Assembly (NCBI RefSeq): GCF_037076345.1
Contig: NZ_AP024702.1
Span: forward strand, 930,001 to 994,000
Reading direction: 5' to 3'
From: Haloferula helveola
Lineage (GTDB): Bacteria > Verrucomicrobiota > Verrucomicrobiia > Verrucomicrobiales > Akkermansiaceae
Length of the DNA: 64,000 bases
Shown one piece after another: positions 1 through 64,000 of this stretch (positions within the stretch are counted from its first letter, which is position 1; each line of letters begins with the position of its first letter). The notes under the pieces were generated by a model. It searched no databases, was not told the origin of the DNA, and saw nothing but the letters and a program-made list of their open reading frames with translations. The translations under genes and the position numbers were made by a program.

Positions 1-3000
1 CGTGTGCGTCGTGCCCCCGGTGGACAGCGGAGCGGTCAGCGTCCCGGCATTCAGGCTGACACCGTTGGCACCAGTGAAGTTCAACTGCCAGTTGCCGGCC
101 GTCGATGACGTGGTCAGGTTGCCGATGGTCAGAGTATTGCTGCCGGTCCCGCTGACGCGGCCCACGTCGATGGTGGCGCCGGATGCGGAGTTGTTGATGT
201 TGTATCCGGTTCCGCCGACGCCAAAGGTGACGCTCGCGTCGTTCCGCAGGCTCAGGGTTCCGTTGCCTTGGATGGTCGGGCCCGTGGTATTGAGATTCCC
301 GATCGCATATCCCAGAGCACGCTCATGGGTCGCGATCAGGGTGCCATTGCTGATTTCGAATTTGCCGGAACTCTCGACCGGGCCACCCAGCGTCCATGTG
401 CCGCTACCGTTCTTGGTGAGGGCGGCGAATGCGAACGGAAGGCCCTGGGAGATTTCCCCATCACCGCTACCGATCAGCTGGAGGGTGGTCGTATTGTAGG
501 TTCCGCCAACACTGGTGAAGGCGCTGGTGAACTTCAGCAGCCCCGTGCCCGAGGCGTCGATGATCCGGCTGGTGTTGGCACCCAACTGCACGTTGACCAC
601 CCGGTCGGTCGTTTCGCCGCTGCCGATGTAGCGAAGCGTGGCACCACCCTGGACGTTGGTCGGACCACCGAGGTCGATGGTGCCGTTGGAGACGGTGGTT
701 GGAGCTCCCAGCGAGCTGCTCGCCATCAGCGGAGTGCCGCCGTTGACGCTGTTGAACGAGGAAACCTCGAGCACCCCGGCGCCGCTGGTGGTTGAAGGGG
801 CGATCGAAGTCCTGCCGGTGTAGGTATTGCTCCCGCTGAGGGTCAGCGTGCCGTTGTAGGACTTCAGGAGGGCGCCGTCGCCGCTGATCACGCCACTGAG
901 GGTCTGGCTCGCATTCGTGGAGATCCAGAGAAGTCCACCCGCATTGATCAGGATGTTGCCCGCGTAGTCACCGCCCGCCCCTCCCAGCTTCGCTCCGTTG
1001 GCGTTGTTGTTCGTGCCGATCCGCAGGGTGCCGCCGTTGATCACGGTGTCGCCGGTGTAGGTGTTGACGCCGTTCAGCACCAGCGTTCCGCTCGAGTCGA
1101 TGTTGCCGTTGTCGGTGGACGCCGCCGCGTCTCCGGCTTTCACCAGGCTGACCGCTCCACCGTTGTCCACGATCGGGGTTGATGCGGTGATCACTTGGGA
1201 GCCGGTGGTCACGTACAGTTGCCCTCCGCCAGTCGGAGTGGTGAGGGAACCGGTGCCGCTGAGGGTGAGCAAGCCGCTGCCACCGTTGAGCAAGCCGTAG
1301 GTCTCCAAGGCATTCGATCCGAGATCCAGCGTGTTGGCCGCACCGGAGAAGCGCAGGGTGTTCACCGTCCGGTTTGCCGTGAGAGCGGTGGCGGCATCGA
1401 AGTTGACGTTGTCGGCAGACGCCCACGTCGTCTCGTCGTTGTTCGCCCCGGCACCCAGAGAGGTGACGAAGTCACCGCTGTAGACCGCGTAGTCCGTCTG
1501 GCTGTTGGGAGCCGTGCCCGAGGTCGCCCACGGGCCGACGATCTGGCCGGCCCCTGTCGTGCCGGCACCGGTGACGACAATCATGTTTTTGTTGCCAGAA
1601 GTCTCCGGGCCCGTCGCTCCGGCCGAAAAGGCCAGCGATGCGGTCCCGTTCCGGGTCAGCCCGCCCAAGGTGAGTGTCTGATCACCAGCCGCGGTCTGGT
1701 TGGTGGTGAGGTTGACGTTGAACGCCCCGCTGTTGACGGTGGCACTGCCGACCGATTCGGCGAAACTGTTGGCGCCTGCGGAGTTCTCCCACCAGATACC
1801 GCCGCCACCGGCCACCGTGATGGCGGCGCTGTTGATGCGGTCCACGGTGTTCTGCCCGTTCGAACTGACCATGCGCAACGTGCCGCCGCTGGTGAGGTTG
1901 AGAGCGCTGGTGTTGCTGATCCGACCGTTGGCACCGCTCAGCGTGATGCTGCCGGGGGCCGTGACAAGGTAGGGACTGGTTCCACTGTAAGCGTTGTCGC
2001 TGACGATGTCCGTATCGCCGTTGTAATCGTTGTCGGCGGTAAGAATCAGGTTGCCGATTCCGGTCTTGGCAAGGCCGGCCGTGCCGGTGCTGTTGGTGAT
2101 CGAGCCGGTGACCGTGAATCCGCTGTTGTTGGCCCCGTTGGTCAATTGGGTCGAGGTAACCGTGCGGTCGGCTCCGTTCAGGTCGAGGGCGTTGTTGAGC
2201 GTGCCCTTGCCGTTGGTGTTCATCCGGTGGTTGCCATTCAGAAGCAGTATCGCGGGATTGAAGAAGCCGGTGGCGGATCCTTCTCCAATCCCACCCCATA
2301 CGAGGGTGGAACCGGAGCTGCCGACCTGGAACGAGGAGCCGCTGTTGCCCTCTCCGCTGAATCCGCTGGTTCCGCCGGTCATCCGGATCTGGTCCGCACC
2401 GGTGCCAAGCCCGCCGGTCCACGTGAAGTTGCTACCGAAGCGCCCGCCGACATACCCGTCCGTCAGATGAACGTTTCTGCCGGCAAGGACTGAGGAGTTC
2501 TGATATCCGATCGAACCGCCATTGACGACGATGTCACCGGTGAAGGTGTGCGTCGGTGGGGTTCCGCCGGCACTGAAGTTGAACTGGCCGGTTCCGTTCT
2601 TGATGATATTGCCCGACCCACCGATCGCGGCAGCGGTCGCGATGGAGTTGATGACACCGTCACCGTCGATGGTGAGATCGCCACTCAGGGTGGTGGCCGC
2701 TTGAACGTTGACGGCGGCAAGCGAGTGGTTCGTCCACATCTGGGCACCCGGCAGGTCGAGCGGACTGTTGATGTTCAGGGCACCGCCCTGTCCTCCGATC
2801 CGGTAGATGCCGTTGTTGAGCGTGATCGCCTGCCCGGCCGTGCCGATGTTGTAGGTGCCGGTGAAATATAGGAAGGTCAGTGAATTGACCGTGGTGGGGC
2901 TGGCGAGGGTCACCGAGCCACCCGCACCTGCATTGCCGAAGACCGCGTCGTCACCGGAAGTCCAGTCCGTGTTGGCCATGCCGGTCGACCACTGGTCGGT

Positions 3001-3144
3001 GCCGAGCCACGCGCCCGCACCGTCGGTTTGATTGGCACCGGTGTTGTTCGCATCCCAGACCAGGGTCGCGGCGGTGGTTGAGGGAACAGCCAACAGCATT
3101 GCCCAAAGGCTGCCTGTGGTCGCGAAGTAGAATTGAGGGTTCAT
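1..3144 (-). CDS. Autotransporter-associated beta-strand repeat protein, C-terminal part missing (window edge)
   Basis: One frame on the minus strand stays open from an ATG at 3144 to the left edge, about 1048 codons without a stop, so the C-terminus is outside the window. The N-terminus has a weak signal-peptide-like segment (MNPQFYFATTGSLWAMLLAV). The rest is Gly/Thr/Asn/Ser-rich with recurring units such as GTGQFNFSAGG, SGSNTYTG and NGSGTWTLGG, the pattern of autotransporter-associated beta-strand (passenger-like) repeats that fold as a long beta-helix. It is probably secreted or surface-exposed. No catalytic domain is visible. The other open frames in this stretch are low-complexity shadows. 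No good Shine-Dalgarno sequence precedes the ATG. Confidence 0.85.
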   Translation of the reverse strand, partial: MNPQFYFATTGSLWAMLLAVPSTTAATLVWDANNTGANQTDGAGAWLGTDQWSTGMANTDWTSGDDAVFGNAGAGGSVTLASPTTVNSLTFLYFTGTYNIGTAGQAITLNNGIYRIGGQGGALNINSPLDLPGAQMWTNHSLAAVNVQAATTLSGDLTIDGDGVINSIATAAAIGGSGNIIKNGTGQFNFSAGGTPPTHTFTGDIVVNGGSIGYQNSSVLAGRNVHLTDGYVGGRFGSNFTWTGGLGTGADQIRMTGGTSGFSGEGNSGSSFQVGSSGSTLVWGGIGEGSATGFFNPAILLLNGNHRMNTNGKGTLNNALDLNGADRTVTSTQLTNGANNSGFTVTGSITNSTGTAGLAKTGIGNLILTADNDYNGDTDIVSDNAYSGTSPYLVTAPGSITLSGANGRISNTSALNLTSGGTLRMVSSNGQNTVDRINSAAITVAGGGGIWWENSAGANSFAESVGSATVNSGAFNVNLTTNQTAAGDQTLTLGGLTRNGTASLAFSAGATGPETSGNKNMIVVTGAGTTGAGQIVGPWATSGTAPNSQTDYAVYSGDFVTSLGAGANNDETTWASADNVNFDAATALTANRTVNTLRFSGAANTLDLGSNALETYGLLNGGSGLLTLSGTGSLTTPTGGGQLYVTTGSQVITASTPIVDNGGAVSLVKAGDAAASTDNGNIDSSGTLVLNGVNTYTGDTVINGGTLRIGTNNNANGAKLGGAGGDYAGNILINAGGLLWISTNASQTLSGVISGDGALLKSYNGTLTLSGSNTYTGRTSIAPSTTSGAGVLEVSSFNSVNGGTPLMASSSLGAPTTVSNGTIDLGGPTNVQGGATLRYIGSGETTDRVVNVQLGANTSRIIDASGTGLLKFTSAFTSVGGTYNTTTLQLIGSGDGEISQGLPFAFAALTKNGSGTWTLGGPVESSGKFEISNGTLIATHERALGYAIGNLNTTGPTIQGNGTLSLRNDASVTFGVGGTGYNINNSASGATIDVGRVSGTGSNTLTIGNLTTSSTAGNWQLNFTGANGVSLNAGTLTAPLSTGGTTHT

Positions 3145-3667
3145 GGAAGTTTGGAGATCGATGTTGCTTCAGAAGCTGTGGACAGCAGGGACCGAACAGG
3201 CAGCGCGTCGAAGGTACGCGCCGACCCCGATTGAGCCGCGCCGAGATCAAGGGATACAGGTAGCCGGAGAAGTCAGTGCGTGACCGACTCGGGACTGCCC
3301 GGTGAGGTTGAGCGTTCGGACGTTTCTCCAAGGCAGCGGATCATGCTGTCGGGAGATGGACTGCCGGTGCGGATTCCCTCTTCGCCGTGAATCGGGGCGT
3401 CGAGGTGTCCGAGAAACGCCACAGAAAAGGTGTGGCGAACCCGATTGGGCGTGTGCATTTAGGTTGCTCTATAGGTGCCGGATCGCGTCTCCGGATTGAG
3501 GACCCGGGGCAGAGCGGCCGATGAAATCGGCCGCACACCTCCGAGGCAACCCGCCACCTATTCTTCGCCGGGAAACTCTACAAGATGAATTCCTCGCTTA
3601 TCCGCGGAAACAAATCGCTTCGCCACGGCGTGCCCGAATCAACCGGGCAAATTCAAGACCACCCCTC
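3145..3667. other. Intergenic region with one long hairpin
   Basis: No convincing gene in 523 bases. It holds the upstream region of the beta-strand repeat gene, which reads leftward, and the downstream end of the PEP-CTERM gene. A perfect 9-bp stem with a 3-base loop lies at 3514-3534 (GCGGCCGAT/ATCGGCCGC). It has no T-tract, so it is a weak terminator candidate or a REP-like palindrome. Confidence 0.5.
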
Positions 3668-4405
3668 TCAGGCCCGGCGGCGACGGCGCACCACGCAAAG
3701 GGCTCCGAAAGCCATCAGCAGCAAGGCACGCGGCTCGGGAATCTGGCCGATCTCGATCGGCGTATCGGAGTAAGCCCATTCATGGATCAATCCGGTGCTG
3801 CCATCATCGGCGAGCGTCACCCGGATCCACCCGTAAAGCTCGCCGGCCCCGGGATTCAGCACGAAGCCGATGTAGCCGGTCGTTCCGCTTCCACTCGCGA
3901 ACTGGTCGGTCCCCGAACCCATGTGGGTGGGCGACTGGTTGCCGTTGATATCCCCACCGGTGGTCGTGCCCGATCCACCGAAGTCCGGAGTCGTGAGCGG
4001 AGCCGACGCTCCCGAAGACGGTTCGGGGGACACCGCCGCCCCGTCGATCAGGGTGTTGATTCCGAGATTGTCGATCGCCGACAGATTGTCATTCGGGTCC
4101 GAACGGTACGGCTGGAAAGAAGTGTTGTGGGCAATGAACGCGCCACCGAAGAAGAAGTTCACATCCCAATCCCCGGAGGCCGGCTCCGTGTAGCTGATGG
4201 TATACGAGTCGGTCCCCGCGCTGCCGCTGCCCGTCGACCCGCTCTCCGCCGGAGTTTCGAGGTCGAGATAAACACCACCGAAGGTCGACGGAATGACGAT
4301 ATCGGTCGGGTCGACATAGGTGATCGCACCGTTTGCCAATCCGACCGTCGCCAACAGCGACGCGAAGAGCGTTGTTTTCAAGCAGAGGGAATTTTTTGGG
4401 GACAT
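3668..4405 (-). CDS. PEP-CTERM sorting domain protein, secreted, unknown function
   Basis: A 245-residue protein starting at ATG 4405, where the signal peptide MSPKNSLCLKTTLFASLLATVGLANG begins; an in-frame extension to 4561 would place about 52 non-signal residues before it. The middle is Gly/Ser/Thr/Asp-rich and has no recognised domain. The C-terminus has the PEP-CTERM layout: a PEP motif (IPEPRAL), a short hydrophobic helix (LLLMAFGALCVV) and a terminal run of arginines. Such proteins are processed by an exosortase, which is not in this window. It lies 79 bases downstream of the giant secreted protein on the same strand, so co-expression is possible. Confidence 0.85.
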   Translation of the reverse strand: MSPKNSLCLKTTLFASLLATVGLANGAITYVDPTDIVIPSTFGGVYLDLETPAESGSTGSGSAGTDSYTISYTEPASGDWDVNFFFGGAFIAHNTSFQPYRSDPNDNLSAIDNLGINTLIDGAAVSPEPSSGASAPLTTPDFGGSGTTTGGDINGNQSPTHMGSGTDQFASGSGTTGYIGFVLNPGAGELYGWIRVTLADDGSTGLIHEWAYSDTPIEIGQIPEPRALLLMAFGALCVVRRRRRA

Positions 4406-4484
4406 GGGGGATTCCGGAATCGGGGGAACTCCGGCGGGGCTTTCGGAAATGCAAGCCGTCAGACCCCGCCTTGTAAATTCAATT

Positions 4485-7400
4485 TCAGGGCACTTCGTTA
4501 ATCTCCATTCGGGCGAATCTTGCCTTCTTTCCGTCGGGAAGAAGAGCAGGGTACGGAACACTCACGACTTCGTAGTCCGGATCGTCCGTCGAATCCGCCA
4601 CAAAGGTGGGTGTTGCCGTGCTGTTATACCATCCTCCCAGCTGACTGCTAAACTGAGGTGTATAACTCACACTTCCTGATGCTCCATAATCCTTACGGCG
4701 CACGAACATATAGTTGAAGGTGATTCCTCCACCGCCACCACTCGTCTGGATGATCGGCACGCCATTGACGGAGCCGTCGGCAACGAGGGTGCCGTTGTCA
4801 CTGGCGTTCGGATCCGTGCCGAATGCGAACTCCAGCAGGTTGACGAGACCGTCGGGTTCGACGTCGGCGGTTGTCAGTTCGTCGCCACCCGATAGGCCGT
4901 TGGCAATTACCCAGTCGCTGTAGGGACTGGCCGGGGCCCCGGCTCCCGGCACGACATCCGCGAGCGAGGTACCGATACGGATTTCGTCGTAGCTGGTGCT
5001 CACCTGCCGGGTGACATTCAGCGTGTCCAGAACGGTTTGGTCGACATCCACCTCGATCGGGCTGGCGATCTGGCTCAGCGCGCCCCCGGCGACCGTGTTG
5101 CTGCCGCTAAGCTGATACTCGAAGATGGTGAAAACATCCGCCCCTCCCGCGCCGGCATCGAACGAAATTCTCCCAACCAGCAAACGGACGTCATTGGCTC
5201 CGATCGACACGGGAAGCGCCGCATCTCCTGCGACTTGGGAAGAGCCGTCCCACGCATAGGCGGTCCAGTTGTTCCCCGATCCCGTAGGAGCGATGCCGAA
5301 TCCAACCAGTCCATCCCCTCCCGTATTCAGGACGATCTCCGAATTGGCTACGATCTGGTTGGTGATCGCAACGCCCCCTTCGGCAGCGCTGAAGCTGTTC
5401 AACACCTTGTCGGCAAGGAAGCTGAACCAGATCTCCGGGTTGCCGGAAATTCCGAGCTGGGCGGCAGGGGTCGGATCCCGGTGATAGATATCCCGGTCGG
5501 AATTGGTGTTGAAGCCGACATGATTCCCCAAGGTCACATGGTCGCCGTAGGCGAGGCTACCGGCGATGAGATACATCGTGTTCCCTGAGTTCCCGCCGCT
5601 CGCATCGTTCCAGGTGCCGGCCAATCCGGTGGCATCAACATCCGTCACCCCGGCATCGTCCGGTTGCCCTCCGAGGATGTCGTTGGTCGACGGATCCGCG
5701 TATTGGAAGCCCTCGTAAACGATCAGTCCGGTCGGGGGAGTTCCGGTCGTGAAGCTCCAGTCGGTATCATTCAGGATTCCGCCGAAAGCGTTCCCGGAAA
5801 CATCAGTGAGCACTCCGGCCGGAATCTGCACGGCATAGGATTTCCCGGGGGTCAGAAGGGCCGCAGGATTGATCGTCACGACGGTGCCGGCAATCGAGAC
5901 TTCCGAACCCGTAACGTCGACGTTCGTGGTCACGGCGTCGGTGAGATTTTTGACCTCGATGTTGCCACTTCCGGCAGCCATCGGCTCATCGAAGGTCACA
6001 ACAAGATTTGCCGCAGGATTCACATCCAACGAGTCATCGACCGGGTTCAGAGTCACCAGAGTAGGCGGGACGGCCTCAATCACGAAGTTCCACGTGGTTT
6101 GGTCAGGAATGCCAGCGAAAGGCAGCCCGGACGAGAAGCTCGTAACCACTCCGGCATCCATCTCGACCGCGTAGCTTTTGCCCGACTGGAGAGCCATCGT
6201 GGGGCTGATCGAAATCGACGCACCCGAAACCGTAACCTGGCTGCCATCGGTAACGGCGATCGTGGTCGTGATCGCGTCCGTGGTATTGACGATCCGGATA
6301 TCCCCTGTCCCCAGCACCACCGGCTCGTCGAATATCGCCTGCAGGAAGTTTCCGGCGGCGGACGGTTCCTCGTCCACAGGCGTGGTGGCGGCCAACACTG
6401 GGGCGGTCGTGTCCGGTGCAAGCACCACCGAGTCGGTGTAGAGATCATCGATCAGGTCCACAGGAAGAGCGACGTCCCACACCGCAACGTCGCTGATCAA
6501 TCCGGCCATGTCCTCGTCGAAGGAAGAACTGCCACCGATCTCCAGTGAGTCGTTCACCACTTCCGTATTGTTGAAGAGGCTCGAGTCCGAGCCAACAAAG
6601 GCACCGTCAACATATAGGCTCACCAGCGTGCCTGGAGATTTCGATCCGATCGCCAGCACATGGTGCCACTCACCATCGTCCAGATTGTATCCGCCGATAT
6701 CGACCCATCTCTGCCAAGCAGTGACCTGAAGCTTGTTCCAGACGCCGCTCCGGCTACCGAAGACCACATCGGCGCCAGCGTCCGCGTTCTGGTTGCCGTC
6801 CGTCTTCACCCATAGCGACCATGTGAACCCGTCGTCCATATTGATATCCTGCGTTCCGGCATCCAATCGGCTGTCTTCGGGAGTGGAATAGACCACTCCT
6901 CTGAACGGATCCGCCGCCCAAGCATGCCCGATCGAAGATCCGTCGGGGCTGGCATCGGTGGCGCCGTGCGATGGATCGTCGATCACATCGTCAGCCCCGC
7001 TGAAGGCGCTCCCCGGCAAACCGTCACGCATGGGCCAATAGGCTGCCGGTGTCGGAAAGGTTTCGGTGGTGAAACTCCATGTGGTCAGATCCGAAATACC
7101 CCCGAAGGAATTCGCCGAGCGGTCGGTCAAGGCCCCGGAATCGATCCTGACCGCATACTCCGTGCCCACATCCAGAACCGTCGCCACGTTGACGGTCACC
7201 ACCTCGTCGACGATCGAAACCGCCGCCGAGTCCGTGATGTCGACGGTAGCGATCACCGTGGAATCGCCTACCCTCACCAGTTCAATGTTGCCGGTGCCCG
7301 CCTCAACGATCTCGTCGAAGGTGATGACAAGAGAGGGATTGAAGATCGACACGGCGGTCGAGTCATCCGCCGGATTCAAGGTATCCACAACCGGATCCGC

Positions 7401-9185
7401 CGTATCCAGCGGCAAGGTCGTGAAATTCCACGTCGTGTTGTCAAGAATGCCCGCAAAGCTGTTCGGCACTGCCGCAAGATCATCGACCGCATCCGCGCTG
7501 ATCTGGATCGCATACTCCGTGTCGAACCCGAGCCCCCCGGTCGGAGCGATCGTGAGCTGGTTGCCGCTGACACTCAACTGGCCGTCCGGGATTGTCAGCA
7601 CGGTGCTGCTCGGCGAACCGTTCGGGTCCTCGACGATCGTCACGGTGCCGCCATTCACGAGCGCGATCCCCTCGCTGAAGGACGCGATGAGAGCGTCACC
7701 GGCAAAAACATCAGGCTGGTTGTCCGGGGGCGAGACTTCGATCAGGGTCGGATCGGTCACATCGGGACCGAAGAGATTATCGAGACGGAGGCCCTGAAGG
7801 GTGAGGGCATCCGCGGTGTTGGTTCCGACATTCCCCAAGGCTTGGGTGAGCGTTTCCACGTAGTCGGTGGGGTTGAGGGCGGAAATGAATCCCGACCAGT
7901 TGCCGAACCGGTTCGTGCCGCTGTCGCGGGAATAGCGTCCGGTTTGCCCTTGGATCGCAATTCCACCGGAGCCGTTGACCTGCCAACCCTGCTGGTAAAA
8001 CCCGCGCTGCACACCATCGTTCTCGTCAAACTGGGTGGAGAGGAAAAGATAGTCGCCGCTGACTGAAACACCGACCCGTCCCGGGTCGGTGGACGTCGAG
8101 TGGGTGAATGCCGCGTCGACTTCAAGTTGAGCTCCGGCGTCATCGTACACGAGCACCGTCGGTGTCGCCGCATTCAGATTCTGATCATTGCTCAGGTCTT
8201 CGAGACGGACAAAGTCACCGGTGTCCGGCAGTTTGACGATCGTCAGTGCCGTCTGGGCCCCGATGATGTCTCCCGGTCGCGCCTGTTCCTGCCGGATCTG
8301 CACGTTGAGCACCTGGTTGGCACTGCTTGTCTCGATGATCATGCCGAGTGCGGCGGCCCCGCTACTGCAGCCGTCCGCGTTACCACGGATGTAGACGCAG
8401 GTTTTCGAGCCGGTGACTTCCGTGCCATCCAGAGTCAGGCGCTGCACGACCGCGTCCCGGTTGCTCGGCTGCTCGATAAACGTGTTGGCGAACAACAGGT
8501 AGTGGCCCTGCCCGGCAAGAGTGACATCGGACCCGCCCGCGGCGAATGCGAACGACGCCGCGTCCTTCTCCAGTTCGGTGTTGTAGTTGACCGGCAGCCA
8601 GGTGGTGATGTCGTTCGGAAGCGGCTGGTCGGCTCCGGTCCCGGTGATCCTGAGGTAGTCCCACGAGTCATCCAACTTGAGCAGTTGGATCCCGGTGCCC
8701 GAGTTCTCGCGCACCATCCCGTTGGTGTCCGAATCCGATCTGAACGACTGCAACTGGAGCACATCGCCGGCGCTCGCCACCTCGATGATTGCCCCGCCTG
8801 ACGTAATCGTCTCGTTCTGCCCGTTCTGGACCCGGATGTAACCTTGTGACCACCCCTCCGACAGATCGGTCCCGGCGAGATTCAGATTCGTCTGGATCTC
8901 GGATCTGTCGTTCGTTCCCAAGCCGGTCGGGTCCTTGAAGAAGTATGAGTTATAGAGCACGAGGTGGTGCCCCGCGGACATCTGAAAATCGGTGGTGCCC
9001 GAGAGATTGTGGTCAGCAAGTGCGTTGCGGACCGTGGTATCAAAGGTGTGAACGAGGTCGCTCGTCGTCATCGAGTCACCTGCCGTGTTGGCTGTGAAAA
9101 CCGAGATGCCTTGGCCGGACAGTGGAGCGACAAAGCTCAGGAACAGGGAGGCGGAACAAGCGAAAGGGAGAATAGGGATTTTCAT
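4485..9185 (-). CDS. Giant secreted multidomain protein (Ig-like Big_5, LamG)
   Basis: A 1566-residue secreted protein with signal peptide MKIPILPFACSASLFLSFVAPLSGQG. Residues about 25-475 contain three similar beta-rich modules, each with a core like GHHLVLYNSYFF, GHYLLFANTFI or GDYLFLSTQF. Two bacterial Ig-like (SbsA/Big_5 type) domains follow near 477 and 595, then a LamG/concanavalin-like domain near 715-890 (WSLWVKTDG, DGEWHHVLAIG, SLYVDGAFVG), then two more Big_5 domains near 928 and 1037, each with the STFDEPV/ITFDEI-like motif. The last about 150 residues (DVEPDGLVNLLEFAFGTDPN) are the calcium-binding-like tail common in Verrucomicrobiota exoproteins. No enzymatic motif is visible; a role in surface attachment or glycan binding is inferred. 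Confidence 0.85.
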   Translation of the reverse strand: MKIPILPFACSASLFLSFVAPLSGQGISVFTANTAGDSMTTSDLVHTFDTTVRNALADHNLSGTTDFQMSAGHHLVLYNSYFFKDPTGLGTNDRSEIQTNLNLAGTDLSEGWSQGYIRVQNGQNETITSGGAIIEVASAGDVLQLQSFRSDSDTNGMVRENSGTGIQLLKLDDSWDYLRITGTGADQPLPNDITTWLPVNYNTELEKDAASFAFAAGGSDVTLAGQGHYLLFANTFIEQPSNRDAVVQRLTLDGTEVTGSKTCVYIRGNADGCSSGAAALGMIIETSSANQVLNVQIRQEQARPGDIIGAQTALTIVKLPDTGDFVRLEDLSNDQNLNAATPTVLVYDDAGAQLEVDAAFTHSTSTDPGRVGVSVSGDYLFLSTQFDENDGVQRGFYQQGWQVNGSGGIAIQGQTGRYSRDSGTNRFGNWSGFISALNPTDYVETLTQALGNVGTNTADALTLQGLRLDNLFGPDVTDPTLIEVSPPDNQPDVFAGDALIASFSEGIALVNGGTVTIVEDPNGSPSSTVLTIPDGQLSVSGNQLTIAPTGGLGFDTEYAIQISADAVDDLAAVPNSFAGILDNTTWNFTTLPLDTADPVVDTLNPADDSTAVSIFNPSLVITFDEIVEAGTGNIELVRVGDSTVIATVDITDSAAVSIVDEVVTVNVATVLDVGTEYAVRIDSGALTDRSANSFGGISDLTTWSFTTETFPTPAAYWPMRDGLPGSAFSGADDVIDDPSHGATDASPDGSSIGHAWAADPFRGVVYSTPEDSRLDAGTQDINMDDGFTWSLWVKTDGNQNADAGADVVFGSRSGVWNKLQVTAWQRWVDIGGYNLDDGEWHHVLAIGSKSPGTLVSLYVDGAFVGSDSSLFNNTEVVNDSLEIGGSSSFDEDMAGLISDVAVWDVALPVDLIDDLYTDSVVLAPDTTAPVLAATTPVDEEPSAAGNFLQAIFDEPVVLGTGDIRIVNTTDAITTTIAVTDGSQVTVSGASISISPTMALQSGKSYAVEMDAGVVTSFSSGLPFAGIPDQTTWNFVIEAVPPTLVTLNPVDDSLDVNPAANLVVTFDEPMAAGSGNIEVKNLTDAVTTNVDVTGSEVSIAGTVVTINPAALLTPGKSYAVQIPAGVLTDVSGNAFGGILNDTDWSFTTGTPPTGLIVYEGFQYADPSTNDILGGQPDDAGVTDVDATGLAGTWNDASGGNSGNTMYLIAGSLAYGDHVTLGNHVGFNTNSDRDIYHRDPTPAAQLGISGNPEIWFSFLADKVLNSFSAAEGGVAITNQIVANSEIVLNTGGDGLVGFGIAPTGSGNNWTAYAWDGSSQVAGDAALPVSIGANDVRLLVGRISFDAGAGGADVFTIFEYQLSGSNTVAGGALSQIASPIEVDVDQTVLDTLNVTRQVSTSYDEIRIGTSLADVVPGAGAPASPYSDWVIANGLSGGDELTTADVEPDGLVNLLEFAFGTDPNASDNGTLVADGSVNGVPIIQTSGGGGGITFNYMFVRRKDYGASGSVSYTPQFSSQLGGWYNSTATPTFVADSTDDPDYEVVSVPYPALLPDGKKARFARMEINEVP

Positions 9186-9536
9186 CGGCTAGCGGAGGAT
9201 CTTGTCCACATCACACGAATCGTCTCGGCCTAACCCGCCATCTTGATCGCATTACATGGATGTCGGGCAGACTACCCGCGCCCACTTGCATCACCCAAGG
9301 GCATTCATTCGTTCATCCACGCCTAGTTTCCTCCTATTTCCGAAGAAGGGGCTCTTCTCGTTTCAGCCTTCCTAACAATCAAGCCGCTCATGAGGGAAGA
9401 CCTGCATCATCCAACACGCAGAGAAGGGATTCACAGATGTGCAACCATCCAGCCTTGAGATGACCTTCGAACCTCTCGACACAGCTGGGGAAATGGACGA
9501 AATATTCCTTTCCCAATTCATGTATCGACTGTTCCC
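9186..9536. other. Divergent intergenic region
   Basis: 351 bases between two divergently read genes (the giant secreted protein to the left, a sulfatase to the right). It must contain both promoters. No tandem repeat, RNA gene or conserved small gene was seen, and no confident -35/-10 pair can be assigned by eye. Confidence 0.5.
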
Positions 9537-11306
9537 ATGAGAACCACCGTCCTTCTCCTGATCATTTTTGCCCTGCGACTCCACGCCGCATCACCGAACA
9601 TCGTGCTCATCATCACCGACGACCAGGGTTACGGTGATCTCGGCTGCACGGGAAACCCGGTCATCAAGACACCCCACGTCGACGCGTTGGCGGCCGAGTC
9701 GGTCTGGCTCGACGACTACCATGTCGCTCCGACCTGTTCACCGACCCGCGCCTCGCTCATGACCGGCCACTGGACCAACCGCACCGGCGTCTGGCACACG
9801 ATCGCCGGCCGCTCGATGCTTCGGGTCGATCAGGTCACGGTGGCCGACATGCTCCGGAAGTCCGGTTATATCACCGGCATGTTCGGCAAGTGGCACCTCG
9901 GCGACAACTACCCGTTCCGCCCTCAGGATCGCGGCTTCGATGAAGTCTACTGTCACGGCGGCGGCGGGGTCAGCCAAACGCCCGACTACTGGGACAACGC
10001 CTACTTCGACGGCCACTACTTCCACAACGGCAAGGCCGTTCCGGCGAAGGGCTTCTGCACCGATGTCTTCTTCGATGCCGCCAGCGACTTCATCCGCAGC
10101 AGCGTGAAGGAGGGCAAGCCGTTCTTCACCTACCTCGCGACCAACGCACCGCACGGACCGCTCCACGCGCCTCAGGAGGAGATCGATCGCTACAAGGACC
10201 AGAACGAGGCTCTCGCGACCTTTTACGCGATGATCACCAACATCGACACCAACGTCGGCAAGCTGCGGAAGCTGCTCGACGAGTTGAAGGTCACCGACAA
10301 CACGATCTTCATCTACACCACCGACAACGGCACCGCCGGCGGAGCCAAGGTCTTCAACGCCGGAATGAAGGGGCAGAAGGGTTCCGAGTATGACGGCGGC
10401 CACCGTGTCCCGTTCTTCATGCACTGGCCGAATGGTGGCCTGAAGGAGAAGCGGGTGATCGATACCATCTGCCACGCGTCGGACATCGCCCCCACCCTCC
10501 TCGAACTCACGGGTTCGTCGAAGCCGGACAGCGTGAAGTTCGACGGAAGTTCACTCGCCCCGTTGCTGAAGCAGAAGGAAGGCATCGACTGGCCGGACCG
10601 CATCCTGGTCACAGACTCCCAGCGCGTCCGCGATCCGATCAAGTGGCGGAAGTCCGCGGTGATGACGCAGCGCTGGCGGCTCGTGAACGGCAAGGAGCTC
10701 TACGACATCACCGCCGACCCCGGACAGAAGGAGGATGTCGCCGACCGCTACCCGGAAGAGACGAAACGGTTGCAGGACTTCTACGAGAAGTGGTGGGCGG
10801 ATCTGGAACCCGGCTTCGCTACCTACGCCGAAAGCGTGTTCGGACACCCCGACCACCCGGAGATCCTGCTGACCTGCCACGACTGGGTGACGGACGGCAT
10901 GTCACCGTGGAACCACACCCATATCCGCCGGGGACCGGTGGAGAAGAGCGGTCGCTTCGAGGGATACTGGGCAACGCGGGTCGAGGAAGCCGGACGCTAC
11001 CGGATCTCACTGCGACGTTGGCCGGTCGAAGCGGATCACCCGATCCGCGGCTCGCTGCCTCCGGGCAAGGACGTGCCCGGGGCCAGCAAGGCGTGGCGTG
11101 CGGTGCCCGGCAAGGCACTCGACATCACCAAGGCAACGCTCCAGATCGACGGCAAAGCGCTTGAGACGAAGCCGGTCGGCGATGAGGACACCGAGGCCGT
11201 CTTCGAAGTCGAGCTGAAGGCAGGCTCGCAGAAGTTCGCCCCCTACTTCGAACTGGCCGACGGCAAGCAGGTAGGCGCCTACTTCGCCACCATCACCAAA
11301 CTCTGA
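9537..11306 (+). CDS. Secreted sulfatase, type I, with C-terminal extension
   Basis: A 589-residue formylglycine-dependent sulfatase of the alkaline phosphatase superfamily. A signal peptide (MRTTVLLLIIFALRLHA) precedes the sulfatase core: PNIVLIITDDQGYGD with metal-binding Asp28/Asp29, then the active-site motif C67-S-P-T-R71 whose cysteine is converted to formylglycine, then GKWHLGD and a late YTTDNGT metal motif. Residues from about 440 onward form an extra region not needed for catalysis that may be a small beta-sandwich (GRFEGYWATRVEEAGRYRISLRRW). Substrate unknown. It is convergent with the next sulfatase; the stop codons are only six bases apart. Confidence 0.93.
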   Translation: MRTTVLLLIIFALRLHAASPNIVLIITDDQGYGDLGCTGNPVIKTPHVDALAAESVWLDDYHVAPTCSPTRASLMTGHWTNRTGVWHTIAGRSMLRVDQVTVADMLRKSGYITGMFGKWHLGDNYPFRPQDRGFDEVYCHGGGGVSQTPDYWDNAYFDGHYFHNGKAVPAKGFCTDVFFDAASDFIRSSVKEGKPFFTYLATNAPHGPLHAPQEEIDRYKDQNEALATFYAMITNIDTNVGKLRKLLDELKVTDNTIFIYTTDNGTAGGAKVFNAGMKGQKGSEYDGGHRVPFFMHWPNGGLKEKRVIDTICHASDIAPTLLELTGSSKPDSVKFDGSSLAPLLKQKEGIDWPDRILVTDSQRVRDPIKWRKSAVMTQRWRLVNGKELYDITADPGQKEDVADRYPEETKRLQDFYEKWWADLEPGFATYAESVFGHPDHPEILLTCHDWVTDGMSPWNHTHIRRGPVEKSGRFEGYWATRVEEAGRYRISLRRWPVEADHPIRGSLPPGKDVPGASKAWRAVPGKALDITKATLQIDGKALETKPVGDEDTEAVFEVELKAGSQKFAPYFELADGKQVGAYFATITKL

Positions 11307-11312
11307 CCGAAA

Positions 11313-12743
11313 TCACTTCGCTTCCTTCTTCCGCTCCTCGAGCCGTTCGGCCGAGGCGGCGTAGGAAATGTGTCCGGTCGCACCTTTGCCGAGGATCTTG
11401 GCATTCTTGCCAGGCAATTGGTCGCGGTGCTTCCCGATCCGTTCCGCCAGTGCCGGATCCTCGATGCGATTCTTCCATTCATGAGGGTCGTCGGCGTGAT
11501 CGTAGAACTCCTCCGACCCATCGACGTAGCGGATGAAGCGGTAGCGCTCGGAACGGATCGCGACATTCCCCGGACCGAAGCTGGTGCGGGCCATATGCGG
11601 CCACTCGGCCTTCACGTCCTCCAGCAACGGCCGTAGCGACTGGCCTTCGAGGCGTTCGTCCGGCTTGGAACCGGTGAGATCGAGCAGGGTCGGATAGAGA
11701 TCGATCAGTTCGGCCGGCTGGGTGCAGACCGCGCCGCCCTTGCCTCCCGGAGGAACGATGATGACCGGAACCCGGGTCGAGTCCTCCCACACCGTCCGCT
11801 TCGCCCAGCGGTCCTTCTCGCCGAGGTGGAATCCATGGTCCGAGAACAGCACGACGATCGTGTTATCGCGGAATGGGCTCGAGTCGAGCGCCTTGAGAAC
11901 GGTGCCGACGCAGTCATCGACGAAGGTCACACAGGCGAGGTACGACTGCACCGCGTGGCGCCACTCCCCCGCCTCCTTGATCCACTCGTGGGTCGGAGCG
12001 ACGTGCTTCAGCCGGGTGATGTCGATGGCATACGGCGATAGATCGTCGAGATCGGTTTCGAGCACCTTCGGCAGCTTCACTTTCTTCAGCGGATGCATGT
12101 CGAACCACTTCTGCGGAACAAACATCGGGACGTGCGGGCGATGGAACCCGACCGCCAGGAAGAAGGGTCTGTCGGTTTCCATCGACCCGATCCGGTCGGC
12201 CGCCCACGCGGCGATCTTGTGATCCGGCATCTCCTCATCCTTTTCGGGAAACGCGCCCCAGTCCCACAACGGGTGCCCGTGCGGCTGGCTGATCTTCTTC
12301 TTCGGCCGCGGGCCCATGCCGCCCATGCCGCCACCGTAGTCCTTGAAATACTTCGCGTTCTCCGCGGCATGGAAAAGCTTGCCCGCGGCTGCGACCCGGT
12401 AGCCTTCCTTTTCGAAGCGTTCCGGCATCGTGAGCGACTTGCGGGAAACCGGTGACGCCTCGATCGGAGGGTTCAGGAAGTAGATGCCGCTGGTCTCCGG
12501 GTAGAGCGAGGTCATCAGGCTGGCCCGTGAGGGATTGCAGACCGGCGACTGGCAATGGGCATTGCTGAAAAGCACGCCACGGCCGGCAAGCGCGTCCATG
12601 TTCGGCGTCAGGGCCTGGGGATGGCCACCGAGGCAACCGATCCAGTCGTTGAGGTCATCGACCGCGATCAGCAGGACATTCGGACGCTCCGCGGCGGAAA
12701 GCGGAAGCAGCAAGACAAGGGACGCGAGAACAAGACGCTTCAT
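11313..12743 (-). CDS. Secreted sulfatase, iduronate-2-sulfatase-like
   Basis: A 476-residue sulfatase. The start at ATG 12743 places the signal peptide MKRLVLASLVLLLPLSAA at the N-terminus; the in-frame upstream ATG would add eleven non-signal residues. VDDLND, the active-site C69-N-P-S-R73 and the sequences PETSGIYFLNPP, GFHRPHVPMFVP and FSDHGFHLGEKD resemble iduronate-2-sulfatases and related bacterial enzymes. The real substrate is probably an algal or other sulfated glycan (inference). It is the last of three same-strand sulfatase genes read from 15668 leftward, 29 bases after the previous one, so an operon is likely. Confidence 0.92.
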   Translation of the reverse strand: MKRLVLASLVLLLPLSAAERPNVLLIAVDDLNDWIGCLGGHPQALTPNMDALAGRGVLFSNAHCQSPVCNPSRASLMTSLYPETSGIYFLNPPIEASPVSRKSLTMPERFEKEGYRVAAAGKLFHAAENAKYFKDYGGGMGGMGPRPKKKISQPHGHPLWDWGAFPEKDEEMPDHKIAAWAADRIGSMETDRPFFLAVGFHRPHVPMFVPQKWFDMHPLKKVKLPKVLETDLDDLSPYAIDITRLKHVAPTHEWIKEAGEWRHAVQSYLACVTFVDDCVGTVLKALDSSPFRDNTIVVLFSDHGFHLGEKDRWAKRTVWEDSTRVPVIIVPPGGKGGAVCTQPAELIDLYPTLLDLTGSKPDERLEGQSLRPLLEDVKAEWPHMARTSFGPGNVAIRSERYRFIRYVDGSEEFYDHADDPHEWKNRIEDPALAERIGKHRDQLPGKNAKILGKGATGHISYAASAERLEERKKEAK

Positions 12744-12772
12744 GGAGGAACTTCTACGGCGGTTGGCGTATC

Positions 12773-14173
12773 TCACTCGACAGGCTCGATGAACACCGGC
12801 TCATCACTCCACTCCGTGACCGTCTTGCGCTCCGTCGGCCACCAATCCGCAATCTTCTTCGCCAGCCGTTGCACCGTCTCCGGCTGATCCTTGGCGAGGT
12901 TGTGGTTCTCGTGAGGATCCTTGACGAGGTCATACAGCTGGGGCCGGTAGTCCTCAGGCGGATACTTGTACGAACCCCGGCGGCCGTCGTAAGTCAGGAT
13001 CAGTTTCATGTCGCCCTCCATGACCCAGCGGAAAATCAGCGAGGCCTCCGGAACCATCACGTCGGCGACGTCATGGGCGAACGATTCCCCGAACAGGGTG
13101 TTTCTCTCGATGGCCTTGCCCTCACGGAGAGCCGGAAGCAGGTCGAGGCCCGGAAACTCGTGCGGGGCTTTCGCACCGGCGGCGGAAAGGATGGTCGGCG
13201 CGATGTCGAGGCTGGTGCACAGCTCCTTCCGCTCGCCCGGCTTGATGACGCCGGGCCAGCGGAACATGATCGGCGTCCGGACACCTCCCTCGTTCGGGCT
13301 GCGCTTGGAACGCGGCGCGTAAGAACTGCTCTTCGGACTCTGGATCCAGCCGTTGTCGGTCACATAGATGACAAGCGTGTTGTCGCTGACACCCCGCTTG
13401 TCGAGGCCCGTTATCAATTCCCCGCAGGTCTCGTCGAACCACTCGCACATCGCGTAGTAGCGCGCCACGGTCTTCGGCAGATCGAGTTTGAGATACTTGT
13501 CGAAAAGGCGTTTCGGCGGGTTGTGCGGCGTGTGCGGGAGGAACGGGGCATACCACAGGAAGAACGGCTTCTTCGCCTCGACCGCGCCATCGATGAACTC
13601 GAACACCGGCTCCATGCCTTCGCGGCCGATCTTCAGGCCGTCATCGCCGTGACGCCCTCCCGGTTTCGGGAAACCCCGGGTCATGCCGTCGGTAAACCCG
13701 CCGCGGGACGGCGCGCCTTCCCACCACTTCCCGCTCTGGAAACTCACGTAGCCCTTCTCCTTCAGCCAGACAGGCAGCGCCCCGGTCCGGTCGATGTTCG
13801 AAATCATCACCTCGCGGGGATCGAGTCCGGTGCGGTTGGCGTGGGCCGCGTTCTGCGGTGTCTTCGCCGGGTCATTGCCAGTAATCTTCGTCTCGTGCGC
13901 GTAGAGACCGGTGATGATCGACATCAGGGCCGGCCGGCAAAGCGCGGTCGGCACATAGCCGCGGGGGAAGGTCGCGCTCTGGTCGGCAAGGAGATCGAGA
14001 TTCGGCGTCTCGATGTGCTCGTGACCCATGAACCCGTAGTCGGTCCACGACTGGTCGTCCGAAAGGATGATCACCACGTTGGGCGTCTCGTCGGCCCGCA
14101 CGGAGGCGGCAAGGATCAGCCCGGCCGCCATGGCCATGAAGCATTGGGGAAGGAATCTCGATGTCCGGTTCAC
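12773..14173 (-). CDS. Sulfatase homologue with variant active-site motif CRPAL
   Basis: A 466-residue sulfatase-family protein from a GTG start that gives signal peptide MNRTSRFLPQ...ILAASVRA; an internal ATG at 14137 is the alternative. The core is clear (NVVIILSDDQSWTDYG, GKWWEGAP, PFFLWYAPFLPHTPH, YVTDNGW). The expected C-x-P-x-R signature reads C79-R-P-A-L83, so the arginine normally needed at position five of the motif is leucine and an arginine sits at position two. Related CR(P/A)(S/A)L variants exist in planctomycete-type sulfatases, to my recollection. Whether it is matured by the formylglycine-generating enzyme is open. Middle gene of the three-sulfatase operon, with gaps of 97 and 29 bases. 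Confidence 0.88.
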   Translation of the reverse strand: MNRTSRFLPQCFMAMAAGLILAASVRADETPNVVIILSDDQSWTDYGFMGHEHIETPNLDLLADQSATFPRGYVPTALCRPALMSIITGLYAHETKITGNDPAKTPQNAAHANRTGLDPREVMISNIDRTGALPVWLKEKGYVSFQSGKWWEGAPSRGGFTDGMTRGFPKPGGRHGDDGLKIGREGMEPVFEFIDGAVEAKKPFFLWYAPFLPHTPHNPPKRLFDKYLKLDLPKTVARYYAMCEWFDETCGELITGLDKRGVSDNTLVIYVTDNGWIQSPKSSSYAPRSKRSPNEGGVRTPIMFRWPGVIKPGERKELCTSLDIAPTILSAAGAKAPHEFPGLDLLPALREGKAIERNTLFGESFAHDVADVMVPEASLIFRWVMEGDMKLILTYDGRRGSYKYPPEDYRPQLYDLVKDPHENHNLAKDQPETVQRLAKKIADWWPTERKTVTEWSDEPVFIEPVE

Positions 14174-14270
14174 GAGGTCCTGATACTCGGAAGAGCACCG
14201 GGATCACTCACGAAATCCGGACATCGGGCCGCCGATTCGCGGACTCCCGTCGCGCGACCGCGCCGCCCTG

Positions 14271-15668
14271 CTACTTCTTGCCCTTCCCACCCTTCTTGCC
14301 GGACGGGAACAGCAGCACCGGGTTCTTGACCTCGCCTGCCGGACGACGGTTCGCCGCGATCTCCGCCGCCTTGGCATCGGCCAGCGCCTGCAACTTCTTC
14401 ACCACGTCCGGGTTGTCGGCCGAAACGTCGGTCGTCTCGCCGAGGTCCTTGTCGAGGTTGTAAAGCCTGAGCGGCTTCTTGAGATCCTCCGGCTTCTCGC
14501 GAATCCCCATGCCCAGCGTCTGCGGCGCGACCGCCAGCTTCCACGGCCCCTGGCGCACCGCGGTCAGCTTGTTCTGCTTGAAATAGAACCAGGAATCCCG
14601 CGGCCCCTCCGAGCCCGGCTTGAGCAACACTTCGGAAATGTCCACGCCATCGATCACGATGTCCTCTTTGACCTTGCCGCCCGCGAGCGAGACGAAGGTC
14701 GGCAGCACGTCGGTCGTCCCCGCGATCGCTCCGCTTTCGGACCCCGCCGCTACCTTGCCCGGCCACCACGCGATGGTCGGTTCGCGCACGCCTCCTTCCA
14801 AGGTATCGCCCTTGCTGCCTCGCAGCGGACCCGACACTCCCCCGGCCTTCCCTTTCGACGCCCAAGGACCGTTGTCACTGGTGAAGATCACCAGGGTTTC
14901 CTTCTCGATCCCCAGCCGGCGGATGGTGTCGAGCACCTGCCCGACACTCCAATCGACCTCGGATACCCAGTCACCATAAGTGCCGTTCCTCGACTTGCCG
15001 ACGAACTCCTTGTGCGGAAACAGCGGCACGTGCATCGCGGTATGGGGGAAGTAGAGAAAGAACGGCTTGTCTCCCTTTGACTGCTTTTCGATGAAGCCCA
15101 CAGCCTCCGTCGTGTAGTCGCGCGTCACCTGCCGCTGGTCTTCGTCCTCCAACAGCTTCGCCACCTCCTCATCGCGCATCAGCGGGTGGACCCCGCTTCC
15201 CGTCTCCGAAGACGGCCGCCGCATGTCGTTCGAGTAGGGAATGCCGAAGTAGCCGTCGAACCCCTGACGGGTCGGGAGGAACTCGCGCTGGTCGCCGAGA
15301 TGCCACTTGCCCACACACATCGTCGCATAGCCGAGCTCCTTCAGATAGTCGGCGACCGTGTGTTCCTTCGGATTCAGGCCATGCTTTCCGGCAGGGAAGA
15401 ACACCCCCGGAACAGAGACCCGCGGCGCGTAGCTTCCGGTCAGCAGCTGGGCGCGTGAGGCGGAACACACCGGCGCCGCGTAGAAACTCGTCAGCTTGAG
15501 CCCCTCGGCCGCCATCTTGTCGAGATTCGGCGTGTCGTTGGCGGTCGAACCGAACGGACCGATATCGCCGTAGCCCATGTCATCGATGAAAATCAGCACG
15601 AAGTTGGGGCGCTCGGCACCATGCAATGCCATCGCGAGAAAGAAGGACGCGATCAGGGTTTTGAACAT
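14271..15668 (-). CDS. Secreted sulfatase (arylsulfatase A-like)
   Basis: A 465-residue sulfatase starting at ATG 15668 (an upstream in-frame GTG would add two residues). Signal peptide MFKTLIASFFLAMALHGA, metal motif FIDDMGYGDIG, active-site C68-S-A-S-R72, GKWHLGDQREF, and FTSDNGPW with the following lysine-rich stretch typical of arylsulfatase A-like enzymes. The C-terminus is very basic (GKKGGKGKK), which may promote binding to anionic glycan or the cell surface (inference). It is the first gene of the leftward sulfatase operon and diverges from the beta-helix protein starting at 15762. Confidence 0.93.
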   Translation of the reverse strand: MFKTLIASFFLAMALHGAERPNFVLIFIDDMGYGDIGPFGSTANDTPNLDKMAAEGLKLTSFYAAPVCSASRAQLLTGSYAPRVSVPGVFFPAGKHGLNPKEHTVADYLKELGYATMCVGKWHLGDQREFLPTRQGFDGYFGIPYSNDMRRPSSETGSGVHPLMRDEEVAKLLEDEDQRQVTRDYTTEAVGFIEKQSKGDKPFFLYFPHTAMHVPLFPHKEFVGKSRNGTYGDWVSEVDWSVGQVLDTIRRLGIEKETLVIFTSDNGPWASKGKAGGVSGPLRGSKGDTLEGGVREPTIAWWPGKVAAGSESGAIAGTTDVLPTFVSLAGGKVKEDIVIDGVDISEVLLKPGSEGPRDSWFYFKQNKLTAVRQGPWKLAVAPQTLGMGIREKPEDLKKPLRLYNLDKDLGETTDVSADNPDVVKKLQALADAKAAEIAANRRPAGEVKNPVLLFPSGKKGGKGKK

Positions 15669-15761
15669 GGCCACTGATACCGGAGGAGAACTCGTGAAGT
15701 TGCATAAGGATCGAAGGGGATAGAACGTGCGCGCCGGATTCGTAGCCGCCGGCTCAGCCTG

Positions 15762-17270
15762 ATGAGATTCGCCGCCCTGCTCCTGACCCTCTCCATGCCC
15801 CTCTTTGGCGGCGAATCGAAGTTGTGGTCGGATGGTGGAGAGAATTGGGATCCGGCAGGACGGCTTCCGGACTTCTCATTTGCCGGCTACGGCTGCGGCG
15901 AGCACGCGATTCCCGAGGTGCCCGATGCGGTCAACGTCCGCGAGCTCGGCGCGGTTGGCGATGGCGTCCACGACGACTCGGAAGCATTCCTCAAGGCGAT
16001 CAAGGCCGTCTCGGATCTCGGCAAGCCGGGCGCGATCCGGATTCCGGCCGGCCGCTACAAGATCACGCGGATCCTTGAGGTGACAAAACCGGGTATCGTC
16101 TTCCGCGGTGACGGCCCGGACCAGTCGGTGATCTTCTGTCCGACCCCGCTCGAAAAGATCCGCTCCAACATGGGCAAAACCACCGGCGGCCGGGCAACTT
16201 CCAACTACTCGTGGTCGGGCGGGTTCATCTGGTTCAAAGGAAGCGAGCGCGGCAAAGCCTTGGGTGAGCCGACCGCATCCGTGCCGCGCGGCAGCCGCAG
16301 GATCCCGGTGGATGCCACGCGCTTCGGTGGGGTCAACGCCGGCGACTGGATCCAGATCGACCTGAAGGATGACTCCGAGCGCAGCCTGCTTTCCCACCTC
16401 TACTCCGGCGACCCGGGCGACGTGTCGAAGATCGCCCCCGGCAGCCATCGCACCTCCTTCGTCAGCCGTGTCGCATCGGTCGACGAGGGCGTGCTGACGC
16501 TGGAGCGCCACCTGCGCACCGATCTGAGACCGGAGTGGTCGCCCCGCATCTCAACCTTCGAACCGAGCGTCCGCGATTGCGGCGTCGAGGACCTTTCGTT
16601 CGCCTTTCCACCCCGAAGCTACAAGGGGCACTTCACCGAGCTCGGCTACAACGGGATCGCGCTCAGCAACGTGTCCGATTGCTGGGTCCGCGGGGTGCGG
16701 TTCCTGAATGCCGACAGCGGGATCTTCGTCTCGGGGCGATTCTGCACGATGAGCGACCTTCAGTTCGGGCTCAGTGAGGAATCGAAGACCCAAGGTGGAA
16801 ACTTCGGTCACCATGGCGTTTCGATGACCGGCGACGACAATCTGCTCACCCGCTTCAATTTCCAGCAGCGCTTCATTCACGACATCACTGTGGCAAGAGG
16901 AGCCGGGAACGTCGCATCGAAGGGCCGAGGCACCGACCTCTGCTTCGATCACCATGAGCGTGCGCCCTACGAGAACCTGTTTACCGATCTCGATGTCGGC
17001 GCCGGCACGCGGGTCTGGCACTCGGGTGGCGGAGCGAAGCTGGGTCGGCACTGCGGTGCCCGCGGAACCTTCTGGAACCTCCGGTCAGAACGCCCCGTTC
17101 CGGCACCGGGTAGCTTCGGTCCGGCCTCGATGAATCTGGTCGGCGTGCCGGTTAAGGGAGATCCGGTCACTGATGCCAACGGCCGGTGGATCGAGATCTT
17201 CGCTCCCGGTGAGCTCGATCCGTCCGATCTCCATGCCGCGCAAATGGAGCGTCGGCTGGCGGCCGAATAA
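15762..17270 (+). CDS. Right-handed beta-helix protein, pectate lyase superfamily-like
   Basis: A 502-residue secreted protein with a short signal peptide (MRFAALLLTLSMPLFGG). Residues about 55-110 (VNVRELGAVGDGVHDDSEAF, then IRIPAGRYKITRIL) are the hallmark start of Pectate_lyase_3/GH28-like beta-helices. Later repeats (NGIALSNVSDCWVRGVRFLN, GIFVSGRFCTMSDLQF, HHGVSMTGDDNLLTRFNF) are typical helix coils. It may be a polysaccharide lyase or glycosidase, but no family-specific catalytic set can be assigned by eye. It is flanked on both sides by sulfatases, which supports a role on a sulfated polysaccharide. Its stop codon directly abuts the stop codon of the following opposite-strand sulfatase. 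Confidence 0.83.
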   Translation: MRFAALLLTLSMPLFGGESKLWSDGGENWDPAGRLPDFSFAGYGCGEHAIPEVPDAVNVRELGAVGDGVHDDSEAFLKAIKAVSDLGKPGAIRIPAGRYKITRILEVTKPGIVFRGDGPDQSVIFCPTPLEKIRSNMGKTTGGRATSNYSWSGGFIWFKGSERGKALGEPTASVPRGSRRIPVDATRFGGVNAGDWIQIDLKDDSERSLLSHLYSGDPGDVSKIAPGSHRTSFVSRVASVDEGVLTLERHLRTDLRPEWSPRISTFEPSVRDCGVEDLSFAFPPRSYKGHFTELGYNGIALSNVSDCWVRGVRFLNADSGIFVSGRFCTMSDLQFGLSEESKTQGGNFGHHGVSMTGDDNLLTRFNFQQRFIHDITVARGAGNVASKGRGTDLCFDHHERAPYENLFTDLDVGAGTRVWHSGGGAKLGRHCGARGTFWNLRSERPVPAPGSFGPASMNLVGVPVKGDPVTDANGRWIEIFAPGELDPSDLHAAQMERRLAAE

Positions 17271-18836
17271 CTATCGCTTCCGCACCGGCCACGGGCGCAC
17301 GCCGACCCGTTCCGCCCACGCCTTCCACTTCGCCTTCATCGACTCGACCCTCTCCGGATCCTCCTTGGCGAGATCGACGAGTTCCGTGCGGTCGATCGCG
17401 AGGTTGTGCAGCGACCACGGCTCCTTGTGACCGCGGACGAGCTTCCAATCGCCGATGCGCACCGCGGCGTTGCCCTCATGCTCGAAGTAGAGCTCACGCT
17501 CCTTCGGGGTTTCCCCCGCAAGGGCAGCTCGGAGGCTCACGCCCGGGGTCGGCATGACATCCTTCTCCCCGCGCTTCGATGGATAGTCGACGCCGGCAAG
17601 GTCGGTGCAGGTCGGCAGCAGGTCGATGACGTGACCCGGCGAGATCTCGAAGCTTCCGTTCCGTTTCGCCGGAATGCCCTTCGGCCAATGCGCGATCAAA
17701 GGCGTCGAGATTCCGCCCTCGTGCGTGAACATCTTGTAGCGTCGGAATGGCGTATCGCAGAGGTTCGCACCCGCGATACCGAAGCTGTTGTACGAGTTCG
17801 GTGTTCCGGTGCGGGCCTTGGGATCACCGCCCCGTGAGCCGGTGAACCCTGTGGGCCCCGTCTCGGCGCTCGCCCCGTTGTCGGAAAGGAACAGGATCAG
17901 GGTGTTGTCGAGTTCATCGAACTCCTCGAACTTCTCGACCAAGCGGCCCACTCCCCGGTCGATCAGATGGACCATCGCCGCATGCGTCGCCATCCGCAAA
18001 TCCATCTCGTCCTTGTCCTCGATCTTCGACCACTCGGGCATCTTGGCGTCCTTGGGCGAAAGCTTGGTGCCTTCGGGAAACATCCCCATTCCCATCTGTC
18101 GGGCGAACCTCGCCTCGCGCACCGGTTGCCAGCCGTCGATGTAGCGGCCGCGGAACTTCGCGATTTCCTCATCCGGCGCGTGCAAGGCCCAGTGCGGAGC
18201 CGTGTAGGCAAGGTAGAGGAACACCGGTTTCTCCGCGCGCAGGCCTTCGTCAACGAACTCGACCGCATGGTCGGTGAACGCCGTGGTGGAGTACCAATCA
18301 TCCGGCATCGGGATCGCCTTGTCGTCCAGCACGAGGTCGCGGCCCGGCAGGTTCCGGTAGTGGTGTCCCCCACCCTGCGGCGTACCGTAGAACCGGTCGA
18401 AGCCGCGCTTCAACGGCCAGTGCTCCGGAGCCGATCCGACATGCCATTTGCCGCTGATGGCGGTGAAGTAGCCGGCCGGTTCGAGCGCCTCGGCGATGGT
18501 GACGCAGCGGTCGTTGAGATACCCCTGATAGGCGGGAAATCCGCTGTTGCCGACCATGTGTCCGATTCCCGCCTGATGCTGGTAGAGACCGGTGAGCAGA
18601 GCCGCGCGGGTCGGGCAGCACCGGCCGCTGTTGTAGAACTGGGTGAAGCGCAGGCCGTTCGCCGCAAGTTTGTCGAGGTGCGGAGTCTCCGTTTCCGAGC
18701 CGTAGCACCCGAGGTCGCTGAAGCCCATGTCATCGACCATGATGATCACGATGTTCGGCCGCTTCGCTTCCTCCGCCGAGGTTGGCAGAGCCAGCGAGGC
18801 GAGGGAAAGCAGGGCAATGAGACGGAGCATGGGCAT
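17271..18836 (-). CDS. Secreted arylsulfatase
   Basis: A 521-residue sulfatase with signal peptide MPMLRLIALLSLASLALPTSA; a second ATG two codons in (18830) is equally possible. MVDDMGFSDLGCYG supplies metal ligands, the active-site motif is C73-C-P-T-R77, and SGKWHVGSAPEHWPLKRGFDRFYG plus LFLSDNGAS complete the arylsulfatase signature. The conserved C-terminal strand EGNAAVRIGDWKLVRG is present. Fifth sulfatase in the cluster. It is read away from the REP-rich region at 18961-19230. Confidence 0.94.
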   Translation of the reverse strand: MPMLRLIALLSLASLALPTSAEEAKRPNIVIIMVDDMGFSDLGCYGSETETPHLDKLAANGLRFTQFYNSGRCCPTRAALLTGLYQHQAGIGHMVGNSGFPAYQGYLNDRCVTIAEALEPAGYFTAISGKWHVGSAPEHWPLKRGFDRFYGTPQGGGHHYRNLPGRDLVLDDKAIPMPDDWYSTTAFTDHAVEFVDEGLRAEKPVFLYLAYTAPHWALHAPDEEIAKFRGRYIDGWQPVREARFARQMGMGMFPEGTKLSPKDAKMPEWSKIEDKDEMDLRMATHAAMVHLIDRGVGRLVEKFEEFDELDNTLILFLSDNGASAETGPTGFTGSRGGDPKARTGTPNSYNSFGIAGANLCDTPFRRYKMFTHEGGISTPLIAHWPKGIPAKRNGSFEISPGHVIDLLPTCTDLAGVDYPSKRGEKDVMPTPGVSLRAALAGETPKERELYFEHEGNAAVRIGDWKLVRGHKEPWSLHNLAIDRTELVDLAKEDPERVESMKAKWKAWAERVGVRPWPVRKR

Positions 18837-18960
18837 TGGGTAAATCGAAACGCCCGGACAGGTCGAAGACTATCGCCGTTGACTCGACACCGATTCGCGC
18901 CGGCGCCTGTCGGCGCCTTATTCCCAGTGCCTCACCTCGATCACGCTCTCCACTCTGGAA

Positions 18961-19230
18961 CCCCGAAGGGGTGCAGGCATTTAGCCCCGGGGTTCACCCC
19001 GGGGAAACGGTTGCCAGGCAAATCGAGCGCCAAAGGTGCGCAGGCGGAGCCTGATGATGAACCTCGTACCGCACACCCCGGACCACATCGCCTGCGCCCC
19101 TCCGGGGCTCGAATTTCTCCCCGACCCAAATCCCCGGGGTGAACCCCGGGGCTAACCGCCGACGCCCCTTCGGGGCTAAATGCCGATGCCACTTCGGGGC
19201 GAAATGCTAGTGCCACTTCGGGGCTTCGCA
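18961..19230. repeat. Cluster of REP-like GC-rich palindromes
   Basis: This gene-free stretch (18837-19318) holds short palindromes. CCCCGAAGGGG lies at 18961. AGCCCCGGGGTTCACCCCGG begins near 18983, and an inverted copy (CCGGGGTGAACCCCGGGGCT) ends near 19153. From 19164 a 24-base unit with the core GCCCCTTCGGGGC or GCCACTTCGGGGC recurs three times (starts 19164, 19188, 19212). Such palindromes are typical dispersed REP elements of PVC bacteria. They could act as transcription attenuators for the flanking sulfatase. Confidence 0.7.
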
Positions 19231-19318
19231 CTTCGTCGGCTAAATCGGCCGCCAGTATCTCCCCCATCCGTACCCGCACTACCGATTGCCTGCTGCCGAT
19301 CCGGAACTACCCTGCTCC

Positions 19319-19747
19319 ATGTCCGCCGCACCGCTCGATTGCATCCGCTCTTATTTCGGGGAACTCCGCCCCGAAACCATGGACCGCCTCGACCAGCACT
19401 ACAGCCCGGACGTCGAGTTCCGCGATCCCATCAATCACGGCCACGGACTTGACGACCTGCGCCTCATCTTCGAGGACCTCTTCAAGCAACTCAGCGACGT
19501 CCGCATCGATGTCACCTCGGCCAGCGGCAACGCCGAAACCGGATTCCTCCGCTGGACGATGAACTACCGTTTCCGCGGCAAGGCCCGAACGCTTGAAGGC
19601 GTGTCCCAGTTCACCTTCGGCTCCGACGGCAAGGTCGCCCGACAGGAAGACTTCTGGGATGCGGCCTTCGGCGTCTATGCCGAGTTCCCGCTCGTTGGCG
19701 CGACCCTCCGCGGCCTGCGGAAGGTCGTGCGCGTGGCCGGAGGCTGA
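19319..19747 (+). CDS. NTF2-like/SnoaL-like protein
   Basis: A 142-residue protein from ATG 19319; an in-frame upstream ATG at 19286 lies in intergenic-type sequence. It has the layout of the SnoaL/nuclear transport factor 2 fold: an N-terminal helix (CIRSYFGELRPETMDRLDQHY), then SPDVEFRDPINHGHGLDDL, and a final strand pair (GKARTLEGVSQFTFGSDGKVARQEDFWD). Function cannot be assigned; members range from small-molecule isomerases to binding proteins. No signal peptide. It converges with the cytochrome c gene; the stops are five bases apart. Confidence 0.75.
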   Translation: MSAAPLDCIRSYFGELRPETMDRLDQHYSPDVEFRDPINHGHGLDDLRLIFEDLFKQLSDVRIDVTSASGNAETGFLRWTMNYRFRGKARTLEGVSQFTFGSDGKVARQEDFWDAAFGVYAEFPLVGATLRGLRKVVRVAGG

Positions 19748-19751
19748 CCGA

Positions 19752-21680
19752 TCACAGCCCCTTCATCCAATCCACGAGCGCCTTCCGGTCCTTGTCGGGC
19801 AAATTCAGCGCCGGCATCGCCGGAGCATATCCTTCCGGATACTCGTGAAGCGGATCGGTGAGCGCACGGTGGAGATACGCCTCGTCGACCGTTACGTCGA
19901 CCGGCTTTCCGTCACGGATCACCTTCTGCGTCCGGCCGAGGATCCCCTTCAGGCTCGGTCCGACGATACGGCTGCCGTCGGTCGAGTGACATGCCGCGCA
20001 GATCGAGCTGAAGATCCCTTCAGCGACCTCCTTCGGATCGCTGTCGGCATTGGCGACGGTCGGTAAAACCGTCTCGCCCTGCTCGCGCTGGTGGCGCACC
20101 GAAGTGTACCACGCCTCGTCCGCGTAAAGACCCTGCTTCGGCAGCTTGAGATGGACGACCCAGCCGACGTTCTCGTTGGAGTAGCCCTTCTGCTTGATGA
20201 AGGGCGGCGAGTTGTCGCGGATGCCGGGAATGGAAAGGCGCACCCGCCTCATGTCGCCCGAGTGGGTGACCGCCTTCACCGCAAGTGCCTCCTTCCCGAA
20301 CGGTCGACCGCCGTAGCCGTTGGTCGGTACGTAGGTCCACTGTTCGACTTCGGGCAGTTCCACTGCGATGACCCGATCAAGCGGCCGGAAAAATTCGAGT
20401 TCCAAGCCTCCGGGGACGTCGCGCACCGCGACAATCTCGTTGAACTTCGGGTCGATCTGGTCGGCCGACTTGAACGTCATCCGCTGCAAACCCCACCAAG
20501 GCTTCTTCGGCTCGCCAAGGAACTCCCACAGACCACCCGCGCCGATGTGGCCGATGTAGAACCGCTTGTCCGGCCCCTGGACGATCCGATTCGGTCCCGC
20601 CGTGAAGCCGGTGACCCCTTTCGCATCGTGACCACCCGAGTGCTTGAACACCGCGCCTTGCCAAATGCCATCGACCTCTTCGGTGAAGACTCGGCTCACC
20701 CGCCCCATCGTCACATCGCCGACCAGATACTGGCCTTCATAGGCCGCGACCGCTTCCGGAAGGTCCTTCAGCAGGACCGGCTGCGAGGGCGAACGTGCCA
20801 CCGCCCCCTGCGGCATGTGGACGGTCGGCGGCGACTGATACTTCGAACCACCCTTCACCGAGTCGGCCTCCTTCGGCTGGAACGCCGCGATGTTCGAGTC
20901 GTCCCGCTGCATCAGGAAGTGCCCGTAGAAGCCGCCTGGAGTGATCCGGATGAACTCGTTGCTCGGATTGAAGACGCCCTGGTTGTCGACCACGATCATC
21001 GCGCCGTCGGCACCGACACCGAAACCGTTCGGAGTCCGGTAGCCACCGGCGACGTAGCTGATATCCGTATCCTCCGGCTTCTCCTCCCCGGTGATCGGTC
21101 CGAGCATGAAGGTCGAGCCGCGATGGGTCTTCGGATTCACCGTGACATTGAACGCCCGCGAGCCCCCGAGTTTGATCGAGGTGGTGAGGTTGCCGGCGAG
21201 GTAGTTCTTGCCGTCCTTCTCCACCACGCCGAAACCGACTGTGTAGGTGTGGAAGTTCGGCTGCGAGATGCCATCGATCAGGATGACCTTCTCGGACGCG
21301 TCGTACTTGCCGTCGCCATTGCGATCCTCGAGTCGCGAGATCTTGTCCTTCTCGCCAACGTAGATCTTGCCGTTGTGCACGGCGATCGCCGTCGGCTCGT
21401 AGAGATCACCCATTACCCGCTCGGCCTTGATTCCGGACCGGTCCTTCTTGGTCGTGATCTCCGGAATGCGGAAGATCTCTCCCTTGAGAAACGGCGCCTT
21501 GTCCTGACGGTTCGGACTGAAGACCGTGACGAACAGGTCGTCGCCGCGGAAGGCCATCGCGGAGACCTTCAGTTCGACCTCGTTCGACGGATAGATGTCT
21601 TCCAGCGTGACCAGCGGATGAAGGCTATCCGCGAGCGCTCCGCCCGTCAGTAGCAGCGGAAGAAAGGCACGCGACCTCAT
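19752..21680 (-). CDS. Sugar dehydrogenase-like beta-propeller with C-terminal cytochrome c
   Basis: A 642-residue secreted protein. The start is ATG 21680, which overlaps the stop of the upstream ThuA-like gene as TGATG; a GTG one codon earlier is possible. After a signal peptide (MRSRAFLPLLLTGGALA) comes an NHL/PQQ-type propeller resembling soluble aldose sugar dehydrogenases and the PVC membrane-bound dehydrogenase group, with SRLEDRNGDGKYD and GGYRTPNGFGVGADGAM. The last about 100 residues are a cytochrome c domain with heme motif CAACH and a downstream methionine (APAMPAL). Probably periplasmic oxidation of a sugar or alcohol with electron transfer to heme. Translation is probably coupled to the ThuA-like gene. 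Confidence 0.85.
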   Translation of the reverse strand: MRSRAFLPLLLTGGALADSLHPLVTLEDIYPSNEVELKVSAMAFRGDDLFVTVFSPNRQDKAPFLKGEIFRIPEITTKKDRSGIKAERVMGDLYEPTAIAVHNGKIYVGEKDKISRLEDRNGDGKYDASEKVILIDGISQPNFHTYTVGFGVVEKDGKNYLAGNLTTSIKLGGSRAFNVTVNPKTHRGSTFMLGPITGEEKPEDTDISYVAGGYRTPNGFGVGADGAMIVVDNQGVFNPSNEFIRITPGGFYGHFLMQRDDSNIAAFQPKEADSVKGGSKYQSPPTVHMPQGAVARSPSQPVLLKDLPEAVAAYEGQYLVGDVTMGRVSRVFTEEVDGIWQGAVFKHSGGHDAKGVTGFTAGPNRIVQGPDKRFYIGHIGAGGLWEFLGEPKKPWWGLQRMTFKSADQIDPKFNEIVAVRDVPGGLELEFFRPLDRVIAVELPEVEQWTYVPTNGYGGRPFGKEALAVKAVTHSGDMRRVRLSIPGIRDNSPPFIKQKGYSNENVGWVVHLKLPKQGLYADEAWYTSVRHQREQGETVLPTVANADSDPKEVAEGIFSSICAACHSTDGSRIVGPSLKGILGRTQKVIRDGKPVDVTVDEAYLHRALTDPLHEYPEGYAPAMPALNLPDKDRKALVDWMKGL

Positions 21681-22594
21681 CACGGCTTCTTCGGCTTGGG
21701 CTTCGGAAAGTCCTGGTTCTTCTCAAGGTCCTCCTGGGTGATCTTGTCGGACGGCACGCCTTCCTCCGGAACTTCGGCCTTCGCCACCCAGGTGATCGCG
21801 TTCAGCACGACCTTGCGGAAGTTGTCGTCACCCCAGTTGTTGTGGAAGTGGCCACCGGTGAAACCGAATCCCCGACCGCCGTTGGGGCGCTCGTAGGCCC
21901 ACGCGACGTGCTGGATCTCGCCGTCTGCCACCGCCTTGCGGACGTGCGGATTGCCCGAGTGCGGGCCGTCATTCCGCTTCATCGTCTCCTTCGGCGGGTG
22001 GGCCGAAAGGATCGGGGTCACGCCCTCCATCTGGGGAACGAAACGCATGTGGAAGTACCATTCGTCGCGAATCTTGAACGGCTTCACCCCGCGGGTGATC
22101 GGATGTGTCGGCAGGGTTTCGAAGTTCGCTTCCCAGTGGGGATTCACCGACCAATTCGGCTCGAAGTAGCCGCCCATCCACTCGAGGAACTTGTCGCCGG
22201 ACTCGCCCTTGGTGGTCTCGACCGCGTAGTGCAGGCAGGCCAGCCCGCAACCGTCCTTGAGCTTCGCATCGACTCCCTCGAGGTGTTCGTTCGCCATGTG
22301 CCGCTTGCCGCCGTCGCAGTAGAAGACGATCGCGTCGGCATCCTCCATCAGCTTGGCATTGCCCGGCCAATCCTTCGCCACGTGGACTTCGGCTGCGACC
22401 TGATCCCCAAGATGCTTGTTGAGCTGTCCCGCCAGCAGCATGCACCCGGCCCGGTGCTCGTGCGCTCCGTATCCGTGGCTCGGCTTCCCGGCCAGGAACA
22501 CGATCTTCTTTTTCGCCTCAGCCTTGCCCTCCTGAGCCCCTACGCCGCCCGCAACGAGCAGCACCGACATTCCGATCAAGATCGCGCACTTCAC
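21680..22594 (-). CDS. ThuA-like domain protein, secreted
   Basis: A 304-residue protein of the ThuA/trehalose-utilisation family with a class I glutamine amidotransferase-like fold. The GTG start at 22594 gives signal peptide MKCAILIGMSVLLVAGGVGA; an ATG at 22570 would shorten it. Motifs seen are FLAGKPSHGYGAHEHRAG, IVFYCDGGKRH, GLACLHYAVE and GFTGGHFHNNWGDDNFRK, all usual for PVC ThuA-like proteins. In rhizobia ThuA acts on 3-keto-disaccharides made by a Gfo/Idh-type partner. Here the partner is a cytochrome c dehydrogenase whose start overlaps this stop. The C-terminus is Lys/Pro-rich. Confidence 0.87.
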   Translation of the reverse strand: MKCAILIGMSVLLVAGGVGAQEGKAEAKKKIVFLAGKPSHGYGAHEHRAGCMLLAGQLNKHLGDQVAAEVHVAKDWPGNAKLMEDADAIVFYCDGGKRHMANEHLEGVDAKLKDGCGLACLHYAVETTKGESGDKFLEWMGGYFEPNWSVNPHWEANFETLPTHPITRGVKPFKIRDEWYFHMRFVPQMEGVTPILSAHPPKETMKRNDGPHSGNPHVRKAVADGEIQHVAWAYERPNGGRGFGFTGGHFHNNWGDDNFRKVVLNAITWVAKAEVPEEGVPSDKITQEDLEKNQDFPKPKPKKP

Positions 22595-22651
22595 GGAAAC
22601 CCCCTACGGGCCCTGTGACCGCCGCCTTGCACCCCAAGTCCCGCCACCAGG

Positions 22652-22730
22652 TTTTGTAGTTTCCCGTTTACGGGGTCCCACCGGTCCGGAAGACCGCCTG
22701 AAGGCGGAACTACGAACCCTTGAAAAGCGA
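22652..22730. repeat. Dispersed repeat with CCCGTTTACGGG hairpin (copy 1)
   Basis: The sequence GTAGTTTCCCGTTTACGGGG, followed by GGTCCGGAAGACCGCCTGAAGG, recurs near 39806-39880 with substitutions. A second palindrome (CCGCCTGAAGGCGG) follows at once. It lies between the MetY stop and the ThuA start and may also act as an attenuator. Confidence 0.6.
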
Positions 22731-22734
22731 CGTC

Positions 22735-24015
22735 TCAGGCGCCAAGCGCCTGGTCGAGGTCGTCGATGATGTCGTCGATGTGCTCGATGCCGACCGACAG
22801 GCGGACCAGTTCCGGACGGATACCACCGGCCAGCTGCTGTTCTTCCGTGAGCTGCGAGTGGGTCGTGGTCGCGGGATGGATCGCCAGCGACTTGGCATCG
22901 CCGAGATTGGCGACGTGCGAGAAGAGCTTGAGCTCGTTGATGAACGAGGCACCTGCCGTTGCGCCACCCTTGATTCCGAACACCACCACGCTGCCGCCCT
23001 TGCCCTTCAGATACTTCTGGTTCTTCGCATACTCCGGGTCGTCCTCCAGTCCGGGGAACCGCACCCACTCGACCTTCGGATGGTCCTTGAGGTGCTTGGC
23101 GACGGCGAGCGAGTTCTCGCAATGACGCTCCATCCGCAGCGGCAGCGTTTCGATCCCCTGCAGGATCTGCCACGCGTTGTCGGGGCTCGAGCAGGCGCCG
23201 AGATTGCGCAGCGGAACCGTGCGCATCCGCAGGATGTAAGCGAGGGGCGCGAGCATTTCCGGCAGGTCGTGTCCCCAGCGCAGGCCGTGATACGATTCGT
23301 CCGGATTGTCGTAGAGCGGGTGCTTGCCGCCGGTCCAGTCGAAGCGGCCCGAGTCCACCACCACGCCGCCGAGTCCCGCACCATGCCCGCCCATCCACTT
23401 GGTCAGCGAGTGGACGACGATGTCGGCTCCGTGATCGAGCGGGCGTGTCAGATAGGGCGTCGAGCAGGTGGCATCGACGATCAATGGCAGGCCGTGGGCC
23501 TTGGCAATCTCCGCGACCGCCTCCAGATCGGTGATCTCAAGCGCGGGATTGGAAATCGTCTCGCAGAAGAACGCCCGCGTCTTGTCGTCGGCCGCCTTGG
23601 CGAAATTCTCCGGGTCGTTCGAATCAACGAAGCGCACCTCGATGCCGAGCGCCGGAAGGATGTTGTCGAACTGCGTGTAGCTGCCGCCGTAGAGGTTGCG
23701 CGCCGAGACGATGTTGTCGCCCGCAGAGGCGAGGTTGATGATCGAGTTGAAGATCGCCGCCGTGCCGGACGAATGACCGAGGCCCGCGAGTTCGTGCGCA
23801 CCCTCGAGCAGGCTCACCCGTTTTTCGAGAACGGCGACCGTCGGGTTGGTCAGCCGGCTGTAGATGTTCCCGAGTTCCTTCAGCGCGAACAGGTTCGCCG
23901 CGTGCTCGGTGTTGTTGAAGGTGAAGGCGGTGCTGCGGTGGACCGGAACCGCGCGCGAGTTGGTGGAGGCTTCCGGCTCGTAGCCGCCGTGCAGACAGAG
24001 AGTTTCGTGTTTCAT
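22735..24015 (-). CDS. metY: O-acetylhomoserine sulfhydrylase (Cys/Met metabolism PLP enzyme)
   Basis: A 426-residue cytoplasmic PLP enzyme from ATG 24015 (MKHETLCLHGG); ten further in-frame residues upstream do not belong to the family N-terminus. The core is diagnostic: AVPVHRSTAFTFN, YSRLTNPT, SSGTAAIFN, the Asp in IVDATCSTPYL, PLP-lysine K206 in HSLTKWMGGHG, and the C-terminal SQLTEEQQLAGGIRPELVRLS. It condenses O-acetyl-L-homoserine with sulfide to homocysteine in methionine synthesis. Length and motifs fit MetY rather than MetB/MetC. No SAM riboswitch was recognised upstream. Confidence 0.93.
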   Translation of the reverse strand: MKHETLCLHGGYEPEASTNSRAVPVHRSTAFTFNNTEHAANLFALKELGNIYSRLTNPTVAVLEKRVSLLEGAHELAGLGHSSGTAAIFNSIINLASAGDNIVSARNLYGGSYTQFDNILPALGIEVRFVDSNDPENFAKAADDKTRAFFCETISNPALEITDLEAVAEIAKAHGLPLIVDATCSTPYLTRPLDHGADIVVHSLTKWMGGHGAGLGGVVVDSGRFDWTGGKHPLYDNPDESYHGLRWGHDLPEMLAPLAYILRMRTVPLRNLGACSSPDNAWQILQGIETLPLRMERHCENSLAVAKHLKDHPKVEWVRFPGLEDDPEYAKNQKYLKGKGGSVVVFGIKGGATAGASFINELKLFSHVANLGDAKSLAIHPATTTHSQLTEEQQLAGGIRPELVRLSVGIEHIDDIIDDLDQALGA

Positions 24016-24151
24016 GGGGATGGAAGGCGAACCTAGGGAACCCACCCTCCCGGGATCAAGGCGATCCGTCGGCCGAAACCGTCATGGCGCGTGGATGGGA
24101 TCGGACCGCAAAGGTCCAACACCGAGAAGGACTCAGAACCCGCGGCGGTCC

Positions 24152-24192
24152 GGCCTTGGCGCCTTTGCGTCTTGGCGGTTCATCCATCCGAT
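24152..24192. repeat. Dispersed repeat CCTTGGCGCCTTTGCGTCTTGG type (copy 1)
   Basis: The sequence GGCGCCTTTGCGTCTTGGCG followed by GTTCATCC recurs, in both orientations, near 39920-40000. It is a common short dispersed repeat in many bacterial genomes. No coding content. Confidence 0.55.
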
Positions 24193-24210
24193 CCACCTCA
24201 AAAGTCGGGC

Positions 24211-25830
24211 TCAAAAATCGCTCCCCGACTCGCGGGCCCGGCGGATGAGATCCGGCCGCTGCTGACGGAAGACGTTGAAGACATGGTTGGCGAAGTATGA
24301 ACCGGCCTGGGCATACAGATTGAACGCCGTATCGACCCCGAGCTCGCGAAGCTGGCGGATCTCCTCCTCATACTTGGCGGTCACGGCCACGACACCACCG
24401 AAGCCGTGGCGCTTCAGGGTTTCGACCGCATGCACGTTGGCGCTGTGCTTCGGCATCGCGAGCACCACCAAGTCGATATCGTCCTTCAGCCGCACCTTCT
24501 CCCAAAAGTCCGAGTCAGACGCGTCGGCCAGCATCACGTTGCGCTCCACCTGGCGATGCAACTCCACCGCTTTCGGATCGCGGTCGAACCCGATCACCTG
24601 CCCCGGGTAGCGGGTCTCGAGTTCGTGGTAGGCGGCCATCCCCACCCTGCCCATGCCGAAGATCGCGATCGATTCCCCATTCTCCCGCACTGGCAGGTCA
24701 TCGCGGTGGCGGCCTTTCGTCTCGAAGCGTTTCAGCCAGCCGCTGATCGGGTCGTAGAGCCGCTCGGAACGCCTCATCAGCGGCGCCACGATCAGGAAGC
24801 TGACCGACAAGCCGACCGCGACCGCCACCAACCACTCCGATCCGATCCATCCCTTCGCCACACCGAGGGCCATAACGATCAGGCCGAACTCGCTGTAGGT
24901 CGAAAGCGTCAGCGCGCTGGTCCACGCCGTCCGCGCCCGCAGACGGAAACGCGTGAGCAGAAGGAAGAAGCCGACACTCTTCAGTGGCAGCAGAAGAATC
25001 ATCACTCCGGCCCACCCGAGGCTTTGCCAAGAGAGTCCTCCTTCCAGACCCACCTGAAGGAAAAAGCCGACGAGCAGCAGGTCGGTGATGCCGGTCAGCG
25101 ACTTGGCCAGCTCCTTCGACGCCGGGTGGTAGCCGACCAGCACGCCGACAAACAGCGCCCCGAGATCGGCCTTCATTCCGACCGCCTCGAAACCCGCGGC
25201 TCCGACGACCAGTGCGAGGAAGAAGCCGCACAAGGTCACCAGCTCGCCGTGTCCGCTGCGGCCGAGCATCCAGCCGAGCAACGGCCGGGCGATCAACAAG
25301 CCGGCGACCACGGCAATCGACCACGGCGACGGAATCTTGCCGGTGGAGAAAGTCAGAAACAGCACCGCGAAGATGTCCTGCATGATCAGGATCCCGATCG
25401 AGACGCGGCCGTGCATCGCCCCCATCTCGCCGTTTTCCTGCAAGGACTTCACCGCGAAGACGGTGCTCGAAAAACTCATCCCGAAGGCGAGAAGCAGAGC
25501 TGTCGACCAATCGAGCCCCGCCGCACGCCCGACCATCACGGACACGGCGAGAAGCACCGGCGCGAACAAGCCGATCACCAGCGAGGCATGGATCGAGGCT
25601 CCTGCCCAGATCTCCGGCCGCGCCAAGGTCTGCACCCGCAGCTTGAGACCGATGCTGAACAAGAGCAGGGTCACGCCGAGATTCGAAATCACCGCCAAGG
25701 TTTCCCCTCCCTCCTGCCCCAGCGCCTGCAGCACGAAGCCGGCGATCAGGAATCCGACCAGCGGCGGCAGCCGCATGCGCTGGGCCGCGAGACCGAAAAT
25801 GAAGGCGGTGGCGATGAGGAGGATGTCCAT
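24211..25830 (-). CDS. KefB/KefC-type monovalent cation:proton antiporter (CPA2) with TrkA-N domain
   Basis: A 539-residue inner-membrane transporter. Residues 1-370 contain about 12 hydrophobic segments with CPA2 motifs (MDILLIATAFIFGLAAQRMRLPPLVGFLIAG at the start; GMSFSSTVFAVKSLQE; IGILIMQDIFAVLFL). Residues about 390-520 are a cytosolic Rossmann RCK/TrkA-N domain with the nucleotide motif IAIFGMGRVGMAAYHELE, followed by VIGFDRDP. It probably exports K+ or Na+ in exchange for protons, gated by a bound nucleotide or glutathione adduct. No KefF/KefG ancillary gene is adjacent. Confidence 0.92.
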   Translation of the reverse strand: MDILLIATAFIFGLAAQRMRLPPLVGFLIAGFVLQALGQEGGETLAVISNLGVTLLLFSIGLKLRVQTLARPEIWAGASIHASLVIGLFAPVLLAVSVMVGRAAGLDWSTALLLAFGMSFSSTVFAVKSLQENGEMGAMHGRVSIGILIMQDIFAVLFLTFSTGKIPSPWSIAVVAGLLIARPLLGWMLGRSGHGELVTLCGFFLALVVGAAGFEAVGMKADLGALFVGVLVGYHPASKELAKSLTGITDLLLVGFFLQVGLEGGLSWQSLGWAGVMILLLPLKSVGFFLLLTRFRLRARTAWTSALTLSTYSEFGLIVMALGVAKGWIGSEWLVAVAVGLSVSFLIVAPLMRRSERLYDPISGWLKRFETKGRHRDDLPVRENGESIAIFGMGRVGMAAYHELETRYPGQVIGFDRDPKAVELHRQVERNVMLADASDSDFWEKVRLKDDIDLVVLAMPKHSANVHAVETLKRHGFGGVVAVTAKYEEEIRQLRELGVDTAFNLYAQAGSYFANHVFNVFRQQRPDLIRRARESGSDF

Positions 25831-25907
25831 GATCCGAACGGATGAATCGGTGACCTAGCTCATTCCGTGCAAATCCGCGCAATGCCGGCTCCCATGACTC
25901 CCTTTCG

Positions 25908-27167
25908 TCAGTTCGCCGCCGTGTCCGCCAGCCAATCGTGATAGGCCGCGAGGATGCTGGCGGGAGGGCCGCCCATCTTGTGTTCCGCCAGCACGCGGTC
26001 GAGCAGCTTGTTGCGCTTCGTTTCCGAAATCATCATGTGCACCGACAGCGCCAAGGGTTCGCGCGAGATCCGCAGGGTCATCCCCCGCTCCCCGCTCAGC
26101 CAGTGCGCGATGAACTGCGTCTTCGCGATTCCCGGCGGATCGAAGGACGAGGAAAACAGCCGGGGCTTGCCGAATGCCTTCTCCATCGCCTCGACCAAGC
26201 GCTCGGCCTTCGGATACTCGCCGAGATAGGGATTGATGGTTCCCGACATTTCGATCGCGACCGTCCGCTCCCTGCTCTCCTTGTCGGGTCCGGGGAGATA
26301 CTGGACGCGGTAGAGCGCGGGTGTGTCGTCGCGGATGACGTACCGGTGATCGTCGAAGTCCTCCCGAAAGGACGAGAGCTTGCCCCGCTTTTCCTCAAGC
26401 TCCTCGCGGCCGATGCCCACCTCGACATCCCAAAGACAGGTCGGCAACAGCCAACGGAACAGGCTCTCGGGCTGCGGTTCAACCAGTTCGATTCCTCCGT
26501 AGTTCCGCCGCATCGTTTCCTCGCGCTTCTCGGTTGAGGGAAGACAAAGGGGCTCGAAAAGGAACTGTCCGGGGATCGTCACCGGAGGATGCGGAGCGAG
26601 CACCGAGCGTTTCGGGACCACCGTTCCGACGACTTTGCCCGACGTCTTCGAAAATACCGGCCAGCCCGACCGGACCGGTGGCTCCAGATCGGGGTCTTCG
26701 AGAACCAGCATCAACCGCACCGGTCCCATCCACGAGTGGTAGGCATCGCCATTGCCGGGATTGAAGAGCAGAGCAGCTTCGACCTGCTCCCCCGTCGGAC
26801 CCACGGCGACGAGGCTCTCGCCCGCCTTGAGTTGGAAGTCCGCCTCGTAGGGAACGGCATCCGGAAAGTCCGTCCCGCCGAAGATGAAAACCTTTGAGGT
26901 CGGCTGCTCGATCACCTTTGCCTTGGCGACTTCGAATGGTTTGCTGTCGGCGAGCGAGAACGAGCGCGTATCCTCCTCCCCCGGCACCGAAGCCGTGACG
27001 ATGCACAGCGCTCCCCGATAACTCACGCCATAGCCGGTCGAGTCGCCCACATCGCGCTTGAAGGCCTTGTAGGAAAACTCCTGCGCCGAGGCCGGAAGTG
27101 TTGACGAAAGAACAGCACCCAACAACACGCCCCCGACCCGGTGCCAACGACTACGAACCATCTGCAT
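25908..27167 (-). CDS. Secreted hypothetical protein
   Basis: A 419-residue protein from ATG 27167 (MQMVRSRWHRVGG); a TTG two codons upstream is possible but unlikely. A signal peptide ends near LPASAQE. The middle contains strands such as GKVVGTVVPKRSVLAPHP and a region about residue 150 resembling serine-protease-like or surface-association sequence (SGWPVFSKTSGKVVG), but no Ser/His/Asp triad was identified. The C-terminal third is mixed helix. I do not recognise a family. It stands between the antiporter and the GspG-like lipoprotein, all on the minus strand. Confidence 0.7.
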   Translation of the reverse strand: MQMVRSRWHRVGGVLLGAVLSSTLPASAQEFSYKAFKRDVGDSTGYGVSYRGALCIVTASVPGEEDTRSFSLADSKPFEVAKAKVIEQPTSKVFIFGGTDFPDAVPYEADFQLKAGESLVAVGPTGEQVEAALLFNPGNGDAYHSWMGPVRLMLVLEDPDLEPPVRSGWPVFSKTSGKVVGTVVPKRSVLAPHPPVTIPGQFLFEPLCLPSTEKREETMRRNYGGIELVEPQPESLFRWLLPTCLWDVEVGIGREELEEKRGKLSSFREDFDDHRYVIRDDTPALYRVQYLPGPDKESRERTVAIEMSGTINPYLGEYPKAERLVEAMEKAFGKPRLFSSSFDPPGIAKTQFIAHWLSGERGMTLRISREPLALSVHMMISETKRNKLLDRVLAEHKMGGPPASILAAYHDWLADTAAN

Positions 27168-27227
27168 GCTCAAGGCCTACCAACCCCTGCAGCGGGAAAC
27201 AAGAAAGGGGCGTCGCCCGCGCAACGG

Positions 27228-27566
27228 CTAGTTCGAGATATCGTCCTCCGTTCTCACCACCCGATCCGGGCCGGAAGACCAGACATGCAGTTGCTCGTCG
27301 ATGAGCTCAATCTGGTAGGGCACCCCCCACGGATCGACGATGGTGGAGTAATAGGGACCATCCCATCCGGCGACTCCCGGATCTTTGCTCAGATCCTCGG
27401 CCTTTCCCGGGTATTGGCCACAGTCGGCCTTGTAGCGTTCCGCCGCGGCTACCAGCCTCGGGACGGTATCGCGCGCGGCTTTTTCTCCGGCGGAATTCTT
27501 CCCACCGCAGGCCGGCAACAGCAATGCGAGGCCGAGAGCGATACCGATGTGTTTCTTGTCACGCAT
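27228..27566 (-). CDS. Lipoprotein with type II secretion GspG-like C-terminal domain
   Basis: A 112-residue protein with a lipobox (LALLLPAC-GG) in the signal sequence, so the mature protein should be an acylated lipoprotein. The remainder matches the major-pseudopilin C-terminal region: AERYKADCGQYPGKAEDL, GPYYSTIVDPWGVPYQIEL, HVWSSGPDRVVRTEDDI, with the Asp-rich end typical of calcium-binding GspG. It lacks the prepilin GFTLIE motif, so it is unlikely to be assembled as a classical pseudopilin. Role unknown. Confidence 0.8.
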   Translation of the reverse strand: MRDKKHIGIALGLALLLPACGGKNSAGEKAARDTVPRLVAAAERYKADCGQYPGKAEDLSKDPGVAGWDGPYYSTIVDPWGVPYQIELIDEQLHVWSSGPDRVVRTEDDISN

Positions 27567-27654
27567 GATGCCCTTGATGCTCTCGGCGAACGCTGCCGGC
27601 CGTCAATCAGGAACCACCCGACGATCCCAGCCGGGGCTGAAAGTGGATTGGGCT

Positions 27655-27984
27655 TCACGATGGATTCTCACCGGTCGTCGCGTCGTGTGAAAACGCTACC
27701 CGAAAACCTTCGACCATGGTCATCAACGGGCGGTGCGGATCTTCCCGGAACCTGGACTTCATCGTTGCGAAGGCAGCTTGAAGATCCGCTTCCGACGCGT
27801 AGTCCACGATCATTTGGTAGTCGGGCAACTCGTCGAAGGAGGCCTTGTTGTTCGTCCTAAGCAGCCGGTAGCCCTTCGCCAGATTGCCACCGACTTGGGT
27901 CTCCATGAATCGATCGACCTGTGCCACGAGGGCCTCATGCGTCACGCCATCTTTCCGATCAAAGAACACGTGGTAGGAGTGCAT
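27655..27984 (-). CDS. Small conserved hypothetical protein (dimeric alpha/beta-barrel-like)
   Basis: A 109-residue protein from ATG 27984 (MHSYHVFFDRKDGVTHEALVAQV); a longer frame to 28062 has no supporting features. Alternating strand-helix pattern and the sequence YHVFFDRKDG...FMETQV...YRLLRTNNKA suggest a ferredoxin-like alpha/beta-barrel protein; it may belong to a DUF6614-type family, but this is from memory. No signal peptide. Function not assigned. Confidence 0.65.
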   Translation of the reverse strand: MHSYHVFFDRKDGVTHEALVAQVDRFMETQVGGNLAKGYRLLRTNNKASFDELPDYQMIVDYASEADLQAAFATMKSRFREDPHRPLMTMVEGFRVAFSHDATTGENPS

Positions 27985-28108
27985 GGGTGATTTGGCGGGG
28001 CGTTGAAGGGCAGGCGAACAGATGGTCCGATTCCGGTCGGAGGCGGTCAACAGACTACTCACTCAGTCCCTACGCATCCCCCTCAGCCTGAGGACTTGGT
28101 CCGACTTG

Positions 28109-28570
28109 TCACGCCTGTTTGAGTTCCTCGGAAAAGCTGTCGTTGTATCGGTTCACCGTCGCCTCATCAATTGATGCCGAGAGCAAGAACTCTTCGAAGA
28201 TCTTGCGTTCATTGATGCGCCGGACCAACCAACCAATCTCGGCTGGCCCCATCCCCCACGAACCCATTAAAACGGTCTTCCCCTCGGCATTGAAAGCTGG
28301 GGCCACCGATTTCAGCTTGAGCATGATCGGACCTAGCAGGGTGTGGGAACCTTCGATTTGCATCAGAGATTCCTCGATGACATCCACTGTATCCGCAGCG
28401 ATCTCGACCGCCCTATCGTAGGCGAAGGTGCCGGTGACTACGTCGAACGTGTAGAAGCGGACTCCTTCAAACAGAGGATCGCCGATCACTCCGAAATGGC
28501 GAGACGTATCAAGAGAAAGCCGATCAATCAGCAGTTCGAATTGCTCTACCGCTTGGACGAAGAGATCCAT
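28109..28570 (-). CDS. Hypothetical protein
   Basis: A 153-residue protein from ATG 28570 (MDLFVQAVEQFELLIDRLSLD). The frame extends upstream to 28696, but that part looks like intergenic translation. It is acidic and soluble with no signal peptide or recognised motif. Base composition is lower in GC than the neighbouring metabolic genes, which may mean horizontal acquisition. It pairs with another unrecognised small gene 100 bases upstream on the same strand. Confidence 0.6.
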   Translation of the reverse strand: MDLFVQAVEQFELLIDRLSLDTSRHFGVIGDPLFEGVRFYTFDVVTGTFAYDRAVEIAADTVDVIEESLMQIEGSHTLLGPIMLKLKSVAPAFNAEGKTVLMGSWGMGPAEIGWLVRRINERKIFEEFLLSASIDEATVNRYNDSFSEELKQA

Positions 28571-28670
28571 GTCTGAACAACTTCGCAGTGGGCACGAGCG
28601 AACGCAAGGCCGCGCATCGAGCGAACTCGGATGGAGCGAACTCACGAGGCTGAACGTGACAAAGCGGCGC

Positions 28671-29009
28671 TCACACGTCGAACTCCCAAGCCTCATTCGC
28701 CCTTTCGATTATCGAGTCTAGGTCCTTGGGAAACCGATCGACCTGCTCCGGAAAGCACCAACCCGTGCTAATTGACGAAGCTCTACCACGAAGGTCTCCG
28801 ATGAGGTCCAGAAAGCCTTTCTTCTCAACAGCATCCAAGGCGGTCAGATCGACGAGCCCTATCGGACGCGCGGCCGGATTCAATCCGAGGATCCGCGCCG
28901 CAATTTCATCGGTGGCAGCCCGCCACTCCAGCTCCCTCATGATGACCTTGTAGGTGGAGTTCCACACCCTCACAGACCCCTCCGGTCCCATCTTAAAGCT
29001 CGCTGACAT
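28671..29009 (-). CDS. Hypothetical protein
   Basis: A 112-residue protein from ATG 29009 (MSASFKMGPEGSVRVWNSTYKVIMRELEW). The longer frame to 29141 has no family support. Soluble, no signal peptide. Contains LVDLTALDAVEKKGFLDLIGDL and a C-terminal acidic helix. Not recognised. It may form a two-gene unit with the downstream hypothetical gene at 28109-28570. Confidence 0.55.
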   Translation of the reverse strand: MSASFKMGPEGSVRVWNSTYKVIMRELEWRAATDEIAARILGLNPAARPIGLVDLTALDAVEKKGFLDLIGDLRGRASSISTGWCFPEQVDRFPKDLDSIIERANEAWEFDV

Positions 29010-29265
29010 GGCGCCTGACTTGGGTTCTTCAAAGATTCTTGGCCAAACGATTTTTCTCCCCCACCGGCGGTTTGAAACCCGGGGGGCGTTGGCTGGGAGA
29101 GTGATGCCCTGTTCATGGATTTCACAATGAATCCCCCACACTTCAGGACGATATCAACGCGGAGCGTAGGTTCACTTTCGCGTGTTTCAAACTGACTAAG
29201 TATCATCTAGCTCGAAGCGAATGGCAAACTTGATGGTCGGCATCCGAGTGGCAGATTCAGACGGA

Positions 29266-29449
29266 AATCAAGGCTGCGCCTTGATCTGCGAAGTGCGGCT
29301 GCGCCGGTGGGTGGATGACCCGGGGTGCGCTTCGCTTACCCCGGGCTACAAGATGACGCCCCGTTGGGGCTGTGGAGCCGGTGTGGCATTCGATCTCGGT
29401 GGCTGTGCCGCGCGGCAGATGCCGGTTTCATAACCGGCGCTCCATTCCT
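29266..29449. repeat. Composite hairpin repeat, copy 1 (inverted copy at 41799-41982)
   Basis: About 184 bases made of successive palindromes: ATCAAGGCTGCGCCTTGAT at 29266-29284, a CCCGGGGTGCGC...TTACCCCGGGC stem, GCCCCGTTGGGGC, and GCCGGTTTCATAACCGGC. The same order of hairpins and linkers occurs as the reverse complement at 41799-41982. It is followed directly by the GACCACT heptamer array. The rest of the gene-free stretch 29010-29265 shows nothing recognisable. Confidence 0.75.
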
Positions 29450-29565
29450 GACCACTGACCACTGACCACTGACCACTGACCACTGACCACTGACCACTGA
29501 CCACTGACCACTGACCACTGACCACTGACCACTGACCACTGACCACTGACCACTGACCACTGACC
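29450..29565. repeat. Heptanucleotide tandem array (GACCACT) x16.6
   Basis: Sixteen perfect copies of GACCACT plus four bases, with no substitution. Because seven is not a multiple of three, all frames read the same 7-residue repeat, so spurious open frames (SGQWSVV repeats) appear on the minus strand. The array ends four bases from the stop codon of the DUF1080 gene. A degenerate relic of the same heptamer is seen at 41698-41720. Confidence 0.95.
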
Positions 29566-29569
29566 CCGC

Positions 29570-30556
29570 CTACTTCTCCACCACCCAGATGTTCCGATAG
29601 AACACCGGATTGCCGTGGTTCTGGAGGAACAGCGGGTTGCCTTCATCGGTCAGCGGTCCCTTGACCGGGCAGGCGGTGGTGCCGTCCTTGTTGAGCTCGA
29701 CATCGTCGTGCACGACCACGCCGTTGAGCTTCACGGTAATCCGTGGCCATGCGGTGCGCTTGCCATCCTCATCGAATCGCGCATCGGTCAGCTCGACGTC
29801 GTAGGTCTGCCACGAAAGCGGCGGAAAGCACATGTTGAGCTTCGGCGCGGCGATCGAGTAGATGCCACCACACTCGTTCATCTTGCCGTCGAGGCCGAAC
29901 GAATCGAGCACCTGCGTTTCCCAACGGCCTCCATAGTAGACGCCGCTGTTGCCCCGTTGCTGGCCGCGGGCCTTCGGCTTGTAGGGCGTGCGGAATTCGA
30001 GATGAATGGTGCAGTCCTTGAACTTCTTCTTGCTCAGGCAGCCGGTCGCGGCCAGCAGGCCATCGGCCACTTTTCCCTTCTCCCACTCATCGGCCGAACT
30101 GCCGTCGAAGAGCACGACCGCACCCTCGGGCGGCCGCATGCCGAGGGTCGGGCTGCGACGCTCGATCTTCGGAAACTCGACCACGCTGCCGCCATTCGAA
30201 TACAGGCTGAGCCGGTCGTCACGGATCTCGGCCGAGAAGCCGCCCGCTTCGGCGAACTTCACAAGGTCCCCTTCCCGCGCGCCGGAGAGCCGGACCCGTT
30301 TCTTCTCCTTCGTCCAGCCGAGCCCCGGAAGACCTCCTTCCAGCACGTAGGCATCGAACTTGCCGTCTCCGAGCGCCACCACCTGGACGCCCACGCTGGC
30401 ACCTTCGCGGTTCAATCCGTATTCGCCTTGGACAATGAAATCCGGATCCTCCTGGGCCGCCTTGACCGGATCGGTCCAGACAGGTGACTTGTCGGCGGCA
30501 GAGGCTGCGAACGCTGCGACCAGAAGGGCGAGAGCGAGGGTCGGAATCAGTTTCAT
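29570..30556 (-). CDS. DUF1080 protein (3-keto-disaccharide hydrolase family)
   Basis: A 328-residue secreted protein from ATG 30556 (MKLIPTLALALLVAAFAASAADK, a clear signal peptide; eleven upstream residues are not needed). A small beta-rich region (about residues 40-140) precedes the DUF1080/LamG-like jelly roll from about 145: VVLFDGSSADEWEK, CTIHLEFRTPYKPKARGQQRGNSGVYYGGRWETQVLDSFG, VKLNGVVVHDDVELNK and HGNPVFYRNIWV. These are the conserved elements of the family that cleaves 3-keto-glycosides. It is the last gene of a three-gene operon with a Gfo/Idh/MocA oxidoreductase 36 bases upstream, the expected source of 3-keto substrates (inference). Confidence 0.93.
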   Translation of the reverse strand: MKLIPTLALALLVAAFAASAADKSPVWTDPVKAAQEDPDFIVQGEYGLNREGASVGVQVVALGDGKFDAYVLEGGLPGLGWTKEKKRVRLSGAREGDLVKFAEAGGFSAEIRDDRLSLYSNGGSVVEFPKIERRSPTLGMRPPEGAVVLFDGSSADEWEKGKVADGLLAATGCLSKKKFKDCTIHLEFRTPYKPKARGQQRGNSGVYYGGRWETQVLDSFGLDGKMNECGGIYSIAAPKLNMCFPPLSWQTYDVELTDARFDEDGKRTAWPRITVKLNGVVVHDDVELNKDGTTACPVKGPLTDEGNPLFLQNHGNPVFYRNIWVVEK

Positions 30557-30592
30557 GGGACGGGTTGAAGCAAAGCGCGGCTCAGTCAAAGG

Positions 30593-31867
30593 TCACGCGT
30601 ATTCCCAACCCTTCCGGGCCTTGCGGGTGGTCAGCGCGTTGGCCTCGTCGTCATCTGCGAATCGCTCCTTCACCGGATCCCACTTGAGCGGGCGCCGGAG
30701 CTTGTAGCCAATGTTCGCAAGGTGACAGACCGTTGCGGTGCGGTGTCCGGTCTCGACCGTGCAGATCGGATCCTTGCGCGACTTCACCGCATCGATCCAG
30801 TTCCGCAGGTGGTTGTTCGACGGCTGGACGCGCCGGTCGCCGTCCGCAAGCGGTTGCTTCAGAATGTCCGGCGAGTCGCTTTTCAGTTCACCCCGGCCGA
30901 CCCAGATCGTGCCTTCCGTGCCCTCGAAGGTGCAGTCGCTCTTGCCCCCGTGGAACATCTCCACGCCGTTTTCGTAGATGAACTTCAGGCCGCTGTCGCC
31001 TTCGGCCGGCGGCTCAACCCGCACCGGACCGCTGCCGTCCATACCGAGCGCCCACTGCGCGATGTCGAAATGGTGCGCGCCCATGTCGGCCAGCTTGCCG
31101 CCCGCGTATTCCTCGTAGTGGCGGAAGGCCGGGAAGTGGTTGTGCAGGCCCTTGGGGCACAGGATCTCGTTGTAGGGCCGCATCGGCGCCGGTCCGAGCC
31201 ACAGGTCCCAATCGACATTGTCCGGCTTCTCCTCGGCCGGCAGGTCGCATGGCTTCGGCGACTCGCCCACGCCGATCCGGATCGTCTTGATCTTGCCGAT
31301 CCGGCCCGCCCAGATCATTTCGACCGCCGTGCGGAAACGGTTGCCGAACTCGCTGCGCTGCTGGCTTCCGGTCTGGAAGATGATCTTGTTGCGCTTCACC
31401 GCGTCGGCCAGCAGGCGGCCTTCGGCGATGTTCTGGGTCAGCGGTTTCTCGCAGTAGATATCGAGCCCCTTTTCGACCGCCGCGAGCGCCGGGTGCACGT
31501 GCATGTGGTCGGGCGTCATGATCACCACCGCATCGAGGTCTTCCTTCTCCAGAAGCTCGCGGTAGTCGACGTAGGCGGTGCAGCCGCTGTATTTGCCGGA
31601 CTTGGTGTCCTCGGCGTATTTCTTTTCAACGACCTCCTTCGCCTTGGCTCGCCGGGTGCCCTCGACATCGCAGACCGCGACGATCTGGAGGTCGGCCTGA
31701 CGCAGCGCCTGTCCCATCACGCCGTAGGCACGTTTGCCATAGCCGATGAAGGCGACGTTGAGGCGGCTGTTGGCCTCGGCGGCCCGCAGGATCGAGGGGC
31801 CGAAAATGGCGGTCGCGGCGGCGCCGGTGAGGAACTGTCGGCGGGAGGACGAAAAATGGCTGCTCAT
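30593..31867 (-). CDS. Gfo/Idh/MocA family oxidoreductase with Tat signal
   Basis: A 424-residue NAD(P)-dependent sugar oxidoreductase exported by the Tat pathway. ATG 31867 gives MSSHFSSSRRQFLTGAAATAIFG, a twin-arginine signal. The Rossmann fold follows (LNVAFIGYGKRAYGV; VAVCDVEGTRR; VVIMTPDHMHV) with the family motif CEKP near residue 145 and the catalytic-type segment GAHHFDIAQWALGMDG near 285. Periplasmic members with tightly bound cofactor oxidise sugar hydroxyls, including C3. It lies 60 bases after the dehydrogenase/cytochrome gene and 36 bases before the DUF1080 gene. Confidence 0.94.
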   Translation of the reverse strand: MSSHFSSSRRQFLTGAAATAIFGPSILRAAEANSRLNVAFIGYGKRAYGVMGQALRQADLQIVAVCDVEGTRRAKAKEVVEKKYAEDTKSGKYSGCTAYVDYRELLEKEDLDAVVIMTPDHMHVHPALAAVEKGLDIYCEKPLTQNIAEGRLLADAVKRNKIIFQTGSQQRSEFGNRFRTAVEMIWAGRIGKIKTIRIGVGESPKPCDLPAEEKPDNVDWDLWLGPAPMRPYNEILCPKGLHNHFPAFRHYEEYAGGKLADMGAHHFDIAQWALGMDGSGPVRVEPPAEGDSGLKFIYENGVEMFHGGKSDCTFEGTEGTIWVGRGELKSDSPDILKQPLADGDRRVQPSNNHLRNWIDAVKSRKDPICTVETGHRTATVCHLANIGYKLRRPLKWDPVKERFADDDEANALTTRKARKGWEYA

Positions 31868-31927
31868 TAGACGAGCGATACGCCCGGGGTCGATTGCGGC
31901 TATCAGGCGGCGGCCTCCGAGAGCCAA

Positions 31928-34573
31928 TCAACCTCCCGAGAAAACCCGATGGCGTCGGTCACCACCGGAAATCAGGTAAGCCATGAGGTCCTTCAGTTCG
32001 TCCGCGTTCATCAGCGCGATGGTGCCCGGCGGCATGATCGAGACCTGCGAGAACTCGACCTTCTCGACATCCGCCATCGGCGCCTTCACCAGCTCACCCA
32101 GATCATAAGGGTTGGGTGCCACTGCCACCTCTTCATCGTTGCGATAGATCAGCCGCCCGTAGAGCGACCCGCCATCCTTCAGCGTGACGGTGCTGGCTTG
32201 ATACTGTTCCGAAATCGAATCGCTCGGTTCGCAAATGGCCACCACGATGTCCCGGATCGAGTATCTCCGTCCCACCGAACCGAGATCCGGCCCGGCGTAG
32301 CCGCCCGATCCCTCGATCCGGTGGCAGGCCACGCATCGGCCCGCGGAGAACATCCGCTTGCCGTTCTCGTAGTCGCGACCCTTCAGCGGTTCCTCGAAAA
32401 GCTTCATGGCGGTTTCGACCGTCCACGCCACCGGCGGGCCTTTCGGCATCGGGAGGCTGGCTAGGTCGATCGTCGCGATATCGCCAAGCAGGGACGAGAT
32501 CTCCTTGCGGTCGTCCGGCGGCAGGTGGGCGATCGCATCCTCACGGATGGCGCGGATGTAGCCCGCGAAGCTCAGTCCTCCACTTTTGCGAAGCGTGTCG
32601 TTGAGCCAGGTGAAATAGTACTTCCGGTCATCGACCGACCAGCCGCTGCGCACCCGCCGCAGCGAGTAGGCATACTGGATGTTCTGCCAATTCGGCGTGT
32701 CCGCCATCGCATCGAGGATCGCCTTCCCATACTTGTTGTGGCGCTTCAGCAGGTTCTCATCGTACGCCATCGCCTCGGCATGGGTGACCTTCATCAGTGC
32801 GATCGTCTTCGGGACCACCGAGGGGGCATCGAGGAAGCTGAGCACCCGGCAGAGTTCGATGTTCACTTCCTCGTCATCCGCCGGAAAGTGCGGATCCAGA
32901 TTCGCCACGATCGCCGAGACTTCCGACGGGGTCGGCGCGTCCAGACGGATCAGGCACAACGCGTAGGCCCGGAGAAGCGCCAGCCGGTCGTCGCGGTCCA
33001 GTCGGTCGAAGGGAAGCGAGTTGAGCTTGGCGATGATCCGTCCGGCGAGATCCTTCTCTCCATGCCGACAGAGGGCGATCGCGCCATGGATCGCGCCTTT
33101 CGGATGGTCCTCGGAGAACACCCGGTCGCGCCACAACTCCAGTGGCTGGTTCTCGATCGCGATCCTCGCCGCGTAACGGATGCCGCGATCCGCATGCGAG
33201 AGGTGCGGCCACGCTTTCTCAACCGCCTGCTGCCCGCCACTGCCGCTTCCGTGGAATGCCTCCAGCGAATGCCGGAGGTCGCGCAACGGCTGGTTCGCCG
33301 TGAGCCGGCGGCCGGCACCGGCCTCGGCGGAGCCGGTGTAGCGGACGCGGTAGAGCTTCGAGGCAGTGTTGCGGCCTCCCACGAGGAAATACATGTGTCC
33401 ATCCGGCCCGAACCGCATCGCGGAAATGTTCAGGGGCGACCCGTTGAGGAACTCCTCTTTCCTGCCGGTGTAGGTCGATCCGCTTTCCTCCATCTCGACC
33501 GTGTACATCGTCCCGAAGGTCCAATCGCAGATGAACAACTTGTCCTGGAATTCCGTCGGGAAGTTCGAGTGGTGACCGAAGCTGATGCCGGTGGGCGATC
33601 CTGGGCCGACATCGATCACCGAGCCGTTGCCATCGGCGAAGTAGGCCGGCCATTTCGCCGATCCGGCCCGCCAGCCGAATTCGCCGCCGGCAACCACATG
33701 GTTGACCCGGGTCGGACGGTACCACGGGCTGCCTACGTCGAACTCAAGATCGGAGTCGTAGGTGAACAGCTCGCCTTGCCGGTTGATCGCGAGGTCGACC
33801 GGATTGCGGAATCCGGAGGCCACCAGCGTCCAGTCCTGGCCATCCGGAGAAATGCGGCAGATCCATCCGCCGGGGGGATCGATGCCGACCGCGTGGCCCA
33901 TCGGGTCCGGCATTTCCGGCAGCAGGGAATCGGTCGCCCACACCGGCGGCTGCAGGCTGCCGACACCCTCGGGAACCGGCGTGTGGTTGCCGGACACAAG
34001 GTAGAGCCCCTTTCCATCCTCGGTCCTGATGATCGAGTGCGCCGAGTGCTCGTAGCCGACGCGCAGCTTCTTCAGCAGTTTGAACTCATCGTAGTCACCG
34101 TCGCCGTCCGTGTCCCGGATTCGGTAGAACCCGGTCATCGTGGACATGTAGAGGCTGTCGAAAGCATACAAAAACCCGAGCGCTCCACCGACCATCCGCT
34201 TCCCCCATGGGATCGGCTCGTAGGGAAAACCCTTCAGGCTGCGGACGCGGACTTCCGAGTCGGGATCATCCGCGTCCGGCAGCGTCACCCGGAACACGCC
34301 CTGGCTGTCCTGATCGGAAACGATGAGCGTCCCCTGCGGCTCGAAGGCCATCGCCACCCACGAACCTTGGGAAACCGGAACCGTATAAAGCAGTTCCGCA
34401 TCGAAGCCCTCGCGGATGTTGATCCCCGTATCGGCATCGGGCACGAGGCCGGCTCCCGCAGCCGCAACAGCGGACATGCAGGAACCAGAGACGCAGGCCG
34501 CGAAAAACACGCGGACTGCGACGGTGGCGCGAAGGGGGATTCCGGGGCGAGCGGACTTCCGGCTGTGAAGCAT
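31928..34573 (-). CDS. PVC-type membrane-bound dehydrogenase with heme-binding (cytochrome c) domain
   Basis: An 881-residue secreted protein from ATG 34573. After an N-terminal signal region, residues about 50-430 form a propeller with motifs such as GINIREGFDAELLY, FDSLYMSTMTGFYRIRDTDGDGDYDEF, DPMGHAVGIDPPGGWICRIS and FICDWTFGTMYTVEM. An alpha-helical HEAT-like middle (about 450-730) follows. The C-terminal heme domain has CVACH, then GPDLGSVGRRYSIRDIVVAICEPSDSIS, the signature of the putative heme-binding domain of planctomycetes and verrucomicrobia. First gene of the operon leading to the oxidoreductase and DUF1080 genes. Confidence 0.92.
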   Translation of the reverse strand: MLHSRKSARPGIPLRATVAVRVFFAACVSGSCMSAVAAAGAGLVPDADTGINIREGFDAELLYTVPVSQGSWVAMAFEPQGTLIVSDQDSQGVFRVTLPDADDPDSEVRVRSLKGFPYEPIPWGKRMVGGALGFLYAFDSLYMSTMTGFYRIRDTDGDGDYDEFKLLKKLRVGYEHSAHSIIRTEDGKGLYLVSGNHTPVPEGVGSLQPPVWATDSLLPEMPDPMGHAVGIDPPGGWICRISPDGQDWTLVASGFRNPVDLAINRQGELFTYDSDLEFDVGSPWYRPTRVNHVVAGGEFGWRAGSAKWPAYFADGNGSVIDVGPGSPTGISFGHHSNFPTEFQDKLFICDWTFGTMYTVEMEESGSTYTGRKEEFLNGSPLNISAMRFGPDGHMYFLVGGRNTASKLYRVRYTGSAEAGAGRRLTANQPLRDLRHSLEAFHGSGSGGQQAVEKAWPHLSHADRGIRYAARIAIENQPLELWRDRVFSEDHPKGAIHGAIALCRHGEKDLAGRIIAKLNSLPFDRLDRDDRLALLRAYALCLIRLDAPTPSEVSAIVANLDPHFPADDEEVNIELCRVLSFLDAPSVVPKTIALMKVTHAEAMAYDENLLKRHNKYGKAILDAMADTPNWQNIQYAYSLRRVRSGWSVDDRKYYFTWLNDTLRKSGGLSFAGYIRAIREDAIAHLPPDDRKEISSLLGDIATIDLASLPMPKGPPVAWTVETAMKLFEEPLKGRDYENGKRMFSAGRCVACHRIEGSGGYAGPDLGSVGRRYSIRDIVVAICEPSDSISEQYQASTVTLKDGGSLYGRLIYRNDEEVAVAPNPYDLGELVKAPMADVEKVEFSQVSIMPPGTIALMNADELKDLMAYLISGGDRRHRVFSGG

Positions 34574-34632
34574 GCGCGAACCTTGCGCAGGGGTTCGGAA
34601 CCCGCAAGCGCCCGCACCCACAAGTTCGCCGG

Positions 34633-34998
34633 TCAGATTCCCTTGTAGCGGACCCGCTTGCCGTCGGGTCCGATCGGGCGGTCGTCGACCGAACGCGTCA
34701 CTTCCACATCCATCGAAACGCGACGCGGCCGCTCGGCCGGATGGCGGCCCGACTGGCGCTCCTCAGCCACGCTGACCTTGAGCGCCCGGCCACCGAAGTC
34801 GGCACCATCGAGTTCCGTCATCGCCTTCTCTCCGTCCTCAAGCGTTCCGAAAGTCACGAATGCGAATCCACGCGGTTGACCGGTCTCGCGGTCCGACGGG
34901 CGCCGGATGTCGACGATGGGTTCGTAGGGGGTGAGCAGTTCGCGGAGTTCTTGTTCGCTGGTTTCGTAGGAGAGATTGCCGATGTACAGTTTGATCAT
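34633..34998 (-). CDS. RNA-binding protein with one RRM domain
   Basis: A 121-residue protein from ATG 34998 (MIKLYIGNLSYET); the frame continues upstream but the RRM begins here. The single RRM has RNP2 (LYIGNL) and RNP1 (RGFAFVTF) in the normal order and spacing, with DFGGRALKVSVAEE ending the domain. A short basic tail rich in Arg and Pro follows. Bacterial proteins of this Rbp type are often cold-induced and bind RNA. The leader between 34999 and 35200 has no clear riboswitch; RRM genes often have long leaders. Confidence 0.93.
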   Translation of the reverse strand: MIKLYIGNLSYETSEQELRELLTPYEPIVDIRRPSDRETGQPRGFAFVTFGTLEDGEKAMTELDGADFGGRALKVSVAEERQSGRHPAERPRRVSMDVEVTRSVDDRPIGPDGKRVRYKGI

Positions 34999-35200
34999 GG
35001 TGTTTGTTTCGTTGCGTGCCTGCCCGGTTGTTCCGCCACACTGCGCTTCAACCCGAACCGAAGGACACGCCTTCGAGCAAACGACCAATGATGCCCGGTA
35101 AGGGCAGGAATCGGGAGGGTCGCACGATTCGACGCACAACCCAACGGTTTTTCCCTAACGGATCCTGCGGCACCCTTCACGCGGGTCGCGACGCACCCCC

Positions 35201-36016
35201 TCAGCGATTCCGCAGGAGCAGGAATTTCACGCGCCGCTCATCACCTCCACCGACACCGAACACGGCCTCGGCATCGTATCCCGGCAAGCTCGCGGGATCA
35301 AAGGACGGCGGAAGCTTGAGCCACCGGTTCGGAACGTGATCCGCGCCTGTCAGCAGTTCTCCGGCAGGCGGAAGCTCCTCGATCGTGACGCGTTCCTTGC
35401 TGTAGCGCTCGCCCCATGGCGGATCGATGAAAAGCAGGTCGGCCTTCGTGTCGGGCAGGATCGCCCGGGCATCACCGGCGACGAAGTCGATCCGGTCCGC
35501 GACCCCGTAGAGCTTCGCGTTGTGCCGGGCCATCGCCAGGCGTCCGGGATCGAGCTCGATCGCGACCACGTCACACCCGGCCCTCGCGAAGCCGATCGCG
35601 TTGCCCCCCGCGCCCGCGCAGGCATCGATCACCCGCATGCCTCCCGCGCGCTCCCCAAGTTCCAACGCAATGGCTTCGGGTGTCAGCGACCAGCGTCCCT
35701 CCTCATCGACCCGGGCTCCTCTCCTGCTGAAGCCGACGCTGCCATCCCGATAACGCCGCGCTTCTTCCGTGTAGGCCTTGCGCAGGTCCTTCCGATGGAG
35801 CGGCGGCATGATTCTGACCTCCAGCAAGTACCCGCCGATGCCGACGTTCCGCAACCGCGCCGCGAGGTCCGCGGCGGCATCGCGCTCGAGATCGGCCCTC
35901 GCCTCAAGACCACCGCCGGAACCGCTGTCCACCACCCAAGCTCCGGGACCGAGCAGACGTCGCCAATCGAGCCACTCGGGCAGAGGGCGAACCCGGACAT
36001 CAAACAATCGGCTCAT
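35201..36016 (-). CDS. SAM-dependent RNA methyltransferase-like protein (TGS1/Methyltransf_15-like)
   Basis: A 271-residue cytoplasmic methyltransferase. The N-terminal half (about 1-110) may be a small accessory domain. The C-terminal Rossmann part has motif I VIDACAGAGGNAIGFA, motif II acidic residue in VVAIELDPGRLAMARHNA, VDRIDFVAGDAR, and the catalytic-type motif IDPPWG, which is typical of guanine-N2 methyltransferases and of trimethylguanosine synthase-like bacterial proteins. The substrate is unknown. It lies 202 bases upstream of the RRM gene on the same strand. Confidence 0.8.
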   Translation of the reverse strand: MSRLFDVRVRPLPEWLDWRRLLGPGAWVVDSGSGGGLEARADLERDAAADLAARLRNVGIGGYLLEVRIMPPLHRKDLRKAYTEEARRYRDGSVGFSRRGARVDEEGRWSLTPEAIALELGERAGGMRVIDACAGAGGNAIGFARAGCDVVAIELDPGRLAMARHNAKLYGVADRIDFVAGDARAILPDTKADLLFIDPPWGERYSKERVTIEELPPAGELLTGADHVPNRWLKLPPSFDPASLPGYDAEAVFGVGGGDERRVKFLLLRNR

Positions 36017-36082
36017 GGGCGGAACGACCGGCCCACCCTAGCGGTTTCCCCGCCCGCGCAAATCCCGTTTTCAACCCGGAGG

Positions 36083-36331
36083 TTATAGCGAGTCCCCCTC
36101 GTCAGCCCCTGCCAGCTTGGTCGTGATGAACCTGCGGATCTCCAAAACCGTCACATCGTCGGCCACCGGCACACGGCAGGCCGAACGGGGCGGCCCGTCG
36201 CAGGTCAGCACGCCGTCGCGCAGCGTGAACTCGAAGCGCTCCCCATCTTTCTCGACAAGCAGCGTGCCCGAATTCGGGTCAAATTCTCCGTACGGCTGCG
36301 CCGCCTCGTGGAAATTCCTCTCTGCCGTCAT
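36083..36331 (-). CDS. Small hypothetical protein
   Basis: An 82-residue acidic protein from ATG 36331. It contains NSGTLLVEKDGERFEFTLRDGVLTCDGPPRSACRVPVADDVTVLEIRRF, which looks like a compact beta-rich fold. No signal peptide, no known motif. It is 66 bases upstream of the methyltransferase start on the same strand, so co-transcription is possible. Confidence 0.55.
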   Translation of the reverse strand: MTAERNFHEAAQPYGEFDPNSGTLLVEKDGERFEFTLRDGVLTCDGPPRSACRVPVADDVTVLEIRRFITTKLAGADEGDSL

Positions 36332-36463
36332 GGGTCTGGGTCAAACGTGCGGGTTTCTCGTCGCACCCGATCAGGGAAACGTGCGAAGCCGCACATTCGC
36401 CAGTGTTTTCGGTCTCTCCCACCATGTCCCTTTGGGGTCAGGTTTGCCCGCAGCGGGAGAAGA

Positions 36464-37600
36464 CTACGGGAACCGGAGCTCCAAGAACGGCACCGAATGG
36501 CTGAACAGCTTTTGGCCGTCCTCGCCGACCGCCGCCAGCTCGAGCTTCTTCCCTTCCCAGTCGATCTCGACCAGGCCGGCGTTGCGCTGGAAGTGCGACT
36601 TGCCGACGCGCAGCGAATTGTCGGCCGAGGCCCATCCGCGATTGGTATGCGACAGGCCGCTGCTGGTCATGTCATAGAACGGATATGAGCCGATTTGAGT
36701 CTTCGAGAGTTCGGCGAAGTGGACGTCGCCGGAAATCGCCACCGTGTGATCCGCGCGATGTTTCCGCAGCAGTTCGAAGAGGCGGCGCTGCTCGTGGGGG
36801 ACGTTGCCCCAGTTCTCCATCCCCTTCTCGACCGCCAGCACCTGGATACTGCTGGCGATGATCCTGACGTCGGCGGGGACTTTCAATTGACGCTCCAGCC
36901 ACGCCCACTGGGTTTCCCCGAGCAAGGTCAGCGACGGATCGTCGACGGGCCGGTACCATCCCACCGTGCGCGGCTTCCGCTTCTCCTTCGATCGGGGAAT
37001 CTCATCGCGGAAGTAGCGGGTATCCAGCAACAGGATCTGGCAACGCTTGCCGACCGGACCGAAGGTGTAGGAGGCGTACACGCCCTCCCTCTTCCGACGC
37101 GGCGAGTCGGCGGGATCCTTGAAGAAATCGAGGAAGATCTGCTGCGATTCCTTCCGCTTCGAGTAGGACTTCCCTCCGTCGTTGATCCCGTAGTCATGAT
37201 CGTCCCAGGTCGCGAGCAACGTGCTCGTTTCCCGCACCTTGCGAAAGCCGTCCACCGCTTCGAGTTCGGCGTACTTCTTGCGCAGCACGTCCATGTCCGC
37301 GGTGTCGCCGTAAATGTTGTCGCCGAGGAAAACGAACACGTCCGGCTTCTGCGCCAGCACGCCGTCAAAAGCGGTGTCCACCTTGTCCCGCGGATCGAAA
37401 CACGATCCGAAGGCGATCTTTGTGACGGCTTCCGGCTTGTGGAAATCCGCCGTCTCCTCGGCATTCGCCACGAGACCGCACGCCAAGGCGCCCGCGAAAA
37501 GAATCGCTGCTCCGAGGCCAACCGGCGGCATCCGGAATGACCGGGAGCCGCGAAACGACATCGACGGAAGCGGAAGACTGCAAACGGAATGGGATTTCAT
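36464..37600 (-). CDS. PhoD-like alkaline phosphatase/metallophosphatase, secreted
   Basis: A 378-residue protein. From the ATG at 37600 the N-terminus is longer than usual and the hydrophobic signal segment (VGLGAAILFAGALACGLVANA) follows; ATGs at 37561 or 37531 would give a more standard signal peptide. The metal-site motifs of PhoD-like enzymes are present: IAFGSCFDPRD, VFVFLGDNIYGD, WDDHDYGINDGG and AISGDVHFAEL. These enzymes hydrolyse phosphodiesters or monoesters in the periplasm with Fe/Ca or similar metals. It diverges from the peptidase gene at 37726. Confidence 0.9.
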   Translation of the reverse strand: MKSHSVCSLPLPSMSFRGSRSFRMPPVGLGAAILFAGALACGLVANAEETADFHKPEAVTKIAFGSCFDPRDKVDTAFDGVLAQKPDVFVFLGDNIYGDTADMDVLRKKYAELEAVDGFRKVRETSTLLATWDDHDYGINDGGKSYSKRKESQQIFLDFFKDPADSPRRKREGVYASYTFGPVGKRCQILLLDTRYFRDEIPRSKEKRKPRTVGWYRPVDDPSLTLLGETQWAWLERQLKVPADVRIIASSIQVLAVEKGMENWGNVPHEQRRLFELLRKHRADHTVAISGDVHFAELSKTQIGSYPFYDMTSSGLSHTNRGWASADNSLRVGKSHFQRNAGLVEIDWEGKKLELAAVGEDGQKLFSHSVPFLELRFP

Positions 37601-37725
37601 CCACGCGACATACTCCGCGCCCCGTGAACGGCTTTCACGTGCACGGACCCGCTCCCTCGCTGGCTAGCCGAGACTCGGTGATTGCCAGCCATGCCACCGC
37701 ATGGATCCTGCAACGCGGAAGCGCC

Positions 37726-38826
37726 ATGAATGACCGACCTTTCGAGCCAAGGGAAATGCAGGCGCGGCTCGACGCGGTCCGCCGCTGGATGGCCGACAAC
37801 GAACGCGACGCGCTCTACGTCACCCACCCGCCGAACGTCCGCTACCTGTCCGGCTTCCGCGGTGAACCGGCGGCGCTGTTCGTCGATCACGATCGGGCGA
37901 TCCTCATCACCCACGATCGCAGCAGCCGGTGGGCGCGGGCGCAGACATCGACTTTCGAGGTCATCTGCGATCCCGATCCCGTCGTCCACGCCGGCAAACT
38001 CATGGAAGGCCCCGCACTTCGAATCGGCGTCGATCATCACATCCCCCACACCACCCTGCTCTCGCTCCGTGGGGCATGGAACCGGCACACGCTCGAACCC
38101 TCGGATGGCATCGAGTCGCTTCGCCGGATCAAGTCGGAAGCCGAGATCGCCATCCTCCGCGACAGCCAGGCGATCAACGAACGGATCTTCCGTCGCGTCC
38201 TCGAACACATCCGTCCAGGCATGACCGAAAGAGCCGCGCAAGGAGTGATGCTCGCCGAGATGGCGGCGGACGAAGCCGTGGACGGCCCGTCATTCACTCC
38301 GATCGTGGCCAGTGCGGGAAACGCATGGGAGATCCACCATCAGCCCGACAGCACGGTCCTCCGGCAAGGCGACATGGTCATCCTCGACCTCGGCGTGATG
38401 CATGCCGGTTACGCGTCCGACATGACCCGGACGATCTGCCTCGGACCGGCGACCGATGCGATGCGCGAGATTCACTCGCTCGTCGGTCGCGCCCAGCAGG
38501 CGGCATTCGATGCCATCCGGCACGGGATTTCGGCGTATGCCGCCGACGCCGCTGCGCGGAGCGTGATCGAAGCGGCCGGGCACGGCAGTGCGTTCACCCA
38601 CGGACTGGGACACGGCATCGGTCTTGAAACCCACGATGCGGGCCTCCGGATGTCACCCTCAGCGCGCGACACCGAACTGCGGAATGGGATGGCGGTCACG
38701 GTCGAACCCGGAGTTTACCTTGAGGACCGGTTCGGCGTCCGCACCGAGGACGTGGTGATCGTCCGCGAGGACGGCATCGACAACCTCACCACATTCACCC
38801 ACGAGCTGATCGAACTCCCCACCTGA
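37726..38826 (+). CDS. Xaa-Pro aminopeptidase/peptidase family M24
   Basis: A 366-residue cytoplasmic metallopeptidase from ATG 37726 (MNDRPFEPREMQARLDAVRRWM); the open frame extends upstream without family support. The N-terminal creatinase-like domain (to about 120) is followed by the pita-bread domain with all five metal ligands: Asp in VILDLGV, Asp in ASDMTRT, His in GLGHGIG, Glu in VEPGVY and Glu in VRTEDVV. It is followed after three bases by a class IV aminotransferase homologue, so the two genes form an operon. Confidence 0.92.
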   Translation: MNDRPFEPREMQARLDAVRRWMADNERDALYVTHPPNVRYLSGFRGEPAALFVDHDRAILITHDRSSRWARAQTSTFEVICDPDPVVHAGKLMEGPALRIGVDHHIPHTTLLSLRGAWNRHTLEPSDGIESLRRIKSEAEIAILRDSQAINERIFRRVLEHIRPGMTERAAQGVMLAEMAADEAVDGPSFTPIVASAGNAWEIHHQPDSTVLRQGDMVILDLGVMHAGYASDMTRTICLGPATDAMREIHSLVGRAQQAAFDAIRHGISAYAADAAARSVIEAAGHGSAFTHGLGHGIGLETHDAGLRMSPSARDTELRNGMAVTVEPGVYLEDRFGVRTEDVVIVREDGIDNLTTFTHELIELPT

Positions 38827-38829
38827 GGC

Positions 38830-39771
<942 letters not shown>

Positions 39772-40120
39772 CGAGAGCGAAGCCTCCCCAATACGCCCGC
39801 CACCGTGGTTCGTAGTTCCCCGTTTACGGGGTCGCGTCGGTCCGGCTCTCCAGCCACGGCCTGAAGCCATGACTCCCACAAGCTTCGCAAAATGAGCCGC
39901 CGTTCCCCGATCGCCATGGATGGAACCGCCAAGGCGCCAAGGCCGCAAAGGAAGGCATATCCATCCGTCTTGGCGTCCTTGGCGGCTTGGCGGTGAACCA
40001 AACCGAGTGAGAACCCTCAGAGAAAGCCCTCATGCGCCTCCTAGCCACTCCCCGCAAACCCGCATCGACCAAACGCACTCCGACACGATAGTTTCCCTCC
40101 CGTCACCCGTTCTCTCCCCG
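39772..40120. repeat. Intergenic region with two dispersed repeats
   Basis: 349 bases without a gene. 39806-39880 is a second copy of the CCCCGTTTACGGGG hairpin repeat also found at 22652. 39918-39998 contains both orientations of the GGCGCCAAGG/TTGGCGTCCTTGGCGG repeat also found at 24152. The promoter of the cytochrome c gene must lie in the last part; no clear -35/-10 was assigned. Confidence 0.6.
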
Positions 40121-41593
40121 ATGATTCGACCTTGGTTCATCCTCACTGCCGTCCTCACCGCTCCCGCCATCGCCCAGGACGGAGGCCAGCTTTACACCAC
40201 CTACTGCAGCGCCTGCCACGCCGAGAACGGCATGGGCGCGACCGGCGGACAGTTCCCGCCGCTGGCCGGAAGCGAGTGGATCAAGGACACCCCCGACCGC
40301 GCGATTCAGATCGTCCTCCACGGACTCGAGGGACCGGTCGAGGTCAAAGGCCAGCCCTACAACCTCGCGATGCCCCCGCAGGGCGCGGTGCTGCCCGACG
40401 ACCAGATCGCGGCGATCCTCACCTACGTTCGGTCGTCGTGGGGAAACGACGCCGGCAAGGTCACACCGGAGATGGTGACGAAGGCACGGGCCGCCACCGC
40501 CGACCGCGCCGCCCCTTGGACCGCAGCGGAGATCCTCAAGCTCCACCCGCTTCCCAAGACTCCCTCGCCGCTCAAGAACCTCACCTCCCGGGTCTACCAC
40601 GGAAAGTGGGAGCACCTCCCCAAGTTCGACGAACTCACCGCCGAAAACTACGAAGAGGAACAGGACGGCATCATCAGTCTGAAGCACGCCGGCCGGAAGG
40701 ACTTCTTCGGCATGGTTTGGGAGGCGGACTTCATCGCGCCCGGCGATGGCGAATACCTGTTCCGGTTCTCATGCAGCGACGGCGGGCGGGTCATCCTCGA
40801 TGATCAGGTAATTCTCGAAGTCCACGGACGCGGACCGATGAATGGCGCGCGGACCGTGGCCTGCATCGAGGAACTGAAGGGTGGCTCGCACTCGTTCCGG
40901 GTCGAATACTACGAGTACGACGGGGACGAAGGCATCTCGCTGACGTGGTCGGGGCCCGACGGCAAGTTCTCCGGAGCCCTGACCGACACGGTCTTCCAGC
41001 GCCCGACGGAGGCGCCATCGATCCCGGTCGAGCCCACCGCCGGGCGGGCGGCGATCTTCCGCAGCTTCATCGACGGCACCACGCCCCGCGGGATCGGCAT
41101 CGGATTCCCGGGTGGCGTCAATCTCGTCTACTCGGCCGACAACCTCGCGCCGGAACTCCTGTGGACCGGACCCTTCGTCGACGCCGGTGACCAATGGACC
41201 GGACGCGGTGTGAACCCGACACCGCCGGCCGGAGAAAACGTCGCGCGGCTCTCGCAAACCCCGGCCTTCCCGATCCAAGCCCGCTTCGAAGGCTACGAAC
41301 TCGATCCCGCCGGCAACCCGACTTTCCTGGTCCGCATCGGCGACACCCACATCACGGATCACTACCAACCGGCCGGCGGCCACTCGTTCAAACGCACTCT
41401 CACCAGCAAGGGAGAATCGACCACCATTCTCATTTCCGAGACCCTCCCGGTCGAACCGCTCGAAGACGGCTGGCAGATCGGCGAACGCATCACCCTGCAG
41501 ATCGGCGACGCCCACCCCATCCTCCGCAACAACCGGCTCTATCTCGAGTTGCCGAGTTCGGGAGCGACCACGCTGCGCTACACCCTGAAGTAA
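40121..41593 (+). CDS. Cytochrome c-PA14 domain protein, secreted
   Basis: A 490-residue protein from ATG 40121, where the signal peptide MIRPWFILTAVLTAPAIAQ begins; the 67 upstream in-frame residues come from the repeat region. A cytochrome c domain follows at once (C29-S-A-C-H33, with PPLAGSEWI and NLAMPPQG holding the likely axial Met). Residues about 160-300 are a PA14-like beta domain (SRVYHGKWEHLPKFDEL, DGEYLFRFSCSDGGRVILDDQVIL, VEYYEYDGDEGISLTWSGPDG). The C-terminal about 170 residues resemble the region found after PA14 in planctomycete dehydrogenase-associated proteins. Probably a periplasmic electron carrier with a carbohydrate-binding part (inference). Confidence 0.87.
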   Translation: MIRPWFILTAVLTAPAIAQDGGQLYTTYCSACHAENGMGATGGQFPPLAGSEWIKDTPDRAIQIVLHGLEGPVEVKGQPYNLAMPPQGAVLPDDQIAAILTYVRSSWGNDAGKVTPEMVTKARAATADRAAPWTAAEILKLHPLPKTPSPLKNLTSRVYHGKWEHLPKFDELTAENYEEEQDGIISLKHAGRKDFFGMVWEADFIAPGDGEYLFRFSCSDGGRVILDDQVILEVHGRGPMNGARTVACIEELKGGSHSFRVEYYEYDGDEGISLTWSGPDGKFSGALTDTVFQRPTEAPSIPVEPTAGRAAIFRSFIDGTTPRGIGIGFPGGVNLVYSADNLAPELLWTGPFVDAGDQWTGRGVNPTPPAGENVARLSQTPAFPIQARFEGYELDPAGNPTFLVRIGDTHITDHYQPAGGHSFKRTLTSKGESTTILISETLPVEPLEDGWQIGERITLQIGDAHPILRNNRLYLELPSSGATTLRYTLK

Positions 41594-41644
41594 GCGGAGC
41601 CCACAGTCGGCTTCGAGCATCGGGGCCAGGGTCTAGGGGCCGGG

Positions 41645-41832
41645 AATGGAGCGCCGGTTATGAAACCGGCATCTTCCGTGAGGCCGAGCCGGTGATCAGT
41701 GGTCGGTGGCCAGTGGTCAGAAATGCAGCGCAGGACATGAAGCCGGCACCTTCCGTGAGGCCAAGCCGGTGATCAGAAGTTCGTGGCCGGTGGCCGGAAA
41801 AGGAGCGCCGGTTATGAAACCGGCATGTTCTG
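41645..41832. repeat. 77-bp tandem repeat, about 2.5 copies
   Basis: The GCGC of the motif GGAGCGCCGGTTATGAAACC lies at 41651, 41728 (degenerate: GCAGCGCAGGACATGAAGCC) and 41805, an exact 77-base period. Each unit continues with CCGGCA-CTTCCGTGAGGCC-AGCCGGTGATCAG. The ends of units 1 and 2 contain degenerate GACCACT-type heptamers (AGTGGTC). Unit 3 runs into the composite repeat at 41799. Confidence 0.8.
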
Positions 41833-41982
41833 TGAGCCGGCGCCACCGAGATCGCAAGGCACACCGGTAAAAAAAGCCCCATCGGGGCTTCATCTTTTAG
41901 CCCAGGGTAAGCGCAGCGCACCCTGGGTCATCCATGCTCCGGCACAGCCGCACGTCTCAGATCAAGGCGGAGCCTTGATTCG
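41799..41982. repeat. Composite hairpin repeat, copy 2
   Basis: Reverse complement of the block at 29266-29449, with the same hairpins in the same order: GCCGGTTATGAAACCGGC, AGCCCCATCGGGGCT, a CCCAGGGT...ACCCTGGG stem and ATCAAGGCGGAGCCTTGAT. A second copy of the last hairpin (ATCAAGGCGCAGCCTTGAT) overlaps the stop of the integrase gene at about 42033-42051. Confidence 0.75.
41874..41898. terminator. Possible bidirectional terminator
   Basis: Stem AAGCCCC-ATC-GGGGCTT at 41874-41890, with A residues on the left side and TTCATCTTTT on the right. It is downstream of both the cytochrome c gene and the convergent integrase gene, so it could end transcription from either side. It is also part of the composite repeat. 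Confidence 0.5.
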
Positions 41983-41989
41983 CACCCAA

Positions 41990-42024
41990 CTCTTCACTCT
42001 CCGCTCCAAGCTCTCCCCTCCAAG
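41990..42024. repeat. Degenerate heptanucleotide array (CTCTCCG/CTCCAAG)
   Basis: Five seven-base units (CTCTTCA, CTCTCCG, CTCCAAG, CTCTCCC, CTCCAAG) just beyond the integrase stop codon. Five more units (CTCTCCG, CTCCCCG, CTCCGCA, CTCTCCG, CTCTCAT) lie at 42063-42097 inside the integrase reading frame, so the last about 18 residues of the integrase (GAGSGESGSNQ) come from repeat sequence. Confidence 0.75.
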
Positions 42025-42029
42025 ACTTC

Positions 42030-43367
42030 TCAGATCAAGGCGCAGCCTTGATTCGATCCAGACTCTCCGCTCCCCGCTCCGCACTCTCCGCTCTCATCCA
42101 GCGGACTCGTCACGCCAAGACCGCTCACACCCACCGCCACGTGGAGGTAGATCTCCGTCGTCGTGATGTCTTCGTGCCCCAGCAGTTCCTGGATCCTCCG
42201 CAAGTCCGTCCCGCCCTCCAGCAGGTGCGTGGCAAACGAATGGCGCAGCGCATGGCTCGTCACCCCTTTCTCGATCCCGGCCGCCGCCGCCGCGCGCTTG
42301 ATCGCCCGGTTGTAAACGCTGTCGTGCAGGTGATGCCGGCGGATGATCCCCTCCGGCGCCCCTTCACTTCCAACCGTCGCCGGATCGACCGCCGTCTTCA
42401 TCGCCGGAAACAACCAGAACCACTCGAACCCCTCCGCCGCACGCCGGAGTTTCCGCGCCAGCGCGTTGGGCATCCACACCCCGGCCAATCCCGCCTCGCG
42501 GTCCTCCAGCCATACCGCCCGCGCCGCCTCGATCTGCCGTGCCACCGCCTCCCGCAGGCTCTTGGGCAGCACCGTCATCCGGTCCTTGTCTCCTTTCCCG
42601 GCACGCACCGTCAGCGTGCCGCGCTGCAGGTCCACGTCCTTGATCCGCAAGCGCACCAGTTCCATCAGCCGCAGCCCGGCCCCGTACTGCAGTCGCGCCG
42701 CAAGCGCGTAGCGGGCCTCCCTTGCCTCCATCTTCGCGAAAAGCCTCCGCGTCTCCTCCTTCGAGAGCACCACCGGGACCTTCGCCGCCGTCTTGCGCAG
42801 CTTCACTCCGAAGACCGGATCCTCCACTCCGCACACCTTCTTGAAGAAGAACGCCAACGCGTTGAGCGCCTGCTTCTGGGTCGAGTAGGCGCAGTCCTCG
42901 TCCTCCACCACCGAGGTCAGGAAACGCGTGGCCGTTTCCACTTCCATCGCCGCGCGTTGGTCGCCGGCGAACCTCGCATACCGCGCCGCCCAGCCGCTGT
43001 AGCAGAGCTTCGTGCGCCTCGCCAATCCCAGCCTCGATCCCGCGCTGCGGACCGCCGCCCGGACCCGCTCCGGCAGACTCCGATGGTCCGCACCGGCCTC
43101 CGCGCAGGCCGCCAGCCATTCCAGATACCATTGAAGGGCCGCTTCCCACTGTTCGAGCTGCCATTTCTCCCGATCCACGCCTTCACGCAGCACCTCCTCG
43201 CGCCAGAAGAGCCGGGCCGCGGCGCGTCCCGCGGGCATCTCGCGACGGAGGCGGAAATTCTCGAACCATTCGAGGGTCATGAGAAACCCCTCTCGGTCGC
43301 GTTGCGCGACGCCGCGACACTCCGAAAGGTCCTTGCGCCAGCACCAGCGGTTTTTGATCGCGGTCAT
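42030..43367 (-). CDS. intI: Integron integrase (tyrosine recombinase)
   Basis: A 445-residue integron integrase. The tyrosine recombinase core has Arg in QYGAGLRLMELVRLRIKDVD, H-x-x-R in SHALRHSFATHLLEGG, LLGHEDITTTEIYLH with the nucleophilic Tyr, and the end VSGLGVTSPLD. The IntI-specific insertion that separates it from XerC/D is present: WMPNALARKLRRAAEGFEWFWLFPA followed by IIRRHHLHDSVYNRAIKRA. The N-terminal extension of about 80 residues is usual in verrucomicrobial IntI. ATG 43367 is preceded by GAGG at five bases; ATGs at 43400 and 43439 are alternatives, the latter upstream of the LexA-type box. Read away from the cassette array, the classical integron geometry. Confidence 0.95.
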   Translation of the reverse strand: MTAIKNRWCWRKDLSECRGVAQRDREGFLMTLEWFENFRLRREMPAGRAAARLFWREEVLREGVDREKWQLEQWEAALQWYLEWLAACAEAGADHRSLPERVRAAVRSAGSRLGLARRTKLCYSGWAARYARFAGDQRAAMEVETATRFLTSVVEDEDCAYSTQKQALNALAFFFKKVCGVEDPVFGVKLRKTAAKVPVVLSKEETRRLFAKMEAREARYALAARLQYGAGLRLMELVRLRIKDVDLQRGTLTVRAGKGDKDRMTVLPKSLREAVARQIEAARAVWLEDREAGLAGVWMPNALARKLRRAAEGFEWFWLFPAMKTAVDPATVGSEGAPEGIIRRHHLHDSVYNRAIKRAAAAAGIEKGVTSHALRHSFATHLLEGGTDLRRIQELLGHEDITTTEIYLHVAVGVSGLGVTSPLDESGECGAGSGESGSNQGCALI

Positions 43368-43411
43368 GACAGCCTCGATAGCGGGTGGAGGGAAGCGCAT
43401 CAACCTTAAAA

Positions 43412-43425
43412 TGTTCAAAAGAACA
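43412..43425. promoter_or_regulatory. LexA-type operator upstream of intI
   Basis: TGTTCAAAAGAACA is a perfect TGTTC-N4-GAACA palindrome, 12 bases upstream of the ATG at 43400 and 45 bases upstream of the ATG at 43367. This form matches the LexA-binding motif reported for Verrucomicrobia, as I recall it. In other phyla intI is repressed by LexA and induced by the SOS response. The site argues that the integrase starts at 43400 or 43367, not 43439. Confidence 0.7.
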
Positions 43426-43559
43426 CCTATGGCGCGCATGACCCTTGCTTTGGCCCGGTCGATTGTAGTCGGTATATCAGATTTTCCTCCGCCGGACCGC
43501 AGCCGTCCTTTCCGCCCCCGGATATCACGCTCCCGATCTCGGTTTCCCCTTGTGAAACC

Positions 43560-43639
43560 GGGGATTCACCCGTCATCCTGCCACCCAACGGTTCCCTGGA
43601 TCTACGACCGGGAGCACCTACGAATAAATACTGTTCTGC
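43560..43639 (+). other. attI recombination site (junction with first cassette)
   Basis: The first cassette begins at the G^TT of GTTCTGC (43633-43639), complementary to the R'' box GCAGAAC of that cassette's own attC (44158). The sequence between the integrase and this point (43440-43632) has no gene and must contain attI and the cassette promoter. The left limit given is a guess. Confidence 0.6.
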
Positions 43640-43644
43640 TGAGA

Positions 43645-44256
43645 ATGAGACAAGCGCTCCTCATCATCGGTTGCTGCTGTAGCGTGTCGCTTGCCCCGTT
43701 CGTCGTTGCTGAGCTGGAGGGCGAGTATCCGCCCCAACCACTTTGTGTCTACACGCTGGCCGACGACGACTACATCCGGGCGGGAGCGCCGAGAATTCCA
43801 GTTGTCGTCACTGTCCTCAATGCCAACGGCAAGCCAATCGAAGGTGCCGCCGTCGCGCTGATGCGACTTGGCGAGGGCGGATTCACCGAGAGCGATGTTC
43901 AGGGACCGGCGAATCCACGAACTGATGGATCCGGAACAGCGGTGCTCCAGTATCCGGCAACCACGACGATGAACTACCTTCTTGATTTGCCTGAGGTCCA
44001 TCTCGATCTGATTGGCGCCATTACTGCCGTTCATCCGGATCTCGGGACGGCCAGTGTTGAACTCGGCGATCTCTACAAAGAGCCCTTGAAGCTATTTGAC
44101 ACCGCTATGACACCTTGGGTCACGGTCCGCTTCGGCCCAGAGCCCAAAACCAACAATGCAGAACAAGGCGGCGCTGGAGAACCCGCTACCCGCTCCGAGT
44201 CGGATTCGGAGGGTGGCCAGAAACCTCAACCAGAAGCGGAGGGGCGCTCCCGGTAG
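43645..44256 (+). CDS. Integron cassette 1: secreted hypothetical protein
   Basis: A 203-residue protein starting 11 bases after the cassette boundary. Signal peptide MRQALLIIGCCCSVSLAPFVVA. A region about residues 50-130 (VPVVVTVLNANGKPIEGAAVALMRLGEGGFTE) resembles a carboxypeptidase-regulatory/Ig-like beta-sandwich. The Ser/Glu/Gln-rich C-terminal tail is encoded by the attC site itself, and the stop codon lies inside attC, as is common for cassette genes. Not otherwise recognised. Expression is probably from a promoter in the attI region. Confidence 0.8.
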   Translation: MRQALLIIGCCCSVSLAPFVVAELEGEYPPQPLCVYTLADDDYIRAGAPRIPVVVTVLNANGKPIEGAAVALMRLGEGGFTESDVQGPANPRTDGSGTAVLQYPATTTMNYLLDLPEVHLDLIGAITAVHPDLGTASVELGDLYKEPLKLFDTAMTPWVTVRFGPEPKTNNAEQGGAGEPATRSESDSEGGQKPQPEAEGRSR

Positions 44257-44282
44257 CGGGTCCCAGGCCTTCAACGTTCGGC
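44158..44282 (+). other. attC site of cassette 1
   Basis: R'' GCAGAAC at 44158, R' GTTCGGC at 44276-44282. The arms pair: the left arm GCAGAACAAGGC...ACCCGCTACC matches the reverse complement of GGTAGCGGGTCCCAGG...GTTCGGC. Length 125 bases. Confidence 0.8.
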
Positions 44283-44288
44283 TGAAGA

Positions 44289-44678
44289 ATGAACCTTAGA
44301 GAGATCATCGAGGGTGAGGCGCCTCTGAGTGCGGACGAGATTGGAATGTATCTACCGTCAGAGCCTTACGGGAAGGTGCTGATCATTGCCGATGAATTGG
44401 AGGATGAGTCGCGAGAGCTCTTGGAGCAGCTCAGCACTCAGTGGGATTCCCTCTGGCCGAAGCTCCGATCGGAATTGGAGGAAGGGCTTGCAGACCATTC
44501 ACGCTCTGGCCAAAGGCTCGAGGAGGGAGCGTTTTCCGCAAGCATTCGGCCACTGTATGAGGAGGATACCGACTTCGGAGCCGATTGTGAGCTGGTGATC
44601 ACCTTCGACGTCGGCGGACCCCAGTGGGATTGCTCCCTGCGAGACGGAACGATTGTCCATTTCCAACCCGTTTTTTAG
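44289..44678 (+). CDS. Integron cassette 2: hypothetical protein
   Basis: A 129-residue acidic cytoplasmic protein whose ATG is 12 bases after the cassette boundary (G^TT at 44276). Contains LSADEIGMYLPSEPYGKVLIIADELEDESRELLEQL and the strand-rich end ADCELVITFDVGGPQWDCSL. No known motif. Composition is less GC-rich than the flanking chromosome, as expected for a mobile cassette. Confidence 0.75.
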   Translation: MNLREIIEGEAPLSADEIGMYLPSEPYGKVLIIADELEDESRELLEQLSTQWDSLWPKLRSELEEGLADHSRSGQRLEEGAFSASIRPLYEEDTDFGADCELVITFDVGGPQWDCSLRDGTIVHFQPVF

Positions 44679-44707
44679 TGACCGGATAGGCCGTCCGGAA
44701 CCAAACC

Positions 44708-44834
44708 GCCGAACAAGCCATGGAAGATCGACGCTCAACCGCCGTCTTGTTGAACGCCCCACCGGCGCCGAGCACCGTTCCCATTTCCTCGACGTGCGGC
44801 CTTGTGCTCGCGCGTCTTCACTGAGACGTTGTGC
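44708..44834 (+). other. attC site of cassette 2
   Basis: R'' GCCGAAC at 44708-44714 is complementary to the start of cassette 2 (GTTCGGC at 44276). R' is GTTGTGC at 44828-44834. Arms GAAGATCGACGCTC and GCTCGCGCGTCTTC can pair. Confidence 0.8.
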
Positions 44835-44840
44835 CAGAAA

Positions 44841-45236
44841 ATGAACAAGGACGAGTATCTCGAGAAGTTCGTGTTCAATGGCCTTACCAATCTAAACCAT
44901 GGGTTTGACGCAGAGGGCACCAAGTATTTCTCGGGATCGGAGTTTAGGTCGGTTCTTTGCCGAGTGGAGAAGCTAGGTATCGGCATTTATGGAATCGAAC
45001 CATGGAAGAACGGGGATCTTTACGACGTCAGGGTGTGCGAGGATTACGAGCTTAATCCTTCAAACCCTCAATGGTATTGGAAGGCGTTCGAAGCCTTCAC
45101 TAAGGAAGACCGAGGATTACTCTACGCTGCAACTTTTCACGTTCCCGAGCGCCTGCTAAATGAACAAGCACAACAAGCCGGCGATGGCGACGCCTACCAG
45201 CGGCCTTCCATGAGAAGGCAGTCAACTGGGAATTGA
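44841..45236 (+). CDS. Integron cassette 3: hypothetical protein, 3' end altered by IS insertion
   Basis: A 131-residue soluble protein from ATG 44841, 12 bases after the cassette boundary. Contains NGLTNLNHGFDAEGTKYFSGSEF and GIEPWKNGDLYDVRVCEDYELNPSN; not recognised. The IS insertion in the following attC replaces the natural end: without it the frame would close after Q-R-P-C, with it the last ten residues (SMRRQSTGN) come from the IS. Probably still functional, because the change affects only the tail. Confidence 0.72.
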   Translation: MNKDEYLEKFVFNGLTNLNHGFDAEGTKYFSGSEFRSVLCRVEKLGIGIYGIEPWKNGDLYDVRVCEDYELNPSNPQWYWKAFEAFTKEDRGLLYAATFHVPERLLNEQAQQAGDGDAYQRPSMRRQSTGN

Positions 45237-45661
45237 GGTTTGCCTCAACATTCGTTCTGGAGTGTTAGGATTGGAAGATGTCCCCCCGCTCCCCGGGGGG
45301 ACGGGAGGGGCGAAGCCCCCGGATGGGGGTTTGGGGGGGAACCGAGTGTGGTCGAGCTGACCCCAGCTCGGCGGGGTGCGGGGCGGCAGCCCCGTGTCGT
45401 TACCGAGCGAGTGCTGCTGCGGCGGTCACGGAATGAAACAAGGCTCCGGGCTTCCATTCGCATTTGTCCGGCCCGCTTCCGTTTGGGGCCGGGTGCATGA
45501 TTCGATCCTTGCTTCGTTGTTCTCATGGAGAGGGGTGGGACGCTGCCATCTTGTTAGCGCACTCGGGGCCTCTCGGCCTGGTGCTGCCGCGGTGCCGCAG
45601 TCGTCCCGAATCTGTTGGGAAGTCGTTTCATCGTGGGAAAAGGGTCGCCGTGCGCGGCGGG
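45222..45661 (-). ncRNA. Candidate bridge/seek RNA region of IS copy 1
   Basis: The non-coding 440 bases lie downstream of the transposase stop, where IS1111-type elements encode their targeting RNA. It contains G-rich palindromes near 45283-45340 (CTCCCCGGGGGG and GGCGAAGCCCCC). Exact RNA ends cannot be set by eye. Confidence 0.4.
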
Positions 45662-46729
45662 TCAGGCCGCTTCGGCGGGTTGTCCGGAATGGTGGAAGGG
45701 ATCGTAGTCGAGTTCTCCGCGCCAGAGGGTGAGCATCAGGACCGCCAGCTTGCGGGCGACAGCGACGACGGCTTTCTTCTTCGCCCTGGGGCCACCCATG
45801 GCGGCAAGTTTCTCCCCGTGGCGTCTGAGCTCGCAGTCGATGCCGAAGTGACCGAGCAAGTATTGTGCGCAACCGATGAGCAGGCGTCTGAGGTAGGCGT
45901 TGCCGGCTTTGGAGATGCGCAGTTGCTTGTCGATGTCTCCGGACTGCTCGCGCCGCGGCACAAGTCCGAGGTAGGCGGCGACGTTGCGGTTGGAGGTGAA
46001 GCGTTCCGGATCACCGACGACGAGGACGAAGGTCAGGGCGGTGATGGGGCCGACTCCACGAATCTTCATGAGCCGGGCCGTGGCGGGATAGCGTGCGCAG
46101 GTCTCCTCGATGGACTTGTCGAGGCGATTGATGCCGGCGTTTAGCGAATCAAGGACCTCCAGTGAGGGTTCGATCATGGCGAGGATCTCCGCGTGTTCTC
46201 CGGCCAGGAACTCGCGGCAGCGTCTCGCCACGGCGGGTGTGCTGGATTTCGGAACGCGGATGCCGAGACTCTTGAGGGTCATGCGCACCGAGTTGAGGAT
46301 GTCGACTCGGCGGGCAACGAGATTGTCACGCAACTTGACCTGAAGGAGGTCGCGCTGCGCCTGCTCGCTACCATGCTCGATGGGGTGGAGCAGCTCGCGG
46401 TCGGCGCGTGCGAGGCGGGCGAGCATGCGGGCGTCGTGGCGGTCGGACTTGCGGGTGTTGGCGTAGATGGCGCGAAGCTTGCGCGGGTTGGCGACGATGA
46501 CCTCGTGACCACGCGAGGCGAGGAAGCGGCTCGTCCACGGACTGTGGGTTCCGACCTCCATGGCGATGGTGGCACCGGGGTGTTTTTCGGAGAGCCTGCG
46601 CAGTGACTCGCGATGGTTGGTGATCGTGCGCTCGTCGAGGATCGTGGCTGAGGCGTCGAGCGCGCAGATCGAGTGCTTCCGGTCTCCGAGGTCGATTCCG
46701 ATGATGGTGGTCGATGATGTGGTATTCAT
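45662..46729 (-). CDS. IS110-family DEDD transposase, copy 1
   Basis: A 355-residue transposase. The RuvC-like N-terminal domain has D13 (GIDLGD), E58 (AMEVG) and D96/D99 in RKSDRHDARMLA, the DEDD set. The C-terminal Transposase_20 domain has IRGVGPITALTFVLVVGDPERFTS and RISKAGNAYLRRLLI with the serine used by this family. Identical in sequence to the copy at 48903-49970, which points to recent transposition. Confidence 0.95.
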   Translation of the reverse strand: MNTTSSTTIIGIDLGDRKHSICALDASATILDERTITNHRESLRRLSEKHPGATIAMEVGTHSPWTSRFLASRGHEVIVANPRKLRAIYANTRKSDRHDARMLARLARADRELLHPIEHGSEQAQRDLLQVKLRDNLVARRVDILNSVRMTLKSLGIRVPKSSTPAVARRCREFLAGEHAEILAMIEPSLEVLDSLNAGINRLDKSIEETCARYPATARLMKIRGVGPITALTFVLVVGDPERFTSNRNVAAYLGLVPRREQSGDIDKQLRISKAGNAYLRRLLIGCAQYLLGHFGIDCELRRHGEKLAAMGGPRAKKKAVVAVARKLAVLMLTLWRGELDYDPFHHSGQPAEAA

Positions 46730-46873
46730 GGCAGCAAGAGCTTACCCTTCTGGCGCTTCCGCGCCCTGCTGCCTTCTCATCTAATCTTGTTGAATTTCGT
46801 TCTAGGTGATTCAATCCCTTCAATCTGGCACGGAGCGCCGCCTTTGTTCGGGCGTCGCGCCATGCCTCAGACG

Positions 46874-47310
46874 TTGTGCAGCATATCGGAGCTCCGTGTT
46901 CCGGGGTTGATGATCCTGCTGGCGGATGGATCGAGGTTCATCGGAAGCGGTATCGAGCTCGGGCACTTGACCGACGCAGGTCGAGATCGTTCGGAGCATC
47001 ACCGGCACACCGCTGACCAAGCTGCTTCGTGGGTCAGCCCTTTGGTCTTGCGGCGGACTGACTTCATGACTCGGCAGTGCAGCCCGGGGCGTCACATCGG
47101 CTTCGGGCGACTCTTCCCGGGTAGGCATCGACGACGCGGCGTGGCGGCTTCGGGAGCGGTGCGGAGCGATCCGGCAAGGCACCAAACCGTCCAAGCACAA
47201 CAAGCCGTGGGTGGCGACGCCTCGCAGCGTCCGAGCCGGCTTCCATCCGCCACACGAGAGCGGACCGGGGCTGGGATTCCAGCTTGTAGGGGCGCGTCAC
47301 CACTTTATCG
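46874..47310 (+). other. Integron cassette 4: no convincing gene
   Basis: 437 bases between the attC of cassette 3 and the attC end of cassette 4. The cassette start (TTGTGCAGCATATC) is not followed by an ATG as in the other cassettes. Open frames exist on both strands, but their Arg/Pro/Ser-rich translations look like chance reading of GC-rich DNA. It may be a non-coding or decayed cassette, or carry an RNA or promoter. Confidence 0.55.
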
Positions 47311-47316
47311 TTCGCT
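47195..47316 (+). other. attC site of cassette 4
   Basis: R'' GCACAAC at 47195-47201 is complementary to the cassette 4 start (GTTGTGC at 46873). R' GTTCGCT is at 47310-47316. The left arm is GTGGCGACGCC, the right arm GGCGCGTCACCAC. Confidence 0.75.
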
Positions 47317-47322
47317 ATCAAA

Positions 47323-47802
47323 ATGAGCCGACCACTTCGGGCAGCGATTCTGGTATGTAGCGTCTTGGGTTTGGTCGCGGCAGTGATCTTCGGGCTGATC
47401 CTCCCGAATCGCCCGCTGGACGAGGTCGCAGGTCTTTCGGAATCGACCTTCGATGATGCCGCCCGTGGGGGTTTGCCGCATTCAGCCACAAGGATCATGC
47501 GATACACCACCGGGTTCACGGATTCCGCCACATGGACCGCTTACACAGCAGATCGAGCGACGATCGAGAGAGCCAGTGAGGCTCTCACCCGAACGAGAAT
47601 GGAGGATTGGGCACCGTGGGACCCTCAGCGGGCTCACAGCCTCAACCGACCCGCCCGCGCAGAACGCTTGAACCGTGGTTACTGGGATGTCGACGCCGTA
47701 GCCAAGGGCCGCTTTTATTCGTCATTCGACGGCTCGAACGGAGTGCAGGTTCTGATCGACACCGCACGGTGGAGAATCTTTATCCATCAGTTCAGCACCT
47801 AA
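47323..47802 (+). CDS. Integron cassette 5: membrane-anchored hypothetical protein
   Basis: A 159-residue protein from ATG 47323, 12 bases after the cassette boundary. One N-terminal hydrophobic segment (AAILVCSVLGLVAAVIFGLIL) is a signal anchor, so the rest is probably outside the cytoplasm. The remainder (TDSATWTAYTADRATIERASEAL, YSSFDGSNGVQVLIDTARWRIFIH) is unrecognised. A single-pass anchor of this kind is also seen in cassette 9. Confidence 0.75.
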   Translation: MSRPLRAAILVCSVLGLVAAVIFGLILPNRPLDEVAGLSESTFDDAARGGLPHSATRIMRYTTGFTDSATWTAYTADRATIERASEALTRTRMEDWAPWDPQRAHSLNRPARAERLNRGYWDVDAVAKGRFYSSFDGSNGVQVLIDTARWRIFIHQFST

Positions 47803-47811
47803 CAAAAACAA

Positions 47812-47940
47812 AGCGAACAAGCCGAAGATGGCGACCCCTCACAGCGGCCTTGTTACGTTTCCGTTCTGGTGGTTACCTACCCCATCGAGAATCGGAGCCC
47901 CGCCATGAGGGTCGGGATCGCCATTTCTCTGACGTTCGGC
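47812..47940 (+). other. attC site of cassette 5 (uninterrupted example)
   Basis: R'' AGCGAAC at 47812-47818 is complementary to the cassette 5 start (GTTCGCT). R' GTTCGGC is at 47934-47940. Arms GAAGATGGCGACCCCTCA and TGAGGGTCGGGATCGCCAT pair. The segment CAGCGGCCTTGTTACG shows the intact site used by the IS elsewhere. Confidence 0.83.
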
Positions 47941-47949
47941 AGAAAATCG

Positions 47950-48477
47950 ATGCACATTGCCGATCTCCTCGACGACGATCATTTCACGCAGTTCGAGGAG
48001 CGATTGTCGGAGCAATTTGGCCTCGAACGCTTCGTCGGTGACTCGATAGTCCGCGATCTGCTGCAGAAGGAGATCGAGGACTCCCGCTTTAACCTGGAGC
48101 AGTTGGCGATTTACTTTGCGAGGCGGACCGAGCACTTCGACCGATTTGCACGAGAGTGGTATCGTGACGCAAGCGGAACCGACTACGGAGAGGAGTTTGA
48201 TCCCGTTGAGGGAGATCAGCAAGATCGACGAACCGGGCGGGAGGTGATTGGGATCAGCGAAGGCTTTACGATCTCCTACCTCCTACTTTTTTTATACGGC
48301 ACGGAGTACCCCCGCGAACTCGAAGGGTGGATTCGCACGCGTCGGATTCCCGCAGCAAGCCATGTGGCCCGTGATGTACGTCGAGTGATCCGGGAGACAG
48401 CCAAAATTGCCGAACAAGGCGGAGATTGCGACGCTCCACCGCGGTCTTCCATGAGAAGGCAGTCAACTGGGAATTGA
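47950..48477 (+). CDS. Integron cassette 6: hypothetical protein, 3' end altered by IS insertion
   Basis: A 175-residue protein from ATG 47950 (MHIADLLDDDHFTQFEERL), 15 bases after the cassette boundary. Acidic, helix-rich, no signal peptide; contains FARRTEHFDRFAREWYRDASGTDYG. Not recognised. The last residues (SMRRQSTGN) come from the IS inserted in the following attC, exactly as in cassette 3. Confidence 0.72.
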   Translation: MHIADLLDDDHFTQFEERLSEQFGLERFVGDSIVRDLLQKEIEDSRFNLEQLAIYFARRTEHFDRFAREWYRDASGTDYGEEFDPVEGDQQDRRTGREVIGISEGFTISYLLLFLYGTEYPRELEGWIRTRRIPAASHVARDVRRVIRETAKIAEQGGDCDAPPRSSMRRQSTGN

Positions 48478-48902
48478 GGTTTGCCTCAACATTCGTTCTG
48501 GAGTGTTAGGATTGGAAGATGTCCCCCCGCTCCCCGGGGGGACGGGAGGGGCGAAGCCCCCGGATGGGGGTTTGGGGGGGAACCGAGTGTGGTCGAGCTG
48601 ACCCCAGCTCGGCGGGGTGCGGGGCGGCAGCCCCGTGTCGTTACCGAGCGAGTGCTGCTGCGGCGGTCACGGAATGAAACAAGGCTCCGGGCTTCCATTC
48701 GCATTTGTCCGGCCCGCTTCCGTTTGGGGCCGGGTGCATGATTCGATCCTTGCTTCGTTGTTCTCATGGAGAGGGGTGGGACGCTGCCATCTTGTTAGCG
48801 CACTCGGGGCCTCTCGGCCTGGTGCTGCCGCGGTGCCGCAGTCGTCCCGAATCTGTTGGGAAGTCGTTTCATCGTGGGAAAAGGGTCGCCGTGCGCGGCG
48901 GG
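48463..48902 (-). ncRNA. Candidate bridge/seek RNA region of IS copy 2
   Basis: Non-coding segment downstream of the transposase gene, same sequence as in copy 1 as far as can be read. RNA ends not defined. Confidence 0.4.
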
Positions 48903-49970
48903 TCAGGCCGCTTCGGCGGGTTGTCCGGAATGGTGGAAGGGATCGTAGTCGAGTTCTCCGCGCCAGAGGGTGAGCATCAGGACCGCCAGCTTGCGGGCGA
49001 CAGCGACGACGGCTTTCTTCTTCGCCCTGGGGCCACCCATGGCGGCAAGTTTCTCCCCGTGGCGTCTGAGCTCGCAGTCGATGCCGAAGTGACCGAGCAA
49101 GTATTGTGCGCAACCGATGAGCAGGCGTCTGAGGTAGGCGTTGCCGGCTTTGGAGATGCGCAGTTGCTTGTCGATGTCTCCGGACTGCTCGCGCCGCGGC
49201 ACAAGTCCGAGGTAGGCGGCGACGTTGCGGTTGGAGGTGAAGCGTTCCGGATCACCGACGACGAGGACGAAGGTCAGGGCGGTGATGGGGCCGACTCCAC
49301 GAATCTTCATGAGCCGGGCCGTGGCGGGATAGCGTGCGCAGGTCTCCTCGATGGACTTGTCGAGGCGATTGATGCCGGCGTTTAGCGAATCAAGGACCTC
49401 CAGTGAGGGTTCGATCATGGCGAGGATCTCCGCGTGTTCTCCGGCCAGGAACTCGCGGCAGCGTCTCGCCACGGCGGGTGTGCTGGATTTCGGAACGCGG
49501 ATGCCGAGACTCTTGAGGGTCATGCGCACCGAGTTGAGGATGTCGACTCGGCGGGCAACGAGATTGTCACGCAACTTGACCTGAAGGAGGTCGCGCTGCG
49601 CCTGCTCGCTACCATGCTCGATGGGGTGGAGCAGCTCGCGGTCGGCGCGTGCGAGGCGGGCGAGCATGCGGGCGTCGTGGCGGTCGGACTTGCGGGTGTT
49701 GGCGTAGATGGCGCGAAGCTTGCGCGGGTTGGCGACGATGACCTCGTGACCACGCGAGGCGAGGAAGCGGCTCGTCCACGGACTGTGGGTTCCGACCTCC
49801 ATGGCGATGGTGGCACCGGGGTGTTTTTCGGAGAGCCTGCGCAGTGACTCGCGATGGTTGGTGATCGTGCGCTCGTCGAGGATCGTGGCTGAGGCGTCGA
49901 GCGCGCAGATCGAGTGCTTCCGGTCTCCGAGGTCGATTCCGATGATGGTGGTCGATGATGTGGTATTCAT
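48903..49970 (-). CDS. IS110-family DEDD transposase, copy 2
   Basis: 355 residues, the same protein as the transposase at 45662-46729 (DEDD residues D13, E58, D96/D99; Transposase_20 domain with the RISKAGN serine). Intact, so at least one of the two copies could be active. Confidence 0.95.
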   Translation of the reverse strand: MNTTSSTTIIGIDLGDRKHSICALDASATILDERTITNHRESLRRLSEKHPGATIAMEVGTHSPWTSRFLASRGHEVIVANPRKLRAIYANTRKSDRHDARMLARLARADRELLHPIEHGSEQAQRDLLQVKLRDNLVARRVDILNSVRMTLKSLGIRVPKSSTPAVARRCREFLAGEHAEILAMIEPSLEVLDSLNAGINRLDKSIEETCARYPATARLMKIRGVGPITALTFVLVVGDPERFTSNRNVAAYLGLVPRREQSGDIDKQLRISKAGNAYLRRLLIGCAQYLLGHFGIDCELRRHGEKLAAMGGPRAKKKAVVAVARKLAVLMLTLWRGELDYDPFHHSGQPAEAA

Positions 49971-50124
49971 GGCAGCAAGAGCTTACCCTTCTGGCGCTTC
50001 CGCGCCCTGCTGCCTTCTCATCTAATCTTGTTGAAGAGCCTGGTTGGTGGTTTGCTGCTCCCAACGGAATCGGCGCCGCCGCCATGAGGATCGCGTCGCC
50101 ATTCCTTCAACGTTCTGTCTCGAA

Positions 50125-50610
50125 ATGGTCCGCAATGGATTTGCAACGTTAGCTCTTGCATTCGGTGCGCAGCAGGTCGCGTGGACTCTCCTAGACTACG
50201 AGGGCCTGCAGAACTCTGATTATCCGCGTGACGCCTGGCCTTACGAAGTGAACCCTCTGTTCGGGGGCGTGATTGCTCTGATTGCAATCGTCGTGGCTCT
50301 AGCGTTCTACGAGAAGCGATGGTCGATTTCCAGAGCAGTTGGGTCCATCCTGGCGGTCGCAGCGGGCATCCACTTTTGGGTTTTGCGACACCCTGCTGAA
50401 CCGTACAAAGATTATGGTGAGGACAATGTGGTAAGAATGATCGTCAATGAATTCTGGGTGGGCGTGATCATGCTTGTGGTATGTGGCATCGACTACGTGG
50501 TGCGGAGTGGGCAACGACAACCGACAATGACAGAACAAGTCGGTGGAGGATCGACGCCGATCAGCGGCCGTGTTGGATCGGACTCGTCAGACGCGGGCGG
50601 CCGTGATTGA
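50125..50610 (+). CDS. Integron cassette 7: integral membrane protein
   Basis: A 161-residue protein from ATG 50125, 12 bases after the cassette boundary. Four hydrophobic stretches (GFATLALAFGAQQVAW; LFGGVIALIAIVVALAF; AVGSILAVAAGIHFWVL; FWVGVIMLVVCGIDYVV) indicate a small multi-pass membrane protein. The hydrophilic Gly/Ser-rich tail is encoded by attC. Not recognised. Confidence 0.75.
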   Translation: MVRNGFATLALAFGAQQVAWTLLDYEGLQNSDYPRDAWPYEVNPLFGGVIALIAIVVALAFYEKRWSISRAVGSILAVAAGIHFWVLRHPAEPYKDYGEDNVVRMIVNEFWVGVIMLVVCGIDYVVRSGQRQPTMTEQVGGGSTPISGRVGSDSSDAGGRD

Positions 50611-50654
50611 GTTCTAGGAGGCGCGGCTAGCGCGTCTCACCTTCAACGTTCGAC
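50530..50654 (+). other. attC site of cassette 7
   Basis: R'' ACAGAAC at 50530-50536 is complementary to the cassette 7 start (GTTCTGT). R' GTTCGAC is at 50648-50654. The hairpin arms include GTCGGTGGAGGATCG. Confidence 0.78.
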
Positions 50655-50671
50655 AGAGAACTCCGATACCA

Positions 50672-51037
50672 ATGAGACTCACACTTGGAGGACGGTTGAC
50701 GATGGCCGCAGCCGTGCTGTGGGCTCTCTCAATCTGCGGACAGCTTGTCGGTTCGGACGTTTTTGTTGGGGTGAGTTGGTGCGTGATGATCGCTCTGTCA
50801 TTCCCGCTAGCGATTCTGAGTGGAGCAGTTTCCACCATGGGACCCGCACCGATTAGCAGTTGGATCTTGTATCTTGCACTCATGATCCCAAATTGCTTCG
50901 TTTGGGGATACGGATTGGCCGGACTTCTCCGCATCGCTCAGATCGCCATTCGGCCGTCTTCTGTCGACTGCTCAGTTCCTGATTACCCGACCGCAACGAC
51001 CGAAAACCAAATTGTCGAATCGGGTCCCGGGGAGTAG
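50672..51037 (+). CDS. Integron cassette 8: small membrane protein, 3' end altered by intron insertion
   Basis: A 121-residue protein from ATG 50672 with three hydrophobic stretches (TMAAAVLWALSICGQLVG; FVGVSWCVMIALSFPLAILSG; WILYLALMIPNCFVWGYGLAGLL). The natural frame would end in attC (I-V-E-Q-D-A-D-G-D-P-L, then TAA near 53090). The group II intron at 51019 replaces this end with S-G-P-G-E and a stop at 51035. Not recognised. Confidence 0.7.
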   Translation: MRLTLGGRLTMAAAVLWALSICGQLVGSDVFVGVSWCVMIALSFPLAILSGAVSTMGPAPISSWILYLALMIPNCFVWGYGLAGLLRIAQIAIRPSSVDCSVPDYPTATTENQIVESGPGE

Positions 51038-53063
51038 TTAGCTCCCCGGTCCCACACCACCCTGCGTACGGCTCCGTACAGGGCGGTTCCGATCAGACCC
51101 GGGCTGACGGCCCGTAGTGAAGCTTGATCCATGTCGCCCTCATGTCGGGCACCCCTTGTTCCTCAAGCCAACGGTTGTGGAGTGCGTGTCGCACCAGTGA
51201 CATCTGGCTCATCCGCCAGTAGCCTTTGCGGCTCCGCGACGCCTTATGCACTTCGTCCGGGGCGATGCCCAGCGCGAGGAGTTCGCGGCGCCGCGTGCGC
51301 GGTTGCTTCCATTGCTTCCAGTAATACAACCTCACCCTTCGCCTGACCCATTCCGCAAGCCGTTCGATCACCGTGTAGGTGCAACTGAGCTTGTAGTAGT
51401 TGAGCCAGCCAAGGACATACCGGCGCAGTTCGCCGATGACGTCCCGCACGGCGTGGCCCCGGTTGCGTCGGGTGATCCCGCGCACGCGCTCCTTGAAGCG
51501 GTGCAGCGCCTTGTCCGTCCACACCAGCCGGCCCTTGCGGTCCATGGCATAGCCGAGGAATTCGCAGAAGCCCAGCCGGGTGCAGCGGCTCTTGGCGCGG
51601 TTGACCACCAGTTTGAGCCGTCCTTCGCAGAAGCGGGCCAGGCTTGCCATCACCCGGCTCGCCGCCCTCGCGCTCCTGACCATGACGAGGAAGTCGTCGG
51701 CATATCTCGCGAACTTGTGTCCGCGTGCCTCCAGTTCCTTGTCGAGCGGGTCGAGCACGATGTTGGCGAGCAAAGGCGACAGCGGTCCGCCCTGCGGCAC
51801 CCCGAGGGGCGTGGCCTCCCGCGTGCCGTCCGGCAGCACCACCCCGGCGGTCAGGTAGCGACGGATCAGCCCGAGCGTCACGCGACACCCGACCTTCTCC
51901 CGCAGCGCTTCCATCAACCGGTCGTGGTTGACCGTGTCGAAGAACGATTTCAGGTCGCAGTCCACGACGTGGCGGCGGCCTTCCGTCCAGCCGGACTCCA
52001 TCTCGGCCACCGCGTCGTGCGCGGAATGGCCGGGCCGGTAGCCGTGGCAAAAGCGCCGAAGGCCTGTAGGCGCTTTGGACGGAGCGAAGCGCAGCCCCGA
52101 AGGGGTGAGGGGGCGGGCGGAGCCCCCGAATCAATGTTCGCTGAAGTCCGCTTCAAAGCGCGGACCCAGCACTTGCGCGACGGCCTGCTGGATCACCCGA
52201 TCCAGCACCGTCGGAATCCCGAGGGGACGCCTTGTCCCGTCGGGCTTGGGAATCCACACCCGTCGAACGGGTGCGGGATGGTAGGTGCCATCCCTGATGG
52301 CTTCGGCGATCCTCGGCCACTCCGCCCGCGCGAACGCGGAATGCGGCGGTCGGCTTGCCGACCTTTTCCCTCGCTGGTTTCCGGAGGAGGAAACCACTGA
52401 CCGGCATGGCGTGAGTGGAACGAGGGCAAAAGTCGTCGGCGGTCATGCCGTCGATGCCCGGAGCGCCCTTGTTGGCCTTCACGCGTTTCCACGCTGCGGC
52501 CAGGTTCTCCGGGTCGAGGATCTCCTCGATCATGGTTCTTGCTTGGGGGTCTCCATGCTTCCCGCCGCAGCGGCTCTCGTCCATGCCTCGCCTTCCGGCG
52601 TCGTCGGCTGGGGCGTCCGCCACGGGGTCGAAACCCTCCTCATCGGTTCGGTCCTTCATCGGCTGAGACCTCCGGCAGCTTTGCTGCGCTTCATCACGCT
52701 CCGGCTCGTTCTCCGACTACTACGACCTCCCTCCTTCGCCAAGGCTACGGCGGACAGGCTGCTGACTTCTCACTGTCCTGCGACGGTGAGATCTCCCCAG
52801 GTAATGGCACGTTGCTCTGCTGCACTGCCGCCGCATTTACCTCCACGGGCATACCAGACGCCTTCGGTGTGTTGTGCCACCTCGACGCGCCGTGTCGGCC
52901 TTCTATGCGGTTCTTGTCCATCGACTCACAGCTTTCCCATAGCCTTCCTTCATGCGTCCGGTCGCCCTCGCGCACTTGGCCTCTGGTAGTAGTTTCGTTT
53001 CATGTTCTGGTATTCCTACAGGGGACTTGAACCCCATTTACAACGTGCCCATGCTGGGCACAC
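51019..53063 (-). mobile_element. Group IIC-attC intron
   Basis: A 2045-base intron on the minus strand, opposite to the cassette genes, as usual for attC-targeting class C introns. On the minus strand the 5' exon ends CATCTTGT and the intron begins GTGTGCCCAGCATGGGCACG. It ends with domain V/VI sequence (CTGTACGGAGCCGTACGCAG, then a GGGGAGCTAACTACTCCCC stem) and CCCGAT. Joining the exons gives TTGTTCGAC, an intact R'' region. The encoded reverse transcriptase/maturase is disrupted. Confidence 0.85.
51093..52659 (-). pseudogene. Group II intron reverse transcriptase/maturase, disrupted
   Basis: Three pieces of one class C intron protein. The N-terminus starts at 52659 (MKDRTDEEGFDP...[13 protein letters not shown]). 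A middle piece follows ([10 protein letters not shown]...[24 protein letters not shown]). The last piece (GYRPGHSAHDAV, FFDTVNHDRLM, GVPQGGPLSPLLANI, ARYADDFLVMV with the YADD site, and the maturase part to 51093) is complete. An insertion of about 77 bases near 52355-52430 shifts the frame. A second of about 80 bases near 52045-52135 adds an in-frame TGA at 52131-52133. Both inserts are rich in palindromes. The protein is probably not made in full, so the intron would be immobile unless helped in trans. Confidence 0.83.
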
Positions 53064-53196
53064 ACAAGATGCTGATGGCGACCCCTTATAAGCGGCTTTG
53101 TTACGATCTTGCCGCCAGCGTCGGGGGCTGCTTGAGTGCTTGGGGCCGTCCCGGTCCGGTTCCGGGATCGCCATAGCGTTGACGTTCGCCACAGTA

Positions 53197-53682
53197 ATGA
53201 AGAGCTGGGTCCGGATTGTCGGCGTGCTGGCGCTGCTTCTGGCCGTTGGAGGTCCAGTCGTCTGGGTTGTGACCCGACCGGACGAGTATCACACACCCGA
53301 ACGTCGGGCTGCCAAGCGGCAGATGATCCAAGACATTGGCGAGCAGGTCGTCGACCTCGATCCTGAGAACCAGCTCAAGCGTTACGAATGGTGGGATGAT
53401 GAGTTCATCCAGTTCTATGACGGATCGTGGATTGCCTACCGAGCCCAATGCCACAAGGTCGATCCGAAGGTTTACGACCTCTTTATCGGCCGCGCATCTG
53501 ATGGGAATTGGTACTACTCGACCTACCACTTCTGCGTCGGGATGCTCGCGCTTCAGGGGCACGACCAGATGGACACCCTCGAGGACTTTATCTCTGAGTA
53601 TGCCCTCGAGACCTTCGATGGCGCATCGGATCAAGCCCTACTTCCAACTTGGCCGGAACGAGCTTGGACCCAGCAGAACTAG
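53197..53682 (+). CDS. Integron cassette 9: membrane-anchored hypothetical protein
   Basis: A 161-residue protein from ATG 53197, 12 bases after the cassette boundary. A signal anchor (IVGVLALLLAVGGPVVWVV) is followed by a soluble region (PDEYHTPERRAAKRQMIQDI; RYEWWDDEFIQFYDGSWIAYRAQC; FIGRASDGNWYYSTYHFCVGMLAL). Two cysteines, in YRAQCHK and YHFCVGM, might form a disulfide outside the membrane. No family recognised. Confidence 0.75.
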   Translation: MKSWVRIVGVLALLLAVGGPVVWVVTRPDEYHTPERRAAKRQMIQDIGEQVVDLDPENQLKRYEWWDDEFIQFYDGSWIAYRAQCHKVDPKVYDLFIGRASDGNWYYSTYHFCVGMLALQGHDQMDTLEDFISEYALETFDGASDQALLPTWPERAWTQQN

Positions 53683-53689
53683 ATTCAAC

Positions 53690-53821
53690 GGCGAACAAGG
53701 CACGGCTGCCGGCCACAATCAGCGGTCTTGTCGCAGACCGTTTTGGCAGCTAGACACCCGCTAATGAATCGCACCATCGATGCCCCGAGGGCTTACATTA
53801 CCCGGACGTGCAGCGTTCCGT
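53690..53821 (+). other. attC site of cassette 9 (end of array)
   Basis: R'' GGCGAAC at 53690-53696 is complementary to the cassette 9 start (GTTCGCC). The likely R' is GTTCCGT at 53815-53821. Arm pairing is weaker than in the other sites. No further attC was found to the right. Confidence 0.62.
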
Positions 53822-53949
53822 GCATTCGCTCTCGTTGCTTGCCGGCGGGATGATGTCCAGCTGCTAGTCAGATCGGCGGATCGGTCCCCGGGAGTCGCAA
53901 GTCTCCGGCCTCCACTGCCGTCAACCTCCCATCACCCCAACCGCATACC

Positions 53950-54297
53950 ATGCGACCGAAATTCGATCCAAAAGAGGAATACCTCATCGCCTACTACCGG
54001 AATTCCACGAGCGCCGGAACGAAGAAGAACTGGCTCTACGACCTTGCCGTCCTTGTCGTGGGCGCGGGCCTTTTCGTGTTCGGACTGCTCCGCGCCGGCG
54101 ACCCGACCTGGAGCATCATCGGCTTCGGATTGGTCGCCTACCGTCTGATCCAACTCACACTGGCCAGCGGCTCCTATGAAGGCACCTTCGCCGGGATCAT
54201 CGAGAAATACGAAGCGGCGCTGGAAGAGCAGGATGGAAACACCGCACCCTCATTACTTGCCTCCGGAGGTGACGCTCCGGTCGAACCCGGCGACTGA
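53950..54297 (+). CDS. Small membrane protein, unknown
   Basis: A 115-residue protein from ATG 53950 with two hydrophobic segments (YDLAVLVVGAGLFVFGLLRAG and SIIGFGLVAYRLIQLTLA). Not preceded by a cassette junction at the usual 12-base distance and not followed by an attC-like site, so it is probably chromosomal rather than a cassette. No family recognised. Confidence 0.7.
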   Translation: MRPKFDPKEEYLIAYYRNSTSAGTKKNWLYDLAVLVVGAGLFVFGLLRAGDPTWSIIGFGLVAYRLIQLTLASGSYEGTFAGIIEKYEAALEEQDGNTAPSLLASGGDAPVEPGD

Positions 54298-54325
54298 CGC
54301 CCTCTGACGGATCAGTTCGACTGAC

Positions 54326-55906
54326 TCAACGGCCGTTGGCCGAGGCCGCGTCGTACTGATCCCGCACCTCCCCGGCGGTCAGCGACCGGTCCCAGAGCGC
54401 GATCTCATCGAGCATCCCGGTGAAGGCGTCACTCGTTTTCCACTCGGCACCCCCTTCTCCGCGATGCTTTGCGTTCAGACCGACCTTCCCGGCACGGACA
54501 TTGATCCCGCGGAATGGCTCGGCTTCCCGCATCCGCACACCACGCTCCGACGCCGCAAGGTCACCATCCAGATACAGCGCGAGCTGCCCTTCACCCCACG
54601 ACGCGACGACATGATGCCAGCGTCCGTCGTGAACCGTCCGGCCCGCCGCCAGCTGCACCGTGCGACTCCCGTCTTCCATCAGCACGTGAAGGGTTCCGTC
54701 CTTCATCAGGTAAACCTGAACCTCCTGCAAACCTTCCGCTTCCGACCCGGCGAACCAGAGGACCTCGCGGTGATTGAGGTTCCCATAGCGGCGGAACCAG
54801 AAGGAAACAGCGCCCTGCGACAGCGCAACACCTTGTGGACTGTCGAGATCGTAGATCACCGACTTCTCCGAGTTACCCGGCAGCACCGCGCAGGCGTTGG
54901 ACTTCGAAATCCCGTCGAACCCCTCAAACGGTTGCGGGCCCGGCGAACCGGCTTCGACCAACAGGTCCGCCTGCCCGGGATGGTCGGGACGGACGCGGTT
55001 GAGAAACGCTCCCGAACCGATGTGATCAAGGTTCCAGTATCCGACCGGAGACTGCCGCAGCACTGCCGAGACGTAGGCGGAAGGTTTCTCCAGCAGGCGC
55101 GGGAGCGCGGGAAACGGATCGGTCTCAGCCGGTACCAGGAGGCGGTCACCATCGGCATCGAAGACCGAAGCATGGTCGGAGGCCGTCACGAGATGGGACG
55201 CTCCGCCTTCCACCCTGCTCGCACGCACCTTGCCATCCGTGACGGTCAGGATCGGCTGACCGTCGGTGCCGATCGCCACACCGAAGCGCGTGCCTATGTC
55301 GCGGAACTCCCAACCCGCGGCCGTCACGCACATCGGCTCGGACGCGGGAGCGGTCTCGATCCATAGTGAGCCACTTTCCACGACCGGATTGTGCAAGGTG
55401 GGAAAGCTGACCGTGGCCGGACCCTCGACAATCATCCGCGCACCACAGTCCATGGTGAAGCTGACCAAGCCCGTCGCGACCTCGACCGTCGAGCCTTCAT
55501 GCAGCACTCCGTTCGATGCGACGTCGTCCTCGCCTCCGGACACACTCCATGCGGAGCCTGCGGGAGCCTCGATCGTGACGACGAGCGGCGGCTCCTGCCG
55601 GAGCGTGATGAAGGCCGCGACAAGCGCGGTGATGAGCAAAATCGCCGCGGCAGCGACCAGCGAGTTGGCAAACAGACGCCCCGCGGGTTTCGGCTCCGCA
55701 ATCCTTGACGGGCAGCCGTCGAGCTCGGCACGGGAGGCCGCTTCCTGATGCATCGCTCCGACGAAGGCCATGTGCCGGCAGTAGCGTCGGAGGACGACCG
55801 GATCGTCGACCAGCAATCGCATCAGCAAGGCATGGTCCTGCGAGGAGATCCCTCCGTCCTCGAGGTCCTGGAAAAGCTGTTCGATCTGGCGGGGTGAGGG
55901 GTTCAT
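54326..55906 (-). CDS. FecR-like anti-sigma/regulator with C-terminal LamG domain
   Basis: A 526-residue inner-membrane protein. Residues 1-75 are a cytosolic helical region (PSPRQIEQLFQDLEDGGISSQDHALLMRLLVDDP). One transmembrane helix lies about 80-103 (LVAAAAILLITALVAAFITL). A FecR domain follows at about 110-250 (LVSFTMDCGARMIVEGPATVSF, WEFRDIGTRFGVAI, VTDGKVRAS), then a LamG_3 domain at about 285-520 (GYWNLDHIGSGAFLN, WHHVVASWGEGQLALYLDGDL, GMLDEIALWDRSLT). Its ATG overlaps the stop of the ECF sigma gene (ATGA), so it is probably the cognate anti-sigma factor. Confidence 0.9.
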   Translation of the reverse strand: MNPSPRQIEQLFQDLEDGGISSQDHALLMRLLVDDPVVLRRYCRHMAFVGAMHQEAASRAELDGCPSRIAEPKPAGRLFANSLVAAAAILLITALVAAFITLRQEPPLVVTIEAPAGSAWSVSGGEDDVASNGVLHEGSTVEVATGLVSFTMDCGARMIVEGPATVSFPTLHNPVVESGSLWIETAPASEPMCVTAAGWEFRDIGTRFGVAIGTDGQPILTVTDGKVRASRVEGGASHLVTASDHASVFDADGDRLLVPAETDPFPALPRLLEKPSAYVSAVLRQSPVGYWNLDHIGSGAFLNRVRPDHPGQADLLVEAGSPGPQPFEGFDGISKSNACAVLPGNSEKSVIYDLDSPQGVALSQGAVSFWFRRYGNLNHREVLWFAGSEAEGLQEVQVYLMKDGTLHVLMEDGSRTVQLAAGRTVHDGRWHHVVASWGEGQLALYLDGDLAASERGVRMREAEPFRGINVRAGKVGLNAKHRGEGGAEWKTSDAFTGMLDEIALWDRSLTAGEVRDQYDAASANGR

Positions 55907-56445
55907 GTCGCCACGGGCCCGTCGTCGGAGCCGAGTTCACGTTCGATGCACTTCTTCAACGCCGCGCGGATGCGGAAGAGCTGAACCTTGAGCACGCCGA
56001 CCGAGTGGCCGGTGGAAACCGCGAAGTCCTGCAGGCGCGTCTTGTGCCAGTAGCGGTGCTGGATCAGCTCGCGCTCCTTGTCCTTCAATTTCCCGATGCA
56101 GCAATGGAGCGCCGCCAGGCGCCCTTCTTCTCCAGGCTTCGAAAGCAGATCCTCCATCTCGTCGGCAACCAGTTCCGCGGCATTTTCATCCAGCGTCACC
56201 CACCGCCGCGTCCGCAACGACGTGCGGTAACTCATCGCCTGGAAGCGCGCGACCGTCAGCGCCCATGACTTGAAGCACGTGCCGAGCTCGAAGGAATCGC
56301 GTTTGCGCCAGATGACCGAGTTCGTTTCCTGGATGACGTCGTCGACCCCGGGTGCGCCCGGCAGGAGCGAGATGATGAACGAGCGGATCACCCCCTGATG
56401 GTCGGCAATCAGGTGCACGAACTGTTCCTCCTGCTCGGGTGTCAT
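55903..56445 (-). CDS. ECF RNA polymerase sigma factor (Rhodopirellula/Verrucomicrobium family)
   Basis: A 180-residue sigma-70 family protein from ATG 56445 (MTPEQEEQFVHLIADHQGVI); the frame extends three codons upstream to a TTG. Region 2 is GVDDVIQETNSVIWRKRDSFELGTCFKSWALTVARF, and region 4 is LKDKERELIQHRYWHKTRLQDFAVSTGHSVGVLKVQLFRIRAALKKC. This matches the PVC sigma factors paired with FecR/LamG proteins. It shares an ATGA overlap with the FecR gene. It diverges from the giant protein at 56638; the 192 bases between hold both promoters, and autoregulation is a reasonable guess. Confidence 0.93.
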   Translation of the reverse strand: MTPEQEEQFVHLIADHQGVIRSFIISLLPGAPGVDDVIQETNSVIWRKRDSFELGTCFKSWALTVARFQAMSYRTSLRTRRWVTLDENAAELVADEMEDLLSKPGEEGRLAALHCCIGKLKDKERELIQHRYWHKTRLQDFAVSTGHSVGVLKVQLFRIRAALKKCIERELGSDDGPVAT

Positions 56446-56637
56446 GGCGCTCAATAAGGAATACGGAAAATGGGGGAAGGTTAACCGGGAAATGATTCTG
56501 AGGCTCTCAACCCGAACGAATCCGGGGGATTGAGAAAATCTTTCACCCGTTTGTTAACCTTCCCTTCCGTGCCTATATTGGGAATCGGCGAATCGTCACG
56601 AAAGTGGCGCAACCGACTCAAAAAACCGAACCAACCC

Positions 56638-59600
56638 ATGAAAAACCTGATTTTCGGCCTCGGGGCCGCGGGGTGCCTCACCCTCGTCTCGAACAGCCAG
56701 ACCATTTACTTCGTCGATGCCGACGAGAGCAACGTCCTGATCGGAGGCGCTGCGCTCAACCCCGGCGTCAATTACACCGTCCCTGGCCGCACGAATGGAG
56801 ACAACCTCTGGGGCTACGACAACGACTCCAACTTCGCCAATCCAACTCCAACCGGTGGGGCGGTTTGGGAAGGCAGCACCAATGACAACGTCGATGAGCT
56901 GAGCCAGACGATCACCGGCCTTACGCCCGGCGCGATCTACGTCATCTACGCGCTTGGCTGGACCGCCGGCAGCACCTGGGACATGGCCGCGGGGCTGACC
57001 TCGGGGAGCCTGACCGACTATCGCGACGGGCCCGCTGGCGAGTATTTCGCGCTTGGGAACCGCTTTACCTCGTACGCAACACCGGTGGTGATCAACCAGG
57101 CCGACATCTTCGGTGAAACGAAGTTCTTCAGTCCGACGATCGAGGTCGGCGAAGGCAACCGTGCGGCCTACATCGTCCGGCTCGGAGTAGCCGTGCCTCC
57201 CCCGAGCGGCGAGGTGACCGGCTACATCGACACCTACGCAGGCGGCGAAAGGACCTGGTTCGACGGCCTGGCCTACGAGGAGCTTCCTCCGGGTGACGAC
57301 GAGGACGGCGACGGCCTGACCAACAGCGACGAGGTCAATGTCCACGGGACTGATGTCCTCAACCCCGACACTGACGGCGACGGCTTCGATGACGGCACCG
57401 AAGTGGCCGCTGGCAAACTTCCCACCGACGACACCTCGTTCCCCGACGCCGCGGAGTCGAAGACCTACGTCGACGCCAACACCGGCAACACGACCTTGGC
57501 CGACGGCACGCCCTACACGCCGGAACCGGAAGGCGTGCCGAGTCCCGATAACCTCTGGGAACTGCGCGACAGCGGTGGCGCCGGATTCGGCAACGACGGC
57601 AGCGTTTACGAATCCTGTGGTGATGGGGGCGAAGACGCGCCTCGACTCCGGACCACAATCACCGGCCTGACCGCCTACAAGGTTTACCAAGTCTACGGAA
57701 ACTTCTGGGGCCCGAACAACGCGACGTGGCGCTTTGAGGGCAGCCTCGACAATCCATCCGGAGCCCTCACCCGATTCATCGGCAACGACGGCTTCGGGTC
57801 GGGATTCACCCACGCGCCGCCGATCAACATCGGGGCGGACGGCCTGGGTTCCTTCACCGATCCGCCGCTTGACGGGCATTCCGATGTGAACGGCTTCGAC
57901 GACAACCTCTTCTTCACCAACAACGCCCCGAATGTGTTGATCGAGGAGGGCAACCGCGACCTGTATCTGGCCGACCTCGGTTTCGCCTTCAGCGGTGCCG
58001 CCGGAGAGATCGATGTCTACATCGACGACTTCGCCGGCGCCAGCAGCTCCAACCGGACTTGGTACGACGGCGTCTCCTACATCGAGCGCACCCTGATCGC
58101 CGGAGATGACGAGGATGGCGACGGCATCAACAACGGCGACGAGCTCAACGGCTCGCTGAACGGCTCATTCGGCAGCACGCCGACCAATCCCTTCGTTGCT
58201 GACACCGACGGCGACCTGATCAGCGACGCGGATGAAATGAACGCCGCGCCGCCCACGGACCCGAACGATGTCGCCAGCCTTCCACCCGGAACCGACGGCG
58301 ACGGCGACAACCTGACTGCCGGCACCGAACAGGGACTCGCCAACCCGACCGATCCGACGCTCGCCGACACGGATGGCGACGGCTTCACCGACGATGAGGA
58401 GGTCGCCTTCGACCCCACCGGCGCGGTCGCCAATGACCCGAACCTCGTCCCGGACGCCGCCGAGTCGAAGACCTACGTCGATGCCCAGCACACGGTTCCC
58501 GGAACGAACGGCTACACCACCCTTGCGGACGGTTCACCCTTCACCCCCGAGCCCGAATCCCCTGACCCGGCCGGCAACGACAACCTCTGGCGGCTCCGCG
58601 ACAACGCCGGTGCCGGATTCGGCAACGGTACCGTTTACGAGTCGAACGGCAACGGGAACGAGGACGCGCCGCGTCTCGCCACGGTCATCACCGGCCTGAC
58701 TCCGAATACGGTCTATCAGGTCTACGGCAACTTCTGGAGTGCCGCCAGCCAGTCATGGCGCCTCCGCGCCGGCTTCTACGACACCGCAGGCGATCTCGAA
58801 GGCTTCGTGGGCAGCCACAACTCCCCTTCGGCGATGACAAGCGCGTCACCGATCAACCGCAACGCCGACGGCCTCGGGTCCGAAACCGCCGCGCCGCTCG
58901 ACGGCAATGCCGACATCAACGGATTCGACGGCAATTCCTTTTTCACCAACACCACTCCCCTGGTGCTGATCGAGGAAGGCGACCGCGACCTCTACGAGGC
59001 CGACCTCGGCTTCCACGTCAGCAACGGCAGCGGCGAGATCACCGTCTTCGTCGATGACTTCGTCAATGGCGGCGGTTTGAGCCGGACCTGGTACGACGGC
59101 GTCAGCTACATCCAGCGTCCTTTCCCGATCGCGAGTGGCGACGAGGACGGCGACGGGCTGACCAACGACGACGAAATCAACGTCTACGGCACCGACCCGT
59201 TCAACGCGAACCCGGACGGTGACTTCTGGACCGACGATCTCGAGGTCAATGCCACCTACCCCGGTGATCCATTCGATGCCACGAGCTACCCGATCAACGT
59301 CGACGGCCTGTTCATTGATTTCAGCAGTGACGGCCAGACCGCCAACTTCACCCAGCAGGGCCCCGAGCACGACCTGCTCTATCAGCCGTTCCTCGCCAGC
59401 CATGAGGTCGACAGCAGCAACCAGACGGGAACCCAGCTCATCGTCGACCGCTCCGAGACCTTCTCCGTGCCCGGCTTCACCGGCGTGCCGAACGTCACGC
59501 TGAGTGTGGCCTACACCGACAGCTCCGCCTTCACCGGCTTCCCGAACACGATCAAGCAGATGATCGGCCGGGAAGACGTCGATGCCGCGGACTACGAAGG

Positions 59601-61998
59601 CAACAAGCTCGAACTGATGCGCGACTGGCTGGGGGTCGACCCCCGGAGCGGCTCGGGCGGCAACGGCGACGGCTCGCTCTACGGGCCCACCTACCTGCAA
59701 CTCACCTTCAGCGGACTGCCGGCAGGCACTTATCAGTATCGCGGCTACCACCACGACACCCAGAACATCGGCGGTGATTTCGAGATCCTCATCACGGACC
59801 CGACCCGTGCCGCGAATTCCCTCGGGTCGTTCCGTATGACCGCGAGTGTGGCCGCAGGCACCGACTACCAGGCGATCAATCCCGGTGTCGGAAACGACCC
59901 GGACACCCTGTCGTCCACCGTCGAACTCCTGTTCAACTCCAACGGAGTCGATGACGTGGTGCTGGTCTACGCGGTTCTCGAGGATCCAGCGACCTTTACC
60001 CGTTCCTTCTTCGGCGTGAACGCCATCGAGCTAACGGAGGCCACCGACAGCGACGGCGACTTCATCCCGGACAGTGATGACCCGAACCCGGGATCCGACG
60101 ACAATCTGATCGACGACGACGGTGACAACCTGAGCAACACCCGTGAGTGGAACCTCGGCACCGACTTCAACAACCCGGACTCGGACGGAGACGGCCTGAA
60201 CGACGACGTCGAAACGAACACCAACATCTTCGTCGACGCCGGCAATACCGGATCGAGCCCGTTCCTGGCCGACTCCGACGGTGACGGCGCCAGCGATGGA
60301 GACGAAGTATCGGGAGGCTTCGACCCGAATGTCGCCAACGTCTTCTACATCCCGCCGGCCGGCACCGAGATCGTCTCGGACGACGGCGTCTGGACCTGGT
60401 TCAACGACGAGCGCGCCATCTGGCACCTCGGCAAGCTCTACACCGGCTACGTCGACTCCAACGGCTTTCCGGGAATCACCCAGTACGACCCGGTCACCAT
60501 GGCTCTGAACCGCACCGTGCTCGGAACCCCTGCCGCCCAGCAGGTCGACGACCACAACAACCCGTCGATCACCGTGCGTCCCGACGGAACGCTACTCGTG
60601 ATGTACGCCAAGCATGGAGTAGAGCAGGTCTACTACTGGCGGACATCGCTGGTCACCGAGCCTGCCGACATCGCCGACTGGGGTCCCGAAAATGCCTCGC
60701 CCGCGCAGGGAGCGAACGTGACCTACAACAACACGTTCCGCCTCAGCGGCGAGTCCGACCGGATCTACAACTTCAGCCGGATCACCAACTTCAACCCGAC
60801 CGTCAGCTACTCGGATGACGACGGCGCGACGTGGACCGGACCGATCCACTTCATCGACACCGGCAACGGCGGCGTGCGGCCTTATCCGCAGACCGTCAGC
60901 AACGGCACCGACCGGATCGACATGATCTACACCGACGGCCATCCGGACTCGGTGAACTGCTCGATCTACCACTTCTACTACCAGAGTGGTGGAGTGACCC
61001 CGGGGGACGGCAGCGTCCTGCTCAGCGACGGCACCGTGCTCGATGCCGGCAGCGATCCGAAGACCTTCGCCGACATCGAGGGAGGTGACCCGATCGATCA
61101 TGACGGCGACCAGGGCGACACCGCCGGTCCGGAGCGCGGCACGGTGGTGTATCAATACAACGCCGCGGCCTACGGCGGTGGCGACGACCTCGACGACTAC
61201 CTGCCGACCGGCCGGGCGTGGACGTGGGACATCGACTACGACGGTGGTGGCAATCCGATCTGCGTCTTCCAGGTGCAGCTCAGCAATGTCACCGGAGCCG
61301 GTGGCCACCTCGGCGACCGCATCTACTACTACTACGCCCGTTGGACCGGGACCGAGTGGCAGAAGCGGCTCATCTCACAGGGTGGCCGCCCGATCTACAG
61401 CTCGCAGCGCTGGTATGGTGGCGGGATCACGATCGATCCGGATGATCCGAATGTCGTCTACATCTCGTCGAACAGCGTCGACCCGACCGACCTGACCTTC
61501 AACGGCAGCGCGACCGGGGCGACGGGCGACCCCTACCTGACCAACACCACCCTGAACACCGATGACCGCTACGAAATCTGGCGCGGTGTCACGGCGGACG
61601 GCGGTCTGACCTTCACGTGGGAGCAGATCACGGTCGACTCCGACTTCGACAACCTGCGGCCGATCGTTCCGGCGAATCACGGCTACGACCGCCACGCGCT
61701 GTGGTTCTACGGGGAATACAATACGTTCCAGAACTACAGCACCGCGGTCGTCGGCCTGTTCGAAAACGTCACCACCGAACTGAAAATCACCGACTTCGGC
61801 TTCGTCGGGGGCAATCCCGCGAACGACTTCTACATCGATGTCGAAGGCGGCGTGGCCGGGCGCAAGGTGACCTCCTCGGACAACCTGAGCGATCCGTTCA
61901 CCGACGTCCCGACCACCGACGATGCGGCCAACCGGTTCTTCATCAGTCCGGCGAACCGAAACGCGATCAAGGACTTCTTCCGGGTCGAGGACCAGTAG
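56638..61998 (+). CDS. Giant secreted protein with thrombospondin-3-like repeats and BNR-type propeller
   Basis: A 1786-residue exoprotein from ATG 56638 (MKNLIFGLGAAGCLTLVSNSQ, a signal peptide); the frame continues upstream without support. Three homologous modules start near residues 22, 275 and 610 and end in RTW(F/Y)DG(L/V)(A/S)Y. They alternate with acidic calcium-binding-type stretches (DDEDGDGLTNSDEVN near 220; DGDGINNGDELNG near 490; SDGDFIPDSDDPNPGSDD near 1137). From about 1241 the C-terminus is a BNR_4-like propeller (VWTWFNDERAIWHLGKLYTGYVD, DDHNNPSITVRPDGTLLVMYAKHG, YSDDDGATWTGPIHF), a fold found in some polysaccharide lyases such as PL24/PL25. Enzymatic activity is possible but unproven. 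Divergent from an ECF sigma/FecR pair that may regulate it. Confidence 0.88.
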   Translation: MKNLIFGLGAAGCLTLVSNSQTIYFVDADESNVLIGGAALNPGVNYTVPGRTNGDNLWGYDNDSNFANPTPTGGAVWEGSTNDNVDELSQTITGLTPGAIYVIYALGWTAGSTWDMAAGLTSGSLTDYRDGPAGEYFALGNRFTSYATPVVINQADIFGETKFFSPTIEVGEGNRAAYIVRLGVAVPPPSGEVTGYIDTYAGGERTWFDGLAYEELPPGDDEDGDGLTNSDEVNVHGTDVLNPDTDGDGFDDGTEVAAGKLPTDDTSFPDAAESKTYVDANTGNTTLADGTPYTPEPEGVPSPDNLWELRDSGGAGFGNDGSVYESCGDGGEDAPRLRTTITGLTAYKVYQVYGNFWGPNNATWRFEGSLDNPSGALTRFIGNDGFGSGFTHAPPINIGADGLGSFTDPPLDGHSDVNGFDDNLFFTNNAPNVLIEEGNRDLYLADLGFAFSGAAGEIDVYIDDFAGASSSNRTWYDGVSYIERTLIAGDDEDGDGINNGDELNGSLNGSFGSTPTNPFVADTDGDLISDADEMNAAPPTDPNDVASLPPGTDGDGDNLTAGTEQGLANPTDPTLADTDGDGFTDDEEVAFDPTGAVANDPNLVPDAAESKTYVDAQHTVPGTNGYTTLADGSPFTPEPESPDPAGNDNLWRLRDNAGAGFGNGTVYESNGNGNEDAPRLATVITGLTPNTVYQVYGNFWSAASQSWRLRAGFYDTAGDLEGFVGSHNSPSAMTSASPINRNADGLGSETAAPLDGNADINGFDGNSFFTNTTPLVLIEEGDRDLYEADLGFHVSNGSGEITVFVDDFVNGGGLSRTWYDGVSYIQRPFPIASGDEDGDGLTNDDEINVYGTDPFNANPDGDFWTDDLEVNATYPGDPFDATSYPINVDGLFIDFSSDGQTANFTQQGPEHDLLYQPFLASHEVDSSNQTGTQLIVDRSETFSVPGFTGVPNVTLSVAYTDSSAFTGFPNTIKQMIGREDVDAADYEGNKLELMRDWLGVDPRSGSGGNGDGSLYGPTYLQLTFSGLPAGTYQYRGYHHDTQNIGGDFEILITDPTRAANSLGSFRMTASVAAGTDYQAINPGVGNDPDTLSSTVELLFNSNGVDDVVLVYAVLEDPATFTRSFFGVNAIELTEATDSDGDFIPDSDDPNPGSDDNLIDDDGDNLSNTREWNLGTDFNNPDSDGDGLNDDVETNTNIFVDAGNTGSSPFLADSDGDGASDGDEVSGGFDPNVANVFYIPPAGTEIVSDDGVWTWFNDERAIWHLGKLYTGYVDSNGFPGITQYDPVTMALNRTVLGTPAAQQVDDHNNPSITVRPDGTLLVMYAKHGVEQVYYWRTSLVTEPADIADWGPENASPAQGANVTYNNTFRLSGESDRIYNFSRITNFNPTVSYSDDDGATWTGPIHFIDTGNGGVRPYPQTVSNGTDRIDMIYTDGHPDSVNCSIYHFYYQSGGVTPGDGSVLLSDGTVLDAGSDPKTFADIEGGDPIDHDGDQGDTAGPERGTVVYQYNAAAYGGGDDLDDYLPTGRAWTWDIDYDGGGNPICVFQVQLSNVTGAGGHLGDRIYYYYARWTGTEWQKRLISQGGRPIYSSQRWYGGGITIDPDDPNVVYISSNSVDPTDLTFNGSATGATGDPYLTNTTLNTDDRYEIWRGVTADGGLTFTWEQITVDSDFDNLRPIVPANHGYDRHALWFYGEYNTFQNYSTAVVGLFENVTTELKITDFGFVGGNPANDFYIDVEGGVAGRKVTSSDNLSDPFTDVPTTDDAANRFFISPANRNAIKDFFRVEDQ

Positions 61999-62021
61999 CC
62001 TTCGGATCCGGTTCGGGCAGC

Positions 62022-62054
62022 GGGGCGCACGGGGTTTTCCCGTGCGCCCCTTTT
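62022..62054 (+). terminator. Rho-independent terminator
   Basis: A 12-base stem GGGGCGCACGGG/CCCGTGCGCCCC with a GTTTT loop, followed by TTTT, just downstream of the giant protein's stop codon at 61998. Confidence 0.85.
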
Positions 62055-62147
62055 CGTATCCACCCGGCGCACTTCGACGTTTGATATCCGCGAATACACG
62101 AAGGTATCCCTCAAGATAGGTCGCGCTCATCGAGTAGTTTGGGGGTT

Positions 62148-63209
62148 ATGAAACCAATCCACCAGACTTTCGCCGCCGTCGGCGGCCTCGCACTTCTCGC
62201 GACCTCCGCGGTCCAAGGCGCAGACATCCCGGATCCGGACGGCAAGCCGGCCGACATGACCAAGCCGGTTCAGGTCTTCATCCTGATGGGCCAATCCAAC
62301 ATGGTCGGCGCCGGCAAGGTGAAGGGCGACAAGGAAGGCACGCTCGAGTTCGCCGTGAAAAACGAGAACCTCTACCCTTTCCTGGTCGATGACGCCGGAG
62401 CGTGGACGACCCGTCAGGACGTCCGCTACGTCCGCTACATGACCGGCCGGATGCTGAAGAACGACTGGATGTCGGTTTCCGAAGGCAAGATCGGTCCGGA
62501 ACTCGGCATCGGCGCCCAGCTCGGCACCGCGATGGAGGAGCCGGTGATGGTACTCAAGAGCTGCATCGGCAACCGCAGCCTCGGCTGGGACCTCCTGCCT
62601 CCGGGCAGCAAGGGCTACGACTTCACCGAAACCGACAAGAAGACCGGCAAGGAAGTCACCTACACCTACGCCGGCTACAAGGAGTCGCCGCTGCGCTGGG
62701 AAAAAGGCAGCGAGCCCGAGCCAATCGGCTGGTACGCCGGCAAGCAGTGGGACACCGACATCGCCGACGCCAAGAAGGTGCTCGAAGATTTCAACACCTA
62801 CTACCCGGATGCCAAGGGCTATGAGGTCGCCGGCTTCTTCTACTGGCAGGGTGACAAGGACCGCTACAACCTGGCCCACGCGACCAAGTATGAGGAAAAC
62901 CTGGTGAACTTCATCAAGGCGCTCCGCGAGACCTTCGACGCGCCCGACGCCAAGTTCGTCTGCGCGACGCTCGGTCAGGCCGAGAAGGGCAAGGCGACCG
63001 GCAACGACGCGCTGATCCTTGAGGCCCAGCTCGCGGTTGATGGTGAGTCCGGCAAGCACCCGGAGTTCAAGGGCAACGTCGCCACCGTCTATACCAACCC
63101 GATCTCGCAGGGCGGAGCTTCGAACGGTCACTACGGCGGCAACGCCAAGACCTACATGGACGTCGGCCTCGCCATGGGTGAGGCGATGGTCAAGCTGCTG
63201 AAGGACTGA
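62148..63209 (+). CDS. SASA-type carbohydrate esterase (sialate O-acetylesterase-like)
   Basis: A 353-residue secreted protein from ATG 62148, preceded by GGGGG; a TTG at 62139 is the alternative. Signal peptide MKPIHQTFAAVGGLALLATSAVQGA. The SASA/DUF303 SGNH-type motif VFILMGQSNMVGAGKV holds the catalytic serine, and FFYWQGDKDRYN is the conserved block near residue 230. The late block YTNPISQGGASNGHYGG contains the likely His. These enzymes remove acetyl groups from xylan, sialic acid or other glycans. Flanked by terminators on both sides, so probably monocistronic. Confidence 0.9.
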   Translation: MKPIHQTFAAVGGLALLATSAVQGADIPDPDGKPADMTKPVQVFILMGQSNMVGAGKVKGDKEGTLEFAVKNENLYPFLVDDAGAWTTRQDVRYVRYMTGRMLKNDWMSVSEGKIGPELGIGAQLGTAMEEPVMVLKSCIGNRSLGWDLLPPGSKGYDFTETDKKTGKEVTYTYAGYKESPLRWEKGSEPEPIGWYAGKQWDTDIADAKKVLEDFNTYYPDAKGYEVAGFFYWQGDKDRYNLAHATKYEENLVNFIKALRETFDAPDAKFVCATLGQAEKGKATGNDALILEAQLAVDGESGKHPEFKGNVATVYTNPISQGGASNGHYGGNAKTYMDVGLAMGEAMVKLLKD

Positions 63210-63225
63210 TTCCGACCCTCTCCAT

Positions 63226-63270
63226 CGGCCCGGCTCGCGTGCTTTCGCGAGGCCGGGCCGTTTCTTTTTC
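63226..63270 (+). terminator. Rho-independent terminator
   Basis: A long GC stem (CGGCCCGGCTCGCG pairing with CGCGAGGCCGGGCCG) with a short TGCTTT loop and a TTTCTTTTT tail, 16 bases after the esterase stop codon. Confidence 0.85.
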
Positions 63271-63390
63271 GGGGTGGTCTGAAAGGGGGCTCCTCCTTGG
63301 CATGAATGGGCGCCCGAAGGACGCCCCTCCTTGATCTCGGGATCGGATGCATTTGCCACCCTGTCCCGTTTCCGATAGACCCATGGTCAG

Positions 63391-64000
63391 ATGAAGAAAG
63401 CGGTCTTCCTTTTCCTCCTCCCCGCGCTGGCCGAGGCAGCGCCCGTGATCAGTTCGTTCAACCCGCCGACCGCACCGACGACCGGCAACATCCAAGTGAC
63501 GATCAACGGAACCGGGCTCGATGATAACGACCCTCCCTTGGGAAACGAAGACCCGACCGTGACGGTCGGCGGGCAGATGGCGACCATCATCGGCGACCCC
63601 TCCCCCAACCAGCTCACCTTTCTCCTACCGCCCGGCCAAGGAGCCAACGTCCAGGTCAAGGTCACGCTCGACGGCGAACAAGGCAGCGGGTTCTTTTCCT
63701 ATCAGCCCCCCAGCATCAATGTCGGCGGAGTCAGCGGCTCGTCGCCCACCCAGGGCGGCGGCACCTTCACGATTACCGGCTCCAACTTCGGGCTCAACGG
63801 ATCCGTCACGGTGGGTACGGGCGCCGCGAGCATCACCAGCTGGAGCCACGGCTCGATCACCGCACAGGCCCCGGCCGGTCAGGGGACCAATCTTCCTGTC
63901 ACCGTGATCGCCGGCGGCCAGTCCAGCGGACCGACAGGACAGTTTTCCTACCAGCCCCCGACCATTGTCGGCGTCACCGCCGCCGCACTGCCAACCGCGG
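63391..64000 (+). CDS. IPT/TIG domain secreted protein, 3' end outside window
   Basis: An open frame from ATG 63391 to the right edge, at least 203 residues with no stop. Signal peptide MKKAVFLFLLPALAEA. Tandem IPT/TIG (Ig-like) domains follow: APVISSFNPPTAPTTGNIQVTINGTGL, then SINVGGVSGSSPTQGGGTFTITGSNFGLNGSVTVG, then the start of a third (PTIVGVTAAALPTA). The domain spacing is about 90 residues. Probably a surface or secreted adhesin-like protein. The gap 63271-63390 holds its promoter; no clear -10/-35 assigned. Confidence 0.85.
   Translation, partial: MKKAVFLFLLPALAEAAPVISSFNPPTAPTTGNIQVTINGTGLDDNDPPLGNEDPTVTVGGQMATIIGDPSPNQLTFLLPPGQGANVQVKVTLDGEQGSGFFSYQPPSINVGGVSGSSPTQGGGTFTITGSNFGLNGSVTVGTGAASITSWSHGSITAQAPAGQGTNLPVTVIAGGQSSGPTGQFSYQPPTIVGVTAAALPTA

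Follow-up and report, generated by a model that had tools for sequence, protein, structure and literature searches.

The chromosome of Haloferula helveola (5.68 Mb in one contig) appears to carry a recently active integron system laid out over five platforms, among which the integrase copies cassettes; we put the probability of this reading at roughly 0.8. Three integrases exceed the cut-off of the integron-integrase model TIGR02249, and each heads an array: array A, with nine cassettes, lies in the window, the whole stretch of 64,000 nucleotides that was analysed, while array B at 3.26 Mb holds 36 cassettes and array C at 3.46 Mb holds 16. Two further platforms consist of an attI and cassettes with no integrase nearby, namely D (1281170-1287721, at 1.28 Mb), which carries a group IIC-attC intron, and F (1949096-1951991, at 1.95 Mb), which has an insertion sequence (IS) in its first attC. 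Sites of the attC type also form cluster E (2238444-2239822, at 2.24 Mb) and the single-site cluster G (5397169-5397300, at 5.40 Mb), in neither of which an attI was detected. As anatomy the integron is certain. An integrase separable from XerC/D, attC sites that match their own cassettes and a putative attI at the first cassette together place it among the integrons, as judged from the DNA sequence.

The integrase gene of platform A, intI (42030..43439, minus strand), has a start within the frame that yields 445 residues, the version held in the database, and its product matches TIGR02249 with 323.7 bits (cut-off 265). Models of Xer recombinases all stay below their cut-offs on this protein (XerC 134 against 335.15, XerD 144.9 against 329.6, archaeal XerA 166.7 against 220), and a Xer identity is thereby ruled out; in the control genomes TIGR02249 found a match in 14 of 14 and exceeded its cut-off in none. 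Among solved structures, Vibrio IntI4 is nearest in sequence (2a3v, E 4.3e-79, profile positions 111-419). The original prediction had called this protein an IntI on account of an IntI-specific insertion and had proposed that an IntI model be used to separate it from XerC/D; the separation holds, and the alignment with 2a3v runs through the patch that had been named. The IntI of this group bears an N-terminal extension of about 110 residues, which lies outside the match to 2a3v, is conserved in 30 sequences picked among the 120 IntI matches listed, and is helical in a low-confidence model. Repeated GCCGGTTATGAAACCGGC-like units stand behind intI (window 41640-41830) and recur between intI and attI of platform C.

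Divergently from intI, nine cassettes follow one another on the plus strand from the attI end at G^TT 43633 to 53815-53821, with G^TT boundaries at 43633, 44276, 44828, 46873, 47310, 47934, 50112, 50648, 53184 and 53815 and attC sites 122-134 nt long. Since a cassette was once circular, its R'' box is expected to be complementary to its own 5' end. This is what is found: the R'' box is the exact reverse complement of the first 7 bases of its own cassette in nine of nine cases in the window (36 of 36 variable bases), a result reached in none of 200000 permutations, and the start of the next cassette is also matched in only one of nine. The own-box match thus demonstrates, at the level of sequence, that the cassettes descend from circles. 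It bears out the earlier description of nine plus-strand units that run from G^TT to an attC-like site, and it excludes a shorter site, a hairpin ending at the inner CTTGTT motif, because R'' pairs with the downstream G^TT.

Eight of the nine window cassettes have a gene whose ATG lies 12-24 bases into the cassette, in agreement with the early ATG claimed before. Cassette A1 (43633..44275) has a gene that reaches into its attC site (gene 43645-44256; attC1 44158..44282), and exact copies of it, B4 and B18, stand in array B. It is followed by A2 (44276..44827; gene 44289-44678; attC2 44708..44834) and A3 (44828..46872), in which the frame that begins at 44841 now enters an IS that splits attC3 (45168..46879). 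Cassette A4 (46873..47309; attC4 47195..47316) has no convincing gene: its only long ATG frame begins at base 37, is open to the cassette end and was not counted as a gene, and a relative on platform D is 88 percent identical over 437 nt. Next come A5 (47310..47933; gene 47323-47802; attC5 47812..47940), with the exact copy C5 in array C, and A6 (47934..50111), whose frame from 47950 likewise enters an IS, here splitting attC6 (48409..50118). The row ends with A7 (50112..50647; gene 50125-50610; attC7 50530..50654), A8 (50648..53183), whose gene (50672-51037) has a frame ending within a group II intron that splits attC8 (51012..53190; R'' box from 51014), and A9 (53184..53814; gene 53197-53682), the site of which (attC9, 53690..53821) is the last of the array. 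The cassettes and their attC sites are all on the plus strand. Cassettes 3, 6 and 8 are long because of the insertions in their sites, an IS in attC3 and attC6 and the intron in attC8. The count of nine cassettes given by the original prediction stands, with nine own-matching units; what it missed is that these three sites are occupied by homing elements. The own-box match holds across all three insertions, which supports the joins across them and rules out a misreading of the array through the repeated IS.

The same signature extends to the other platforms. Over arrays A, B and C and platforms D and F, 66 of 70 cassettes match their own box (A 9 of 9, B 33 of 36, C 15 of 16, D 8 of 8, F 1 of 1), the four misses being the last cassettes of B and C (B34, B35, B36 and C16); the start of the next cassette is matched in 9 of 68 cases, and 100000 shuffles reached at most 20 of 70. 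This count leaves aside clusters E and G, a weak site beyond B36 and the second site of F; since the latter does not own-match, F rests on one cassette. A covariance model built from the nine window attC sites, for which the window matches hold by construction and the independent result lies in the other arrays and clusters, gave at least 61 matches at E 0.01 across the genome (150 of 3320 candidates scored). In 16 background stretches of 10 kb over the chromosome, no match reached E 0.01 and a single one was seen, at E 0.048. The interpretation as a chromosomal integron is supported: the two outcomes that had been named as speaking against it, an IntI model that fails to separate the recombinase from XerC/D and fewer than three attC sites by covariance model, both fail to occur, with many further sites in the two other integrase-headed arrays.

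The platforms are also linked by their attI. The putative attI of platform A (43590..43639, plus strand, outer limit approximate) contains GAATAAATACTGTT at 43622-43635, a 14-mer that A, C, D and F have in common at the boundary of the first cassette and that occurs four times in the genome; a search with one mismatch allowed returned the same number of occurrences, all exact, and the backwards control none. The attI core of B differs from the other four (TAATAACACTGTT). The sequence before the attI of D aligns with the intI-attI interval of C over 684 columns at 76 percent identity, and one D cassette matches B2 with a single mismatch in 661. A tblastn search with the three IntI found no integrase at D and F in 20 kb around each (about 6 and about 8 kb upstream of attI), none of the open frames listed there is integrase-like by eye, and around D, E, F and G there was no integrase match in 17-20 kb about each.

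The evidence for cassette traffic is the presence of exact copies. Exact copies bounded at G^TT account for 27 of the 60 cassettes of A, B and C that are bounded on both sides; they form 11 sets, and the order of cassettes differs between arrays. Seven sets extend across two arrays (A1 = B4 = B18; A5 = C5; B3 = B14 = C3; B7 = B23 = C4; B8 = B10 = B21 = C14; B11 = C15; B13 = C2) and four lie within one; A1 and A5 are the only window cassettes with exact copies (2 of 9). These sets give 22 duplicate pairs, 12 of them between arrays. Copies lie nearer attI, with 12 of the 15 cassettes at positions 1-5 against 15 of the 45 others (Fisher p 0.0024, the cut at 5 having been chosen afterwards), and only 2 of 20000 within-array permutations gave a mean position as low. 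Together these observations strongly support recent cassette copying, apparently both within and between arrays. Counted against the reading of integrase-driven copying are that no set occurs in all three arrays, that 4 of the 11 are confined to one array and that the genome is a single assembly, as well as that repeated capture from outside or, in part, homologous recombination could also give identical cassettes.

In the first of these alternatives, each array would have taken up these cassettes on its own from an external pool (phage, plasmid or neighbouring cells), with no traffic between platforms. Their attC sites are similar and would plausibly accept the same circles; however, 27 of 60 cassettes are present two to four times as exact copies, in part inside a single array, which would require many coincident captures; copying in the cell is simpler, and we consider independent capture unlikely. 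Homologous recombination or gene conversion could instead have spread the copies, and would fit two features of the arrays, namely that identical IS copies occur in several of them and that four of the 22 pairs come from two shared blocks, each of two adjacent cassettes (B13-B14 / C2-C3 and B10-B11 / C14-C15). The other 18 pairs share a single cassette, with identity lost at either end no more than 9 nt from G^TT, which makes recombination of this kind highly improbable as the agent. The preferred reading, copying by the integrase, has a precedent in a mobile integron, for which the available text of PMC8024014 reports copy-and-paste outcomes of excision. Copying within the cell would here be readable from the sequence of a natural case, in exact copies with clean ends on platforms with and without integrase.

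The attC sites themselves are demonstrably occupied by two kinds of element that, by their sequence features, home to them. The first is an IS1111-like IS of the IS110 family, present in the window in two minus-strand copies (45205..46794, with transposase 45662-46729 and outermost bases ambiguous with the target, and 48446..50035, with transposase 48903-49970). The chromosome has five copies, identical over the 1590 bp in common (a few ambiguous target bases included), and all five lie in attC, each flanked on one side by TTCAACAAG and on the other by the opposite arm of an attC-like site. Its transposase scores 239.3 bits against NF033542 (cut-off 140), its ends have the subterminal inverted repeats GAGAAGGCAG / CTGCCTTCTC, and 457 nt of non-coding sequence follow the transposase stop. 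An IS110-group transposase, inverted repeats of this kind and a non-coding region downstream of the transposase, the last a published feature of the IS1111 family (PMC11187229, as far as the accessible text goes), would assign the element to that family. According to the same partial source, it resembles the attC-targeting members ISKpn4 and ISPst6 in the IS110-family transposase, the long downstream non-coding region, the subterminal inverted repeats and the location in attC, whereas those two are said to target one attC end and the window IS sits at an inner motif, 37 bases into attC (A3, A6). IS1111 members are described there as seekRNA-guided, whereas the guide of the window IS is predicted only. 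The candidate, a seekRNA-like target-guide RNA (45537..45607, minus strand; second copy 48778-48848), is a predicted 71-nt hairpin in the non-coding region with an internal loop ACCGC / AACAA. The loop is set in ACCGCGG, the complement of the target's right half, and AACAAGA, identical to its left half, an order of halves as reported for IS1111 guides (PMC11187229, in the portion available). The match is partial: AACAAG fits five of the five targets and ACCGCGG three of five, and other stretches of the region match too, e.g., GCCTTGTT. It is proposed that the IS finds attC through a guide RNA of its own.

The second element is a group IIC-attC intron in attC8 (51019..53063, minus strand, 2045 bp), which matches RF02001 with 99.5 bits, runs against the cassette direction and is the only Rfam match within the array; elsewhere in the window, two Acido-Lenti-1 RNA matches lie on opposite strands (18959-19004 and 19132-19177), and no tRNA gene was found in the 64 kb. 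In the two nearly full copies of the intron the 5' exon ends in CTTGT and the 3' exon starts with T. The published insertion site of group IIC-attC introns is TTGT/T of the attC bottom strand (PMC7923331, from the part consulted), and a group II ribozyme at that position places the element in this class. Unlike the introns in that part of the source, this one has a broken reverse-transcriptase match: TIGR04416 aligns in two pieces, 51093-52010 and 52131-52397, with 218.7 and 83.1 bits (cut-off 300). Platform D has a further copy, of 2015 nt, inside one of its attC sites, and a 3' fragment lies at 5.10 Mb. For the intron of PMC7923331 the top database match came from a Verrucomicrobia bacterium, by the text accessible, so that the host group of IIC-attC introns is not new. 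Because two unrelated homing elements use the same attC sites, such arrays would be suited to studying how guides follow their targets.

Such insertions might also be taken as marks of a fossil array, with an inactive integrase and decaying attC sites in which IS and intron merely accumulate. Insertions occupy three of the nine window attC sites, the reverse transcriptase of the intron is broken, and the R'' boxes of the last cassettes of B and C are altered. The IntI frames of A, B and C, however, are open and alike in the catalytic region, and mismatch-free copies over 500-699 bp point to recent activity, which makes decay a very unlikely account of the system.

In the proposed model of an active system, IntI would act on the folded bottom strand of attC and free cassettes as circles, which would be inserted at attI. 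The platforms with an integrase (A, B and C) and those with attI only (D and F) use the same kind of attC. Copying would have been the work of IntI, by excision that keeps the parent array followed by insertion, and on D and F the enzyme would work in trans. A broader form of this model, to which we give even odds, is a distributed integron, in which several attI platforms, some without integrase, form one cassette economy and the IntI of any platform copies into all. If this is true, some of the clusters filed as CALINs would be satellite platforms still open to loading.

The cargo of the arrays is only partly recognisable. None of the eight window cassette proteins passed a Pfam or NCBIfam cut-off, and the earlier statement that all cassette proteins are unrecognised is accurate for the window with respect to Pfam; beyond it, the other arrays contain families with Pfam names. 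When 40 cassette proteins from arrays A, B and C are taken together, 11 Pfam families are recognised at E 0.001, with one or two members each, among them SUKH, signal peptidase S26, DMP19, Imm21, DUF6714 and ParE- and YoeB-like toxins, and PADLOC finds three families (best E 1.9e-8, 3.8e-7 and 0.002). The ParE-like and YoeB-like toxin genes lie in late cassettes of B (5461-5772 and 6204-6470 of locus L018). A scripted count finds an ATG frame of at least 75 residues, starting in the first 75 bases, in 43 of 44 distinct cassettes (the open frame of A4 included). Of these 43 frames, 17 reach attC, including those of A3, A6 and A8, which run into the insertion, and four that extend 0-5 bases into the site. 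Where the frame continues into attC (A1 at 44158-44256, A7, B6, B15 and B28), the encoded proteins have similar C-terminal tails, and the attC-encoded end of A1 (from residue 172) is found again at the C-terminal end of 29 database proteins that otherwise differ.

Integrons in Verrucomicrobiota are established, the phylum being on a published list of integron-bearing phyla (PMC8618304, in the part seen); cassette sharing and integrase-less attI platforms are newer. In the host family, 40 of 97 genomes (this one included) match IntI at E 1e-60, 39 of them over the cut-off and several with two or three. A database search with IntI gave 6084 matches at E 1e-40 among 7998 scored proteins. Many of the 120 matches listed are named integron integrase, and among those listed the nearest named relatives belong to Akkermansiaceae, Verrucomicrobiales and Haloferula, in accord with the earlier description of the genome as verrucomicrobial. 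The stretches fetched from four relatives that have several integrases, partly on short contigs, showed no exact cassette sharing, and the open PMC literature, as far as accessible and with subscription journals and preprints outside it, yielded no report of cassette sharing among the platforms of one verrucomicrobial chromosome. Like sedentary chromosomal integrons of the Vibrio cholerae superintegron type, the system has intI divergent from attI, long attC sites, mostly unknown cassettes and toxin genes of the ParE-like and YoeB-like kinds. It differs from that type in having three complete and two integrase-less platforms on one chromosome, exact cassettes in more than one array and an IntI with the N-terminal extension. 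Clusters D, E, F and G resemble CALINs in that their attC sites lack an integrase match within the distances searched, but D and F keep an attI and could receive cassettes if IntI were supplied in trans. Shewanella genomes may also have more than one integrase gene (20 of 158; PMC9229058), although exact cassettes common to platforms of one chromosome are not described in the available portion of that source.

The orientation of the arrays provides a further point of comparison. According to a published idea, orientation with respect to replication controls array stability (PMC11023631, from the accessible text), and this could be examined within one genome such as the present one; three arrays prove nothing. 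In 22 of 24 sampled stretches the GC skew agrees with replication starting near 2.4 Mb and terminating near 5.25 Mb, and dnaA (5470738-5472087) lies far from the origin placed in this way. Judged by this skew and by how the two 16S genes are oriented, B is co-directional with the replication fork; A and C point against it.
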